Shown: one piece after another, positions 1-64,000 of the stretch | How positions within the stretch are numbered: the first letter of the stretch is position 1 | Layout: each line of letters begins with the position of its first letter | Source: Rhizophagus irregularis | Lineage: Eukaryota > Glomeromycota > Glomeromycetes > Glomerales > Glomeraceae | Length of the DNA stretch: 64,000 nucleotides | Assembly (NCBI RefSeq): GCF_026210795.1 | Contig: NC_089434.1 | Location: 4,402,001 to 4,466,000, forward strand | Direction: 5' to 3' | The notes under the pieces: generated by a model | Databases searched by the model: none | What the model was told of the DNA's origin: nothing | What the model saw: only the letters and a program-made list of their open reading frames with translations | Translations under genes and position numbers: made by a program

Positions 1-850
1 CTCTTAGAAAATTCTCAATCAAAAAATGCCCTAAACGATCCCCTTAATTAAAAAATTCAAAAAATAATTTCCCTAAACGAACTCAGAAAATTCTCAATCA
101 AAAAATGCCCTAAACGATCCCCTTAATTAAAAAATTCAAAAAATAATTTCCCTAAACGAACTCTTAGAAAATTCTCAATCAAAAAATGCCCTAAACGATC
201 CCCTTAATTAAAAAATTCAAAAAATAATTTCCCTGAACAAACTCTTAGAAAATTCTCAATCAAAAAATGCCCTAAATGATCCTTTTAGTTAAAAAATTCT
301 TGAAAACCTATTTCCCAAACAAATTCTTAGAAAATTCTCTATCAAAAATGTTCCAAACGTTCCCTTTAATTAAAAAATTCTCAAAAACAATCTCTCCAAA
401 CGAATCATTAGAAAATTCTCTATCAAAAATGTCCTAAGCGATCCCCTTAATTAAAAAATTCAAAAAATAATTTCCCTAAACGAACTCTTAGAAAATTCTC
501 AATCAAAAAATGCCCAAATGATCCTTTTAGTTAAAAAATTCTCAAAAAACCATTTCCCAAACAAATTCTTAGAAAATTCTCTATCAAAAAATGTTCCAAA
601 CGGTCCCTTTAGTTAAAAAATTCTCAAAAATAATCTCTCCAAACAAATCTTTAGAAAATTCTCTATCAAAAATGCTCTAAATGATCCTCTTAGTTAAAAA
701 AATAATTTTTCCAAACGGACTCTTAAAAAATTTCTCAAAAAAATCTATCTAAAAGTTTCTTAAATAAAATCCCTATTAAATATTATTCAAATGGACTTTT
801 AAAATTTCTTAGAAAATTATTTATAAAAATTATCTAAAAAATGAATTTAA
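1..850. repeat. ~80 bp tandem satellite array
   Basis: About ten head-to-tail copies of an A-rich unit. Each unit has a TTAGAAAATTCTC block, a TATCAAAAA(A)TG block, a CCTAAACGATCC block and a TTAATTAAAAAATTC block. The unit restarts near positions 1, 81, 161, 242, 321, 402, 482, 562, 642 and 713. The first three copies are almost identical and later ones diverge. The array enters from the left edge, so its true length is unknown. Its wording resembles the reverse complement of the T-rich arrays at 10.9-12 kb and 30.6-31.6 kb, which suggests a common origin. Confidence 0.85.
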
Positions 851-879
851 ATAAAAAATTTTAGTTGAAACGGATTATA

Positions 880-1090
880 TATAATACAGTACGTTGTACA
901 AAATAAAAATCTTACGTATTAAAATTTACATATCGGGTACCTGATATGTGTAAGATAGATCAATGCCCGATATACAATATCAGTGACTAATAGCTTAACT
1001 ATCGGGTACCCGATATGTAAAAATACCCGATATTTATCCGATTAGCCACCGATATATAGGTGCCCGATATGTACCCGATAGAATTGATTT
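880..1090. repeat. Palindromic CGGGTACCCG / CCGATAT repeat cluster
   Basis: Short inverted and direct copies of ATCGGGTACCCGATATGT are scattered here, for example near 932, 1002 and 1066. The cluster replaces the expected continuation of the Tnp2 transposase reading frame, whose last 17 or so codons before the stop read into this repeat. It probably marks the edge of another inserted element, but no clear terminal repeat or target-site duplication was found. Confidence 0.6.
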
Positions 1091-1467
1091 TGACCAGTGC
1101 AAGGAACAGGCTCTTACGAAATTTCCTAAAATTTCACGATCATTCACTGATAGCAAATCCCACATTATTGGTGTTGAATACACCAAAATGAAGGTTTTCC
1201 ACTGATCAGCAGTGAATCCAGAAAAACCTTCCCCTATCGATATTTTATTTGGAATTCGACCCATGTTGGCTGGCAGTTTAATAGCTTCCACTCATTTTTC
1301 CATAATTTTAAGATCGTCCTTAGATATTTTTCCTCCATCAATCCATAAACGTTTTACAATCCAGCTGGCAATTCCGAGAAATAAATTATGCATTGGGTCT
1401 ACGACGCAATGTCTGATTGGATTGAAGTAGGGTAATCTTAACGATTCTGTCCACCTAACAAGATTAT

Positions 1468-4077
1468 CACTAGTCGAAAAAGGAATATTCGGCCTTAATA
1501 CAATTTGGCCTATATTCGACTAGAATTAATAAAATTCGACTTCAATTAGTAAAGATCTACGATTAGACATATATTCAACCTAGTTGAATTATGTTAATCA
1601 AACGTTATGCATTACGCGATACGCGTATTAAAATAAAAGTTTAAAAAAGGATGATCCTTTTTTAAACTTTTTAATTTTCTTCCTTCCCTCCTCGCCCTTT
1701 CCCTTCCTTCGTTCCCCTTTTCCTTCGTTCCAGTTTCTCTTCTTCCCCTTTCCCTCCCTTCGTTCTCCTTTCCCTTCCTTCGCTTTTCCCTTCCTTACCC
1801 TTTCCCCTTTCCTTTCGTCACTTATCTCCTTCGAAGGTATACATATACCTTCGAATTTTTACTTTTTTTAACAAAACGTTTCACTAACATTTTCATTTTT
1901 TTCTTTTTTAGATTCAAAACGCCCATTTAAAAGGCTCGGGTGGGCTTCCGAAGTATGGAAAAACCAAGTTTCGTAAGTACGAAACTTGGTTTATTTATTT
2001 ATTTTTTTTTAATTTAGTATGAACGGTTACTAACCGTTCTTTTATTACTTTTTTTAGATTCGGCCGTTCGGGTGGGCTTCCGAAGTATGGAAAAACCAAG
2101 TTTCGTAAGTACGAAACTTGGTTTATTATTTTTTTTTTAATTTAATATGAACGGTTACTAACCGTTCTTTTTTTACTTTTTTTTTAGGTTCAGCCGTTCG
2201 GGTGGGCTTCCGTGTTCCGAAGAACGGGAAAATTCCAAAGATTCGTAAGAATCTTGGATTTTTTTTTTATTTTTTAAAAAAATATTATGAAAATATTATG
2301 AACGGTTACTAATAACCGTTCTTTTCTATTTTTTAGGATCGGGTGGGCTTCCGAAGAACAGAAAACCAAGAAACCAAGATTCATAAGTAAGTACGAATCT
2401 TGGTTTAATTTTTTTGTTTTTTTTTTAATATATGAACGGTTTACTAATAACCGTTCTTTTCTTTTTTTTAGGATCGGTGGGCTTCCGAAGAACGAAAACC
2501 CAAAGATTCGTAAGTACGAATCTTTAATTTTTGTTTTTATTTATTATTATTACGAATGGGTTACTAACCATTCTTTCTTTTTTTTTAGGTTCAGGTGGGC
2601 TTCCGAAGAATGAAAACCCAAAGATAAAGATTCGTAAGTACAGTACGAATCTTTATATATTTTTTATTTTTATTTTTTTTTATCATTTTGGAACGGTTTA
2701 CTAACCGTTCCTTTCTTTTTTATAGGTTCGGGCGGGCTTTTGTGTGGAAAAACCAAGATTCGTAAGTATGAATCTTGGTTTAATTTTTTTAATTTTTTTT
2801 TTTTTAATATTAATGAACGGTTACTAATAACCGTTCTTTTTTTTTAGGATCGGGTGGAGTGGGCTTCCGACCTTCGGGAAAAGAAGAACCAAGATTCGTA
2901 AGTACGAATCTTGGTTTATTTTTTTTAATTTTTTTTTTTAATATTACGAACGGTTACTAATAACCGTTCCTTTCTTTTTTTTATAGGTTCGGGCGGGCTT
3001 TTGTGTGGAAAAACCAAAACCAAGATTCGTAAGTACGAATCTTGGTTTATTTTTTTTTGATTTTTTTTTTCAATATTAATGAACGGTTACTAATAACCGT
3101 TCTTTCTTTTTTTTAGGATCGGGTGGAGTGGGCTTCTGACCTTCGGGAAAAGAAGAACCAAGATTTGTAAGTACGAATCTTGGTTTATTTTTTTTAATTT
3201 TTTTTTTTAATATTACGAACGGTTACTAATAACCGTTCCTTTCTTTTTTTTATAGGTTCGGGCGGGCTTTTGTGTGGAAAAACCAAGATTCGTAAGTACG
3301 AATCTTGGTTTATTTTTTTTTGATTTTTTTTTTCAATATTAATGAACGGTTACTAATAACCGTTCTTTCTTTTTTTTAGGATCGGGTGGAATGGGCTTTC
3401 GACCTTCGGGAAAAGAAGAACCAAGATTCGTAAGTACGAATCTTGGTTTATTTTTTTGATTTTTTTTTTAATATTATTATGAACGGTTACTAATAACCGT
3501 TCTTTTCTTTTCTTTTTAGGTCTCGGGTGTCTCGGGTGTCTTCTGAAGAACGGAAAAAACCAAAGATTCGTAAGTAAGTACGAATCTTGGTTTTTTTTCT
3601 TATTTTTTTAATATTATGAACGGTTACTAACCGTTCTTCTCTTTTTTTTATAGGTTCGGGTGGATTGCTAAAGAACAATCAAAGATTCGTATATACGAAT
3701 ACATGAATCATGTAATTGTGGAATTGTATTTGAATTAACAATATTTTTTGTAAATTAGATAGATGCAATAATAATAATATAATTATAAAGTATTTAAGCA
3801 TTAATAAATACATTTATTTAATAAATTTGATAAAAAAAATCAAAATAAATTCATAAATAAATGGGTTGTTATTAGACCATAATTCGGCTTAAAGTTTTAA
3901 GGTCGAATATTGGTCAATTTAAACCTAAATAATGGTCGAATAATTAGTCCGAATTTGGGACGATTGGCATCCTAAATGCGCCCAAAAATTCGACCTCAAT
4001 TTGACACAGGTTAGACCATTATTCGACCTATATTCAACCTGGTCAAATTTAGGCGAATTGTCCTTTTTTGACTAGTG
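1468..4077. mobile_element. Non-autonomous CACTA-type element nested in Tnp2 gene
   Basis: The left end reads CACTAGTCGAAAAAGGA and the right end is its reverse complement with one change (TCCTTTTTTGACTAGTG). Both ends are followed inward by further ATTCG-rich subterminal similarity. The flanks are TAT at 1465-1467 and TAT at 4078-4080, a 3 bp target-site duplication as expected for the CACTA (EnSpm) superfamily. Joining 1467 to 4081 restores an open Tnp2 reading frame (HVSNN|LVRWTE), which proves the boundaries. No transposase is visible inside. The interior holds a pyrimidine-rich tract (about 1680-1830), an array of intron-like units (1837-3653) and an A+T-rich right part. Confidence 0.9.
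1837..3653 (+). repeat. Array of 14 intron-like units with hairpin donors
   Basis: Tandem units of about 120-140 bp each look like a short exon plus an intron. Putative introns start at 1837, 1973, 2105, 2245, 2387, 2510, 2634, 2762, 2898, 3029, 3167, 3292, 3430 and 3570, and end at 1911, 2057, 2187, 2336, 2471, 2588, 2725, 2847, 2986, 3116, 3255, 3379, 3519 and 3653 (75-92 bp). Nearly all have GTAAGT donors (GTATAC in the first, GTAAGA in the fourth), a TACTAAC or TACTAAT branch-point-like box, a T-tract and a TTTAG or TATAG acceptor. The donor sits at the tip of a hairpin with arms AACCAAGATTCGTA or variants. The branch box sits in a second hairpin, GAACGGTTA/TAACCGTTC. The exon pieces are 36-61 nt. 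Conceptual splicing leaves one frame open from 1912 across six exons until TAA at 2625-2627. Whether it is transcribed is unknown. Confidence 0.8.
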
Positions 4078-5687
4078 TATTTGAAACATGCTGATTTCTT
4101 TCATCTTTTGTTTTGCAATTATGCCATGCAATAGCATTTTGTCGGAAATCTTCTAAATCCCTTGGTTTAAACCAATCAGTCATATCATCGAAATTACCAA
4201 AATTACCATTGTTAGCTCATTTGTAGCACCGATGACAAGCTGCCAACGCTGATATATGGCCACATAATTTTCTTGCAGCAGGAATATCGCTACTGCAACA
4301 GATAATTGCCATTTGTACTGTTTTGCCAGTTGAATTATTTGGCGTTTTTATAATGACTCCTGTCCAAAATTCGAGTAATTCCGTAACAATTGGCAATAAA
4401 AAATGATTTATGTTATCTGCATGTACTTCGTGCGGTCCTGGAAGTAGTCCTAGGATTAGCATATTCTCCTGTCTAAATCGTATTTCACGAGGAAGATTGC
4501 ATATTACCCCATAAATCACACCCGTACTATATATTGTTCGATCGAAAGGTTGAAACCAATCGAGGTTAATCATTATTCCTAGATTGGAATCAGCGAGTTC
4601 GGGCGTAAAAAATAGGGTATCATCTGACTTGAATGTTTTCCAAACCTCTCCATCATAAATGTCTGCTAATATATCTCCGTTAACATGCCGATTTGCCCAT
4701 TTTGCTAAATTTTGTTCGAAATTAGGACGTTGATACATAGTAAAAATTTGTGTTTTTAAATCTGACATAGGGAATACTATGCGAGGACGCTTTATATAAC
4801 CATTATTTACTGGAACGTTCTTTAGCAATTCCTCTCCGCAAACCTCCCTATACTTTTTCATCAGATGTTTAGGAAACTCAACTCGACTACACTTGAGTCC
4901 TGGTGAGTGGTGACGCTTCCGTTACTTATTCATTTTGTCCTAAAATTTCCCCAATTTTATACAGATTGTTACATTTTGGGCACACAGCATATGTTTTTGT
5001 TGCCTTGTCAATGCGTAGCAATTTCTTTGCAGAATAGGATGAGGATGGGAAATTAGCAAATCTTTTTGAATCAGCATCTTTCAATACTTGGCTAAAGAAT
5101 CCAATCAAGGAAGATATGGAAACCTCGGAATGACGGAATCTTGATTGATACTTAAATATCCATATAAGTATCCAAGATTCAGAAAATTCTACATCTGAAT
5201 CAGCACACATGAAATTTTCATTATCGCCAAAATCCTCTAATTCAGGAGCAGCGAATCATTCATCATCAGCAGAAGTTTCATCATTCAAGTCTTCACTTTG
5301 GTCATCATCAATCGGTGAGCTGAAGCCAGTATCTTTGTTATCAAGTTCATCAATCAATACATCATTAACAGCCGATTCTACTGCTTTAAATTTCTCTTTT
5401 CTTTCTCATTTAGTCGGGATGTGAATTGGTTCTTGCGATTCGGATGTTGATGAACTTAATAAACCCGATGAACTTGAGGATGCGTTTGAAGTTTCATCAT
5501 CATTATTGTCTATTTGAACTCGCTTTGATACTGATTTACTGACCTTTGTAGATCTTGATGAACGATTCATTTGCTCATATTCAGCCTCGTGTTTTACTTT
5601 TGTTCTTGGATCAACTAATTTTCCGTTACATTCATCACAATGACACGAGACTTTTTTTCTGGGTTTGATTGCAGGTTTTGGTGGCAT

Positions 5688-6133
5688 ATTATTATCAATT
5701 GCAATATATCAGATTATAACTTATTATTCAAGATAGAATCGGTACGCGTTATATCGGAATTGACTCAATAATTTTTCTTAATACTGAAAGTTCGCTGTTA
5801 CGTTAATCAATCGGTATAAAATTCATATTAATTAAGTAAATTTAGTATAGTATTAGATTAATTATTCCGATTTATTCAAAATTAAGCAAAGTTTAATAGT
5901 ATTAGATTATATCACTCGATTTGTTTAGAAAATAGTTTAATAGTATAAGTTAAATAGTTTAATAGTATAAGTTAGCTTAATAGTATATCTGGAGTAATTA
6001 AATTAATCAAAAGAAAAACTGATCAAAAAAATAGACATAAAAAGGCCATTTTTTCTTAAAAAAAAAAATTCTTCCTTTTTCTTGTTTGTTAATTTTTGGT
6101 ACAATAATAATTCTTTTACAATAATCTTTTATT
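5688..6133. other. A+T-rich intergenic stretch, no gene seen
   Basis: Between the divergent Tnp2 remnant and the next gene. It has short direct repeats of the type AGTTTAATAGTA(TT)AGATTA around 5845-5985. I see no convincing ORF, RNA gene or terminal repeat. It could contain the promoters of both flanking genes. Confidence 0.5.
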
Positions 6134-6488
6134 ATGGAACAAAGTCATAAAAGTGATAGGTCAGGTAGAAGCCATACCAGATTACATACTAAAAGTCGTC
6201 GAACCAGCAGAAGCCGAACCAAATCACATCATCGAACTGGCAGAAGCCGTACCAGATCACATACTAAAAGTCGTTGAACCAGCAGAAGCCGAACCAGATC
6301 ACATCATTGAACTGGCAGAAGCCGTACCAGATCAAATACCAAAAGTCGCACCCAAAGTCATACCAATGAAAGGGAGAATGGTCCATTCCATTTGGTTTTA
6401 CCCTGAATTGGAGCATGCCTACGAAATTGGTAAGCTTCATTCCAATCGGTTACATTCTGTACTGTGTAACATATTTATGTATAATGAT

Positions 6489-6735
6489 GAAACCTCAACA
6501 ATTTTATCGTCTATTTGTTAACGATATGAAACTATTTAACGCTTTTTCATCTGTTTGTTAACAATTATCTGAGTATTTAACGAAATCTCAACAATTTTAT
6601 CATCTATTCGTTAACGATATGAAACTATTTAACGCTTTTTCGTCTGTTTTGTTAACAATTATCTGAGTATTTAACGAAATCTCAACAATTTTATCGTCTA
6701 TTCGTTAACGATATGAAACTATTTAACGAACTAAC
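6489..6735. repeat. ~95 bp tandem repeat inside intron 1
   Basis: About two and a half copies of a unit containing CTCAACAATTTTATC, GTTAACGATATGAAACTATTTAACG and GTTAACAATTATCTGAGTATTTAACG. The copies are nearly identical, so the expansion is recent. It enlarges intron 1 of the host gene to 329 bp, much longer than the gene's other introns. Confidence 0.85.
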
Positions 6736-6845
6736 TATTTACCAATTTTTCATTTAAGAAAAAAATTCAAAAATTTCTACTAGTGAAAGCAATCGGCTGA
6801 CATATTTGCTAGAATGTTTGAGGAAATATGATGAAGATAATCAAA

Positions 6846-7410
6846 CTAAGATGTCAGAATCGAACGCCAAACTCCAGGATACATCATCATCATCCATTAA
6901 AGCTTCCAACATACCTACCGAAATTGTTTCTTCTGATAGTAATGAGAGCGGTAAAGAGCAAACATCAAAGATATCAGAATCGAGCGCCAAACTCCAGGAT
7001 ACATCATCATCATCCATTAAAGCTTCAAACAAACCCACTGAAATTGTTTCTTCTGATAGTAATGAGAGTGGTAAAAAAGAGCAAACATCAAAGATATCAG
7101 AATTAAATACTAAACTCCAGAATACATCATCATTATTTATTAAAGCTTCTATTAAACCCACCGGATTTGTTTCTTCTGATGATGAGAGCGGTAAAGAGCA
7201 AACATCAAAGGTACCAGAATCGAGCGCCAAACTCCAGGATACATCATCATCATTATTTATTAAAGATTCCAGGAACAAACCCACCGAATTTGTTTCTTCT
7301 GATGATAAGAGCGGTAAAGAGCAAACATCAAAGGTACCAGAATCAAGCGCCAAACTCCAGGATACATCATCATCATTATTTATTAAAGATTTTAGGAACA
7401 AACCCACCAG
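6846..7410 (+). repeat. Coding tandem repeat, ~40 residues x 5
   Basis: Inside exon 2 of the five-exon gene. Each copy encodes a block around SSAKLQDTSSSSIKAS followed by PTEIVSSD and an acidic/Lys linker ending in EQTSK. Copies 1, 2, 4 and 5 are closely similar, and copy 3 (about 7105-7180) diverges. The DNA is open in several frames and on the other strand because of this repetition. The reading frame given is the one consistent with the flanking splice junctions. Confidence 0.85.
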
Positions 7411-8304
7411 ATTTGATCATCAACCAAGTAAAAAGAAATCCAAGATGCCCGAGAAGTCTAAGAAATCATCTTCCATTAAAGCTTTTAACAAATCTACTGA
7501 GGTCGTTTCTTCTGATGATGAAAGCCACCAACCAAAAAAAAATAGCAAGAATAGCAAAAAGAAATCCAAATCTAAGAAGTCTAAGAAGTAAAGAAAACGA
7601 AAACAATCAACTTTTCGATCAGATTCTCGGTCAAATTCAAGTTCAGAGAGAACTAGCGGATTGGAAACTGATTCTAGTCCAGCTGCTCCCAGGAAAGTAA
7701 CTTATCACAGTTTAACAGAATTACCAAAAGATACGAAAGATAACTTGCGTGTAAGTAATTATTTTATTTTGAATTTATTTAAATGCATAAAACTAACACA
7801 AATAAATATTTAGCGAGAAGTAAAATGGAATATCAAACGAATGCCTACAGGCAGTCAACTCGACATCAATAAAACTTTCGAGTCGCAGAAGGATCTGGTA
7901 ACGAAAATAATTATTCCCGCTCTATTCAAAGTGTTAGATACCAATACGTATCCGGTTAGTGAAGGCGTGCTATACGAAATGATTCATCAGCGCCACCGCC
8001 ATCAGAGAGAAGATTTATTAAAAAAAGAGAAATCCGAATTTGAGCGAACTGAAGAAACCAAAAGAAAACATGGCAATTCACGCCGAAGCGAGGTAATATT
8101 ATATTAATTGAGTTTATTTATGAAACATTAGCTAATTAGCCATTAAAATTGAGAGAATAGAAACGAATAAGACGAACGAACATGGTCAGACATTTACAAC
8201 TATTAGACGATCCAATTGTCTCAAAGTTAAAGAAATCGGAACTCAATCCAATCATGTTAGAAAATGCATATCATAGTCCGGAGGAGTCCGAAGTTAATTC
8301 GGAC

Positions 8305-9261
8305 TAGAGCTCCGAACAGGTCAGCCAAATTCAGGTAACCTGACCTGACCTGACCTGAAATTCAGGTCAGGTATGAGATTTTTAAAAAAAATTCAGGTCA
8401 GGTATGAAGATTGACCTGACCTGATTGACCTGTTGACCTGAAACTATTGATTCTACTATATAATAAAAGTGAGTTGCAGTATTGCGGTTCACTTTTTTAT
8501 ATAGATTCTATATAAAAAAAGTGAGTTGCGGTATTGCGATTCACTTTTTTATATTAATTTCATATAATAAAAGTGAGTTGCGATATTGCGATTTACTTTT
8601 TTATATTAATTCTATATAAAAAAAGTGAATTGCAATACCGTAACTCACTTTTTTTATATAGAATCTATATAAAAAAGTGAATCGCAATACCGCAACTCAC
8701 TTTTATTATATGAAATCAATATAAAAAAGTGAATCGCAATACCGCAACTCACTTTTTTTATATAGAATCTATATAAAAAAGTGAATCGCAATACCGCAAC
8801 TCACTTTTTTTATACAAAATCAATATAAAAAAGTGAATCGCAATACCGCAACTCACTTTTTTTATATTAATTCTATATAAAAAAAGTGAATTGCAGTATT
8901 GGGATTCACTTTTTTATGATTTTAATATAAAAATATTGAATTGCAATATTTTGAGAAAAAACGTTGCAAAAACGTTTTTTCATAATATTATATTAAAAAA
9001 ATGTTTCGTAACATTTTTTTTTTTGATATTTCAATAATAACGTTGCGAAAACATTTTTTTCATAATGTTATATTAAAAAAAAAAAGTTTTGTACCGTTTT
9101 TTTTCAATACTTAATAAAAATAGTCCTGAAATTTTTCAGGTTTCAGGTCAGGTCAGGTCAAACAGACAACCTGATATAACCTGACCTGACCTGACCTGAA
9201 AAAAAATTTCAGGTCAGGTTTATCAATTAACCTGACCTGACCTGACCCATTCGGAGCTCTA
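8305..9261. mobile_element. Non-autonomous hAT-type element in exon 4
   Basis: A 957 bp element with perfect 12 bp terminal inverted repeats TAGAGCTCCGAA/TTCGGAGCTCTA and the 8 bp target-site duplication ATTCGGAC (8297-8304 and 9262-9269), both diagnostic of hAT elements. Removing it rejoins GAG GAG TCC GAA GTT AAT TCG GAC with AAT GAT TCA AAT and restores the host reading frame. Subterminal regions are packed with AGGTC/GACCT direct and inverted repeats (CAGGTCAGGTCAGGT). The centre is an array of self-complementary units. No transposase gene is present. Confidence 0.92.
8466..8930. repeat. Tandem self-complementary hairpin units
   Basis: Eight or so copies of an approximately 57 bp unit with a 24-26 bp near-palindrome, GTGAATCGCAATACCGCAAC followed by TCAC, separated by ATATAGAATCTATATAAAAA-like spacers. 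The orientation of the palindromes flips part way through. They form the core of the hAT-type element. Confidence 0.85.
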
Positions 9262-9676
9262 ATTCGGACAATGATTCAAATGAAAATCGTATTGTAATAC
9301 GAGATATCAAGTGGAGAAGCGATTGCGTAAGTAAATAATTTTCGCAAATTGTACATTATATTAGCTACTTTGGTAATCCGATTGTATTTTTTAGTTGCGA
9401 ATGTTTTTAAGAAACTATTTGGACGTATTATTTTATCAGGAAACAGTTGATAAAAGAAGACGAAAATGAGTTTTCAATAATTCTCAGTATGCTCTGGGGG
9501 AGGAAACTGCTCCATTAAACGCACCTCGATGGACGAGATCTGGATACAAAGGATCGATGTTATCGATTATAACCGGGGAGTTAAAGAAATATAGAAAAAA
9601 TGATGATGATGATGATATTGGACACCATTCAAGAAAGAAACCAAAATCGGTTGAAGGGATCCATAATGTCAAATAA

Positions 9677-10580
9677 AATTCTTATTAAAATTCTTATATA
9701 AAATTTAATTAACTATCATAATATATTAGTCATATAGAATATTTTAGACTAGTAGTATTAATATTACAAATATTCTGGTAATTTTACATCTAATAATATA
9801 TAATAAATTGAAATTAATTAATTGCGTGTAATATAAATCTGATATAATAAATTGATAAATTAAGTAGCAATTTGGAATCAATCGAAAGCATGTATTGATT
9901 CTATATTTTAATTTTTTTTACAATCGGACATAGCCTATTGATTACTTTTTAATAAATTATGTGTATATATTGATATAATTAACCAAAATGACATCAATCG
10001 GTAAGCTACTAAATAAGAAAAATGGATAACAATAGGTTAATCTAACAAATAAATAAAAAAAAACTGGATAACAATAAGGTCAATCCTATTGATATCCAGT
10101 TGCGAACGAATAGGTACCCTATTGATAACCTTACCCTGCACGATTGGGGCCATTTTATAGTTACCAATCGGGTACCCTGCAAAAATAAATAAAAAAAATC
10201 GGGGACCATCTAGGTCCTTTTAGGATAGCCTAGATGGTCCCCGATTTGGCAGCTTTTGACCTGTGATATGCAACATATCGAACATGTCAAACATATTCGA
10301 CATTGATCGGCATCACAGGTCCAGTTATATCATATGATTGCTGCGCAACATTTTACTGCGTAACACTATGATAAATAAATAAACAAATAAATTAATCACA
10401 AGTCACGTGATAGGGTAGCAATGACATCGCACGTGCGATGAATAAATTTTTTCTATTGGTAAAACGAAATGGAAATTGTTGTAAGTTCAGAGCAAAAAAA
10501 GATAAACTCAGATTTGCAATTTTATTGGATGGCATCACCTAAAGGGACATGTGATCGATCATTTTCCATAAATTTTTTAC
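9677..10580. other. A+T-rich intergenic stretch with hairpins
   Basis: No gene is visible. It contains short repeats around 9990-10180 with AATAGG/CCTATTG and GGTACCCT words. It also has two clear inverted repeats, at 10198-10245 and 10259-10320, which may be ends or bodies of small MITEs. Confidence 0.5.
10198..10245. repeat. Perfect 17 bp inverted repeat (hairpin)
   Basis: Left arm ATCGGGGACCATCTAGG (10198-10214) is perfectly complementary to the right arm at 10229-10245, with a 14 nt loop. It is G+C-rich against an A+T-rich background and so would be a very stable hairpin. It could be a tiny MITE; no target duplication was identified. Confidence 0.8.
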
Positions 10581-10589
10581 CCTAGTATC

Positions 10590-12880
10590 ATATGGCAAGC
10601 TGAGTTGGACAGGTGAAAAATCAAGCATGGATTGACAAAATGTTACACTGTACCTGGCATTTTACTTGTTCATGCTTGATGTTCATCTGTCCATGCTTGA
10701 TATTTATCTGTATGGCCAGTACAGCTTGATATTTTTATCTGTTCATGCTTAATGTTTTCATCCATCTGTACTTGATATTTTTGTCAGTCTGTGCTTGATA
10801 TTTTTTGTCCAACTGTGTTTGATTTAATCCAACTACACTTGATAATTTATCTTTGTCAAAAATAGTTTCTTTGTCAGCATAGGGTTGATATTTTGTCGAT
10901 CACATGTTTTTTAAGTTTAGTTAGTTTTAAAATTTTTTTTTTTAAATTTTACATGAATAATTTTTTTTTTATTGGCTTTTTTTTTATAAAACAATTTTTG
11001 TAGAGAATTTTATTTTTAATATAGGCAAAGGCTTTTTTGGTTGAATTTCTTTGGGAATTTTTTTTAATAAAAAGATTTTTTTTGATAAAAAATTTCATTA
11101 GAGGATTTTTTTTCATTGGTAGGGATGGATAATTTCGTTAAAAAATTCTATTTGATAGAAATTTCATTGGAGAATTTTTTTTAATAAGTTTTTTTTTTGA
11201 TATATACCTAATTTGTTAGAACAATTTTTTTTAAGAGATTTTTTTTGATAGAGAATTCTTTGGAAAATTTTTTAATAGGAAAGATTTTTTTTGATAGATA
11301 ATTTCGTTAGAAATTTTTTTACAAGTGAGATTTTTTTTTTGATAGAGAAAATTTCATTAAGAATTTTTTTTTTAATAGGAGTGAGTTTTCCTTGATAAAG
11401 AATTTTTTTTGGGAATTTTTTTTAATAGGTGAAAGTAATTTTTAACAGAGAATTTTATTAGAGAATTTTTTTTTTAATAGGGGAATTGTTTTTGATAGAG
11501 AATTTCATTAAAGAATTTTTCTTTAATTGAAAGATAAATAATTTCGCTGAAAATTTTTTTTTTTTGATAGAAATTTCATTATAGAATTTTTTTTTAATAG
11601 GTAAGATTTTTTTTTAATAGGAGGGGAGTTTTTTTTTTTGATATAGAAATTCTTTTAAATTCTTTTAATTTTTTTTAATAGGCAAGAATTTTTGAATTTT
11701 TTTTAATAGGGAAAATGTGTTTTTTGACGGGAGATTTTTGTTAGAAATTTTCTTTAATAGGGGATATTTTTTTTGATTGAGAATTTTATTAGAGATTTGT
11801 TTGTTGAAAATTTTTTTATTTTGTGATGGAGAGTCTTATTTAGAAATCTTAATAGAAAATTTTATTGAAAATAGTTTTTTCTAATAAGGATATCAAGAAT
11901 TTTGGCTTGAAATTTTTTTTTTAATAAAGAATTTCATTAGAGATCTTTTTTTTTATAAAAAATTGATTGTATTAAAATTTACAATTTTAATAAATTTTAA
12001 TGAATTTTATAAAATAAATAGTTTGCTAGTAGTATATAAAAATTTGCTTAATTTATTATGCTATTTAGGATTCTAACATATTTTTTCTTAATCTTATTAA
12101 TGTATTTTAATACTTTTTTTAATTTTATTCTTAAAAGTTAATATACTTCGCGAAAATTAATGTTTTTATTTCCTAAAAATTAATATTTTTATTATTGATG
12201 TTTTTAAAATTTAATAATTCTTAAAATTAATGATTTTTAAAATTAATGATTTTTAAAATTAATGATAATATAAATAATAAATATGAACAAAAAATGCATG
12301 GTATTTTTTATAAATTTGGATTCCCACTTCTTTAATTAATTATATCATATTCCTGATTCTGGTGGTATCAGAACATTTTACAGAGCTGAAAAATAATCTT
12401 TATTCATAATGCCCCTATTTTTTGGTAGAATGTTCTTTCAGTGAAATGTCTTGTAACTATTTCTGATTAAAGTAAATTGGCGTTACTTGCATTTTCCAAT
12501 CACTTCTTTTCGCCTCCCATCACTCCTTTTCATCTCCCTTCTTTTTGTCTCCCATCACTTCTTTTCATCTCTCATCATGTCATCTTCTATTACTTTTCAT
12601 TACTCCATTGTTATTTCTTTTTTTTTTTTTATTAACATTTATCTCCTTGATCATTGTAATTTACTTATCTTATTTATTTATTATTATTGTTTCTTTTATT
12701 TGTATCACTTCAATAAAAATAAATATGGTAATTTTTTTCTCTAAAATTGTAAATGTGTGACTTAAATTTTAATATTTGCAAATAAAATTTCATTAAATAA
12801 GATTATTTTAAATAAATAAATTTGCAAAAATTTTTTTTTTAAATATCTTTTGCAATAAAATTTTAAGTTTAACTGATCAA
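10590..12880 (+). repeat. Long T-rich dispersed repeat, copy A
   Basis: The element begins near TATGGCAAGCTGAGTTGGAC. It then has a block of CATGCTTGATATTT-type short repeats (10620-10880), a long degenerate tandem of TTTGATAGAGAATTTCATTAG / AATTTTTTTTAATAGG words (10920-11960), a CTCCCATCACTTCTTTTCGT-type microsatellite (12490-12590) and a tail with TATCACTTCAATAAAAATAAATATGG. The same order recurs at 30.4-32.3 kb (same strand), 32.7-34.5 kb (inverted) and, for the 5' part, 40.1-41.2 kb (inverted). No coding capacity was recognised, so class is undetermined. Confidence 0.8.
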
Positions 12881-12894
12881 AAATTAGATACATC

Positions 12895-13075
12895 TAGTAA
12901 AGCTCTGAACAGTCCCAGTTCAATCGAAAACAAAGCTGAATCCGAACTGAAAATTCAGTTTCAGTTCTAAAAAATTTAATCCAAAATTTTCAGTTCGGTT
13001 TTGGTTCAGTTCAGCTTTTTTTTAATAAGCTGATCCTAAACCAAATAGGGGAACTGAATAAGGCTGATCATATCT
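12895..13075. repeat. AGTTC/GAACT-rich inverted-repeat cluster (MITE-like)
   Basis: Contains many short complementary copies of CAGTTCAG and GAACTGAA on both strands, from GCTCTGAACAGTCCCAGTTC to GGGGAACTGAATAAGGC. The layout resembles the AGGTC-packed subterminal regions of the hAT-type element at 8.3 kb. No clear target-site duplication was found. Confidence 0.4.
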
Positions 13076-13154
13076 ATATCTATATTCTTTTTTTTTTTTT
13101 TTTTTTGATAAACGTATTTTATTGACTTTATTAGTAATTATAACGCATCATAAT

Positions 13155-13755
13155 ATGGCCTGCCGTAAGCACAAAAAGTATATACAAAAGTTATCATTTG
13201 AATATACAAAAATGTATATTCAGATATTAACTTTTGTATATTCAAATAACCACTTTTGTATATTCACATGTATAAAAGTAGTCATTTGAATATACAAAAG
13301 TGGTTATTTGAATATACAAAAGTTATCATTTGAATACACAAAAATTATCATTTGAATATATAACATAAAGTTAATATTTGAATATACAAAAGTTGACATA
13401 TGAATATACAAAAGTTATCATTTAAATATACAAAAGTTATCATTTGAATGTACAAAAGTTATCATTTGAATATATAGTAGATTTTCAAATTAAGCAGTAA
13501 TTTTTTTTTAATTCTAGATTTGGCCAAATTGATAGCATATTGAATTTTGTATATTCAAATGATAACTTTTGTATATTCAGATAACAACTTTTGTATATTC
13601 AAATGACCACTTTAATACATGTGAATATACAAAAGTTGTTATTTGAATATACATTTTTGTATATTCAAATGATTACTTTTGTATATTCAAATAATAACTT
13701 TTGTATATTCAGATAATAACTTTTGTATATACTTTTTGTGCTTACGGCAGGCCAT
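13155..13755. mobile_element. 601 bp foldback element with 8 bp TSD
   Basis: The ends ATGGCCTGCCGTAAGCAC and its exact reverse complement are flanked by ATCATAAT on both sides (13147-13154 and 13756-13763). The inverted repeats continue deep into the element as tandem copies of an approximately 21 bp word, AAAGTTATCATTTGAATATAC, so almost the whole element can fold on itself around a centre near 13490-13530. An 8 bp duplication fits hAT; a 9 bp reading (ATCATAATA) would fit a Mutator-like element. There is no coding capacity. Confidence 0.88.
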
Positions 13756-13763
13756 ATCATAAT

Positions 13764-14148
13764 ACATAATAAATTTTCAAAAACAAAAATACATTGAAAT
13801 TTAACAACATAAAGCTATTAAATCTCTTCATATCAAAGCCAAGGAATTAGTTAACCAGGGCATGATTTTACACAACCAATGATACTATAATACTTCGAGT
13901 AAAATTATGTATTAACTAAACTACTATAACGCTATGCTAATCTATTCTAAACTAACTAATCTGAATACGCTATCCTTTGTTTTATTTACTAAACTAATAT
14001 TTTTTAAATCAATTTTAACTATTTTAACGTGTTTTTTTAATTTTTATTTTTCTTTTCCTTTTTCTCTATTTGTTTTTATTTACCTCCATTGTTTATGCAT
14101 TCTCAACAGAGCGAAATCAGATGTCCCACTTTGTTATTCCCACTCCAT
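13764..14148. other. A+T-rich stretch, no gene seen
   Basis: Short uncharacterised stretch downstream of the decayed minus-strand gene at 14149-15698. I see no ORF with recognisable content and no repeat structure. Confidence 0.4.
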
Positions 14149-15698
14149 TTAAACGTTTGATTTTGAGGCTTTATTCTGACAATTCAATCTTCCAATATGT
14201 TCTTGCAGTTCTCCTTTGTTGTCAATAAAATCAGTTTGTTTCTTTATCCATAATCCATGTACTATGTTGTGTAACTTTATAGATTCGTTGATCGCATCCA
14301 TTAAATCCAATTCTTTATTAAAATACAAAATTATAAATCGTATTCCTTTGACTCTAATAATTTTTCCAAAAAAAGCACGGTAAGTTTTCACAAAATCTTT
14401 TATCACTATCACATTATCACACTGATTATCATTCTCTAATCATTTACTAGCTTGCAATGAAACTTGTCTTTAATCTGTCCATACGACAAATACGAGTCAA
14501 ACATCCTCAGGAAAAAAGTACAGTTCTTGTATATCTTTTCATAATCATTGCTAAAGCGCAGCGTTACCTAAAGGTCTTGTACTTATAACATCGTTTAGTC
14601 CTTATATATTCTACGAAACCCATATTTGCGTTCAATAATCAAAAATTTCCATATCACTCCAATATGCAGGTATATCATAAAATGTGATATCACATGATCT
14701 TAAGGTTGCTTGCTTAAACCTAGGAGTTTAGGCAAGATGGCGTTTTGCCGAAAAGCAAAATTCTGCTGAAACTATATTAAAGTTATATTAAAAAACTGGC
14801 GAAACTTTGGAGAAAAGCGAAACTGCTGAAACTTATTATAAATGCCGAAATTGCCGAAACTCTGCCGAAACTATAATAAATCTATAGTAAAATTTTGATG
14901 AAACTAATCGTAGGATTTTGAAGAGGTTTAGACAAGCAACCTTACATGATCTCTCAGCAAAATGTTTTTCCAGACGATCTTTATCATTATCTCTGATCGC
15001 TCCCAATTTTATCTCATTGACTATTTTGTTATGCTCACGCCCATTTCCTCTTTTTGTTAGGGCATTTTTTTTTTATCTGCACCTTGTTATCCAAATCCAT
15101 ATCTGTCTCTTAACATGGCTTTTCCTCTTTTACTTCTAGTACTTTAATTTTTTCTTATAAAATATTATTTGCTTCACTTTTCTCTAATATAATTCATTCC
15201 TTTGCGATCATGTCAGCTTCTAAATTTCTAATTCTATTTTCCAATTTTGCGATCATCAAGCCATTTATCAAATTACTTTCCGCCAGTTTTTTTTCCAATT
15301 CTTTATTTTTTTCAAAATTTCTGCATTCTGCATTTTGATTTGTTCATATTTAAGCGCAACAACTCTCTCAACATATAATATTGCTTCTATTATATTCTTT
15401 ATAGCTTTTCCCACCCATTTTATTAGGAATAAAGATACAAAATAGTACACTACAGGCACTTTCGTCTCTGGTTTGTTAAAGCATACTGGTATCTTTCCTG
15501 GTTTTGAAACAGTGTTAGCCCTATTAGCTTTTCTTCTAACTCTATATATTCTTCTATTTTCTTGCACTTCATAACGTCTTCTAAGTAATAGTCATAAATA
15601 TTGTAAAAAAGGTCAAAATCCGCTTTCATATATGTCTTCTTGTTGTCGTTAACCCACTTCGTGACCTCTTTGTCGTTTATTTCTGTTGTCATGTCCAT
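14149..15698 (-). pseudogene. Lineage-specific RRM-like/coiled-coil gene, decayed
   Basis: I recognise this as a repeated Rhizophagus-type family; its function is unknown. The N-terminus starts at an ATG (15698) and encodes about 80 acidic/Lys residues including DFDLFYNIYDYYLEDVMKC and QNQERYQYALTNQRRK. The frame then shifts near 15520-15500. A coiled-coil-like stretch (ALKYEQIKMQNAEILKKIKN) ends near 15268. Further down, DITFYDIPAYWSDMEIFDY, FVEYIRTKRCYKYKT, VTLRFSNDYEKIYK, RMFDSYLSYGQIKDKF and FFGKIIRVKGIRFIILYF appear in successive frames. This pattern resembles two RNA-recognition-like folds, which is an inference. The gene has several frameshifts and stops and is split by a 244 bp MITE between AERSC and DITFYD. 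The C-terminal LQEHIGRLNCQNKASK looks like a coiled coil. It is not functional as sequenced. Confidence 0.75.
14701..14944. mobile_element. 244 bp hAT-type MITE inside decayed gene
   Basis: Terminal inverted repeats TAAGGTTGCTTG/CAAGCAACCTTA, with similarity extending inward (TTAAACC/GGTTTA), are flanked by the 8 bp duplication CATGATCT (14693-14700 and 14945-14952). Excision rejoins AGA TCA TGT GAT ATC ACA in the minus-strand gene and keeps the frame. The interior has repeated GCCGAAA(C) words. Confidence 0.9.
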
Positions 15699-15790
15699 AT
15701 TACATGTCTTTAATAATAAAATAAAAAATTATTTTTCTTCATTAAATTTGGTTAAGAGATCGCCGAAAAGAGTTCCCCTCCTATATCTAT

Positions 15791-16288
15791 GTTGTACCTC
15801 AGATCGATTCTTGCCTCAGATTGAAGCTCACGCACCTCACATTGAGATTGTCACCTGACGCATCTCATTTGAATCATTCAATAAAGTCTGTTATAAATAA
15901 ACTTTTTTTCTCATTAATTAAACCACTTTTTGTAACATAAACAAACTTGTGCGCCATAATGAGTTACATGTTTCCTGAAATATTTATGTAAATCCAATTT
16001 ATATTGAAGTTTATATTTGTGTTTTATCTGAAAAATCGTTAAATTTTAAGTCATTTTTCAGATGAAAAGATTTAATGAGTATGATTCCAATTAATCTGAA
16101 ATTATAGGATTGTATACTTAAAATAAGGATAAATAAGTTTACTTAGTACTTAAAAATACATTAAAATTGGAAATTTTGATGTTTAATTATAGCTCATTTT
16201 TATTAGCAATTGAGGTGCGTCAAGATGACAATCTCAATCTGAGGTGCGTGAGCTTCAATCTGAGGCAAGAATCGATCTGAGGCACAAC
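15791..16288. mobile_element. 498 bp TIR element with ~75 bp inverted repeats
   Basis: The left arm (15791 to about 15866), reading GTTGTACCTCAGATCGATTC and on, and the right arm (about 16213-16288) are near-perfect reverse complements over roughly 75 bp, with repeated CCTCAGATTGA / CACCTCA words. The flanks share ATCTAT (15785-15790 and 16289-16294), a possible 6 bp duplication. The A+T-rich centre has no ORF. The superfamily is uncertain. Confidence 0.78.
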
Positions 16289-16610
16289 ATCTATATTCTA
16301 TATAATTTGCTGATCCATGTTCTTTATAATTAAGACTCGCTTGATTGGCAAGTCATATTGTACTGTACATCTAATTCAATTCCGGTTAATGAAATTTTAA
16401 TCAAAATTGTTTAAATACTTTTTTTTGGTTTTTTTCCAACCAATTTAAATTTTTTTTTCCGTTTTCCTTTTTCAGTTTGGTTTTTTTCTTTCAAACCAAA
16501 TTTTTTTTTCCAAATACATTCTTTCACTATTTAGGTTTGGATCGATGATCAGATCAATGTTGCAGTGCTACTTTTTGTATCAAACTCAATAATAAACTAA
16601 TATTTATATA

Positions 16611-17640
16611 ATTAAAAAAATTTGTCTGATGTTTGGATTAGTCTTCATATAAATTGTGTAACTTGAAATCCTATACCATATAATTAAAACCTGTGACATG
16701 CCTCCGCCTGATTTATTTATGATCAAAACTATTCGATTCCTATCAACTAATTCAATTTCAGTTAAATTATTAATTTTTTTGTCCGATTTTTTTTTCAAAT
16801 ATTTTTAATTTTTTTTGGTTCCTTTTAAAAATTTTTCAAACTGAAAATAATTTTTCTCCCTTTTCTTTCAGTTTAGTAGTTTAGTTTTTTTTCAACCTGA
16901 AAAATTTGTTTTTTCTCATTCTTTTCCTGTTTAGGTTTAATTTTTTTCCCAATCTGAAAAAATTATAAATTTTTTTTTATTAAATAAAAAATAAAATATT
17001 TCATTAAATATATTTACAAAATTATTATTTTTTAAAAAAAATCAATATAACATATCAGATATAGGAAAATTTACTGACATTGATAGAAGGATGAGTAAGA
17101 TTTTTCAATTAAATTGAATGCTGGATAAATAGTTTGATTTTTCAAATTCATAAAATCAATTAATTAATTATAAAATATGTAAAAATATCAATTTTTTTTG
17201 AAGAAATTGTTGATTTAATAATAGATTATTATAACCAAATCCATATCCGTAATGCTCTAAATAACTACCAGATTTTTGAATAAAGATTTTAATTCTTGTT
17301 TAGTTAAATTAAGTACCAAAAGAATAATAATAAATAGATTCTAATACATTTATTTATTCAAATATTTTTTTTAAGTTTAAGATTGACGCAATATAAAATA
17401 AGAAATAATAAACAATTATAAAATTTATAATTAATAAAAAATTAATCAAAAAATAAAAGTGTTTGAAAAAATAAGGAGAGTAAAAGGGAATAAAAAAAAC
17501 GAAAGGAGAGGAAGAAATGAAATGGAGCAAAGGGGAGTGAAAGAAACCAAAGGAACGAAAAAGATCAAGTGGGAATGAAAAAATGAAAAGAATGGAGGGG
17601 ACGAAATGGAGCAAAGGAAATAAAAAATATAAATAAATAA
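16611..17640 (+). repeat. Dispersed repeat, copy 1 (partner at 23.6-25.0 kb)
   Basis: The segment starts at AAAAAATTTGTCTGATGTTT. It shares with 23565-24990 the blocks TTGTGTAACTTGAAATCC, CATATAATTAAAACC, runs of Phe-codon-like TTTTTTTCC words, AAGATTGACGCAATATAAAA and a purine-rich tail (GGAAAGGAACGAAAAAGATC). Both copies have the same orientation. It has no coding capacity; the open frames in the GA-rich tail are low-complexity artefacts. Confidence 0.7.
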
Positions 17641-17679
17641 TTATGTTAGTCTATTATTAAGCTTGATACCGATTAGTGA

Positions 17680-17860
17680 TTCAATGCTTAAAACTGGTTA
17701 GATTGGTCTTAGTATAGTTCTTTTTTGTTTTGTAGATAGTTTATATTTAGTTATAGGGGATTATTAATTATATTAATAATTTTCTAGGTATTTTAATAAT
17801 TATGTAATCTTTGATTCTTAATAAATAAGAAATACGTTACTAGAAATTAAAAAAACAAAA
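17680..17860 (+). repeat. LINE-like 3' tail fragment
   Basis: Shares with 28140-28310 the sequence of a 3' end: GGTTAGTTATAGAGGATTAT / TTAGTTATAGGGGATTATTA, then TTTCTAGGTRTTT, then AATAAAYRMGTTACTA followed by A/T runs. At 28 kb this sequence directly follows a decayed reverse-transcriptase C-terminus, so the copy here is probably a severely 5'-truncated retrotransposed end. Confidence 0.55.
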
Positions 17861-20430
17861 AAACAAAAAATAATAGGGTTTTTTTCCCGAAGGGAAAAAA
17901 TCCTAACATTAATCTTGTCATGAAATAAATGGGTAATCCTCTGGAGCATGTCACTCACTAAAAACTATTTTAAACTAAAATTAGTAATTTTCCGGTTATC
18001 TATAAGAGTCCAGGAAATAAGTCCCTATAAAAAAATTGGATACATTTTTTATAAAGTTTTCATATGATTTTTTTCCTTAGAAATAACGTATCATAATAGG
18101 ATACAGAAAAATTCACAATTCTGTATCACTAAAAATATGGTTTGGATACGGAATTTGCATGGGATTCATATGGAATTTACATGATTTAATCACTGATTTT
18201 ATCACGAAATTTATACAATTTGGTCACTAAATTTACTATTTGTATTACAGTTTACTATAATTGTATTTTCATAAATCTAATTTTACTTTATTAAATTAAA
18301 TAAAAAATAAAAAATAAATAAAATACAAATATACTAGGAAACAGTAACCGTTGGTGCGTCCAAAGCATCATAAATTACATGTTCATAAATTTAAACTGAA
18401 CACTAAAAATATAACACTAAAAATGCTAAAAAAAGTAATAGAATTACTAAAAAATGTCATTTTATTATCATACTTTCATACTTTGTACTGTGTTGCAAAT
18501 TTTTAATTTATTCTCATGATTGTCAAAAAAAAAAATAAAAAGTTAACATTTAATTAAAAAAAATACAAAATGTAAAAATTATGAGTAAAAAAAAAATTAA
18601 TTTATTATTTGAATGCCATAAAAAACTTTTAAGAAATAAGAAAATTTAAATCAGGGATAAAAAAAATTTTTAAATTTAACGTATAAACAGTAGTCATGTG
18701 ACTTTATAAAGATATTTTTAGAATCAGGGGCATAAAGATGCACGTAAACAAATCTAAGGTTACACCTGATCCTTAGATTTTATTGGCCATACACGCGTGC
18801 GGACAGACACCAACATGCATGGTATGGAGTAGAATGGAAGTGTCTCACGCTTACGCTTCGGACAATTATGAAAATTCCTTCCTTATTAAAACCATCTATT
18901 GCAACCAAAATTATCTATAAGTTCAGGTTCATTTGGAGTCAAATAACCTAAAAAAAAAAGAAAGAAATATAAGAACGTCTAACTTAATTGGAAACAAAAT
19001 CCCTCCTCATATTGTATCTGCAATCATCCAAGTACCCAAAGGTTAGCATTCCTACAAAAAAAAAAAGAGAACTCCAGAATGTCTGACCTACATAAAAGAA
19101 AAGAATTATAAAGTGTCTGATGAAAAAGAAACCAAAACAACAAAATAAATCCAAAACTGACCTACAAAAAAAGAAGACTCTGAAGCAACAAAACTGTAAT
19201 AACCTATAAAAAGAAAAGAATCTGAACCCAACTTACAAAAAAAAAAAAGAAAATTTGAACTGACCTAAAAAAAGAAAAAAATCCTGAACCATCCTACAAA
19301 AAGGAAAGGACTCCCAAACTGATCTACAAAAAAGAAAAAAGAAAACTGAATCTTCTCACAAAAAAAAATCTGCTGGCCTATAAAATAAAAAAAGGGATAA
19401 ATATAAATAAAAAAAGAAAAGGGAATAAAGAATAAATCAAAAAAAATATTTTTTTAAAAAGAGGGGTAACGAAGTTAGGAAAGTTAAAAAAAATTTTTTT
19501 TTAAAGGGAGGACGTCAAAGTTAGAATTTATAAAGAGGAAATAGAAATAGAAAGAAGAAAATTTTTTTTAAAAAAAAGAAGAGTGGGAATAAAAGAATAA
19601 AATCAAAAAATTTTTTTTTTAAGAAGTGACGAAAAAAAATTTTTGTTAAGGGAGAGTGACAAAAAAAAAACTTTTTTAAAGTGAGGTATGAAAAAAAAAT
19701 TTTTTTTTTAAAAGGGAGGTGATGAAGAAAATTTTAGAAAAAATAACAAAAATAAGACAAGAGATAAGAGAAAGGAAAGGAAAGACAGAAAGGAAGATCA
19801 GAAGATCAAACTCATTAAAGTAAGGGTTTATCATAACAAATCAATAAACAATCACGTGATCTCATGTTATGGGATTTTTTAAAAAATTCCGTATACATTC
19901 CGCATGATTAATTTTTTTCGTATACATTAGTTTTTTTAAAAAATGTTCAAAAATGAATTGCTTATTAAATATACGGAATTTGTATATGGAATCTATAGAA
20001 ATGTATCCTTTCCATGTACATATTTCTTATAGGGAGTACTCAGCTAATCACTCGCAATTTTTAAGTGACAGGGGATTATTATATGTAAATATGGATAGAC
20101 CAATGGGGCAAAGTTCAATAAATGAGAGTTATAAATAATTTTATTAAAATGCTTCTATTATTCCACGCCTTAAAATTTTAATGGTTCAGCCTCATTAAAA
20201 GGGAATTTTTATTATCCAATTTATTGAATTTTATTGAGTTTTTTAAAGTTGATTTACGACTAAAAAATTTATAAATAACAGTTATCATATTACAATCAAT
20301 GCTAATTGTACCAAGATGGATTGAAAAATATTCATAGGATAAACTTTTCAATTAATAGCAAAAAATCACTATAAATTGGCTAACCATTACAAACCAAATA
20401 GTAAAATTATTACATTTAAAATAAAATATT
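17861..20430. other. A+T-rich gene-free stretch with degenerate repeats
   Basis: No gene was recognised. 18950-19400 carries degenerate CTGACCTACAAAAAAGAAAAG-type units, and 19440-19740 has AAAAAATTTTTTTTTAAAGGGAG units. GTCCCTATAAAAAAATTGGA near 18020 is partly complementary to the stretch ending TTCTTATAGGGAGT near 20045. These could be terminal repeats of an approximately 2 kb TA-targeting element, but similarity is short and imperfect. Confidence 0.4.
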
Positions 20431-20437
20431 ATGACTT

Positions 20438-20714
20438 ACAAAGTTCGAGTTAAAGACGAAAATTTATATCATACTCTGAAAGAATTTAATTGTTAAACAA
20501 TAATTAAGGGATAAATTCATAATATAATATAAGATATTAAAAAACATATTATTCATAAAATAGAAACTGAGATTTATTCGATTATAGATGAAAATCTTTT
20601 ATTAAATTGTTCTCGTAAATCATAATACATAGATATATAAATTTTATACCGCAAATGAAAATTATAGTCTTTTATTTAAAATGAGTAATTCCCTCAGTAA
20701 TACAATTGAACTAT
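20438..20714. repeat. Conserved 3' flank shared by F-box genes
   Basis: The 3' flank of this F-box gene is closely similar to 28575-28826 next to the second F-box gene, sharing for example AACTGAGATTTATTCG, AAATTGTTCTCGTAAATCAT and GAGTAATTCCCTCAGTAATA. Part is also seen at 36960-37095. The F-box paralogues were therefore duplicated together with flanking DNA. Confidence 0.75.
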
Positions 20715-22196
20715 CTATACATTTATATATTTAATTACACCTTCAATCTTAGCTTTATTGATCAGTTTCATATATGAATTAGTTTGATAACTATGAAAAT
20801 CAACTAAATAGATGGAAATTGCAGGTCGTCCTTTCCATTTTTCAAAGAATGCCTTCAAAGTTTCTAAAGAAAACTTAATGCCATGAGGAATTCCTATTTT
20901 TTTTAGATTTGTTGATGCTTCTTTAATTAACGTACTTGATAAGTAATCCCCATATTCTAAATCATCCCACTTTTCATAATATATTTCTTTAAAATATAAA
21001 TATCGTAAATTCTGACATTTTTTAAGTAATTTTTTAAATTCAATAAAGTGATTTTCCAATAATGGGAACATAGGAATTGTTAGATATTCAATTAAAAGAC
21101 AATTTTCATAAATTGTACGAATAAAATTAAGGGAGTCATTATAAATATTACCATAATTCCAGTGAAAAGCAATGACCCTTAATTCTTTAAGACATAAGCT
21201 ATTTTTAACCATGCAAGTAATTTGATAAATATGATGTATAAAACTTATCTCTAGGATCTCAAGGTTACGATAAGCCACCATTTCCAACTTTTTATTGAAA
21301 TCATCGTTATTTAAAAATATAGGAGAATTAATTTCTAATATTTTTAAATTATGAAGTTCTAGGAGTGTATATTGTAGAAATGCATAATTACATTCATTGT
21401 AAATATCGTAATAATCTGAATAATCTTCATACTCATAACGAAGGTTTATATCAAAATGATTAAGAGTATTTGCATGTTTTTTTAATACATTAAAAATTTC
21501 CGCATAAGGATCTTCAAATAATTCCCAATAACTATCTTCATTAAAATCATCTACCCATTTAAAATATTTTAAATTTTTTTGAAATTCAATTAACTTAGTA
21601 GTTCCATTATTAACCTTTACTAAGTTTTTATTAATAATGATGATTCTTTGTATTCGTTGACAAATATGCGCTAATCTGTAAAAATACCTAGGATTAATCA
21701 ATGTGTCACACGTTAATTCACAAAGTGATTCAAGGCAGAACTTTTCTTCTGAAAGATATACTATCTCATAGATACCACGTATTTTCAAATACTTTATTTC
21801 TGGACATTTCTTTATTAATAAACTGTAAATTTCCTCTTGTAAAAGAAATCGATTATATTCTAATGGTGATCCAACGGAAATTATATCATCTATAATTTTT
21901 ATATCGATACTTCTACAGAAAGACAAATAATCAAATGCAAGTGATTGGTTTGAAATTTTAATTTCTTTCTTTGTTAAGAATTCTTTAATATCATTGGATA
22001 AATAAGAAGTAAGAATAGAATATAAAGAACTTTTTTTATGATAATTAATAGCATAGTACCAAGGGTTCCTCCATAAAATTGGAATCACGGTTTCACACCA
22101 AATTCTATTAACCATTAGGCATGAAAAAAGGAATTTTGAATTATTTTGTAATTCCTCAAATATCAAGTAAAGAATATCTCTATTAAGCTTAGACAT
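20715..22196 (-). CDS. F-box protein, intact, 493 aa
   Basis: This is a single-exon gene. Residues 4-40 form an F-box-like motif (RDILYLIFEELQ ... FLFSCLMVNRIWCETVIPILW), which in this family is expected to bind Skp1 in an SCF ubiquitin ligase. The rest is a long run of leucine/isoleucine-rich segments suggesting degenerate leucine-rich repeats that would select substrates (for example LIEYLTIPMFPLLENHFIEF), ending in WKGRPAISIYLVDFHS. No signal peptide or membrane segment is visible. The start is the ATG aligned among all three paralogues, preceded by a TATA-like box about 80 bp upstream. Closely similar paralogues lie at 28827-30290 and 37096-38562 on the same strand. Large F-box expansions are known in Rhizophagus; the target is unknown. 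Confidence 0.9.
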   Translation of the reverse strand: MSKLNRDILYLIFEELQNNSKFLFSCLMVNRIWCETVIPILWRNPWYYAINYHKKSSLYSILTSYLSNDIKEFLTKKEIKISNQSLAFDYLSFCRSIDIKIIDDIISVGSPLEYNRFLLQEEIYSLLIKKCPEIKYLKIRGIYEIVYLSEEKFCLESLCELTCDTLINPRYFYRLAHICQRIQRIIIINKNLVKVNNGTTKLIEFQKNLKYFKWVDDFNEDSYWELFEDPYAEIFNVLKKHANTLNHFDINLRYEYEDYSDYYDIYNECNYAFLQYTLLELHNLKILEINSPIFLNNDDFNKKLEMVAYRNLEILEISFIHHIYQITCMVKNSLCLKELRVIAFHWNYGNIYNDSLNFIRTIYENCLLIEYLTIPMFPLLENHFIEFKKLLKKCQNLRYLYFKEIYYEKWDDLEYGDYLSSTLIKEASTNLKKIGIPHGIKFSLETLKAFFEKWKGRPAISIYLVDFHSYQTNSYMKLINKAKIEGVIKYINV

Positions 22197-22273
22197 TTTT
22201 CTTCAAAAAAAGAAAAAAATAATAGGGGAGAAAAAAAACATACGAATTAGAATGAATAAAAAAATGATGTTGC

Positions 22274-22302
22274 GTATTTATACAAAGCTCTGGTGTACGA
22301 CC
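22274..22302 (-). promoter_or_regulatory. Conserved F-box promoter box (gene 1)
   Basis: On the minus strand it reads GGTCGTACACCAGAGCTTTG then TATAAATACG, about 80 bp upstream of the ATG. The same GTACACCRGA plus TATAAATA pair is present upstream of the other two F-box paralogues, although intervening 5' DNA has diverged. It likely marks the core promoter (TATA box plus an upstream element). Confidence 0.65.
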
Positions 22303-22394
22303 ATAAGGTGTTTCGCCGGAATAGACTTACAATAGTTACACAGTTATGTAGATCACAAACGTGTATCATGTGACCATATGACTTGTCTGATCTT

Positions 22395-22632
22395 CCCCAG
22401 TATCGCCAGAAAATTTTTTCACCCCACGTGACCCTAAATAATTTGTCACCTGTGTCACATCCCTCCACTTTCTCATTTTTTATAAGTATTCTGGGGACAG
22501 ATTTTTTTCGGTGTCTAAAATCCTATTCATCACACGTTATTCGACACATGGTTAATTTCTTAATTCCAGCCAAATCTCATAATGCCGGCCAAAGTCACGT
22601 GGGGTTGAAAAAATTTTCTGGCAATACTGGGG
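22395..22632. mobile_element. 238 bp MITE-like TIR element
   Basis: Left arm CCCCAGTATCGCCAGAAAAT... continues to CCCCACGTGAC. The right arm is its reverse complement with two differences, ending ATACTGGGG. The inverted repeats are about 38 bp. I could not identify a target-site duplication with confidence. It lies upstream of F-box gene 1. Confidence 0.75.
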
Positions 22633-22654
22633 TAGATACTTGTCTGTATTTGTC

Positions 22655-23195
22655 ACTGAAACCTATTTCGCTGAAGCCATTTTGCTGAAGGGATATTTCA
22701 CCGAAGGGATATTTCACCGAAAGGACGTTCCGCCGAGATACCATTTCACCGAATTACATTTCGTCGAAGCCACTTTATCGAGTGGACATTTCGCCACATT
22801 GAATGCCTAAATAAATCTTTTCTAGAAATTTTAAATTATCTTAAATGTTAAATGTTTTCAGGAAGATAGAGCTATTTATTTATTGCTTAGTAACAATTAA
22901 TATCAGTTACTTGAATGTTAAAGTGATAATATCCTGGAAAAAAAAAATCTCTAAAAATAATTTAATTTTTATTTTCATTGTGTGATGAATATTTTTTATA
23001 AAAATGTTGATCGCTACTATTTTCGGCTAAATGACCATTTAGCGAAATGAGATTTGGTGAAATAGAATTTGGCGAAATGGATGATTCGATGAAATGGATT
23101 TGATAAAATGCACTTCGGTGAAACATTCCTTTGGCGAAATGGCTTCAACGAAATGGTTTCGGTAAAATGGATTTCAGCGAAATGTACCGTAACAT
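22655..23195. mobile_element. Foldback element with tandem TTTCGCCGAA arms
   Basis: The left arm (about 22655-22800) is a run of roughly 20 bp units of the type ATTTCACCGAAGGGAT. The right arm (about 23015-23195) has the complementary GCGAAATGG-type units. An A+T-rich centre of about 210 bp separates them. The arms can pair in many registers. No ORF was recognised and the ends are approximate. Confidence 0.7.
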
Positions 23196-23564
23196 CATCA
23201 GCCTCAGCCTCAGCATTATCAGTAAAATTTTATTTGTTCATTGTTTATACATATGCACGGTGCACGTTGTTTTTCTCCTTCATTCCCTCTTCTTTTCCCT
23301 CTTCTTTTTTTTCCTTTTCTTTTTTATTTCAAAATATCTTTTCAAAAGAACTAAATATTATGCAATGGCTTATAGTAGGTATTGTTTATAAAGCTGAAAA
23401 TATTTTCCCAACTTTTTTTATATATAATACACGTTTTTTATAAAGAAATTTCATTTACTTTAGCCAAAATAAAATGACATTTATTAAATAAACAAAGTTA
23501 TTTAGCAAGAAGAAAGTACAATGTTAATTTTTACCAAGCTAGTTTGCATATTCATCTATATAAC

Positions 23565-24990
23565 CAAAAAAATTTGTCTGACGTTTCCGTATAAATAATT
23601 TGAATTGTGTAACTTGAAATCCCATGCCATATAATTAAAACCCGTAATCGGAATTTTTTTTTTTGATTATTAATCAATTTTTTTTAAAAAATTTTTCAGA
23701 CCGAAAAAAAATTTTTTCTTTTCAAACCGAAAAATTTGTTTTTTTTTTCATTCTTTTCCCGTTTAGGTTTAATTTTTTCCCCAAACTGAAATTTTTTTTT
23801 TTTATTAAATAATCCCCATTGTTTCGGTCTTTTAAGACCAATTTTTTTTATATTATTTTTTTTTCGATCTTTTTTTTTTAGACCGTATTGTTATTTTTTT
23901 TAAAAAAAATTTTTTTTTTCACTCTTTTTGGATTGGATTATTGTCTTTTTTTTCAGATTTTTTTCGTACTTATTTTTTTTTCGGATTCCCTTTTTTTAAA
24001 ACTGATTTCTTTCTTTATCCTCTTTCTTTCCCTCCAAATTTTTTTTAAATTTTTTTTATTATTAAATAAAAGATAAAATATTATATTAAATATATTTACA
24101 AAATTATTATTTTTTTAAAAAAATCAATATAACATACCAGATATAGGAAAATTGACCGACATTGATAGTAAGATTTTTTCAATTGCTGATAAATAGTTTG
24201 ATTTTTTAAATTCATAAAAATCAATTAATTAATTATAAAATATGTAAAAATATCAATTCTTTTTGAAGAGATTGTTGATTTAATAATAGATTATTATAAC
24301 CAAATCCATATTCGAATTCCAGATTTTTGAATAAAGATTTTAATTCAAATGGTTTAGTTAAATTAATAATTTATCGATTAAAATGAATAATAATAAATAA
24401 AATGAATAGATTCTAATACATTTAATTATTTCAAATATTTTTCCTAAGTTGGTTATAAGTTTAAGATTGACGTAATATAAAATAAGAAATAATTATAAAA
24501 TTTATAATTAATTAATAAAAATATTTGTAATATTAAGTTTTTTCGAAAATATTTTCTAAAAAATTAATCAAAAAATGAGGGTGAATGAAAAAATAGGGAG
24601 AGTAAAAGGGAAAGGAGGAGTGAAAGAAACAAAAGGAACGAAAAAGATCAAGTGGGAACTAATGAAAAAAATGAAAAGAATGGAGGGGACGAAATAGAGC
24701 AAAGGGGAATAAAAAAATGAAAGAAACAAAGGGTAGTGTAAAGAGAAGTGGGAATGGAAAAAAAAATGTAAAGAACATTAGTGTAAAGGAACGAAAAAGA
24801 TGAAGTGGGAATGGAATAAAAATGAAAGGAACGAAGGGTAGTGTAAAGGAATGAAAAAGACGAAAGGAACGAAGAGGAAATAAAAAACAATGGAAAAAAT
24901 GAAGGAAGGGAAGAATAAAAAGAGCAAAAGAAATGAAGAGACAAAAAGAAAACAAAAAAATGGAGAAGGGACGAAATGAGATAAACAGGG
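23565..24990 (+). repeat. Dispersed repeat, copy 2 (partner at 16.6-17.6 kb)
   Basis: It starts at AAAAAATTTGTCTGACGTTT and follows the same order of blocks as the copy at 16611-17640, including AAGATTGACGTAATATAAAA and a longer purine-rich tail (24590-24990) of GGAACGAAAAAGAT-type words. It also has extra T-rich DNA around 23810-24060. No protein-coding signal. Confidence 0.7.
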
Positions 24991-24999
24991 AGACCAAGT

Positions 25000-25579
25000 A
25001 AAAACTAAACCCATAAATTAAAAGAAGAAATAAAGTTAGTAGGGAACGGAAATTACATGTAATAAATTAACAAAAACAAAAAAATAAAAACATACCTTAA
25101 TAGTTACAAAGAAGAACCAAAAGACCTAATTAAATTCCTAATTATAAACAAAAAACTACTGTAATTATCTTTAATTTACTTAATATACTAAATTTTTCTA
25201 TTTAAACAAACTCATTGGTCCCGGTGTAAAGCAACGGGTGATTGCTAGCAAAGAAAGCTATACTCAATATTTATAGTAATATTTTCATACAGTGTTTTAT
25301 GGCGTAATTTTAATTTAAGTACTTTGGTCAAGGAAAACTGGCTTTAATTGAATAATTAAAGTTATTTTTTTTTTTTTACGATTGAATTTAGTGCGCGTAT
25401 AAATTTTTTATTTTTTCAGAATAATTTAAAGATCTTTAGCTAAAATATTACTGAGTTTTGCCAAATAAATTAGAATTTTTCAATAGGTTTGGGAATACTT
25501 GGACAGTAAATTATACTAAATTAAATATTTATGAATAGAAATTGTGTTTTAGTTCAAAAAATTTTTTATATATAATATA
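25000..25579. other. A+T-rich stretch, no gene seen
   Basis: Unassigned DNA between the dispersed repeat and the mariner-like element. The short motif CCCGGTGTAAAGCAACGGGTG near 25218-25240 is more G+C-rich than its surroundings, but I see no tRNA or other RNA fold that I can support. Confidence 0.35.
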
Positions 25580-26525
25580 CACTACCCGGCAAAAAGTCAG
25601 TAGGCAACCGTAAATTTCAATAATCGTTACGAAAATATCCTTCTAAATAAAGTTTTTTTTTTAATAATTAACCTGTCCTTTGTGTAATAAGTGAAGTTGA
25701 TCATTGAGTTGAATTGCACCTACTCTAAAAATTACATGAGCTTCTGAAAAAAATTGATTGTAATATTCTATAATTTATTAAATAAATCAGATTTTTAACG
25801 GCAAGTATTTAGGTATAATATAACATTAAAAAAATTTTGCTTAATTTACGCTTCATTTTTAAATAAACTGTTTATCAAAATTTTTAGCATATTATTGCAA
25901 AGTATCTTCAAAATCAGCGAAATAGTCTGTAAGTTACACATATTTAACAAAGATGACTTGCACCTATTAGTTTTTTTACAAGATATTAACTAAAGAACAA
26001 ATTATGAGCTTGAGTTCTGGTTTCAATAAAAAAAGTTAGAAATAATAATCAAAATCTCAAGTTTTCATAAAAAAAATTGGGCCGAATTTAATTCATTAGT
26101 TAATGCTAAAATTTTGGTAGTTAATTTGGTAATGATCGATAAATGATCGGCAAATTCAGTCAAATGAATATAACTTGTTGATCATTTCATTGATTTTGAT
26201 GATACTTCGTAATAATATGCTAAAAGTTTCGATAAACATTTTTATTTAAAAAATGAAGTATGGTAAAACAAATTTTTTCATGTTACGTTATACTCAAATA
26301 ATTCCATTTAAAATCTGATTTATTTGATAAATATAAAATATTTCAATCAAATTTTTCCAAAAATTCATGTAATTTTTAGAACAAGCACAATTCAACTAGA
26401 TGATTAACTTTACTTATTATACAAAAGACGGGTTAATTATTAAAAAATTAAACTTTATATAGAAGGATATTTTCGTAACGATTATTGAAATTTACAGTTG
26501 CCTACTGACTTTTTGCCGGGTAGTG
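25580..26525. mobile_element. 946 bp mariner-like foldback element
   Basis: Ends CACTACCCGGCAAAAAGTCA and its reverse complement are flanked by TA on both sides, as expected for Tc1/mariner. The inverted repeats extend for roughly 450 bp, nearly meeting in the centre (about 26040-26060), so the element is almost one large palindrome. The two arms have diverged by scattered substitutions. No transposase is encoded. Confidence 0.85.
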
Positions 26526-26599
26526 TATATATATTATTGAATATTAAAATATTTAATATATTAAATTTTGTTTTTTACTTCAAGTCACCGGGGGTGACA

Positions 26600-28000
26600 C
26601 AGAAACATAAAAATGAAAAATGAAGTTTTGAAAGAATATGTGATAGAGGAAGAAAAATATATGAACTATAATAAAAAAACTGAAAGGATCGAAATAATAA
26701 AAGCAGATCAAGATTTATCGATATATTAAAAAAATAATATAATAGAAACGGATGAAAGAGATAAGAGTAAAAGGCAAACTTATTTAATAATAGAGTGCGT
26801 TAAAGGGAAAATAAAAGTATTAGAAAAAGGATATAAACATATAGAATATTTGGTGAGTTTGGTATTAAGGAATAGAGAGAAAAATGAGATAAGGATAAAT
26901 GCGAAATTTAAAGTTACGAAAGAAGATGAATTTAAAATTTTAATAAGATGTATAATAATAGGAATACTTTTGATAGAAAAAGGGAGTGATATTCTTTTAG
27001 GAATTGATGAGAAAGTCAGAAGATATTTTATGAAAAATCTTAGTAATAGAAAAAGGATAGACGAAGAGTATTGTATAGAAATGCTGGCGATTGAAAAATT
27101 TTTAAAGGAAGAGGATTTGAAATTAGATATTCTCAAGCATTCAGAATTGGAAAATATAAAAGAAGAGAAGGGAAAAATTAGAAAACTTTTAGAACTAATG
27201 AAGAAAGAAAATTTTGAAACCTATGAAATTAATGTTATGGATGAAGCGTTAACGATCAATGAATTCAATTTATTTTGGAAATATGTATTGATAACTGGCG
27301 ATCTAAGAGGATGACGTAAGAAATGTACGCAAGTTACAGTATTTGGAAAAATGAACTTCTCAATAGCAGAAAGATAGAAGTACTGTCTTATCTTAATTTT
27401 AAAAATGAATTCGATTGGGTTAAGACGCTTAACTTTATTAGTAATACACTTTTTGGCAGTTTAGCTACGAAGATACAAAGATGAGATCATATAAAATTAA
27501 AATTTTTTTGAAAGAATTACCAACTTATGGAGTTTTATATCAAAGAAAAGTTAATGAAATAGTAGATGCAGTGTGTCCAAGATGCAATAATGAGATCGAT
27601 TGGTATCATGTTTGGAAGATGAAGTTGAATTAGAAGAAATGTTATATGAAGCAATAGCTGAATATGAAGAAATATTAATATCAGATGATAAAAAAGAAGA
27701 AGTGGAAATATTACGAGATATTAATATAAATTTTATGAAACAATGTTAACTCAATCAGATATTTTATTAGGTTATAGTAGAATATGGGAACTTTTGCGAG
27801 GTGTATATAATAGAAAGTTTGATGAGATATCGAAGAAAAAAGAATACAAGAATGTGATAGAACATTTGTGGAGCTTTTGTTATGATAAATATAGAACGAG
27901 AATCTGGGTTAAACGATGCGATGAAGTGGCGGAGATAGAGAAAGATAGAGGTATAGATCTTAAAAAGGAAAAAAAGAATAGAGGAGGGCGATAGAATTAA
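26600..28000 (+). pseudogene. C-terminal part of a LINE-type RT polyprotein, decayed
   Basis: The remnant includes a 154-codon open stretch (26850-27314) ending in FNLFWKYVLITGDLRG. Then, in shifting frames, come YSIWKNELLNSRKIEVLSYL, LKELPTYGVLYQRKVNEI and CPRCNNEIDWYHVW, a CPxC...H zinc-knuckle-like motif. After that come EVELEEMLYEAIAEYEEI and DILLGYSRIWELLRGVYN...RIWVKRCDEVAEIEKDRGI. I recognise this order as the C-terminal tail of reverse-transcriptase/RNase H type non-LTR elements common in Rhizophagus. There is no catalytic RT core in the window, so it is 5'-truncated and multiply frameshifted. A LINE-like 3' tail follows directly, which supports the assignment. Confidence 0.65.
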
Positions 28001-28119
28001 TAATAAAAAATCAAGAAAAATTGAAAAAACAACTGAAAATAGATTAAATGAAAAAACTATAAAAAAATAGTAACGAGAAATAATCTTTTAGATGATGTAA
28101 CGAATCGTAGATCCTTTAA

Positions 28120-28315
28120 GAACAATTGGGGAACGAAGGTTAAAATATATAGTTAAATTTTATAATTTAGTTTTATTATGATTGATTATCTAGTTACATT
28201 TTATATAGTATTTAGATAGATCGGTTAGTTATAGAGGATTATATAATTGTATAATTTTCTAGGTGTTTGTAAAATTTTAATAATCATAATTAATAAACGC
28301 GTTACTAATTTTTTT
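28120..28315 (+). repeat. LINE-like 3' tail
   Basis: This sequence follows the decayed RT C-terminus and ends AATAAACGCGTTACTAATTTTT. The same tail occurs alone at 17680-17860, consistent with retrotransposition of a 5'-truncated copy. Confidence 0.55.
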
Positions 28316-28320
28316 TAATT

Positions 28321-28416
28321 GATCATCACCGTTGACCAGAATTATCAATTTTTACCGGCACTATATTTTTTTAATGCTGGTCGATCGTCATAATTTCAGT
28401 CACCGGTGATCGATGA
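28321..28416. mobile_element. ~95 bp MITE core, copy 1
   Basis: From GATCATCACCGTTGACCAGA to CACCGGTGATCGATGAT, it is nearly identical to 43658-43757. It is partly self-complementary (GATCA..ACCG / CGGTGATC; CCAGAATTAT / ATAATTTCAG). At 43.6 kb the same core sits within a demonstrable insertion. Confidence 0.75.
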
Positions 28417-28579
28417 TAGTTAGTAGTTAGAAAAATTCCTAAATTTATTATAAATAAATAAACAAATAATTTTTTGAGGATAATAATGATCAAATGTGTC
28501 ACATTTTGAGCAAATCGTAGAACAGGATAATAACCCAATACCCGGGGTACATTCGAAATAAAATATTATGGTTCAAAAT

Positions 28580-28826
28580 AAATTAACCGTAAGATGAAAG
28601 TTTAAATTGATTTATATCATACTTTGAAAAGAATTTAGTTGTTAAACAAAAAATATATTATTCATAAAAATAGAAACTGAGATTTATTCGGTTATAGATG
28701 AAAATCATTTATTAAATTGTTCTCGTAAATCATAATACAAAGATATATAAATTTTATACCGTAAATGAAAATTGTAGTCTATTATTTAAAATGAGTAATT
28801 CCCTCAGTAATATACAATTGAATTAT
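28580..28826. repeat. Conserved 3' flank of F-box gene 2
   Basis: Closely similar to 20438-20714 downstream of F-box gene 1, with small insertions and deletions. It shows that the duplication unit included at least 250 bp beyond the stop codon. Confidence 0.75.
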
Positions 28827-30290
28827 CTATATGTTTATATCTTTAATTACTCCATCAATCTTATATTTATTGACCAGTTTCATATATGAATCAGTCTGAT
28901 AAATATAAAACTCAACCAAAAAAATGGAAATTGCAGGTCGTCCTTTCCATTTTTCAAGGAATGCCTCCAAAGTTTCTAAAGAAAACCTAATGCCATGAGG
29001 AATTCCTATTTGTCTCAGATTTATTGATGCTTCTTTAGTTAACACATTTGATAAGTAATCCCCATATTCTAAGTTTTTCCCTTTTTCATAATATTCTTTT
29101 TTAAAATATAAAGATCGTAAATTCTGACATTTTTTAAGTAATTTTTCAAATTCAATAAAGTAAGTTTCAAATAATGGAAACATAGGAATTGTTAAATATT
29201 CAATTAAAAAACAATTCTCATAAATTGTACGAATAAAATTAAAAGAATCATCATTAAAAGTATCTTTTTCTACGTAAAAACAATTGATCCTCAATTCTCT
29301 AAGAAATAAGCTATTTTTAATTATGTAATTAACTTGGTAAATATATATAAAATCTATTTCTATAAACTCAAGGTTACGATAAGCCACCATTTCCAATTTT
29401 TTATTAAAATTATCATTATTTGAAAATAGAGGAGAACTAATTTTTAATGTTTTCAAATTATGAAGTTCTAGGAGTGCGTCTTGTAGAAATGTATAATCAC
29501 CATTATCGTTGTAATTATCGGAAGAATTTTCAAACTGAAAATGATTAAGAGTATTCGCATGCTTCTTTACTGCATTAAAAATTTCTGTATAAGGATCTTC
29601 TAACATTTCCCAATAATAATACATATCATTTTCTACTTCAAATTCGTCTACCCATTCAAAATATTTCAAATTTTTTTGATATTCGATTAACTTAGTAGTT
29701 CCAGAATTAGCTTTTAAATTTTTATTAACAATGATGATTCTTTGTACTTGTTGACATATATGTGCTAATCTGTAAAAATACCTAGGATTAATCAATGTGT
29801 CACACGTTAATTCATATATTGATTCAAGGCGGAATTTTGCTTCTGGAAGATGTAGTATCTCATAGGTGCCACATACATTTAAATACTTTATTTCTGGACA
29901 TTTCTTTATCAAGAAACTATAAATTTGTTCTTGTAAAAGAAATCGATTATATTCTAATAATGGTCCAATAGAAATTATATCATCTATAATTTCTATATTG
30001 ATACTCCTACAGAAAGACAAATAATCAAATGCAAGTGATTGACTTGAGATTTTAATTCCTTTCTTTGTTAAGGTTTCTTTAATATCATTGGATAAGTAAG
30101 AAGTAAGAATTGAATATAAAGATTTTTTATTATAATAATTAATAGTATAGCGCCAGGGGTTTTTCCATAAAATTGGAATTACGGTTTCACACCAAATTCT
30201 ATTAACCATTAAGCATGAAAAGAGAAATTTTGCATTATCTTGTAATTCTTCAAACACCAAGAAAAGGATATCCTTATTAAGTCTGGCCAT
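28827..30290 (-). CDS. F-box protein, intact, 487 aa
   Basis: Single exon, paralogue of the genes at 20.7 and 37.1 kb. The F-box-like motif is at residues 4-41 (NKDILFLVFEELQ ... SCLMVNRIWCETVIPILW), followed by degenerate leucine-rich segments and the shared C-terminal WKGRPAISIFLVEFYIYQT. I place the start at ATG 30290 because this aligns with the paralogues. An in-frame ATG at 30428 would add 46 residues, but that stretch is promoter DNA plus the edge of dispersed repeat B, and the TATA-like box lies inside it. The protein is expected to be a Skp1-binding substrate adaptor; its target is unknown. The frame is free of stops despite many substitutions relative to gene 1, which suggests selection on the protein. 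Confidence 0.9.
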   Translation of the reverse strand: MARLNKDILFLVFEELQDNAKFLFSCLMVNRIWCETVIPILWKNPWRYTINYYNKKSLYSILTSYLSNDIKETLTKKGIKISSQSLAFDYLSFCRSINIEIIDDIISIGPLLEYNRFLLQEQIYSFLIKKCPEIKYLNVCGTYEILHLPEAKFRLESIYELTCDTLINPRYFYRLAHICQQVQRIIIVNKNLKANSGTTKLIEYQKNLKYFEWVDEFEVENDMYYYWEMLEDPYTEIFNAVKKHANTLNHFQFENSSDNYNDNGDYTFLQDALLELHNLKTLKISSPLFSNNDNFNKKLEMVAYRNLEFIEIDFIYIYQVNYIIKNSLFLRELRINCFYVEKDTFNDDSFNFIRTIYENCFLIEYLTIPMFPLFETYFIEFEKLLKKCQNLRSLYFKKEYYEKGKNLEYGDYLSNVLTKEASINLRQIGIPHGIRFSLETLEAFLEKWKGRPAISIFLVEFYIYQTDSYMKLVNKYKIDGVIKDINI

Positions 30291-30343
30291 TTTTCTTTGG
30301 AAAAAAAAAAAAATAGGGGGGAAAAATAAACGAATAGAATACA

Positions 30344-30367
30344 TATTTATATAAATTCCGGTGTACG
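30344..30367 (-). promoter_or_regulatory. Conserved F-box promoter box (gene 2)
   Basis: On the minus strand it reads CGTACACCGGAATTTATATA then AATA, about 55-75 bp upstream of the chosen ATG. It matches the boxes upstream of F-box genes 1 and 3. Confidence 0.65.
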
Positions 30368-30394
30368 TTGATCGACGATGTTTCACCGACGTAA

Positions 30395-32280
30395 AAAACC
30401 ACACATATGGCAAGCCCGTGTCTGACATTTTACCCGATTTTCATCTGTCGCGTGCTTGATATTTATCTTTAAATCAAATACAGTTGGAAGCATGAACGGA
30501 TAAAAATATCAAGCACGTAATCTAACTATACTTGATAATTTTATCTCGTCAAAAATTAGTTTCTTTGTCAGCACAGGGTCAATCACGTGTTTTTAAGTTT
30601 AGCGTAATTTTAAATTTTTTTTTTTAAATTTTACGCGAATTATTTTTTTTTTAAATTTTTACGCGAATAATTTTTTTTTTATTGCTTTTTTTTATAAAAC
30701 AATTTATTTATTTTTAATATAGGCAAAGACTTTTTTTTGATATAATTTCTTGGAAATTTTTTTTTACTTTTTTTTTTGATAAAAAATTTTGTTAGAGAAT
30801 TTTTTTTACATTTCTGAATTTTTTTTTAATGGATAATTTCGTTAAATTTCATTGGAGAATTTTTTTTTAGTAAGATTTTTTTTTTTGGACATATACCTAA
30901 TTTGTTGGAATAATTTTGTTTAACAGGAGAGATTTTTTTTTTTTTGTAGAAAATTCTTTGGAGAATTTTTTTAATAGTAAAGATTTTTTTTGATAAAAAT
31001 AATTTTGTCAGAAATTTTTTTAACAAGTGAGATTCTTTTTAAAGTGAGATTCTTTTTGACTTTAAGATTTTTTTTTTTAATAGGAGAGTGTTTTCCTTGA
31101 TAAAGAATTTCTTTTGGGAATTTTTTTTAATAGATGAAAATTTTTTTTTAATAGGGAGATTGTTTTTGATAGAGGATTATTAAAGAATTTTTCTTTGATA
31201 GGAAAATAAATAATTTCGCTGAGAATCTTTTTTTTTTTGATAGAACATTTCGTTAGTAAATTTTTTTAACAAGGGAGATTTTTTTTTGATAGAAAATTTT
31301 GGTAAAGACTTTTTTTTTAATAGGAGAGGAGTTTTTTTTTTGATTAAGAATTTCATTAGAGAATTGTTTATTGAAAAATTTTTTTATTTTTTTGATGGAG
31401 AATTTTGTTTAGAAATCTTAATAAAAAATTTTATTGAAAAAAGTTAAAAAGTTTTTTTAATAAGGGTATCGAGAATTTGGCTTGAAATTTTTTTTTTAAT
31501 AATGAATTTCATTAGAGATCTTTTTTTTTTATAAAAAATTTATTGAAAATTTTTTATTAAATTTTACAATTTTAATAAATTTTTACTCCTCTTCATCTTC
31601 CCATCACTCCTCTTCGTCCCCATAACTCCTCTTCGTCTCCCATCACTCCTTTTCGTCTCTCATCACTCCTCTTTGTCTCCACTCATTTCTTTTCGTCTCC
31701 CATCACTCCTCTTCGTCTCCAATCACTTCTTTTCGTCTCCCATCATCCTCTTCGTCTCTCATCACTTCTTTTCGTCTTCCATCACTCCTCTCCTTTTTAT
31801 CTCTCATCACTCCTTCTAATCTCCCATCACTCTTCTTTATCTTCCCATCACTTCTTTTCGTCTCCTATCACTCCTTTTTATCTCCAATCACTCTCCCATC
31901 ACTCCTTTTCATCTCTCATCATGTCCTATTTCTCCTTTTTGTTTCCTATCACTTCTCATTACTCTTTTTTATTCTCTTTTATCTTCTATTACTTTCCATT
32001 ACTCCATTGTTATTTCATTTTTTTTATTAGCATCTTTCTCCTTGATCATTGTAATTTACTTATCTTTTTTATTTATTGTTATTGTTTCTTTTATTTGTAT
32101 CACTTCAATAAAAATAAATATGGTGATATTTTTCTTTAAAATCAAAAATGTGTGACTTAAATTTAATATTTGCAAATAAAGTTTCATTAAATAAGATTAT
32201 TTTGAATAAATATGTTTGCAAAAAAAATTTTTTTTAAAATATCTTTTGCAATAAATTTTAAGTTTAAAACAAGAGGTCAT
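30395..32280 (+). repeat. Long T-rich dispersed repeat, copy B
   Basis: The block order is the same as copy A: TATGGCAAG edge, GTGCTTGATATTTATCT words, T-rich GATAGAGAATTT array (30600-31560), CTCCCATCACTCCTTTTCGT microsatellite (31585-31925) and an A+T-rich tail ending near AATAAATTTTAAGTTTAAAA. It faces copy C, forming a large inverted repeat. Copy B retains the empty site (ACTTATC) of the MITE found in copy C. Confidence 0.82.
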
Positions 32281-32670
32281 TTTCATGGGAGAGCTTGGCA
32301 TGCTTTTAAAAGATCTTTTAAGTGAAAGTTATTGTACTTCAATTTATAAATATGCGATTATAAATATGCAAATTGTTGATCTCTCTTTTATAAATAAGCT
32401 TCGTTAAAACAAATAAATTAATAAAATGAATAAACAAATGATGTTTTCTATTTATAATGAGTAAATTAAGTATAGAGAAATGGCAGATTTCGGTTTATTA
32501 TAAGTTAAAATAGTAAAATAGTACAATTTAAGGGAATTGCTAAACGCTTGGGTGATTGTCGCCTGGGGACTTTTTTTTAAATATGTCACATGATATACAA
32601 TATATAGAGTAAATTTATTGATCGGCTGACAGCTGATTTTTTAACCTTAATTTTTGATCGGCTAAACTTT
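32281..32670. other. Spacer of the large inverted repeat
   Basis: About 390 bp of A+T-rich DNA between inverted copies B and C. No gene or strong structure is seen. It would form the loop if the 1.8 kb arms paired. Confidence 0.5.
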
Positions 32671-32674
32671 TTTT

Positions 32675-34480
32675 AAAAAAAATTTTTTTGCAACATATTT
32701 ATTAAAATTATCTTATCCAATGAAATTTTATTTTCAAATATTAAAATTTTAGTCACATATTTTACGATTTTAAAGAAAAAAATCACTGTATTTTTAATGA
32801 AGTGATACAAATAAAAGAAACAACAACAAGATAAGGCCACACAAATTCAATTTTTCGGTTCACGTAACATTGAAATTTAAAATCGACCCGGGGACCCGGG
32901 GTTTATTGTTTATTAGTAAAAAAAGTTTATATATAAAATCGTGACATTTGATTGGTTGACTTTTAAAAGGGAGGAATTTATAGAAGTTCTCAGCCGCGTG
33001 ATAAACTTACCCGCCAATAAAATTACGTCCTGATCACGTGATAAATTTTTTATATATAAACTTTTTTTTATTGAAATTTGAAAAAGTGACCCGGCCGGGT
33101 GAAGTGAACCGAAAATTCGAATTTGTGGGGCCTAAGTAAATTACAATGATCAAAGAGAAAAATGCTAATAAAAAATTGAAATAACAATAGAGTAATGGAA
33201 AGTAATAGGAGATGAAAGGGAATAAAAAAGAGCAATGAGAAGTGATAGGAAACAAAAAGGAGAAATAGGACATGATGGGAGACGAAAGAAGTGATGGGAA
33301 GATGAAGAAGAGTGATGAGAGATTAGAAGGAGTGATGGGAAACGAAAAGAAGTGATAGGAAGATGAAGAGGAGTGATGGGAGACGAAAGAAGTGATGAGA
33401 GACGAAAAGAAGTGATGGGAAGATGAAGAAGAGTGATGAGAGATTAGAAGGAGTGATGGGAGACGAAAAGAAGTGATGAAAGACGAAAGGAAATGATGGG
33501 AGACAAAAAGAAATGATGGGAAGATGAAGAGGAGTGATGGGAGACGAAAAGAAGTGATGAAAGACGAAAGGAAGTTACGGGAGACAAAAAGAAGTGATGG
33601 GAAGATGAAGAGGAGTAAAAATTTATTAAAATTGTAAAATCTAATAAAAATTTTTCCAATAAATTTTATAAAAAAAAAGATCTCTAATGAAATTCTTTAT
33701 TAAAAAAAATTCTCTAATGAAATTCTCAATCAAAAAAAATATTCCCGATTAAAGAAAAATTTCTAACGAATTGATCTATCAAAAAAAAAACTTCCCTCAT
33801 ATTAAAAAAAAAAATTCTTTACCGAAATTCCTATCAAAAAAAAAATCTCCCCTGTTAAAAAATTTTCTAACGAAATTATCTATCAAAAAAAAATCTTCCC
33901 TATTAAAAAAATTCTTCTAAGAATTTTCTACAAAAAAAAATAAAAATTCTCAATGAATTCTCTATCAAAAAAAAAATCCCTCCTGTTAAAAAAAATTGTT
34001 CCAACAAATTAAGTATATGTCAAAAAACAAAAAAAATCTTATAAAAAAAAAATTCTCCAATGAAATTTCTATCAAATAAAAAATTTTAACGAAATTATCC
34101 ATCAAAAAAAACTCAGAAATGTCCCTATCAATGAAAAAAAATTCTCCAACGAAATTTTTTATCAAAAAAAAAAATCTTTTTATTTAAAAAAAAATCCAAA
34201 AAAATTCTAACAGAAAAAGCCTTAAAAAAAAATTATTCGTGTAAGATTTAAAAAAAAATTTTTTTAAACTACGCTAAAACTTAAAAAACATGTGATTGAC
34301 AAAATATCAATCCTGTGCTGACAAAGAAACTAATTTTTGGCAAAGATAAAATTATCAAGTATAGTTGGATTAAATCAAACACAGTTTGACAAAAACATCA
34401 AGCACAGACGGACAAAAATATCAAGCACAGATGGATAAAACCATCAAGCACGTACAGATAAAAACATCAAGCCTTTTTTT
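32675..34480 (-). repeat. Long T-rich dispersed repeat, copy C (inverted)
   Basis: Reverse complement of copies A and B: the tail is at the left (TGCAACATATTTATT...AAATCACTGTATTTTTAATG), then the GATGGGAGACGAAAAG microsatellite (33180-33620), the AAATTCTCTATCAAAAAAAA array (33640-34250) and the ATCAAGCACAGA words (34330-34480). It is interrupted at 32835-33132 by a Harbinger-like MITE. Its outer edge abuts, and probably truncates, the G+C-richer coding remnant at 34.5 kb. Confidence 0.82.
32835..33132. mobile_element. 298 bp PIF/Harbinger-like MITE
   Basis: Terminal inverted repeats begin GGCCACACAAATTC and, at the other end, GGCCCCACAAATTC when reversed, continuing to TTTTCGGTTCAC (about 29 bp). 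The 3 bp duplication TAA (32832-32834, 33133-33135) and GG-starting ends fit PIF/Harbinger. The empty site GATAAGTAA is present in repeat copies A and B, so the insertion is proven. Internal sequence is also largely self-complementary. Confidence 0.9.
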
Positions 34481-34499
34481 TTCTTTTTTTTTATATAAT

Positions 34500-35550
34500 C
34501 TGATTTAGCTCCGGAACCCACAGATCTTATCTACCCTGTAAGGTACAGATAATTGCCAATACCTTGCTGCGTCCGTTTCATCACTTAACCGCTGGAAATG
34601 CGATAAACACCAAGAGCCACGTTACCTATGATTATGAACCAGTCGGACATATTCCAAAAGGCCCGCAGTTCTATCGAAATTGGATGTCATCAAATAAAAT
34701 GAGAGAGATTTATTCAAAACGCTTAGGCGTCAAATATTCGGTTACCATACGAAAATATAATAATTACCATAGTAATAAGAACTCCAACTTAAAAGCAATG
34801 ATGGAGCCAGTGTCTACATACAACAATAATCGCACTATTGAAACCACCTGCGCTTATTATAAAGAATATTCAAACTTAAAGTTTGATGTCGTACACTCAC
34901 CATAACAACAGAAAAGATGGAACCATCTGACTAAAGGGATTCTCAAGCAAGAATCAGGGCCATTATGTTAAACCATACATATTTAATACACCTTCGGCTC
35001 AATCACACTCACCAACAGTTTTCAAACAACTTGCTCACCTACCAGAAAAAAGAATAGATCATGATATGATTGACCTCTCAAAAGTTATGATAAACTTAAA
35101 GACTCCATCACATTACTACTTCGTCGGACGAAAAATTGGTTTTGAAGAGTTAAAAAACGCAACAAATTAAAAAAACCATTATCTTCCTTACCAGCTGACT
35201 TTCAAGGCGACGCCCACCTTTATTACTACAACACGTACAATATTAATCTTTTCTATTACAAAGTTAGACGACGTTTCAACGTCAGTTCAATCCCTCAATA
35301 TAACTATGGCTATGATAAAGCCATTCAACTTTACCAACAATCGCAACTAAGGAGTTCGCGTCCTATGATTTTTGAAGGTGTTTTTCCAAAGACCAATCGC
35401 TCAGGCTTTTTTGCCATTTCACGTTGAGATCGTGACGTTATTAATAATCCTTCAATTTTCTTTACAAGATTGATACCTCTCCCGGATGACGTTGAACCAT
35501 CCAACACGATTGCACGCTCGCAAGCTTCTGCCGAGTTGGCGCACGATTAA
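34500..35550 (+). pseudogene. Unidentified G+C-richer coding remnant, frameshifted
   Basis: Three successive plus-strand frames look like one broken protein. Frame 1 (about 34500-34905) includes YDYEPVGHIPKGPQFYRNW. Frame 2 (about 34955-35170) includes VKPYIFNTPSAQSHSP and HYYFVGRKIGFEEL. Frame 3 (about 35160-35550) includes YYKVRRRFNV and RPMIFEGVFPKTNRSGFF, with an internal TGA. The text is rich in Tyr, Asn, Ser and Pro. Its base composition and codon use (GACGCC, CGTTTC, GTCGGACGA) are clearly more G+C-rich than any neighbour. The left end is cut by dispersed repeat C. I do not recognise the family. It could be a horizontally acquired or virus-derived gene, but no motif supports a specific call. 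Confidence 0.6.
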
Positions 35551-36960
35551 CTCTGGTGTTATCACAAGCAAATGTGGATCTCTATTAAATGCATTATTCT
35601 ATACTTGTCAGTATTAACTACATTTGTAGTTAAAATAAAAATACGGATTCTTTTTTTGTTTTTTTTGTTCGTCTCTTTTTCATAAAAATAGTACACAAGT
35701 GTTTCAAATATATATCATGTGACCCATAACAAAAAATTAATGAATATAACTTAAAAAAAATTTGCAGTAAGTGATTTCTGCAAGTAGACTTGAAATGTCA
35801 AAGATCATTTGAATGTCATTTTTAAAAATTTTTTTTTTTCGCGTAAAAAAAATATTTTAAAGAAATCAGTAACACAGGATAATCATGTGCGCATAGAATA
35901 ATTTACAATTCGAAAATCCAACAGATACACTGACTCCTGTAGATCAGTTGAAGAAGAGATCTTTGTAGTAATATTTATTGTTTATTAAATCCTCGGTATA
36001 TTTTACATAAGGAATTCTCAGTCACCTAACTACTTGATACATGATGATGGGTCAGCAAATATCCAAATTTTATTTTTTTTATAGTAACATAAGCTTTCTT
36101 AAATTATTCCTAAACCTATTAAGTTAAACCTAATAACTTCTATATTTTTAAGAGATTTTTCTAAATTTGGACTTTAGTTTCAACATGAAAAATAGGTTTC
36201 AGACGGCATTACTACATTTAATAATTAGAATATAAACGATTAAGTCATTAAATAAAATAAATATCTTGTAATTTATAATATACATAGCTATATACAATAC
36301 GAATAACTTGGATAATTCCCGCATTGGTAAAAATTACTGAATAATTATACAGCATACAATATAGAAAATTAGAATGTTTATAATCTATCATCGGAATATT
36401 CATTAAATTTTTTTGGACGTAAAATCTTTGATAGGGCATTATCTTCCTTTTATTTCCTGACCTTACAATTAATTTTTTTTTTTCGGTTATGGATTTTTGA
36501 CACTATTATGTTAATGATGCGTTTATTTATTCGATACTTAATAAAATTCTACATTTTTAATGATTAAACTATTAATAAAATTTAAATTATTATATAATAT
36601 AATAAAATACATGCTATAACTATGGTCAAATAATACAGAAACGTATTATATCTCATCCAAGTCGTACTTTTATTCTTAAATATTTTATTTCTATGAATTT
36701 AAGATCAACAAATACGCAAATTTTATTTGGTATAGTATGAATTTTTTAAATGTGGCACAATTAAAGGAAAAATATCATGGATTCCATGTATAAATATTAT
36801 TATACAGTATGTAATTGCTGCCGAATTAAACAGCCGAAGTTATGCTTTGGAAAATAACCAAAAAACGTGAATTTATTACTAGTTTTTTTTTTCAATAATA
36901 TATTGTTCATAATTCATTAAGATTATCATATTATCCATATTAGATAGAAAAAAAATCAGA
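35551..36960. other. A+T-rich gene-free stretch
   Basis: No gene was recognised. Small open frames here are A+T-rich and resemble nothing. There is no evident tandem or inverted repeat beyond homopolymer runs. Confidence 0.4.
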
Positions 36961-37095
36961 AAATGGAAATATTTTTTTTATTGAATTGCCCTCATAAATC
37001 ATAATACATAGATATGTTCTAAATTTATACCACGAATGAAAATTTATAGTCTTTTAATTAAAACGAATAATTCAGTATAGTAATTGAATTACTAT

Positions 37096-38562
37096 CTACA
37101 CATTCATTTCTTTAATCACTCCTTCAATTTTATATTTATCGATAATTTTCATATAAGAATCATTTTTTCGATAAAAATAATACCCATGGACATATATAGA
37201 AACTGCAGGTCGTCCTTTCCATTTTTCAAAAAATAATTCTAATGCTTTTAAAGAAAGTCTAATATCATAAGAAATTCCAATTTCTCTTAGATTGGTTGAT
37301 GCTTCTTTAACTAACAAATTTAACAAATAATCTCCAAATTCTAATTCTCTCCCTTCTTTATAATATGCATCTTGAAAATATAATGCTCGCAAATTTTGAC
37401 ATTTTTTAAGTAATTTTTCAAATTCAATAAAATGATTCTCCAATAATGGAAAAACAGGAATTGTTAAATATTCAATTAAAAAACAATTTTCACTAATTGT
37501 ATGTATAAAATTAAGAGAGATATCAATAATATTATCATTCCAGTGAAAATCATTGATCCTTAATTCTTTAAGATATAAACAATTTTTTATTATGCAAGTA
37601 ACTTGATAAATATCTATATAATCTATCTTTAGAATCTCAAGGTCACGATAAGTTACCATTTCCAATTTTTCATTAAAATCATCATTACTTAAAAATAGAG
37701 GTGAATCAATGTCTAATATTTTTAAATTATGAAGTCTTAGGAGTGTATATTGTATAAACGAATAATCATAATTATTGTAATTACTGTCATAATCAAATAG
37801 AAGGCATGTTTCAAAATGATTAATAGTATTTGCATGTTTTTCTAACATGTTAAAAATTTCTGTATAAGGATCTTCCAATATTTCCCAATAATAGAAGCCA
37901 TCATCTACTTTAAAATCATCTATCCATTTAAAATATTTTAAATTTTTTTGTAATTCAATTAATTTAGTAGTTCCATTATTAACTTTTGTGTTTTTATTAA
38001 TAATTATCATTCTTTGTATTTGTTGACAGATATTTGCTAATTTGTAAAAGTACCTAGGATCGATCAATGTGTCAAATGTTAATTCACAAAGTGATTCGAG
38101 ATAGTCCTTTATTTCTGGAAGATATAAAATCTCATGGGTATCACATATACTCAAATACTTAATTTCTGGACATTTCTTTATCAAGAAACTATAAATTTCC
38201 TCTTGTAAAAGAAATTGATTATATTCTGATGATGTTCCAATGGAAATGATATTATCAATAATTATTGTATCAATACTTTTACAAAATGACAAATAATCAA
38301 ATACAAGTGATTGGTTTGAAATTAGAATTTCTTTTTTTGTTAAGAATTCTTTAATATCATTAGATAAATAAGAAGTAAGAATGGAATATAAAGAAATTTT
38401 TTTATGGTAATTAATATCATAACACCAAGGATTCCTCCATAAAATTGGAATAACGATTTTACACCAAATTCTATTAACCATTAGGCATGAAAAGAGGAAT
38501 ATTGAACTATCATGTAATTCCTCAAATATTAAGAAAAGAATATCTTTATTAAGTTATGACAT
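37096..38562 (-). pseudogene. F-box gene with stop at codon 3
   Basis: This is the third paralogue. Aligning with genes 1 and 2 puts the ATG at 38562 and a full length of 488 codons, but codon 3 is TAA (38554-38556) where the paralogues have AAG or AGA. The rest of the frame is open to 37096. It retains the F-box (NKDILFLIFEELH ... SCLMVNRIWCKIVIPILW) and the C-terminal WKGRPAVSIYVHGYY. Translation could in principle restart at the Met of LMVNRIW (38481), giving 461 residues with a truncated F-box that probably could not bind Skp1. The promoter box is conserved. Single-base nonsense in an otherwise open frame suggests recent inactivation, an allele or a sequencing error. Confidence 0.85.
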
Positions 38563-38643
38563 TTTCTTCAAAAAAAAACATAGAAATAGTAATAGGAGAG
38601 AAAAAAAAAGTAAATGATTAAAAATAAACAATGAAGTATACTG

Positions 38644-38670
38644 TATTTATATGAAACTCCGGTGTACGAC
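38644..38670 (-). promoter_or_regulatory. Conserved F-box promoter box (gene 3)
   Basis: On the minus strand it reads GTCGTACACCGGAGTTTC then ATATAAATACAG, about 80-105 bp upstream of the ancestral ATG. It matches the boxes of genes 1 and 2 despite divergence of the DNA between box and gene. Confidence 0.65.
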
Positions 38671-38679
38671 CATAATGCT

Positions 38680-39635
38680 GATCGTCAGAATATATATGGT
38701 TAATATAGGATCTCCAGCCACACACAAATAAAATTATTCGGTTGATACTTGAAAAAAATTAGTAAATAAAATGGTAAAATTCTTAAATATCCTGAATTAT
38801 TCTGAAACATATCTAAGTTTAATTAAAGCTGAGCAAAGAAAAAAAATGTTAGTAATACTATTTTTCAAAAAATAATTTTAGTTTTTTCGTTAAAAAGTAG
38901 TTTAAAAGCTTACCATACCTTGAGATTCAATCAATGCTCATTCTTAGCTAGATATAGGCTAACTTATGTCTGTTTCACCTGAACATCATGTAGAGGTTAC
39001 AACGATAGAAGATAATCATTAATTATCAGGGTTGGCCGAAACTAGTAATACCAAAGCTACAATATAAATTTCTAACATTAAAATGTCTAACATTTTAACA
39101 CATTATGTAAGATAAGACAGATATATATATATATATTTTCAGGATAAATTCTAAAGAATATATTTCAATTAAGTGACAAATACATCGCGAAGATGCTAAT
39201 AATGCAAATTGTGTCAAATGATCTCTGTCTGTAAGATCAAGAATATCTCTGAATAAGCACAAATAGAAAAGAAATTACAGCAGTACTGATACATAATAAG
39301 AAGATCATCAACTAATATAAACCTAAATTATACTGTGCAAATTTATTTCTGATTTTTTATTAAATTTTATCATTTTTTTGTCGTTAATTTTCCATCCATT
39401 TAAATAAATAAAATTATATTACATTCTACAAGTTTATTTCCATTTTCTACTGATTTTTGATAACAATGAAAAGCTTTATCCAAATTCCTTTCTGTTTCTT
39501 CACCATTTTCATAACATATTACTAATTAAACATTGCTTTAATATTACCATTTCTGCTGCTTTTTGATATCAATGAAAGGCTTTTTCAAAATTCTTTTCTG
39601 TTCCTTCTCCATTTTCATAACATTCACTAACAAAA
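38680..39635. other. A+T-rich intergenic stretch, no gene seen
   Basis: Unassigned. A short (AT)n run lies near 39121-39137. A roughly 100 bp direct repeat occurs at about 39440-39530 and 39545-39625, containing TTTTTGATAWCAATGAAA and TTTCTGTTYCTTCWCCATTTTCATAACA. Confidence 0.45.
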
Positions 39636-39639
39636 TATT

Positions 39640-39830
39640 GTGTCTTCCATCACTCCTTTTCATCTCCCATCACTTCTTTTCTCCTTGCATCACCCATCAC
39701 TTCTTTTCGTCTCCCATCACTCTTCTTCGTCTCCCATCACTTTTTTCTTCCCCGTCACTCCTCTTCATCTTCCCATCACTTCTTTTTGTCTCCCATCACT
39801 TCTTTTCATCTTTCATCTCTCTGGCTATGG
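39640..39830 (+). repeat. CTCCCATCACTTCTTTTCGT microsatellite
   Basis: About ten degenerate copies of a roughly 20 bp pyrimidine-rich word, the same one found inside dispersed repeats A, B and C. Here it is on the opposite strand relative to neighbouring copy D, so it may be a separate fragment. Open frames over it are artefacts. Confidence 0.75.
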
Positions 39831-39916
39831 AATATGTGGTAGGTGTTATTTCGTGAGTGTGTGGCTGCATAATGGTGTAATAAAACATCATTGACGCCAT
39901 TTCTCTCTTTTTTTTT

Positions 39917-40110
39917 AGTAAAGCTCAAGCCCAACTCGAGTCAGCTCAAGTCCAGCTCAGCTTGAGCCGGGATTTATATGGCTCAGCTTGGCTCAAAAAG
40001 CTCGAACCAATATTTGTTGTGGTTCAGTTCATTGCGGACTCAGCTCTCTTAATTCAAGCCGAGCTTGAGCTATGCTCTGGCTCAGCTCGAGCTAGCTCAT
40101 GCGGAACTTT
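39917..40110. mobile_element. AGCTC-rich MITE-like insertion in repeat D
   Basis: Dense direct and inverted copies of GCTCAGCTTGAGC and AGCTCGAGC occur between TAAAGCTCAAGC and GCGGAACTTTA. Repeat A lacks this block at the corresponding place (GTTTGCTAGTAGTATAT), while repeat D breaks at GCTAGTAGT, supporting an insertion. A target-site duplication was not resolved. Confidence 0.55.
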
Positions 40111-40124
40111 AACTACTAGCAAAC

Positions 40125-41165
40125 CATTTATTTTATAATATCTATTAAAAAAAAAAAATTTATTAAAATTGTAAAATTTAACAAATTTTCAATCAATTTT
40201 TTATAAAAAAAAGATCTCTCTAATGAAATTCTCTATTAAAAAAAATTTCAAGCCAAAATTCTCGATACACTTATTAAAAAAAAACTATTTTCAATAAAAT
40301 TTTCTATTAAGATTTCTAAACAAAATTCTTCATCAAAAAATTTTCAACCAGCAATTTTCTAATGAAATTCTCAATCAAAAAAAATATCTCTGATTAAGAA
40401 AAATTTCTAACAAAAATCTTCCATCAAAAAACACATTTTCGCTATTAAAAAAAAATTCAAAGATTCTTACCTATTAAAAAAAATTCTCAAAAGAATTTCT
40501 ATATCAAAAAAAACTTCCCTTCTATTAAAAAAAAAATCTTTACCGAAATTCTCTATCAAAAAAAAAATCTCCCTTGTTAAAAAAATTTACACTAACGAAA
40601 TTATCTATCAAAAAAAATATATATATCTTACCTATTAAAAAAAAATTCTATGATAAAATTTCTATCAAAAAAAAAAATTCTCAGTGAATCTATTAAAGAA
40701 AAATTCTTTAATGAAATTCTCTATCAAAAAATTCATGTAAAATTTTAAAAAAAAAATTTTTTCAAAACTACGCTAAACTTAAAAACATGTGATCGACAGA
40801 ATATCAATCCTGTGATAAAATTATTGAGTATAGTTGGATTAAATTAAACACAGTTGGACAAAAACATCAAACACAGATGGATAAAAATATCAAGCACAGA
40901 TGGACAAAAACATAAAGCATGGACAGATAAAAATGTAGATAAAACCATTAAGCACATACAGATAAAAAACATTAAGCAGTTTAAGCACGTACAGATAAAC
41001 ATCAAGTACATACAGATAAAAGTATCAAGCATGTGATAGATAAACATCAAGTACGGACAGATGAATATCAAGCATGAACAGGTAAAATATCAGGCATGGT
41101 GTAACATTTTGTCAATCCATGCTTGATTTTTCACCCACCCAATGCCTGATAGTTTAGTCCAACTC
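40125..41165 (-). repeat. Long T-rich dispersed repeat, copy D (partial, inverted)
   Basis: Reverse-complement match to the 5' half of copies A and B: A-rich TCTATCAAAAAAAATCT arrays (40150-40730), AAACATGTGATCGACA, then the ATCAAGCAYRKACAGATAAA words (40820-41100), ending at CAACTTGCCATAATTTTC near 41180. This copy keeps a GGTGAAAAATCAAGCATGG stretch closely matching copy A. Confidence 0.78.
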
Positions 41166-41199
41166 AACTTGCCATAATTTTCTGGTCCAGATGATCGGC

Positions 41200-41655
41200 A
41201 ATCAGGAATTCAGCTCTGTTTTTTGGCTAACTACATAATTCACATACAATCAATATGCATTTTAAAATGTTGTGACCCATACACAATTAACTCTCAAGTC
41301 AAAATTTTTGATTTCAAATTGGAAGTTTTTGATTTGAATGCTCAGTATCCAAATGTAATAAGATTGTTATATAAATATAGCACACAATATGAAGCTCTTA
41401 TTGACCAAAAGGAAAAATATTTATTGTTTGGGTAAAAGAAATTAAAGACAATCATCTTTTTCATATTCATCCAATAAACAATGTTCCAAAAAAAAACATA
41501 TACATTTTTATGGTGCAGCAGTCTAAAGTATTATATTTTCATTAAATTGATAGTAAAAATAATATCATAATTCACAAATCAAAATCAGTAGTAGAATGTT
41601 CAACATTTGACCTTACTGATCCTAAAGAACTGATAAATGTCTATTTCTATTAAAG
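41200..41655 (+). pseudogene. Unidentified coding remnant
   Basis: Two frames read as protein-like text. The first (to 41435) includes FKLEVFDLNAQYPNVIRLL and YEALIDQKEKYLLFG. After a frameshift the second includes VKEIKDNHLFHIHPINN, then a TAA, then SVVECSTFDLTDPKELINV. There is no ATG at the left edge, so the start is missing or in an upstream exon. I do not recognise the family. The continuous protein-like text across a frameshift and a stop favours a decayed gene over chance. Confidence 0.45.
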
Positions 41656-42049
41656 TCTCTAATTTATCATGTTAATGATAACATCTCACTAACGCTGTTG
41701 ACCAGCTCAGTCTGTTGAGCAGTAATTATGAATAACTTCAGGAAGATGCTTGCTATGAAGTATTTCAATCAAAATCCTTACACACAAAAAGGAGTTCTTA
41801 ATTGCAGATTAAAATTGTATCTTTATTTAGTAAATCTATCTCATATTGAGACAAATACATGATATATTTATATAAAATACATTTCCTTTAAGTATATAAA
41901 TTATAAAAGAAATAAAAGAAATAAATATAATAAAATAATTATAAACATCATAAGAAATAAAATATATAAAAAATAAGAAATATAAGAAAAATATACTATA
42001 ATATGTCGATCATTTTGTGGTGCAGTAAATCTTGTGATTTTTCTAATTT

Positions 42050-42828
42050 TCACAAATAATATGATCTTAAAATTAGTTTATTTAATATAACTAATCCACC
42101 AGATATAAGTACAAGTGATGGAATAAGATCATATGTTACAACACTATTAAAATACAATATCTGAATAATCAATTGTGGTATATCTTCAACAAAGATATAC
42201 CACAAAGTATGATCTTTATGATAATAGAGCTGAAAATACTTTGAGACCAAATAAATTTGATGTCAAAGTATTTATTGCTAGTATGTCAATGGCTGAAAAT
42301 ATTGTGCATAACCCTGTAATTGAATCTGAATGTTGTCCTGTCTTAAACAGACCTAAATATAGTAAAGAAATATAAATTTTTCTATTTTCTAGTAAAAAAT
42401 TAAAAAAACTAAAAATTTTTAAAAAAAATATGTATATTACCTGACAACATCCAAGTTTTCTCATTAATTCCTAATAAAGGTTCAATTACCACATGATAAG
42501 AAGAATTTGGCTGATTAAATGTACTACTGAAAATTGGAATATGCCCTGTGTAGTTATTACTTTCAACAGTACATAGTTTGGATTCTTCTGAAAATGTTTG
42601 TCGTAATAGACTTGGTTTGTATGGGTTATCATTTAGTTGAAATATGGAAATATTTGCAGTAGATAACCTCACTGAAATATTGACAGCTGGCTTTGCTGAC
42701 TCAATTACAGGATTATCATATTCAGCTCCTATAAATCAAAAAAAAATTTTTATTAAAATAAAAATAAAAGTAAAAAGTAAAAAATAAATTAAAAACTTAC
42801 CTTGATTATTTAATCTTAATAAAGCCAT
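42050..42828 (-). pseudogene. Three-exon membrane-protein-like gene, C-terminus out of frame
   Basis: Exon 1 (42801-42828) starts at ATG and encodes MALLRLNNQ. Exon 2 (42441-42728) encodes EYDNPVIESAKPAVNISV and on to INEKTWMLS. Exon 3 starts at 42352 with LFKTGQHSDSITGLCTIF. The introns (72 and 88 bp) have GTAAGT and GTAATA donors and TAG acceptors, and both phases fit. As sequenced, the protein stops at 42216 after 150 residues. Directly beyond, in another frame, 42250-42050 encodes KDHTLWYIFVEDIPQLIIQI followed by a hydrophobic segment (LIPSLVLISGGLVILNKLI). I know this DIPQ-plus-membrane-segment pattern as the C-terminus of Rhizophagus multi-membrane-segment proteins, so a frameshift near 42225 probably separates it. 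Function unknown. A short 150-residue product remains possible. Confidence 0.6.
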
Positions 42829-43104
42829 CAATAAAATTCCTAGTTGTCTCTATTAAAATTTATTTAACCTTATGAAGTTGGACGACTAAAGTAGTAAAAG
42901 TATGCAAATAGAAAAAAAAATCTGGGAGTTAATATATCTTACAAATTGAAAAATGTAAAAAAAATTTCATGATGTTTTATTTTTGTTATTTTTTTTTTTA
43001 AAAAAAAAGAAAAAAAATTTCGTCTAACACGATTATCATAAGACCTACATGATCCCAATTTTAATTTTTTAATACAAAAGAATGCCCTAGTTAGATAAAT
43101 TAAG

Positions 43105-43865
43105 TGACTTTTATTGAAAACTAATAGTTGTATTTCGGAAATAAAATAAATAATGTTTCTATCGAAAATTGATAAGTTTTTATTTCACAAATTTTTAAAA
43201 TTCAAAAATTAAAAAAAAATTAACGTTAAATACTTATTTTTGTGGCCAAACGACAATCATTTTTAAGTTTCTTGTGTAACATTTACATCAATGATATCAA
43301 ATAATCTTGATACACAAGCTATTGTTCGTTTGTAAGAAGTTCTTCTTGTGTAACATCTACACCAATGATATCAAATAATCTTGATACACAGGCTATTATC
43401 GTTTAGTAAGAAATTTCCATATGTGGTTTAATTTGTAATTATTGGCTATAATAAAATGATTTATTAAGATAATTGTTTTGCTTATCTGTTTTATTTGTTC
43501 AAATACGTGAGAACAATCTTCCGCAAAATTTTCATGGTGAACATTTATAATAAAAATTGTAAGAAAGGCATAATATATATGATAACAGCTTTTCTTTCCT
43601 ATTGATTAGCGCATCGTAGTAATAAATTATTTTTCGTTTAATAAATTGATAATTACCGGGGTGATCATTACCGTTGGCCAGAATTATCAATTTTTACCGG
43701 CACTATATTTTTTTAATGCTGGTCGATCATCATAATTTCAATTACCGGTGATCATCAACACCCAAAATTCTAATAAATTAGTGTTCGCTCAATTAAAATA
43801 ATTAATGTTTAATGCTATTGATAATGAGAAATATAAAATATTTCATACGCCATGCATCGGATAGG
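43105..43865 (+). repeat. Direct repeat, copy 1 (partner at 62.7-63.3 kb)
   Basis: Shares long blocks with 62690-63340 in the same orientation, including TTGTGTAACATCTACAYCAA, GATATCAAATAATCTTGATA, CATATGTGGTTTAATTTGTA and TTAATGTTTAATGYTATTGA. The TTCTTGTGTAACATCTAC...CTTGATACACA segment is itself duplicated in tandem in both copies. This copy holds a MITE insertion absent from the other. No coding content. Confidence 0.8.
43648..43770. mobile_element. 123 bp MITE with 9 bp TSD and empty site
   Basis: The insertion is flanked by TAATAAATT at 43639-43647 and 43771-43779. The partner repeat at about 63210-63225 has a single TAATAAATT and no insert. A 9 bp duplication favours a Mutator-like origin; the inverted ends are imperfect (ACCGGGGTGATC / GATCACCGGT). 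The core is shared with 28321-28416. Confidence 0.88.
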
Positions 43866-44535
43866 CACTAATATAGTAATGAAATGAAATCATGAGATAC
43901 GGGGTACGTAAAATTAATGTAATACCCGACCAGTGTAATAGAGTAACAAAATAAGTAATTTCATGAATTTTCATTTTAATTGTTTCCAAATTTAGAAATA
44001 TATTTCTTAATATTCAAATGACGAAACATAAATAATAAAATGTGTTTCAAATACAAATATTAAATAAAACAATATACTTATCACACGTTCTACGTATTGT
44101 TTATGCTTTGACTACGGCTTATAATCTTATACGAAATTTATAATGTCCCTATAAAAAAAACTCTGACATGTGATCAATTTTCCAAAAAAATTTTTTTAGG
44201 GTATGTTTTTTTGTTCTCATCTTATTATACATTACGATGAAACGGATTGTTTATATGATTATAGTAATATGTAGGAGGTTACAGCTAATTTATAGAACAT
44301 AAAATATAATTACTATACTATGAATGAGGTAGATTTTACCTGAAGTCGAAATGCTTATATTAAAATTATAAACAGTAAAAGCAATTCAATAACAAATTTC
44401 TTACAGGACGGGTTATCATTTTATTGTGGAAATAACAGAACAAGTACAGTAAATATTTTTAAGTGAATTAATAATATCATTACTACTAGTAGTAATATAT
44501 GTATAATATAAACTGGTCATATTTACAATATTTAT
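43866..44535. other. A+T-rich stretch, no gene seen
   Basis: Unassigned. ATGTCCCTATAAAAAAAACT at about 44143 resembles the putative element edge near 18020, a weak hint of another element end. No coding region. Confidence 0.35.
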
Positions 44536-44539
44536 TGGT

Positions 44540-45065
44540 ATTATTAACCAAACTTTTATTTATGCAATATCCGTCTTATATATTATTAGAAAAAAATCCA
44601 AAAAAAAAAATTCCATAAGATTTTGTTATATTTATAACGATCTATTGAAAAAAAAATCGGAAAATTTTATTTATACGCTTATGTATTATATCTATTATTA
44701 GAAAAAAAAAATTTGAAAAAAATTCTGAAAGATCTATAACGATATATTGGCATTATTATAAAAAAAATTAGAAAATTTTATACAATACCTGTCTTATGTA
44801 TTATACCAATATATATTGTTGTTATTAGAAAAAAAATTTCAAAAAAAAAAATTCTGAAAAATTTTGTTAGATTTATTCATTTTATTGACATTATTAAAAA
44901 AAAATGGAAATTGTTATTTATACAATACCTGTCTCACGTATTATATCTATTATTAGAAAAAAAAATCTAAAAAAAAATTCCAAAAGATCCATAGCGATCT
45001 ATTGGCATTATTAGAAAAATTTTATTTATATAATTTTTGTCTTACGTTAATTGAAATATTTATCA
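44540..45065 (+). repeat. ~110 bp degenerate tandem repeat
   Basis: Five or so copies of a unit combining ATTGGCATTATTA(GA)AAAAAA, AAAATTTTATTTATACAATA, CYTGTCTTAYGTATTATA and AAAAAATTCYRAAAGAT. An inverted partial copy lies at 60170-60440. No coding potential. Confidence 0.75.
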
Positions 45066-45957
45066 ATGGACGTTTAGTTCTGATATTATTATAAGTACAA
45101 TTATATAAATAATAATAAAATACTTATAAATTATTTTTCTTTTTTTAAATAATTCTTTGTAAATATTATTCAATTACGTTATTTTTGTAATATTATCGTA
45201 AAAATTTTATCCGTATAATTATTTCCATAATTGAGATTGAATATACAACTTTTATGGAAATAATGTTCAATTTTTTAGAACTCTAAAATTAGTATCTACA
45301 AAGAAAATTTTATTAAGGTTCATAATTAAAACGTATTGTTAATTTATTTCCATTGCTAAAGAAAAATAATGTTCGTTACACGATTAAAAGTCCCGTAATG
45401 ATTTATCATACCAAAATCTATTTTTAAACTTGGATCAACAACAATTGGAATTCTAGAAATGCAACTATTATTCTGTTCGTTTCATATATATATATTTGGT
45501 TTTTTTTTAAGTTAAAAATTTCGATTTTCATGATCGTTTCATATATGTGAAACCGATTATCTGCATAACATAAACAATAATTAAAAACGAATATAAATAA
45601 AAAAATAAAGATTTTATATTTTGTACTATAACTCTTCTAGAATAAAAAAAAATTTTTTAATTGTTAAAATTATACAAATTAATCAAAAATAACGCGCTGA
45701 AACTTTGAAGGGGAAAATTTAAGGTATTACATAATGCTACGCGCCGGGAGAGAAATTAATAAATCAAATTGTTTAACAGATTGTCTTCTGAAAAGATATT
45801 TAAATCCCTAAAAATTTCTGACTTTGAAGTAGCAAAGAATTCACTGGTCTTTATTTTGAAAATAATAAAATAAGAATTCAAATTTACTTATTAAAAACTG
45901 TTCTCTAATACGATAAAAAAAACTTTTAACGAAAATTATTTTTTACTGAATCTTACA
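45066..45957. other. Upstream region of the LPMO-like gene
   Basis: About 890 bp of A+T-rich DNA with no ORF. ATATATATATATTTGG near 45485 is a simple repeat. I cannot identify a specific TATA box or regulatory site, but the promoter of the 45958 gene must lie here. Confidence 0.4.
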
Positions 45958-46521
45958 ATGGTTCAATCCAAAATCTCCGGTGCTATCAACTTCGTTTTTA
46001 TCTTCACACTTTTGATTGGACTCGTTGGACGAGTTTCAGCTCATGGTATTCTTCTTAGCCCTACTCCCAGACTTCCATATGGTCATAATGTTACCGATAT
46101 AATTGCTAAGGTTTCCAACCCAACCAAAGAATTTCCCTGTGGTATTGCCGGTGATAGTCCAGGCCCAGTTACAACATACAAACCTGGTGAGAAAATTTTA
46201 ATCGCCTATAATAGAACTATTACTCATGGTGGAGACTGTTTAATGCAAATATCTCGATATGGTGATAAATATGATAAAGATTTCAAGACTTTCGAGAACT
46301 TAGGCCCATGTGGTATGGAAAAAGGCTTATTCACTGCATTTGTTGAAGTACCGCACGATGAATGTGATAACAAAGATTGTGTAATGAGATTCAGATGGGA
46401 TGACGACGTTGGTAACAATTACTTGTATTGCGTCAATGTTAGAATAAAGAAATATCCTGATTGCTGGGATTCAAAGAGAAGAAGATCCATCGGTACAACT
46501 AGAAGGGCTTTAAAAAATTAA
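45958..46521 (+). CDS. Secreted LPMO-like copper protein, 187 aa
   Basis: Single intact exon. Residues 1-28 form a signal peptide with a hydrophobic core (FVFIFTLLIGLVG) and a VSA|H cleavage site, so the mature protein would start with His29-Gly. An N-terminal His after the signal peptide, a second His in THGGDC (His90) and a late aromatic-x-Cys motif (YLYCVNVRI) match the histidine-brace layout of lytic polysaccharide monooxygenase-like proteins. These bind copper and act in the secretory pathway or outside the cell. Seven Cys (61, 94, 118, 136, 141, 158, 169) could form disulfides; a basic KRRRS tail follows. At about 159 mature residues it is short, so it could be an LPMO-like copper-binding protein without polysaccharide-cleaving activity. 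The ATG is the first in frame. Neighbours are repeats, so context adds nothing. Confidence 0.82.
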   Translation: MVQSKISGAINFVFIFTLLIGLVGRVSAHGILLSPTPRLPYGHNVTDIIAKVSNPTKEFPCGIAGDSPGPVTTYKPGEKILIAYNRTITHGGDCLMQISRYGDKYDKDFKTFENLGPCGMEKGLFTAFVEVPHDECDNKDCVMRFRWDDDVGNNYLYCVNVRIKKYPDCWDSKRRRSIGTTRRALKN

Positions 46522-46555
46522 TAATTTCACGTTTTTATTATTTATTTTAGGGTAA

Positions 46556-47565
46556 TTTTAACGCTCACCCCAGGTGAAAATCACCTGGTCATATGATTTT
46601 TAAAATTTATACATGTAAAGTAAAACTGATTTTTTAATAAATTATAAATTAAAATTTTCCTCTTTACTTTATTAAAGCATTATAAAATTTGATAGCTAAA
46701 ATGTTGACCAAAATGGTGAAATTATATTCTTAGCAAGAAAAATTCGAAAATTAGTACCAATATGAAAAATACGGATATCTTTGCAAACATAATACCTACA
46801 CTCATGAAAATTAAAATGTAAGTGTTTTCCACCTTGCTGAACAATTTTCACTTAATAAAGAAAGTCGATTTCATTTGAGTAAAGTAGTGAAATTACGCTC
46901 TGAATTTAATAAACAAAAAATGAAAAATTCGAAAATTATTGCCATTACGTAAATGCGAATATCTCTACAAGTATTATACCTACGCTCATGAAATTTAAGA
47001 TATAAGTAGTTTCGACATCGGTGAACAACTTTTACTTAATAAAGGAAGTCGATTTCATTTGACTGAAGTAGTGAAATTACGCTCTGAAATTAACAAACGG
47101 AAAACGAAAAATTCAAAAATTATTGTTATTATAAAAAACATGAATATTTCCACAAGTATTATACCTACGTTTATGATATTCAAGATATAAGTAGTTTCGA
47201 CATAGCTGAACAACTTTCACTTAATAAAGAAAGTTGATTTCATTTGACTAAAGTGACGAAATTACGCTCTGAAGTTAGAAAATATAACACGAAAGAAATT
47301 TAGAAATAAATATACTATGAATTGTATAAAATACCTGTAGCTTCACAAGATATAAGTAACAAAACTGAGTCAAAGTGTTTAATATGTGTTAATAACAAAG
47401 CTTTTAAAATTTTTTTTAGAAAAGAAATTTTTTTTTTTATAATCATAACGTGATAAATAAATAAATAAATAATTGTGAAATGTAACACAAATCAAGGGGG
47501 GTGAATTTCACCTAAGGTGATTAAAATTAAAAAATAACCTAGGGTGAATTTTAAATTAATTCTTT
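46556..47565. repeat. Tandem ~185 bp repeats, possibly within a TIR element
   Basis: Just downstream of the LPMO-like gene. 46690-47285 holds about three copies of a unit with TATACCTACRYTYATGAAAT, GTAGTTTCGACATMGSTGAA, ACTTAATAAAGAAAGTCGAT and GAAATTACGCTCTGAA. The outer parts carry CACCCCAGGTGAAAATCACC (left) and GGTGAATTTCACCTAAGGTG with CCTAGGGTGAATTTT (right), which are roughly complementary and may be the ends of a non-autonomous element. The target duplication was not resolved. Confidence 0.6.
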
Positions 47566-48715
47566 ATTTTATATATATTTATATATATAAAATGTGCTAT
47601 AAATTATTTGAAAAATCTAGATTAATATAATACTACAAAAGTAATTTTTTTTTATTTGTCGTTTGTTTAGGTTATTTAAAAGATTTATCTTTCTTATTTT
47701 CTTATTTCGGTTTTTATGAATTGATTCGGTGATGAATCATTGCTGGTGGTGATTTTTCACTGTTCATTAAAAAAAAAATTGTTTTTATAAAATCGTTTAT
47801 TCTTTCTGTAATATTTCATATTTTAATGTATTTTATTAATCTAATAAATTTTAAAACAATTGTTTTATTTCATAAAATCACACTCGCAACATAAATGATT
47901 AAAATTAAACTACAAGACAAACTATGATCACGAATTTAACTTTAACGTATATATAGTGTATTTAATATTTATGATAAATTTAATGATGCATTTTTTGAAA
48001 CTGGGGAACCGGCCAATTAAAAAAATTGAAATTCAAATTTCTTTGATCTCTTAGCCTAAACCATTTATTTGTTGATTTTTTGATATAACCACCATCTGCG
48101 CTTGATATTGTAGGCCATAAATCCAGGAGTAATTTTAGCTTAAATATTAAAGTATTTCGGAATTATAGAAATCATCCATATTTTGTGTAACATTAATAGT
48201 CCGAAGTAATTTGGATCGGAAATGAAGATCATCCTAATAATAATGATGTAATAAGTTACAATTAATTTATTATTATTTACGTTGATCAAAGGATCAACAT
48301 GGAAATTATTATATAAACCCCAACTTTTTGATTTAGTATTAGGAGTTCCTTTCAGTTCTTATAAGTCCTTATTAATTCTTTTTAGTTCTTTTTAACTCCT
48401 TTTTTCTAAACAATTCTTTTTAATTTTTATAATTATGACATATTCTTATATAATAAAGAATAAACCTTTTATTAAATTATAAATTTTATGACTTTATAAA
48501 AGAGATGAAATTCTTGTGGTGACAGAGTGGCAGAAGCTGTCATTGCAAATGGTGCATGCTCTGAGAATCACCTTCTATTGTCCACATACAATAGAAAAAA
48601 CTTGTTGAATAATACCTAATAAATAGCCTTTTACTATCGGCATATAGTAAATACCCTCTTAGAAGGAATGGAAATTTATTAGAACCAAGGAGAAAACCCA
48701 AATAGCGGTCTCAGG
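47566..48715. other. A+T-rich stretch upstream of the RT block
   Basis: No ORF was recognised. Around 48340-48410 TTCTTATAAGTCCTTATTAA / AGTTCTTTTTAACTCC words repeat, then ATAATAAAGAATAAACC (a possible polyadenylation context), and TGGTGACAGAGTGGC at about 48516. The last two could be an LTR end and a primer-binding site, but no matching 3' LTR was found. Confidence 0.4.
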
Positions 48716-48719
48716 AATT

Positions 48720-50095
48720 ATTTAACAATAAAGAGAAAGTAATAAAAGAATTAGTAATAGAGTATATGGATATCATGGAATATGATAAGGAAAAGCCCAA
48801 TTTAGTACCAAATGTTAAACATCGTATAGTAATAAACAAAGGTCAAACCCCAATTTTACAAAAAGGATATAGAGAAACTTTGGAAAAAAAGAAATTCATA
48901 AAGAAAGAAATAGAGAAAATGTTAAAAGTAGGAAGGATTAGACTATTATATAGTCCTTGGGCATCCCCAGTAACATTAGCAAATAAGAAAAGTGGTACTT
49001 ATAGATTTTGTATTGATTACAGAGCACTTAACAAAGTTACTAAAACAGACGCATATCCTTTACCAAGAATTTATGAATTACTAGAATGATATGAAACATC
49101 AAAATGGTTCACAAGTATGGATCTAGCAGCAGGATTTTATCAAGTAGAAATGGATGAATAAGATAAAGAGAAAACAGCCTTTGTATGTTCATTAGGATTA
49201 TTTGAATTTAATGTTAGTATGCCATTTGGACTTAAAAATGCCCAAAGGTTAATGAATAATGTTTTATACGATTTTATTGGAGATTTTGTTGAAGTTTACA
49301 TTGATGACATAATGATACACTCTAAAAATTTTGAAGATCATATTATACATGTAACTAAAGTATTACAGGAACATAATTTAGTCGTAAAATTAAAAAAGAG
49401 CAGATTTTGTAAACAACAAATTGAATTTTTAGGTCATGAGATTGGTAAAGATGGAATAAAACCCAATTCTAAGAAAGTAGAAATAATTAGTAAAATAAAA
49501 GAACCCCAAACTTTGACAGAGTTACGATCATTTTTAGGATTATATTTATATTAAAGGAGATTTATTAAAGATTTCTCCAAGAAGCCAAACTGTTATATAA
49601 ATTATTAGAAAAAGATGTTCCATATGAATGGACAGATGAACAACAAAATACCTTTGAATGGTTAAAACAATGTCTAACTGAAAGCCCAAGTTTGTCACAC
49701 CCAAACTCTAAGAAGAAGTTTATTTTGATAACAGATGCATCAGCAGATGAATTAGAAGCTATATTAGTTCAGAAAAATGATAAAAATAAGGAATTGTAAT
49801 AGCATATGCCAGTAGAAGTACCAATAAAACTGAGAGAAATTATCCTATTACAGATTTGAAATGTTTGGCAATAATATATGGAGTTGAATATTTCCATAAA
49901 TTCTTAATAAATAAAAGATTTAAGATAATCACTAATCATGCAGCTCTTAAAAGTTTAGTAAATGAGAAAATTCCAAAAGGAAGGTGTGCAAGATGGATAA
50001 TGAAATTGCAACAATATGATTTCTTTGTAGAACATAGACCAGGAAAGAAAAATGGTAATGCTGATGCACTTTCAAGATTGAAATATAAACAATAA
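48720..50095 (+). pseudogene. Ty3-like reverse transcriptase/RNase H, decayed
   Basis: One frame (48720-49554) covers the RT: SPWASPVTLANKKSG, RFCIDYRALN, DAYPLPRI, FTSMDLAAGFYQVEM, MPFGLKNA and the catalytic YIDDIMIHS. It is interrupted by TGA at 49087-49089, TAA at 49159-49161 and TAA at 49552-49554 (where a Tyr codon is expected). After a frameshift near 49580 come VPYEWTDEQQNTFEWLK and the RNase H region ILITDASADELEAILVQ, KIITNHAALKSL and ARWIMKLQQYDFFVEHRPGKKNGNADALSRL. This order is standard for Ty3/gypsy pol. There is no protease or gag upstream and, unusually, no integrase follows; the DNA continues with unrelated ORFs on the same strand. It is not functional. Confidence 0.88.
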
Positions 50096-50099
50096 TTAA

Positions 50100-50562
50100 A
50101 ATTAATTAATTTAGTGCAATAAACAAATTAAGAAAGCCAAGTCTTATTGAACATTTAAGGAAATAAATTAGTAATGAAACATTTTTTTGGCATAAAAGAA
50201 TCTTAGAATTTCTAGACAGAAAATTAGAATTTAAATTTGAACAATTAAAACCCAAATCTTAATATTATTCTGATAATGTAAACAAATTATCACAAGGAGA
50301 ATTTGTTTATTTAAAAATATAAACAATAATTTAAAAGATACACCAAGATCATCTAAAGATGCACCAGTAAAATTGATGATGATCATTAAACTGCGGGGAA
50401 AGAATTTATTATAAAAAGGATAGCATTTAGAACAAAAGATATCATACAAATCACAAGTTTAATAATAAACAACAACCTTTTTCAGAAATAAAAAAACCCA
50501 AAACTTGAAACCCAAATTTAAAAATGAATTTAACTATTGAATAACTCAAAGAAGTTCTTAAT
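50100..50562 (+). other. Fragmentary coding-like text after RNase H
   Basis: Between RNase H and the next ORF, short pieces such as FFWHKRILEFLDRKLEFKF and YYSDNVNKLSQGEFVYLKI appear in shifting frames, suggesting a further decayed gene of the same block. I see no HHCC zinc finger or DDE motif that would identify an integrase. Confidence 0.35.
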
Positions 50563-51435
50563 ATGCCCAATCTTCAAAATTTTAGAATTAAAACTGACTT
50601 AGGTCAAAGATGTAAAAGATGTCCAGGAAGATGTCAACAGAATCATTATAGTTTAGATAGAGAGTATAGAGAACTAAAAGTTGCAATAAGCAACATTCAA
50701 AAGCACAAGGAACCTATTGAATGTTTTAAACATTCAACTGTAATTTACCACCCTCCACATAATTGTAATAAAATCAAATGTACAAGATGCGGATCTTGGG
50801 GATACAGTAAAGAAGTATGTAATGATAAATTATATTATTGGAATAGGTTATACCTATATAAGTGTGATGGAAAAAAGTGTAAAAGACAAAGAACTGAAGC
50901 CTAATACAAAGGAGGCAATCATTGTTGCACTTGCCAGAAACCAGTAGTCTTTTATGAAACATATAGCAACTACAATATTGGAAAGTTAAGATGTGACAAA
51001 TGCTACGAAAATAGCATTAATAATAAAAGACCACCAATCCCAGATACTGATGAAGGTAATAAAAAGCCCAAATTTGAAATACCAGAACCAGAAGACCCAA
51101 TGGTAGAAATGGATTTAGATCCACCCAAACCAAATAAAGGAAAAGGAAAACAAAAATACACTGAAATCAAATATACAAATTGTAATAAAGTGGAAAGCCC
51201 TATTAATTGCATCAATGAATTAGGTATTAACTACAAATGTGACGAAAAAAGAGAAAGATTAGAAAGGACAGGAAGTACCTTCTATATAAAGACTTGTACA
51301 GTTTGTCAATTACAAACTGATGATTTTGAGTCAAGATCATCAGAAGCTATAGTATGTGGAGAAGAATGTAATGGAGTGTTAACTATTATAAACATGGTTA
51401 ACAAAGATAAGTCAGGAAAACCCCAACCCAATTAA
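50563..51435 (+). pseudogene. Cys-rich multi-zinc-finger-like protein, one stop
   Basis: One frame of 290 codons begins at ATG, with a single TAA at codon 114 (50902-50904). Cys pairs are regularly spaced: CKRCPGRC, CTRCGSWGYSKEVC, KCDGKKCK, CCTCQKP, CDKC, CTVC and CGEEC, so several zinc-binding sites are likely. Between residues 170 and 210 there is an acidic/Pro-rich linker (PEPEDPMVEMDLDPPKPNKG). Such a protein could bind nucleic acid, for instance as a nucleocapsid-like factor, but that is inference; I do not recognise the family. Codon use (frequent CCC AAA) matches the RT upstream and the ORFs downstream, suggesting one element. Confidence 0.6.
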
Positions 51436-51440
51436 TACAG

Positions 51441-52247
51441 GAAAAATTACAAATCTGGATGGACAAATTTGGATATGATCTGGAAGACGAAGATGATAAA
51501 AGTGAAGAGCAAGACAAAATTAATAAAATGTCAGAAAGAATCCAAAAATACCTTAATAAGGAGTTTAAAGGAAGGATATTTTCTGAATATCCAAAAGAAA
51601 AAATCAAAAAGGCTTTAGATAGTATAATACCCCAGAAATAACAGATATGATATCTGCTGAACATATAAAAAATTAACCCAAGTCATACCTATCAGAACTA
51701 TTAATGATACTGTTGAATGGACTGAGGAAATTCAACAACCATGGGAATTGAATGGAGAATTCACATGGCCAGAGGAAGAATTATTAGAAAACCCTATCCC
51801 TATAATGGATATAATTCAGGAAATAAACCCACTGATAATAGAATAATTGAACTCCAAAACCATATTGCTAAATTAGAGAATGAAATTGCTATAAAAGATC
51901 AATTAAATGAAGGATTGAGAAAACAATTGGATGAAACTCAATATCAACTTAATGAAACAGCGAGAATGTGCAATGAAAATGCGAATGCTCAGGAATGGAT
52001 GAAATATTTTAAGAATAAATATGATAGGAGAAATAAATGGGTAAATGAGTTAAAGAAGAAAGGTAATATCTTGTTAACAAAATATGTTATCAAAAATAAT
52101 GATTTGAAAGACAGGATAAAAGAATTAGAACAAGAAATAAATTTTGGTAACAAATTGTTTAATCAAATGGTAAATCTCAATATGACAATTAGTTCAGATA
52201 TAAACACAGATCCTTCTATAGAAAATATGGAACTCTTAAAATATTAA
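51441..52247 (+). pseudogene. Acidic plus long coiled-coil protein, frameshifted
   Basis: Three overlapping frames read as one protein. The first (about 51441-51641) has FGYDLEDEDDKSEEQDKINK and KEFKGRIFSEYPKEKIKKAL. The second (about 51674-51844) has VEWTEEIQQPWELNGEF and PIPIMDIIQEINPLIIE. The third (about 51841-52247) is a heptad-rich coiled coil: LQNHIAKLENEIAIKDQLNE, QLDETQYQLNETARM and DLKDRIKELEQEI. The coiled coil begins just where the second frame stops. This could be the structural (gag-like) protein of the block or an unrelated factor. Function unknown. Confidence 0.55.
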
Positions 52248-52306
52248 TTAAATTTTTTTATAAATAAAGCCTAATTTTATAAAACCAAAACTCAAAATTT
52301 TCAAAA

Positions 52307-52470
52307 TAAAACAAAAATATGTAAAAATAAAAGATAAATGGCATTTTATTTCGTATACTAAAAACCCAAATTTTGAATTTAAATATTTTACAGATAATAA
52401 AGCAATGTTACTTAAAATAGGAGAAGAGACCAAAGAAATTTTGTTAAAACAAAACAATAGAAAGACCTAA
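52307..52470 (+). CDS. Small ORF between coiled coil and kinase
   Basis: About 50 codons in one frame, including KWHFISYTKNPNFEFKYF and NKAMLLKIGEETKEILL, ending TAA at 52468-52470, a few bases before the kinase-like frame begins. There is no ATG near its left end. It may be the decayed N-terminal part of the kinase-like protein or a separate small gene. Not recognised. Confidence 0.35.
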
Positions 52471-53053
52471 CCCATTTTAATAATAATCGATGGAGTAGAT
52501 GGCGTAGGAAAAACTACTATAATAGAAAATATAATTAAGAAAATTGAAGCCCAAAATCTTAAAATCATTTTAACACTTTCAAAAGAAGAAGAGGCGATAA
52601 TAAATTATTTGAGATCCCAACTATTAAATATGAATGGATGTTTCGTAAAGAAGTAGTTGAACAAATTAATAAAAGACTGGTAACATATACCAATGAAGAT
52701 ATAATTATAGTAGATAAATCCCATATTATGAATATTTTTATCAAAGAACAAGTAGTTTTGATAAAGGAACAATAAGACCTTTTGGAAATTTTAAAATGAA
52801 ACAAAAAATTTTCAAACACAAAGATATAATCGATAATACAATAGTTGTATTTTTAGAAAATGACGCATATTGGAAAAATTATATAGGAAGAGAAACTAGA
52901 AAGAGTAATAAAGAACATAAAGAATCATATAATAATACACTGAAGGAAAATGAATATATGGAAATGGTTAAGATGTTCAAACAAAATCAAACAATATATG
53001 ACAACAAAAAGAAATATAAAGCAGTAAAAATCAAAAACAATAACAAAAGTTAA
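52471..53053 (+). pseudogene. Thymidylate-kinase-like P-loop protein, frameshifted
   Basis: The frame opens with ILIIIDGVDGVGKTTIIENI, a Walker A motif (GVDGVGKTT, encoded at 52492-52518) preceded by hydrophobic strand residues and DG, the signature context of thymidylate kinases and related deoxynucleoside kinases. After a frameshift come KYEWMFRKEVVEQINKRL and DIIIVDKSHI. After another come YQRTSSFDKGTIRPFGNF and NTIVVFLENDAYWKNYIGRE...RKSN, with an Arg-rich lid-like segment. The VDKSH...YQRTSSFDKG segment occupies the place of the DRYYYS-type motif of the family. If active, it would phosphorylate a nucleotide or nucleoside. Its position directly downstream of an RT block with the same codon bias is unusual. 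There is no ATG at the start, so it is decayed or continues from the upstream small ORF. Confidence 0.6.
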
Positions 53054-53057
53054 AACT

Positions 53058-53110
53058 CCAAAGAGAAAGGGAGGAGAGTTATAAAAGCTTTTTCAAAGCG
53101 AGATTTTCTA
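53058..53110 (+). other. Polypurine tract and A-run
   Basis: CCAAAGAGAAAGGGAGGAGA followed by GTTATAAAAGC and then an A-run at 53112-53128. A purine tract like this primes plus-strand synthesis next to the 3' LTR in LTR retrotransposons. No LTR copy was found to confirm it, but it is a plausible right edge of the RT/kinase block. Confidence 0.35.
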
Positions 53111-53159
53111 AAAAAAAAAAAAAAAAATTTTAATTAAATAATTTTCAGAAACTTAATAT

Positions 53160-56100
53160 TAAAATAAATCAAAGATAAACAATATACCTTTAAGGTTAAG
53201 AAGTAACCGACCAAGATTTTGGTTAAAAGAACAAAGATCTGAGATGGTATCCTTGAATTTATCTCACTCTTGTTCCAGAGCTTCAACTTTTTCTTCCATC
53301 TCTTCAACCTGATCTTGTAACCTCCAACCAGTGTTTAAATATTGAAGGTTCTTTTTGAAAAGAGACTCATTTCACTCTTTCATTTTGTCCAATTTTCATT
53401 GAAGAGATTCTGCTTGTTCTGTTAAAAGGAAAAGGAAAAAGAGAAGAAGAAATTCATAATACCATCAATTAGTTAAAAACTAAGTGAATAAAGTTGATAG
53501 TACAAAAGAGTTCTACAGGGGAGTGCATTCAAGACTAGTCCTAGAGGTATAAAAGTGCAGACTTTCTATATGGGTATATATGTTATGGTAGATGCCTTAT
53601 AATTTCATCAATTCTATTAAGTTTTTTAATTTGATAATTCAAATTTTCTGGTGAAATGAACTCTATCTTAAAAGTTTAATAATGTAAAAATTTGTCTCCT
53701 AAATAATCCATTTTCAGTATATCAGCTAGAAAGATTGGTAAAGACCATTATTGTTTTCAATAATTCTATATTTATTTTTAATTTCTTTGCAGTTATAAAT
53801 CTATTACCAATGTTTTATATAATTGTAAATTGACTGTATATCATAAGTTTTTTTGTTTTTATGGATAATGAATTGTTATTATTATTATTGTTTCTAACTG
53901 ATTTAATATTGATTTGTTGGAGCATTGTACTCAGAAAATAAAAGTCATGATATCTAAATTGAAGCTAAATATATTAATCTTCTGACCATAATCATATAAT
54001 TGTCTTGGGAATAAATTGTATTTCTCCCTTAATTTCTATATGATAAACAATTAGAATAAATAAAGAAATTGTTTAAAGAATGAAGAATTTATGAAATAAA
54101 GTAAGATATTGAATTTAAAGTAAAATAATAATAATCTGTTCAACTTCAGATCTATGAATACAACTTAATAATATATGAATGAATTTAGAATATGGTGATA
54201 ACAATAAATCTGAAGGTTTTGATGAAAAAGTGGATGCATTAAATGACAAAATTGATGAAACAGATAAGCATATACAAGTGGTGTTGATATTATGCACCAA
54301 CGTCTTGATACTAATATACAAGGATATAAATCTTCAGTTGATGAAACATTGAATTTAAAGATGGCCATCCTTTTTAAAGAAATGGTTTCATATAGTTTCT
54401 CTACACCCTTTACCCAATGAAAACTACCAGCTGTTTTTTGTTCTTGAAGAAGTTCAAGTGCCTTAGTTGTTGTTTTTATTTTATTATAAATATTATTATA
54501 ATCTTCTGACAGAGGTTCAGAATATTGAATATTTCAGAGTTTAAACTTAAAATAGTCTGATTTATACAGGTAAGCAGAATCTTTATCTATCTCTGTTAAA
54601 TTCTTCCATTTTAATTGACTTCATTATATTCTTTGTTTATTTCTTCTTTGGGTTTGTATATTTTTCTCCATTCATAATTTGTCTAAATTGATATTTCTTA
54701 GTCTTGTCCATTCTTTGAAATGATTATATAAGAATGGTGGTTCATGATTAATTTTTAAATGTTCAAAATACTGATAAATTAAGTGTTTACATATATTAAA
54801 CTGACTAATTAAATAATAAGAGCATCCACATACCAGTGCCTGTTACAAGAGACCAGTAATTAAAAATAAAACTTTATTCTCTGCATTTGTGATTCTGTTT
54901 TTGATGAATTCCTTTCCACATTTTATATTCATTATTAATTTGAAATGTTGATAACTTTTTCCATTCTAATTTAAATTGCTTAAGCCATTCTGGTTTTTCT
55001 CTTCCAAATTGAATTTGATTCAATTTTCATTGTTGATGTGGAATCACTTTTGTTAACAATGCATATACAATAAGATCTAAATATGGTTGGAAAAACTTGT
55101 AAAAAAAATCTCGCTTTACCACCTTCTATTGCCCTTCAACAAAACATTGTAATTTTAAAAATAGAAATTTTTTCTTCACATACAGTTCTTATCCATAAAG
55201 GTCATCTTTTATCACAATACCATACCATTCGCCCCACAAGTAGCTCCAAAAAGTAACCAAATAATTTTTTTACAAAATTCATACATTTCTTAAACAACTG
55301 TTTCATGAATTTCTTTACTTGTAAGGTATAAACCATTGCCTGTTGATATTAATGTATGCCAATAAAGGTATTATTCCATTATTAACCAAATTGTTTTATA
55401 ATATTCTTTAGGGCAAAATTTATTAGATAATGTGATTCCATTAAGAAAGAAACATGAGCCAAGTTCAGATAAAGGATTAAATGTAGCATTTCTAGGCATC
55501 TTGTTGCTTGATAATTATGCTAGAATAGCTCTCTTAATGTGCCATGTTTTTCACTAATTCTATATATGTTTTTAATTTCTTTGCAGTTATGAATCTATTA
55601 CCAATGTTTTTATATGATTGTCAGTTATGTTAAATGACTGTGTATCATAAATTTTTTGTTTCTAATGACAATGAATTGTTATTTAATATTGATTTGTTGG
55701 AGTATTGCACTCAGAGAATAAAAGTCATAATATCTAAATTGAAGCTAGATATATTAATCTTCTGATGATAATCATATGGAATAAAATTGCCTTAATTTCT
55801 ATATTATAAACAATTGAATAAATTGATTAAAGAATAAAGAATTTATGAAATAAAGTAAAATAATGAATTTAAAGTAAAATATTAAATAATCTGTTCAACT
55901 TCAGATCTAGGAATTCTACAAACCAATTTAAAATAATAATAAATCTGAATGCTTTGATGAAAAGTGAATGCATTAAATAACAAAAATGTTGAAACAGATA
56001 AGCATATACAAGTGGTGTTGATATTATGCACCAATATCTTGATACTACTAATGTACAAGAATATAAATAAAGAAATGGTTTCATATAGTTTCTCTACACT

Positions 56101-58494
56101 CTTTATCCAATGAAAACTACCAGCTGTTTTTTATTCTTAAAGAAGTTCAAGTGCCTTAATTGCTGTTTCTATTAATTTATCATAAATATTATTATAATCT
56201 GACAGAAGTTCAGAATCTTGAATATTTTAGAGTTTAAACTTAAAATAGTCTGATTTATATGCAGCTCCAATTTCACAATACAGTCCCCCATGGCTTTTTG
56301 TTCAGTTATTAAAGTATTAAGTTTTGAAATTATAGTAGAATTTTGAGATATCATTTTTTCAGACATTCTTTTATTGACTTTGTAAATAGTAAAATTTCTG
56401 ATAAATTAAGTGTTTGTATACATTAAACTGACTAATTAAATAATAAGAGCATTTACATACCAGTGCCTGTTATAAAAGACCAGTAATTAAAAATAAAACT
56501 TTATTCTCTGCATTTGTAATTCTGTTTTTGATGAATTTTTTTCCAAATTTTATATTCATTATTATTTGATGTGTTGATAACTTTTTCCATTCTGATTTAA
56601 ATTGCTTAAGCCATTCTAGTTTTTCTCTTCCAGATTGAATTTGATTCAATTTTCATTGTTGATGTGGAATTACTTTTGTTAACAATACATATACAACAAA
56701 GTTTAAACATGATTGGAAAAACTTGACCACCTTCCAATACCCTTTAACAAACATTGTGATTTTAAGGATAGAAATTTTTTCTTCACATATAGATCTTACC
56801 CATAAAGGCCATCTTTTATCACAATACCATTTGCCCCACAAGTATCTCCAAAGGGTAACCAAAGAATTTTTTAAAAAATTCACCCATTTCTTAAACAGCT
56901 GTTTCATGAATTTCTTTACTTGTAAGGTATAAACATTTCTTAAACAGCTGTTTCATGAATTTCTTACTTGTAAGGTATAAACCATTGCCTGTTTTCCATC
57001 ATTAACCAAATTGTTTCATGATATTCTTTAGGGCAAAATTTATTAGATTCCATTAAAAGAGAAACATAAGCCAAGTTCAGATAAAGGATTAAATATAGCA
57101 TTTCTAGGCATCTTGCTTGATAATAGTGCTAAAATAGCTCTCTAAAGTGACACTTACATAATGGATTTTGAAATCCTCCAGGTAAATCTGGCTGCATTTA
57201 ACTGTGCAAAATCTTTATCAGAAAGGAGAAATTCTAGTTGTATTCCTATATCACATAACTTTGTAAGAAATTTTTGAAGATTAACTTATTTGTTTTATAG
57301 TTTTCCCTATATCCGTATTTAGCCAGTTGTGTAGTTCATATACCTTCTCCATATCGAATAAGTATGCAAGTGGAAACTCTGTTCCATTCATTTCAAGTGT
57401 ATAGTTCAAGGCCAAAGTTTTCTAAAATAAATTAATTTATTTATAATACACAATTTATAAAAATTAACAGGTTTGCTATATCAATACTACATTCATGAAC
57501 TTTTTGGTTGAGTTTTTTATAAAGTCCTGTTGTAAAGATTACAGCATGAACAGTTATAGTTTCTTCTAATCTAGTATTATAATTCTCTTGATTAAGCCAT
57601 TCTATTGTTGATTTAAAAGCATTTTCATGATGTTTATATTTATTTTCTTCTAACTTTGACCACCAAAACTGTATCTGCTTTTGGTGAATAGATAAATCTA
57701 AGCCTATGCTAACAAGTTGTGCATAGATTTCTCTGAGAAGTAAATCTATATGCTCTTTAATGTAGTTTTTAATATCTTGAAAAACTTCTACATTAGCTGG
57801 CCTTAGATGTAAAAAATTAAAATTATGCTTTACAAATATGCATTAGATTGTCAACAGAAACTTTGATAGTACTCTATTACATTTAAACCTTTCCATTGCT
57901 TTTACATACCAATGTTTTAAAACATCTTGGATGTTTTTTAGATTTGGCAGCTAGATCATGCCTTTGTGAACAAAAATACCAGTAAGTTATTGCACTTTTC
58001 CTTGAATAAGATTGGGGTAACTATGGGTTTAAAGTTAGAATATTTACTAACATAATTTTATATTTATAAAACATACATCCATGAAAACTCATCCGCCTCT
58101 TCAATAATCTCAATCAATCAAAAGTCTGCCACTTTCTTTGCTGAACTGTTTAAAGTAGAAATATTTACTTTACATTCAAAATGAAATGGTGGTATATTTT
58201 CTTCATTTTCTGCTTGTGTTGTATATATATTTAGGAGCTGTGCAATATAATCAAAAAAGTCTGTAACCTCAACTACTTCCAAGGAATTTGTATCTTTTTC
58301 AGTTTCTGAGAAATCTATTTCATCATGTGATCTTTTTTATGTATTTTTATTTTTTTTTTCATTGTGTATTCTTGATATGACAATTATTGCAAGTACGATA
58401 TTGTTTTGTAGTATTTTTAGCCTCAAAATCTATAAATTCATGTAATAGTTTTATTTGTCCACAGGCAGTACAAACTTTTGTAATGTCCATATTT
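53160..58494 (-). pseudogene. MULE/SWIM transposase gene, decayed, 3' half duplicated
   Basis: The N-terminus starts at ATG 58494 with a zinc-ribbon-like CTACGQIKLLHEFIDFEAKN ... CNNCH. A decayed middle follows. The MULE transposase core piece LCDIGIQLEFLLSDKDFAQL is at about 57285-57190. Downstream, two copies of the C-terminal part follow (57150-55580 and 55560-53790). Each has SLVTLWRYLWGKWYC-type text, ending in a SWIM zinc finger. The SWIM is intact (CGCSYYLISQFNICKH) near 54850-54790 in the left copy, but has lost its third Cys (VYKH) in the right copy. Beyond it lies LELLQEQKTAGSFHWVKGVE (about 54470-54400). A coiled coil with three internal TGAs (LNTGWRLQDQVEEMEEKVEAL, 53460-53170) lies furthest left and may belong to another gene. 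Multiple frameshifts make it nonfunctional. I know this family from Rhizophagus. Confidence 0.75.
53790..57150. repeat. Tandem duplication, two ~1.6-1.8 kb copies
   Basis: 53790-55560 and 55580-57150 are direct repeats. Shared landmarks are GAATCTATTACCAATGTTTT, TTGATTTGTTGGAGYATTGC, ACCAGCTGTTTTTTRTTCTT, AGAGCATYYACATACCAGTG and AGCATTTCTAGGCATCTTG. The right copy is shorter through several deletions and contains a further small direct repeat at 56890-56985 (TTCTTAAACAGCTGTTTCAT twice). Both copies also carry a plus-strand coiled-coil-like fragment (FDEKVDALNDKIDETDKHIQ at about 54215-54275 and its decayed partner near 55950-56030). Confidence 0.85.
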
Positions 58495-60165
58495 AAAATG
58501 CACTATAAAAAGTTATCTTTTTTATTATATTATCATTAGATTTTTACAAAATTATGTAAAAATTATTACTTTACATGTTTTATGTATAATCAAATTTAAT
58601 CAAATCAGATTTTGATTCATTCACCACAAGATCAGTCATGTGGTAGTGAATTTTTTATGGTGATGCTGGGGAAGAGCAGGACTTATAAGCTGGTTCTGGT
58701 AGAATAATAAAATATTTGTTTAAATAGCTAATTTCCTCAATTGGCTAGGATTTTATAAAATTATTTATTTTATCAGGTTTATTGTTCCAAATTGATTTCA
58801 TGATTTATTAATTTTAACCCTTTTGATTGTTGTAGTTTATTCTCATAATCAATTGAAAAGAATATGTTTTATTAAAAACATCTAGATATTTACTTTTGTA
58901 TATATAATTGGTTACTCGATTATATGAGTTCTACAACTATAGTAATTATTAAATCATTCATAATAAGTTAGAAGAGTTTAGCTCTGCTAAATTTGTGAGA
59001 TAATTTTGTTGTACTAAAGTGAACATTTAAAATTTTGAATCTAATGTACATAAAAAAAAAATCAGGAGAATTAGTTGATTTATACCAAAATACTAAATTT
59101 TGGGGCTTATTGGTTTTGGCTGCTGAAAAGTTACATTGTCATGATGACTTTTAACAAAGCCACATATATACACATTAGTTTAGGGCTAAGTTAGGAGTGT
59201 GCATAGCCACCTGATCTTTAACTTTTATCAATGACTTGGCAATTTGTAATTTGTTTAATTTACAATTATGATTATATACTTATTAATATTTGCTATGCTT
59301 TTTAAGAAGCCACATAAACATATCAGATCACATAATGATTTGTTTAAATTTCTATTCAGAATGTTGTGCTACTACATAGCCATGATATACAAATTTATTT
59401 ACAATATGTGATGTTACAATTGTCACATGCTTATCTAAAGTGAAAAATTTTTTAATATACAAGTGTTTATTCTTTCCAAACTGAAGAATTAACCCTAAAT
59501 AGGGAATGTTTTGTAAAAAAATTGAACTCCGCCGTTGCCTGGCTATTCCAATAAAATGATTATTGGAGAGAGCGGTATAATTGTTGTATACTTAATGTGA
59601 ATGAAACGAAGTGTATTTTCTATTAACAGAAGAATAACCACCAGTTTCAGCATGAAATTCTTACCAACAAAACGTTGTTTCCTGTCAATTGTTGTATTTC
59701 AAATATATTTCCGTTTGCTCGTAAATTAATTGATAAATTAAAAATAAAAATATTGCTTTTTTATTAATTAAAAGTAATTTATATTAATCATTAAAATTTT
59801 TATAAATTTTATTTTTACTTATTCCAATGAAATAACAATAGTGTTGGAAGTCTTTATTTTGATTTTGACACACATATTTCTTATAAAGATTATCATTTTA
59901 TTATAAAAATAACAAAGCAGTATAGTAATTATTTTAAGTGAATTGATAAGTTGTTGAAAAAATAATCACATTAATATATAATACATATAGTATAATAAAG
60001 AAAACTTACTTATATTCGTAAATTTGGTTAAAAACATTGTCATTTGAGTTAATAATCATGTAATTTTATTGGCTATAAATATTCGATATTTAGGAGCATA
60101 ATGAATAATGTTGCTATTTTTTTTAGTGGAACTAGTATTTCTTTTGAAATTTCATTTTATGTTCA
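58495..60165. other. A+T-rich stretch, no gene seen
   Basis: Region 5' of the MULE gene. AAATCAGATTTTGATTCATT and later TGATTTATACCAAAATACTA words show no repeat structure I can define. A slightly G+C-richer patch around 59520-59580 (GAACTCCGCCGTTGCCTGGC) has no recognisable product. Confidence 0.35.
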
Positions 60166-60169
60166 ATGT

Positions 60170-60445
60170 GGTGGATTTATTTTTTAAATAATGCCAATAG
60201 ATCATTATAAATATAACCAAATCTTTCGGAAATTTTTTTTTAAATTTTTTTTTCTAATCATAACAATAGATCGGTATACATAAGACAGATGTTGTATAAA
60301 TAAAATTTTCCGATTTTTTTTTAATAATGCCAATAGATCGTTATAGTAGATAATAACAAAATCTTTCAGAAATTTTTTTAAAATTTTTTTTCTAATAATA
60401 ATAAAAAAAAATGTACATTAGTATTATCATAGGGACGAAGTCCCC
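60170..60445 (-). repeat. Inverted partial copy of the 44.5-45.1 kb repeat
   Basis: Contains AATAATGCCAATAGATCRTTAT, AATCTTTCRGAAATTTTTTT and GTATACATAAGACAGATGTTGTATAAATAA, which are reverse complements of words in 44540-45065. Confidence 0.7.
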
Positions 60446-61180
60446 AATAATAAACGCATATTTCTAGTTTTCGTAGAAATTCACAGATGTATTTGTTTAT
60501 TCAATAAAATTATTCCTTGTATGATAACCTTCCTTTTATTTTGTGTTATTCAACTGAACATTATACTTCTTTAACGCTTTTCTAGACAATATAGAAAATT
60601 GATTTGTGTTACAATGACTAAAAGATAAAAACAAATAAAGTAAACAAAATAATATGAAAAAATACTAATATTTATTAAAAACCAAGATCTATGCAAATGA
60701 TGATAATGGTTTCCATCAGTTCACTATACACATTCATATTAAACATGTTCTTTGTAATGTTTAACTTCACCATAAGAAAAATATTATACTATTAATTTTA
60801 AATATTATCAGTATTTAAATTTATTTTTAAATATTTTATTGATTATTTTGCAATTTGTTATCAAAGGTTTTTACAGTTTAAAAATTACAAAAGACTGTGG
60901 TCTTTTTCAATGTAAAAGTTCTGATGCGATCTCCCATCCCCCATACGTTCTCTCATACGTTTTTCCCGACGGTTTAAACAACAACAACTATTTTTTTAAC
61001 TTCTTTTTCATTGTTATTATTAATGCTGAAACTCTTTGAATATAGGATGATAGAATTGTGTTGCATAATTTGTTTCAGTTCCATGTTGTGAATTAAATAG
61101 CTTGATTCACCAAATCTATCTTTGACTATGGGCATTTGAATTTTAAATAACAAAGGAGAAAATTATAAAAAAAAAAATAA
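60446..61180. other. A+T-rich stretch, no gene seen
   Basis: Unassigned. GATCTCCCATCCCCCATACG near 60930 is locally more G+C-rich. The short open frame over it shows no recognisable protein features. Confidence 0.35.
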
Positions 61181-61184
61181 ATTA

Positions 61185-62264
61185 AGAAAACCTAGAATAT
61201 CCTTATCACACATACATATCTCCAAGTTTGTTAAATTTTAGCAAATCTTGCCAAGTTTGATTAATGTTTTTGAGGTTATACCTCTAGAGCAGTGTTGGGC
61301 AATTGGACAATTGGACGTTTTGGACATTTGTCCAAAACCTGTCCAAAACTTGTCCAAAACCAAAACCTTTTTTTCATTGGACAGGTTTTGGACAGATCAC
61401 ATGACAAAAAATTTAATTTTGGCCAGAATTATGACTAATTTTGGCTAATTTTAATTTTAGTTCAATTATTAATTTACTTCAAAAATCTTTAAATGTTAAT
61501 TTTTAATATTATTTTGATTTTACATTAATTTTTATTATTTAATTTATATTAAATATTTACTTTTTTAACATTTTAACATTATATTTTTATTTTATTTTTA
61601 GTTTCAGTTGTTTTCAGTTGATAAATATTAGGACTCTTGAGCAGTTTTAAACTGTCCAAAACTATGTCCAAAACTGGTTTTGGACAGTCCAAAATTGTCC
61701 AATTAAAAAAACCAATTGGACAAGTCCAAAACCCAACACTGCTCTAGAGTATATTTCAAGGGAACATAAGTAAAAAAAATTTTTTTGCTTTTGGATATCG
61801 ATGTAATTTCTTCTTGGTATACCAACAGAAATACTTTGCATTATTATATCTATTAAAAATTAATTTGTAAATTTCATATTCTAATATTCTTTTTTTGTAT
61901 TTAGACCCGATTTCGTCGATTTTGTCATTTATTGATATTTCTACCATATCTTTAATCCATACTGTCAAGAGAAAAAATTCATGTATTCTCGAACATTGGT
62001 CCTGTTGGAAATTTATTTAAAGGTAATAAAATATTCTTCCAGATTATTCGGTAAGAAGTGGGTGATAACATTATAGAATTTCACGTGATTCTCGTTGGTA
62101 ATAGCGAGAATATTCGTAAACACCTGAAAATATATCCATAGAAAAGGTACGGATACTTGACACCAGGTTTTATTTACTAAACTACATGAATGCAAAGAAT
62201 TGACTGAGATCATCATGTAATTCAGTAAAATTAAGAAGAGACAATCTCTTATGAGTGATGCCAT
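61185..62264 (-). pseudogene. F-box gene of a second subfamily, decayed and split
   Basis: The N-terminus starts at ATG 62264. Its F-box-like text (DCLFLILLNYMMISVNSLHSC, then LVNKTWCQVSVPFLW) differs from the three paralogues upstream but matches a common Rhizophagus F-box type. A stop follows ITFK, then frameshifts. Later pieces are EYEIYKLIFNRYNNAKYFCW (about 61890-61830) and, beyond a 452 bp insertion, SLEIYSRGITSKTLIKLGKI and NLTNLEICMCDKDI (about 61770-61180). The insertion falls between TAC TCT AGA and GGT ATA, keeping frame at the empty site. Leucine-rich segments would follow in an intact gene but are truncated here. Confidence 0.72.
61290..61741. mobile_element. 452 bp hAT-type element in decayed F-box gene
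   Basis: The ends CAGTGTTGGGCAATTGGACA and CCCAACACTG are flanked by the 8 bp duplication CTCTAGAG (61282-61289 and 61742-61749). CAGTG starts and 8 bp duplications are typical of hAT. Subterminal regions are filled with direct and inverted TTTTGGACA / TGTCCAAAA words, the same architecture as the AGGTC-rich ends of the element at 8.3 kb. No transposase is encoded. Confidence 0.92.
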
Positions 62265-62269
62265 ATTGT

Positions 62270-62685
62270 TAAAAGTGATAAATGCGATTATGAGAATTAT
62301 AAATTATTAAAAAGCGCCTCTCTAGCGAAAAGGAAATTTTGAAATTGAAGAGAAAAGGAAAAAATTACAGCTGAAAGATATGAATGCATATTTATATAAA
62401 AATTTGTCAAGACTAATCGTAAATTAGAAATTACTATATATGTTTAGTTTAGTTAATAATGTTTGATGAAATACTAGGGGCTTACATGCTTTTCATGCGA
62501 GCATGTTCAATTCTTAAAAAAAAAGATAAAATTTTTTTGATTGTTTGAATCAATAAAACAATCATCAGAAGATAAATATTTAATGGTCTTGATTTTCAAA
62601 TTAGAGAAATCTGCTGTGTCCCAATGATGACACTTTTTCTTCCATTTAAGATAATTATTGAAAGTGCAGCGTTTTTTGTATGACA
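62270..62685. other. Upstream region of the decayed F-box gene
   Basis: A+T-rich with no ORF. TATGAATGCATATTTATATA near 62380 could be the gene's TATA region. The GTACACC box of the three F-box paralogues is not seen here, which fits a different subfamily. Confidence 0.4.
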
Positions 62686-62689
62686 TTAA

Positions 62690-63345
62690 CTTAATAAATC
62701 ATGAACTTCTATTGGAAACCAATAAATTTTATTTTAGAAATAAAAATAAATATTTCTTCATTGAAATTGATAAGTTTATTTCAGAGATAAAATAAAAGAT
62801 GTTTCAAAATTCAAAATTCAAAAATTAAAAATTCAAAATTAACGTTAATATTTATTTTTGTGGCTAAAATGACAATCATTTTAAAGTTTTCTTGTGTAAC
62901 ATCTACATCAATTAATAATCTTGATACACAAGCAGACAAGCTATTATTGTTTGGTAAGAAATTTCTTCTTGTGTAACATCTACATCAATGATATCAAATA
63001 ATCTTGATACACACTCGTTGAGATTTCCATATGTGGTTTAATTTGTAATTAAAAGATTTATTAAGATAATTGATTTGCTTATCTGTTTTATTTGTTCAAA
63101 TATGTGAGAACAATTCGGACTTATCTTCCGCAAAATTTTTATTATGAGAAGGCATAGTATATATGATAACGGCTTTTCTTTCCTCGCATCGTAATAATAA
63201 ATTATTTTTCGTTTAATAAATTAGTGTTCGCTCAATTAAGAGATTTGTGTTACCTTAATAAATAAAGTTTTAAAAATAATTAATGTTTAATGTTATTGAT
63301 AATGTGAAATATAAAATATTTTATACGCCATGCACCACTTTGCAG
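62690..63345 (+). repeat. Direct repeat, copy 2 (partner at 43.1-43.9 kb)
   Basis: The block order matches 43105-43865, with a tandem TTCTTGTGTAACATCTAC...CTTGATACACA pair and the ending TTATACGCCATGCA. Here TAATAAATTAGTGTTCGCTC is uninterrupted, giving the empty site for the MITE at 43648-43770. Confidence 0.8.
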
Positions 63346-64000
63346 AAACCCGTGATTTGTTACCATGCAGTTAAGAAATCGTCATCAAATCACAACGATC
63401 TATTATCCAACATGTGACGACATAGTATCAAACGATCTCATGAAATTGTCGATATCAATAGAAGTTGTAAAATGCTACTAAATAGGTGTGAATATGGTAA
63501 ATAGGTGGAATAACACCGAGAATTAGTAGTGAAAATTAATCTAAGATATTTCTTAGATGTATTAAATATTATTTGGTGATGAATCTGCCAATATACTTTA
63601 TTCATATTTTTATATAAATTTTATTCTGTATGATAATTTTTTAACACGTGGTATTATAAAATAACTATAGTTTGATCTAAACTATTTTTTAACTTTTTTT
63701 TTTCAACAAAAATCCTCCCTTTCGCTCTTTACCTTTCATTCCCCATTTCTTTCCTTTATTTTTCTCTTCGTTCCTTCTCCCCTTCGTTGTTTTATATCTT
63801 TTTTTTTAAAAAAAATTTTTTTTCTGTTAAAAAAACTCTGTTTTATAATTTGCTTAAAAAAATTATTTTTTTTTACGTTTTTTAACTTTATTTTTTTTTT
63901 ATAAAAAAATAAATTTCGGGTTTCTTCCCTCATCCTTTCCTTCTTCTCTCGTATTTTATTAAAAAGAGTTGAAGAGAACCCACAAAAAAAATCAAATTCT
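63346..64000. other. A+T-rich end region with pyrimidine tract
   Basis: No gene was recognised. 63715-63795 and 63918-63955 are pyrimidine-rich (TTCCTTCTCCCCTTCGTT-type), like the tract at 1680-1830 inside the CACTA-type element. The open frame on the opposite strand is a low-complexity Lys-rich artefact. Confidence 0.4.

Follow-up and report, generated by a model that had tools for sequence, protein, structure and literature searches.

A tandem array of intron-like units as cargo of a CACTA-type transposon in Rhizophagus irregularis

Introners, in the account given by PMC9860276, are mobile DNA with spliceosomal signals, and many of their families carry terminal repeats and short target-site duplications. 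Each introner is, however, one intron inside a gene, whereas the element copy analysed here, W, holds many tandem introns between ends that are distinct from its splice sites. Symmetrical stwintrons and fungal introner-like elements, as PMC8469720 presents them, are multiplying fungal spliceosomal introns with strong inverted repeats, but they occupy gene positions without flanking duplications, and their symmetry spans the whole intron whereas W has one hairpin per splice signal. Tandem introns within one host transcript are described for SNHG14 in PMC11608373 (29 and 48 for SNORD116 and SNORD115, respectively); those introns hold snoRNAs, whereas W has no recognised intronic RNA element and lies in a transposon. 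Many very short exons are also reported for the schistosome micro-exon genes treated in PMC10526429, although these encode secreted proteins and have long introns. Non-autonomous derivatives of CACTA (CMC/EnSpm) transposons resemble W in their CACTA ends, 3-bp duplications, subterminal short repeats and a tnp2 relative with matching ends; the difference is the cargo, which in W is an intron array. Two further systems connect splicing with mobile DNA: HUSH surveillance of intronless elements, where introns can protect transgenes from silencing (PMC10915761), and SOS splicing, by which transposon sequence can be excised from mRNA (reviewed in PMC13247085). Both are described there in animals, whereas W is fungal. 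In two surveys of R. irregularis transposable elements (PMC8647823, PMC11075540), a term search of the main text returned 'intron' and 'splic' zero times, and a search of open-access papers turned up no description of an intron array as transposon cargo.

The DNA analysed (the window) is a 64,000-nucleotide stretch, C6:4402001-4466000, of a 146.7-Mb, 32-contig genome. W lies within it (Table 1), and its terminal inverted repeats begin with CACTA, as expected of the CACTA (CMC/EnSpm) class. When the flanks of W are joined they match four uninterrupted paralogous sites with 97-99% identity over 299-300 bp, and matching 3-bp flanks occur in ten of the 11 copies for which both ends were read (W, L001-L006, L008, L009 and L019). 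The exception is L007, whose left end is altered and whose flanks lack a matching 3-bp duplication. A relative elsewhere in the genome, C17:71308-78483 (L070 and L073), encodes a tnp2 domain (PF02992, E=1.5e-11), and its ends match the right (131 bp, 90%) and left (113 bp, 78%) ends of W; the W-type unit model found no units inside it, and its 3-bp flanks, CCA and AAG, do not match each other. The initial annotation had placed the array inside a non-autonomous CACTA-type transposon, and the ends, the 3-bp duplications, the empty sites and the tnp2 relative all bear this out: W is a mobile element. It interrupts a tnp2 gene fragment, to which it lies antisense. In L064, a 1.47-kb insertion occupies almost the same target site; this is a different element, without a W-type unit. 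A MULE transposase was considered as a partner and rejected, given that the MULE domain of L041/L042 lies in a stretch with its own imperfect ~80-bp terminal repeats; we read that stretch as a separate nested element, and a target duplication looked for around it was not found.

Table 1. Features of element W and its surroundings, in window coordinates
Feature	Position	Strand	Basis
Whole CACTA-type element W, 2610 bp	1468..4077	+	ends, duplication, empty sites
Target-site duplication TAT, left copy	1465..1467	.	flank comparison and empty sites
Target-site duplication TAT, right copy	4078..4080	.	flank comparison and empty sites
Left terminal inverted repeat CACTAGTCGAAAAAGGA	1468..1484	+	end comparison
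Right terminal inverted repeat, TCCTTTTTTGACTAGTG on +	4061..4077	-	end comparison
Left subterminal region; with the repeat, matches right end of tnp2 relative (113 bp, 78%)	1485..1600	+	
Right subterminal region, GGTCGAA-rich; with the repeat, matches left end of tnp2 relative (131 bp, 90%)	3870..4060	+	
Pyrimidine-rich leader and first exon end (presumed promoter/5' UTR)	1675..1836	+	similar leader in L041, L043, L065
Intron 1, GTATAC donor in hairpin, CACTAAC, TTTTTTAG	1837..1911	+	
Intron 2	1973..2057	+	
Intron 3	2105..2187	+	
Intron 4 (GTAAGA)	2245..2336	+	
Intron 5	2387..2471	+	
Intron 6	2510..2588	+	
Intron 7	2634..2725	+	
Intron 8	2762..2847	+	
Intron 9	2898..2986	+	
Intron 10	3029..3116	+	
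Intron 11	3167..3255	+	
Intron 12	3292..3379	+	
Intron 13	3430..3519	+	
Intron 14	3570..3653	+	
13 mini-exons, 36-61 nt, class with most substitutions	1912..3569	+	between introns
Last exon and AT-rich 3' region (presumed 3' UTR)	3654..3860	+	
tnp2 (PF02992) transposase gene fragment, insertion host of W, antisense to array	4217..4861	-	

The array between 1837 and 3653 consists of 14 intron-shaped units in tandem, with the coordinates, lengths and signals first ascribed to it. Thirteen of these, from 1973 to 3653, have GTAAG donors and introns of 79-92 nt separated by exons of 36-61 nt, and all 13 possess a TACTAA[C/T] box and a TAG end, the AG lying 21-27 nt beyond branch A. Every one of the 13 thus has its donor, branch box, T-tract and AG in the order and at the spacing of a U2 intron, with two minor variants at the donor (one GTAAGA, and one GTAAGT displaced behind ATAA). 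The first intron deviates, being 75 nt long with a GTATAC donor and a CACTAAC box, so that the description of every unit as repeating the full set of signals was slightly too strong. Chance can be set aside as the origin of the units: allowing at most one mismatch, an 18-mer of the donor hairpin has 485 genome matches and a 22-mer of the branch hairpin 572, against none for either reversed sequence.

Dispersed relatives of the array region gave 215 matches, and 40 of 406 candidates were scored. The 43-base left end of W occurs at 25 places in the genome, every one of them within ~4 kb of array units, and the other end at 59, about 19 of which had no known array nearby; units were found in all five fetched from that group. 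Every one of the 30 end matches checked lies near an array, and among the end matches examined the array is the standing cargo of this end family. Unit number differs between copies, with relatives reaching about 20 introns. Outside the W-type copies, 20 exact donor matches were sampled among the first 100 matches listed: 19 fall in arrays of at least two units, and the last (L038) has one scored unit in what appears to be a truncated array. No unit was recognised inside an ordinary gene in these 20 unannotated stretches. A pattern for one spliced junction had no match in the genome and 70 in its reversed control, probably a consequence of the nearly palindromic exon, and an exact-pattern scan of IMG/VR returned no match, although near records may be absent there.

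In the four W units that were folded, the splice sites are predicted to be presented on hairpins, as had been proposed: the donor caps one stem of 10-14 bp, the branch box caps another, and the stability of these units (z -4.0 to -5.0) was reached by none of 200 shuffles. Folding was also stable for a unit from L041 (z -3.18), whose hairpin has the donor at its base, and a unit of another type from L043 folded no better than its shuffles (z -0.99; 37/200). Ordinary introns of the CCT chaperonin genes served as a control, in which 16 exon gaps included four without a candidate intron and only two with one above threshold; donor energy in this thin control (n=2) was -4.45, versus -14.26 for 88 distinct array donors. 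The W-type unit model had no match in the nine CCT loci.

Paired positions of the donor stems change together. Covariation was counted by alignment columns, since selecting hairpins only by GTAAGTAC or ACTAAT pooled different geometries; the copies are related, so the counts do not represent independent events. For the donor stem, columns 43-58 show 44 double changes and five non-pairs where 80 would be expected under independence, and columns 39-62 show 150 double changes and 72 non-pairs versus 237 expected; overall, 89.1% of donor-stem positions are paired, compared with 80.8% under independence. The branch stem stands out at a single pair, 99-114 (56 double changes, 40 non-pairs versus 77), and its overall excess is slight (83.3% paired versus 82.2%). 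Covariation across units, proposed at the outset as a check on the donor hairpins, is present in the donor stems and, for the branch stems, stands out at that one pair.

The unit plan recurs at other loci with different unit sequences. Units of L043 and L065-L067 have an GCCGGCTTGAATAC...ACCGGAC exon hairpin and GTAGTGAG or GTAAGAAA donors, and many of them place CTAAC in a AAGAAACG...CGTTTCTT stem; the exon pattern of this type occurs at 42 places in the genome, and its control at none. In further units of L041 and L065, a GTTTCGAAA hairpin has the donor at its base. At E<=10, the W-type model had no match in L043:5200-6300, L065:900-1700 or L065:1690-2780, and its matches to the later L041 units were weak (best E 0.0036). 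The rule-based intron parser misses or misplaces some introns of these other types. A pyrimidine-rich leader precedes the array in L043, L041 and L065, as in W. Inspection by eye places L043 and L065 between another pair of inverted ends (CATCAGGAAGTCAC...).

To compare the parts of the unit, substitutions per site were counted against W as sole reference in 22 copies (L046 was dropped, with a bit score below 600). Pooled rates rise from the splice signals (0.041) through the stems (0.074) and T-rich spacers (0.106) to the exon bodies (0.170), although these copies are related and tandem units can slip register, which inflates the exon and gap figures. By part, the rates are 0.028 for GTAAGT, 0.047 for TACTAA, 0.059 for AG and 0.057-0.086 for the stems, with 0.106 for the other intron sequence; AG alone is no better conserved than the 3' arm of the branch stem. 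Pooled signals changed less than stems in 20/22 copies and less than exon bodies in all 22, and taken separately the donor changed less than its own stems in 21/22 copies and the branch box less than its own in 18/22. The picture is altered when gaps are counted as changes: the donor (0.121 vs 0.151 for its stems) is still lower in 16/22 copies, whereas the branch box (0.124 vs 0.085) is lower in only 5/22; each remains below the exons (0.228) in 21/22. The branch-box gaps may arise partly from alternation between TACTAAC and TACTAATAAC, both of which keep CTAA, and [C/T]TAA[C/T] is kept in 318/325 units of W and L001-L020. In a strict subset of 60 of the 264 unit alignments, which was picked for conserved exons (ungapped, at least 85% identity), rates were 0.015 for signals, 0.051 for stems, 0.062 for spacers and 0.067 for exons. 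Similarly, among 162 distinct units of other arrays, most of which were picked by exact donor match and so carry a mild bias, conservation averages 0.96 for GTAAGT, 0.95 for ACTAA and 0.88-0.93 for the arms. A tight alignment of the unit core gives a smaller difference, with stems and signals about equally conserved. GTAAG together with CTAA[C/T] is kept in 13/13 units of W, 256/325 of W and L001-L020, and 112/163 of other arrays.

These observations suggest that being spliced, rather than making protein, is what the element is kept for. On our reading, the one cargo that can be recognised in this non-autonomous CACTA (CMC/EnSpm) transposon would be a non-coding transcription unit, and we infer that the array is transcribed and spliced, with selection probably acting on splicing itself. 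The order of substitution rates, signals below stems below exons, is opposite to that of a protein gene and suits an RNA maintained for splicing. That the array was selected as introns and is non-coding seems to us the probable reading, if only just. The initial annotation had specified in advance the comparison that should count against introns, namely signals conserved no better than the surrounding hairpin bases; the donor is better conserved by either count, and the result for the branch box is mixed. This branch-box gap count brought our confidence in the main reading down from somewhat above even to barely so, made the proposed benefit discussed below, already doubtful, slightly more so, and left a satellite origin somewhat less unlikely than before.

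In the satellite alternative, the units are palindromic repeats in which DNA or hairpin structure matters, for example as transposase-binding sites or as a recombination-prone repeat, and the resemblance to splice sites is incidental. The covarying donor stems fit such repeats, as do the near-equality of stems and signals in the tight alignment, the advantage of branch stems over the branch box once gaps are counted, and the variable number of units. Substitutions alone nevertheless favour the signals over the stems, and the order of donor, branch, T-tract and TAG recurs with other stem sequences and geometries. Strand counts point in the same direction: the palindromes are nearly symmetric, yet among 843 hairpins in 45 arrays GTAAG lies on the array strand in 303 and on the reverse in nine, and CTAA in 355 and nine, counts that come from related, non-independent copies. 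Neither signal is present in 167 of these hairpins, and base-shuffled arrays still yield 278 hairpins in all. In addition, the ends common to W and the tnp2 relative lie outside the array. We therefore consider a satellite unlikely, and the preference for introns over a look-alike satellite, already voiced on first inspection, mostly stands, with a mixed result for the branch box once gaps are counted.

A protein-coding gene with tandemly repeated exons, for example one for a secreted repeat protein, was also evaluated. Spliced in silico, W has an 82-aa frame running from the first mini-exon into the sixth, where it stops, in agreement with the earlier remark that the first six exons stay open in one frame, and it also has a frame of 179 aa. 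Among 21 copies as parsed, six have spliced frames of at least 150 aa (maximum 205), and the shortest has 9 aa, short frames arising in part because the rule-based parser drops introns. Stop triplets are few in any exon frame, with six in W compared with a mean of 30.5 (minimum 22) in base shuffles. Random exon phasing, however, reaches 179 aa in 60/500 trials, and dinucleotide shuffles come close in stops (mean 11.5, minimum 6). Across copies, corresponding exons fall in each of the three reading frames, and the lengths of 193 inner exons are mixed modulo 3 (88, 37 and 68 for remainders 0, 1 and 2). Substitution rates at codon positions 1, 2 and 3 in the 22 copies (0.143, 0.163 and 0.151) have no significant periodicity, and 291 of the 358 exon gaps shift the frame. 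The strict subset alone has a slightly faster third position (0.045, 0.056 and 0.073), a weak and non-significant excess (p about 0.08, chi-square). Two spliced frames had no Pfam match. With neither a maintained frame nor a significant third-position excess, the array bears no significant coding signature, and a protein product is distinctly unlikely. Comparison by eye with SP7-like effector genes, in the features available to us from their description (a conserved intron before the first repeat, and repeats ending in Y[KR]Rx[AP]x[AP]), found neither feature in W.

The array might instead act, in the manner of SNHG14, as a host-gene-like factory for small RNAs derived from its introns. Non-coding exons that change faster than introns are the pattern expected of such a gene, and the W-type introns contain strong hairpins. 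Conservation, however, is concentrated in the splice signals and their stems, whereas the other intron sequence is T-rich and variable; moreover, the donor stem straddles the exon border and would be cut apart by splicing. A search of Rfam gave six matches, all below curated scores. The prospects of this explanation appear slim.

An introner-like element, which would seed host genes with introns or be removed as an intron itself, is very improbable. W is indeed mobile, makes short target duplications and carries introns ready for use, but 19 of the 20 matches sampled outside W-type copies lie in arrays of two or more units and none was recognised in an ordinary gene, the element ends lie outside the first donor and last acceptor, and the gene fragment that W interrupts runs antisense to it. 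Neither strategy suggested at the outset is supported. The sampled matches do not bear out the spreading of ready-made introns; as for disguise by excision from host transcripts, any transcript would keep 369 nt of element before the first donor (1837) and 424 nt after the last acceptor (3653), along with the mini-exons, and this copy is antisense to its host fragment.

On the preferred reading of a cargo kept for splicing, the transcription unit would comprise a pyrimidine-rich leader, 14 minute introns (up to about 20 in relatives), exons of ~40 nt and a 3' region, with near-perfect spliceosomal signals at the introns, and mobility would be supplied by a tnp2 transposase of a relative with matching ends. 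One role of the hairpins may be to offer every donor and branch point locally and so keep near-identical neighbours from being joined wrongly. Specifically, the donor stem can act only before splicing, since one of its arms lies in the exon and splicing destroys it, and this timing would fit local presentation of sites among near-identical neighbours. The least certain step is the benefit to the element. Heavy splicing could make transcript and locus resemble a host gene, and this gene-like appearance might shield the element from silencing aimed at intron-poor mobile elements. Shielding is our preferred benefit in view of the protection from HUSH silencing that introns give to transgenes in animals, according to PMC10915761, but as an extrapolation to a fungus it is tentative and, in our estimation, doubtful. 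The same guarded estimate applies to the broadest form of the proposal: a class of transposons with intron arrays as functional cargo, which imitate an intron-rich gene to escape silencing, use paired hairpins to prevent mis-joining, and embody a strategy that arose, or was assembled anew, with several unrelated unit sequences within a single fungal genome.

Confirmation would make introns a cargo that a transposon is selected to keep, rather than a mere accidental product, and the elements would provide a test of whether, beyond animals, splicing shields mobile DNA from silencing. The arrays, which number hundreds of units, would also serve as natural tandem substrates for the study of how the spliceosome chooses partners among near-identical introns. 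Finally, intron-array elements may explain part of the unclassified repeats of this genome.

The CACTA-type element carrying the intron-like units (W) lies in a tnp2 transposase gene fragment, and its target position is nearly that of another insertion of ~1.47 kb, different from W, found in paralogous tnp2 sequence (L064, C14:3868440-3870250). A second copy of the W type (L001) itself appears to have inserted within a donor hairpin of another array; at its left end, the 3-bp flank GTA follows GATTC, as read by eye. A MULE (PF10551) gene, which bears imperfect terminal repeats of its own, adjoins an array (L041:7898 to L042:about 1260).

Some donor hairpins of a further array stretch (L023, C1:4308900-4310900, minus strand) have an inverted tip (GATTCGTACTTACGAATC), and this inversion destroys the donor. 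Flipped tips were found in 9 of the 843 hairpins of the arrays scanned.

Two other tandem repeats occur in the window, of which the palindromic one is possibly another hairpin satellite.

Other tandem repeats in the window
Feature	Window position	Remark
81-bp tandem repeat array	1-701	upstream of W
52-bp palindromic repeats, tandem	8456-8948	

Inspection by eye gave an 11-codon frame in the last exon of W, and a short open frame of ~55 codons, 3′ of the last acceptor, in that of L065 (about 2775-2990). In L065 and L043, array units of the same plan are flanked, again by eye, by other inverted ends (CATCAGGAAGTCACRGGAAAAATGTTCATC). Because these units sit between such ends, the array cargo may have shifted between end families.
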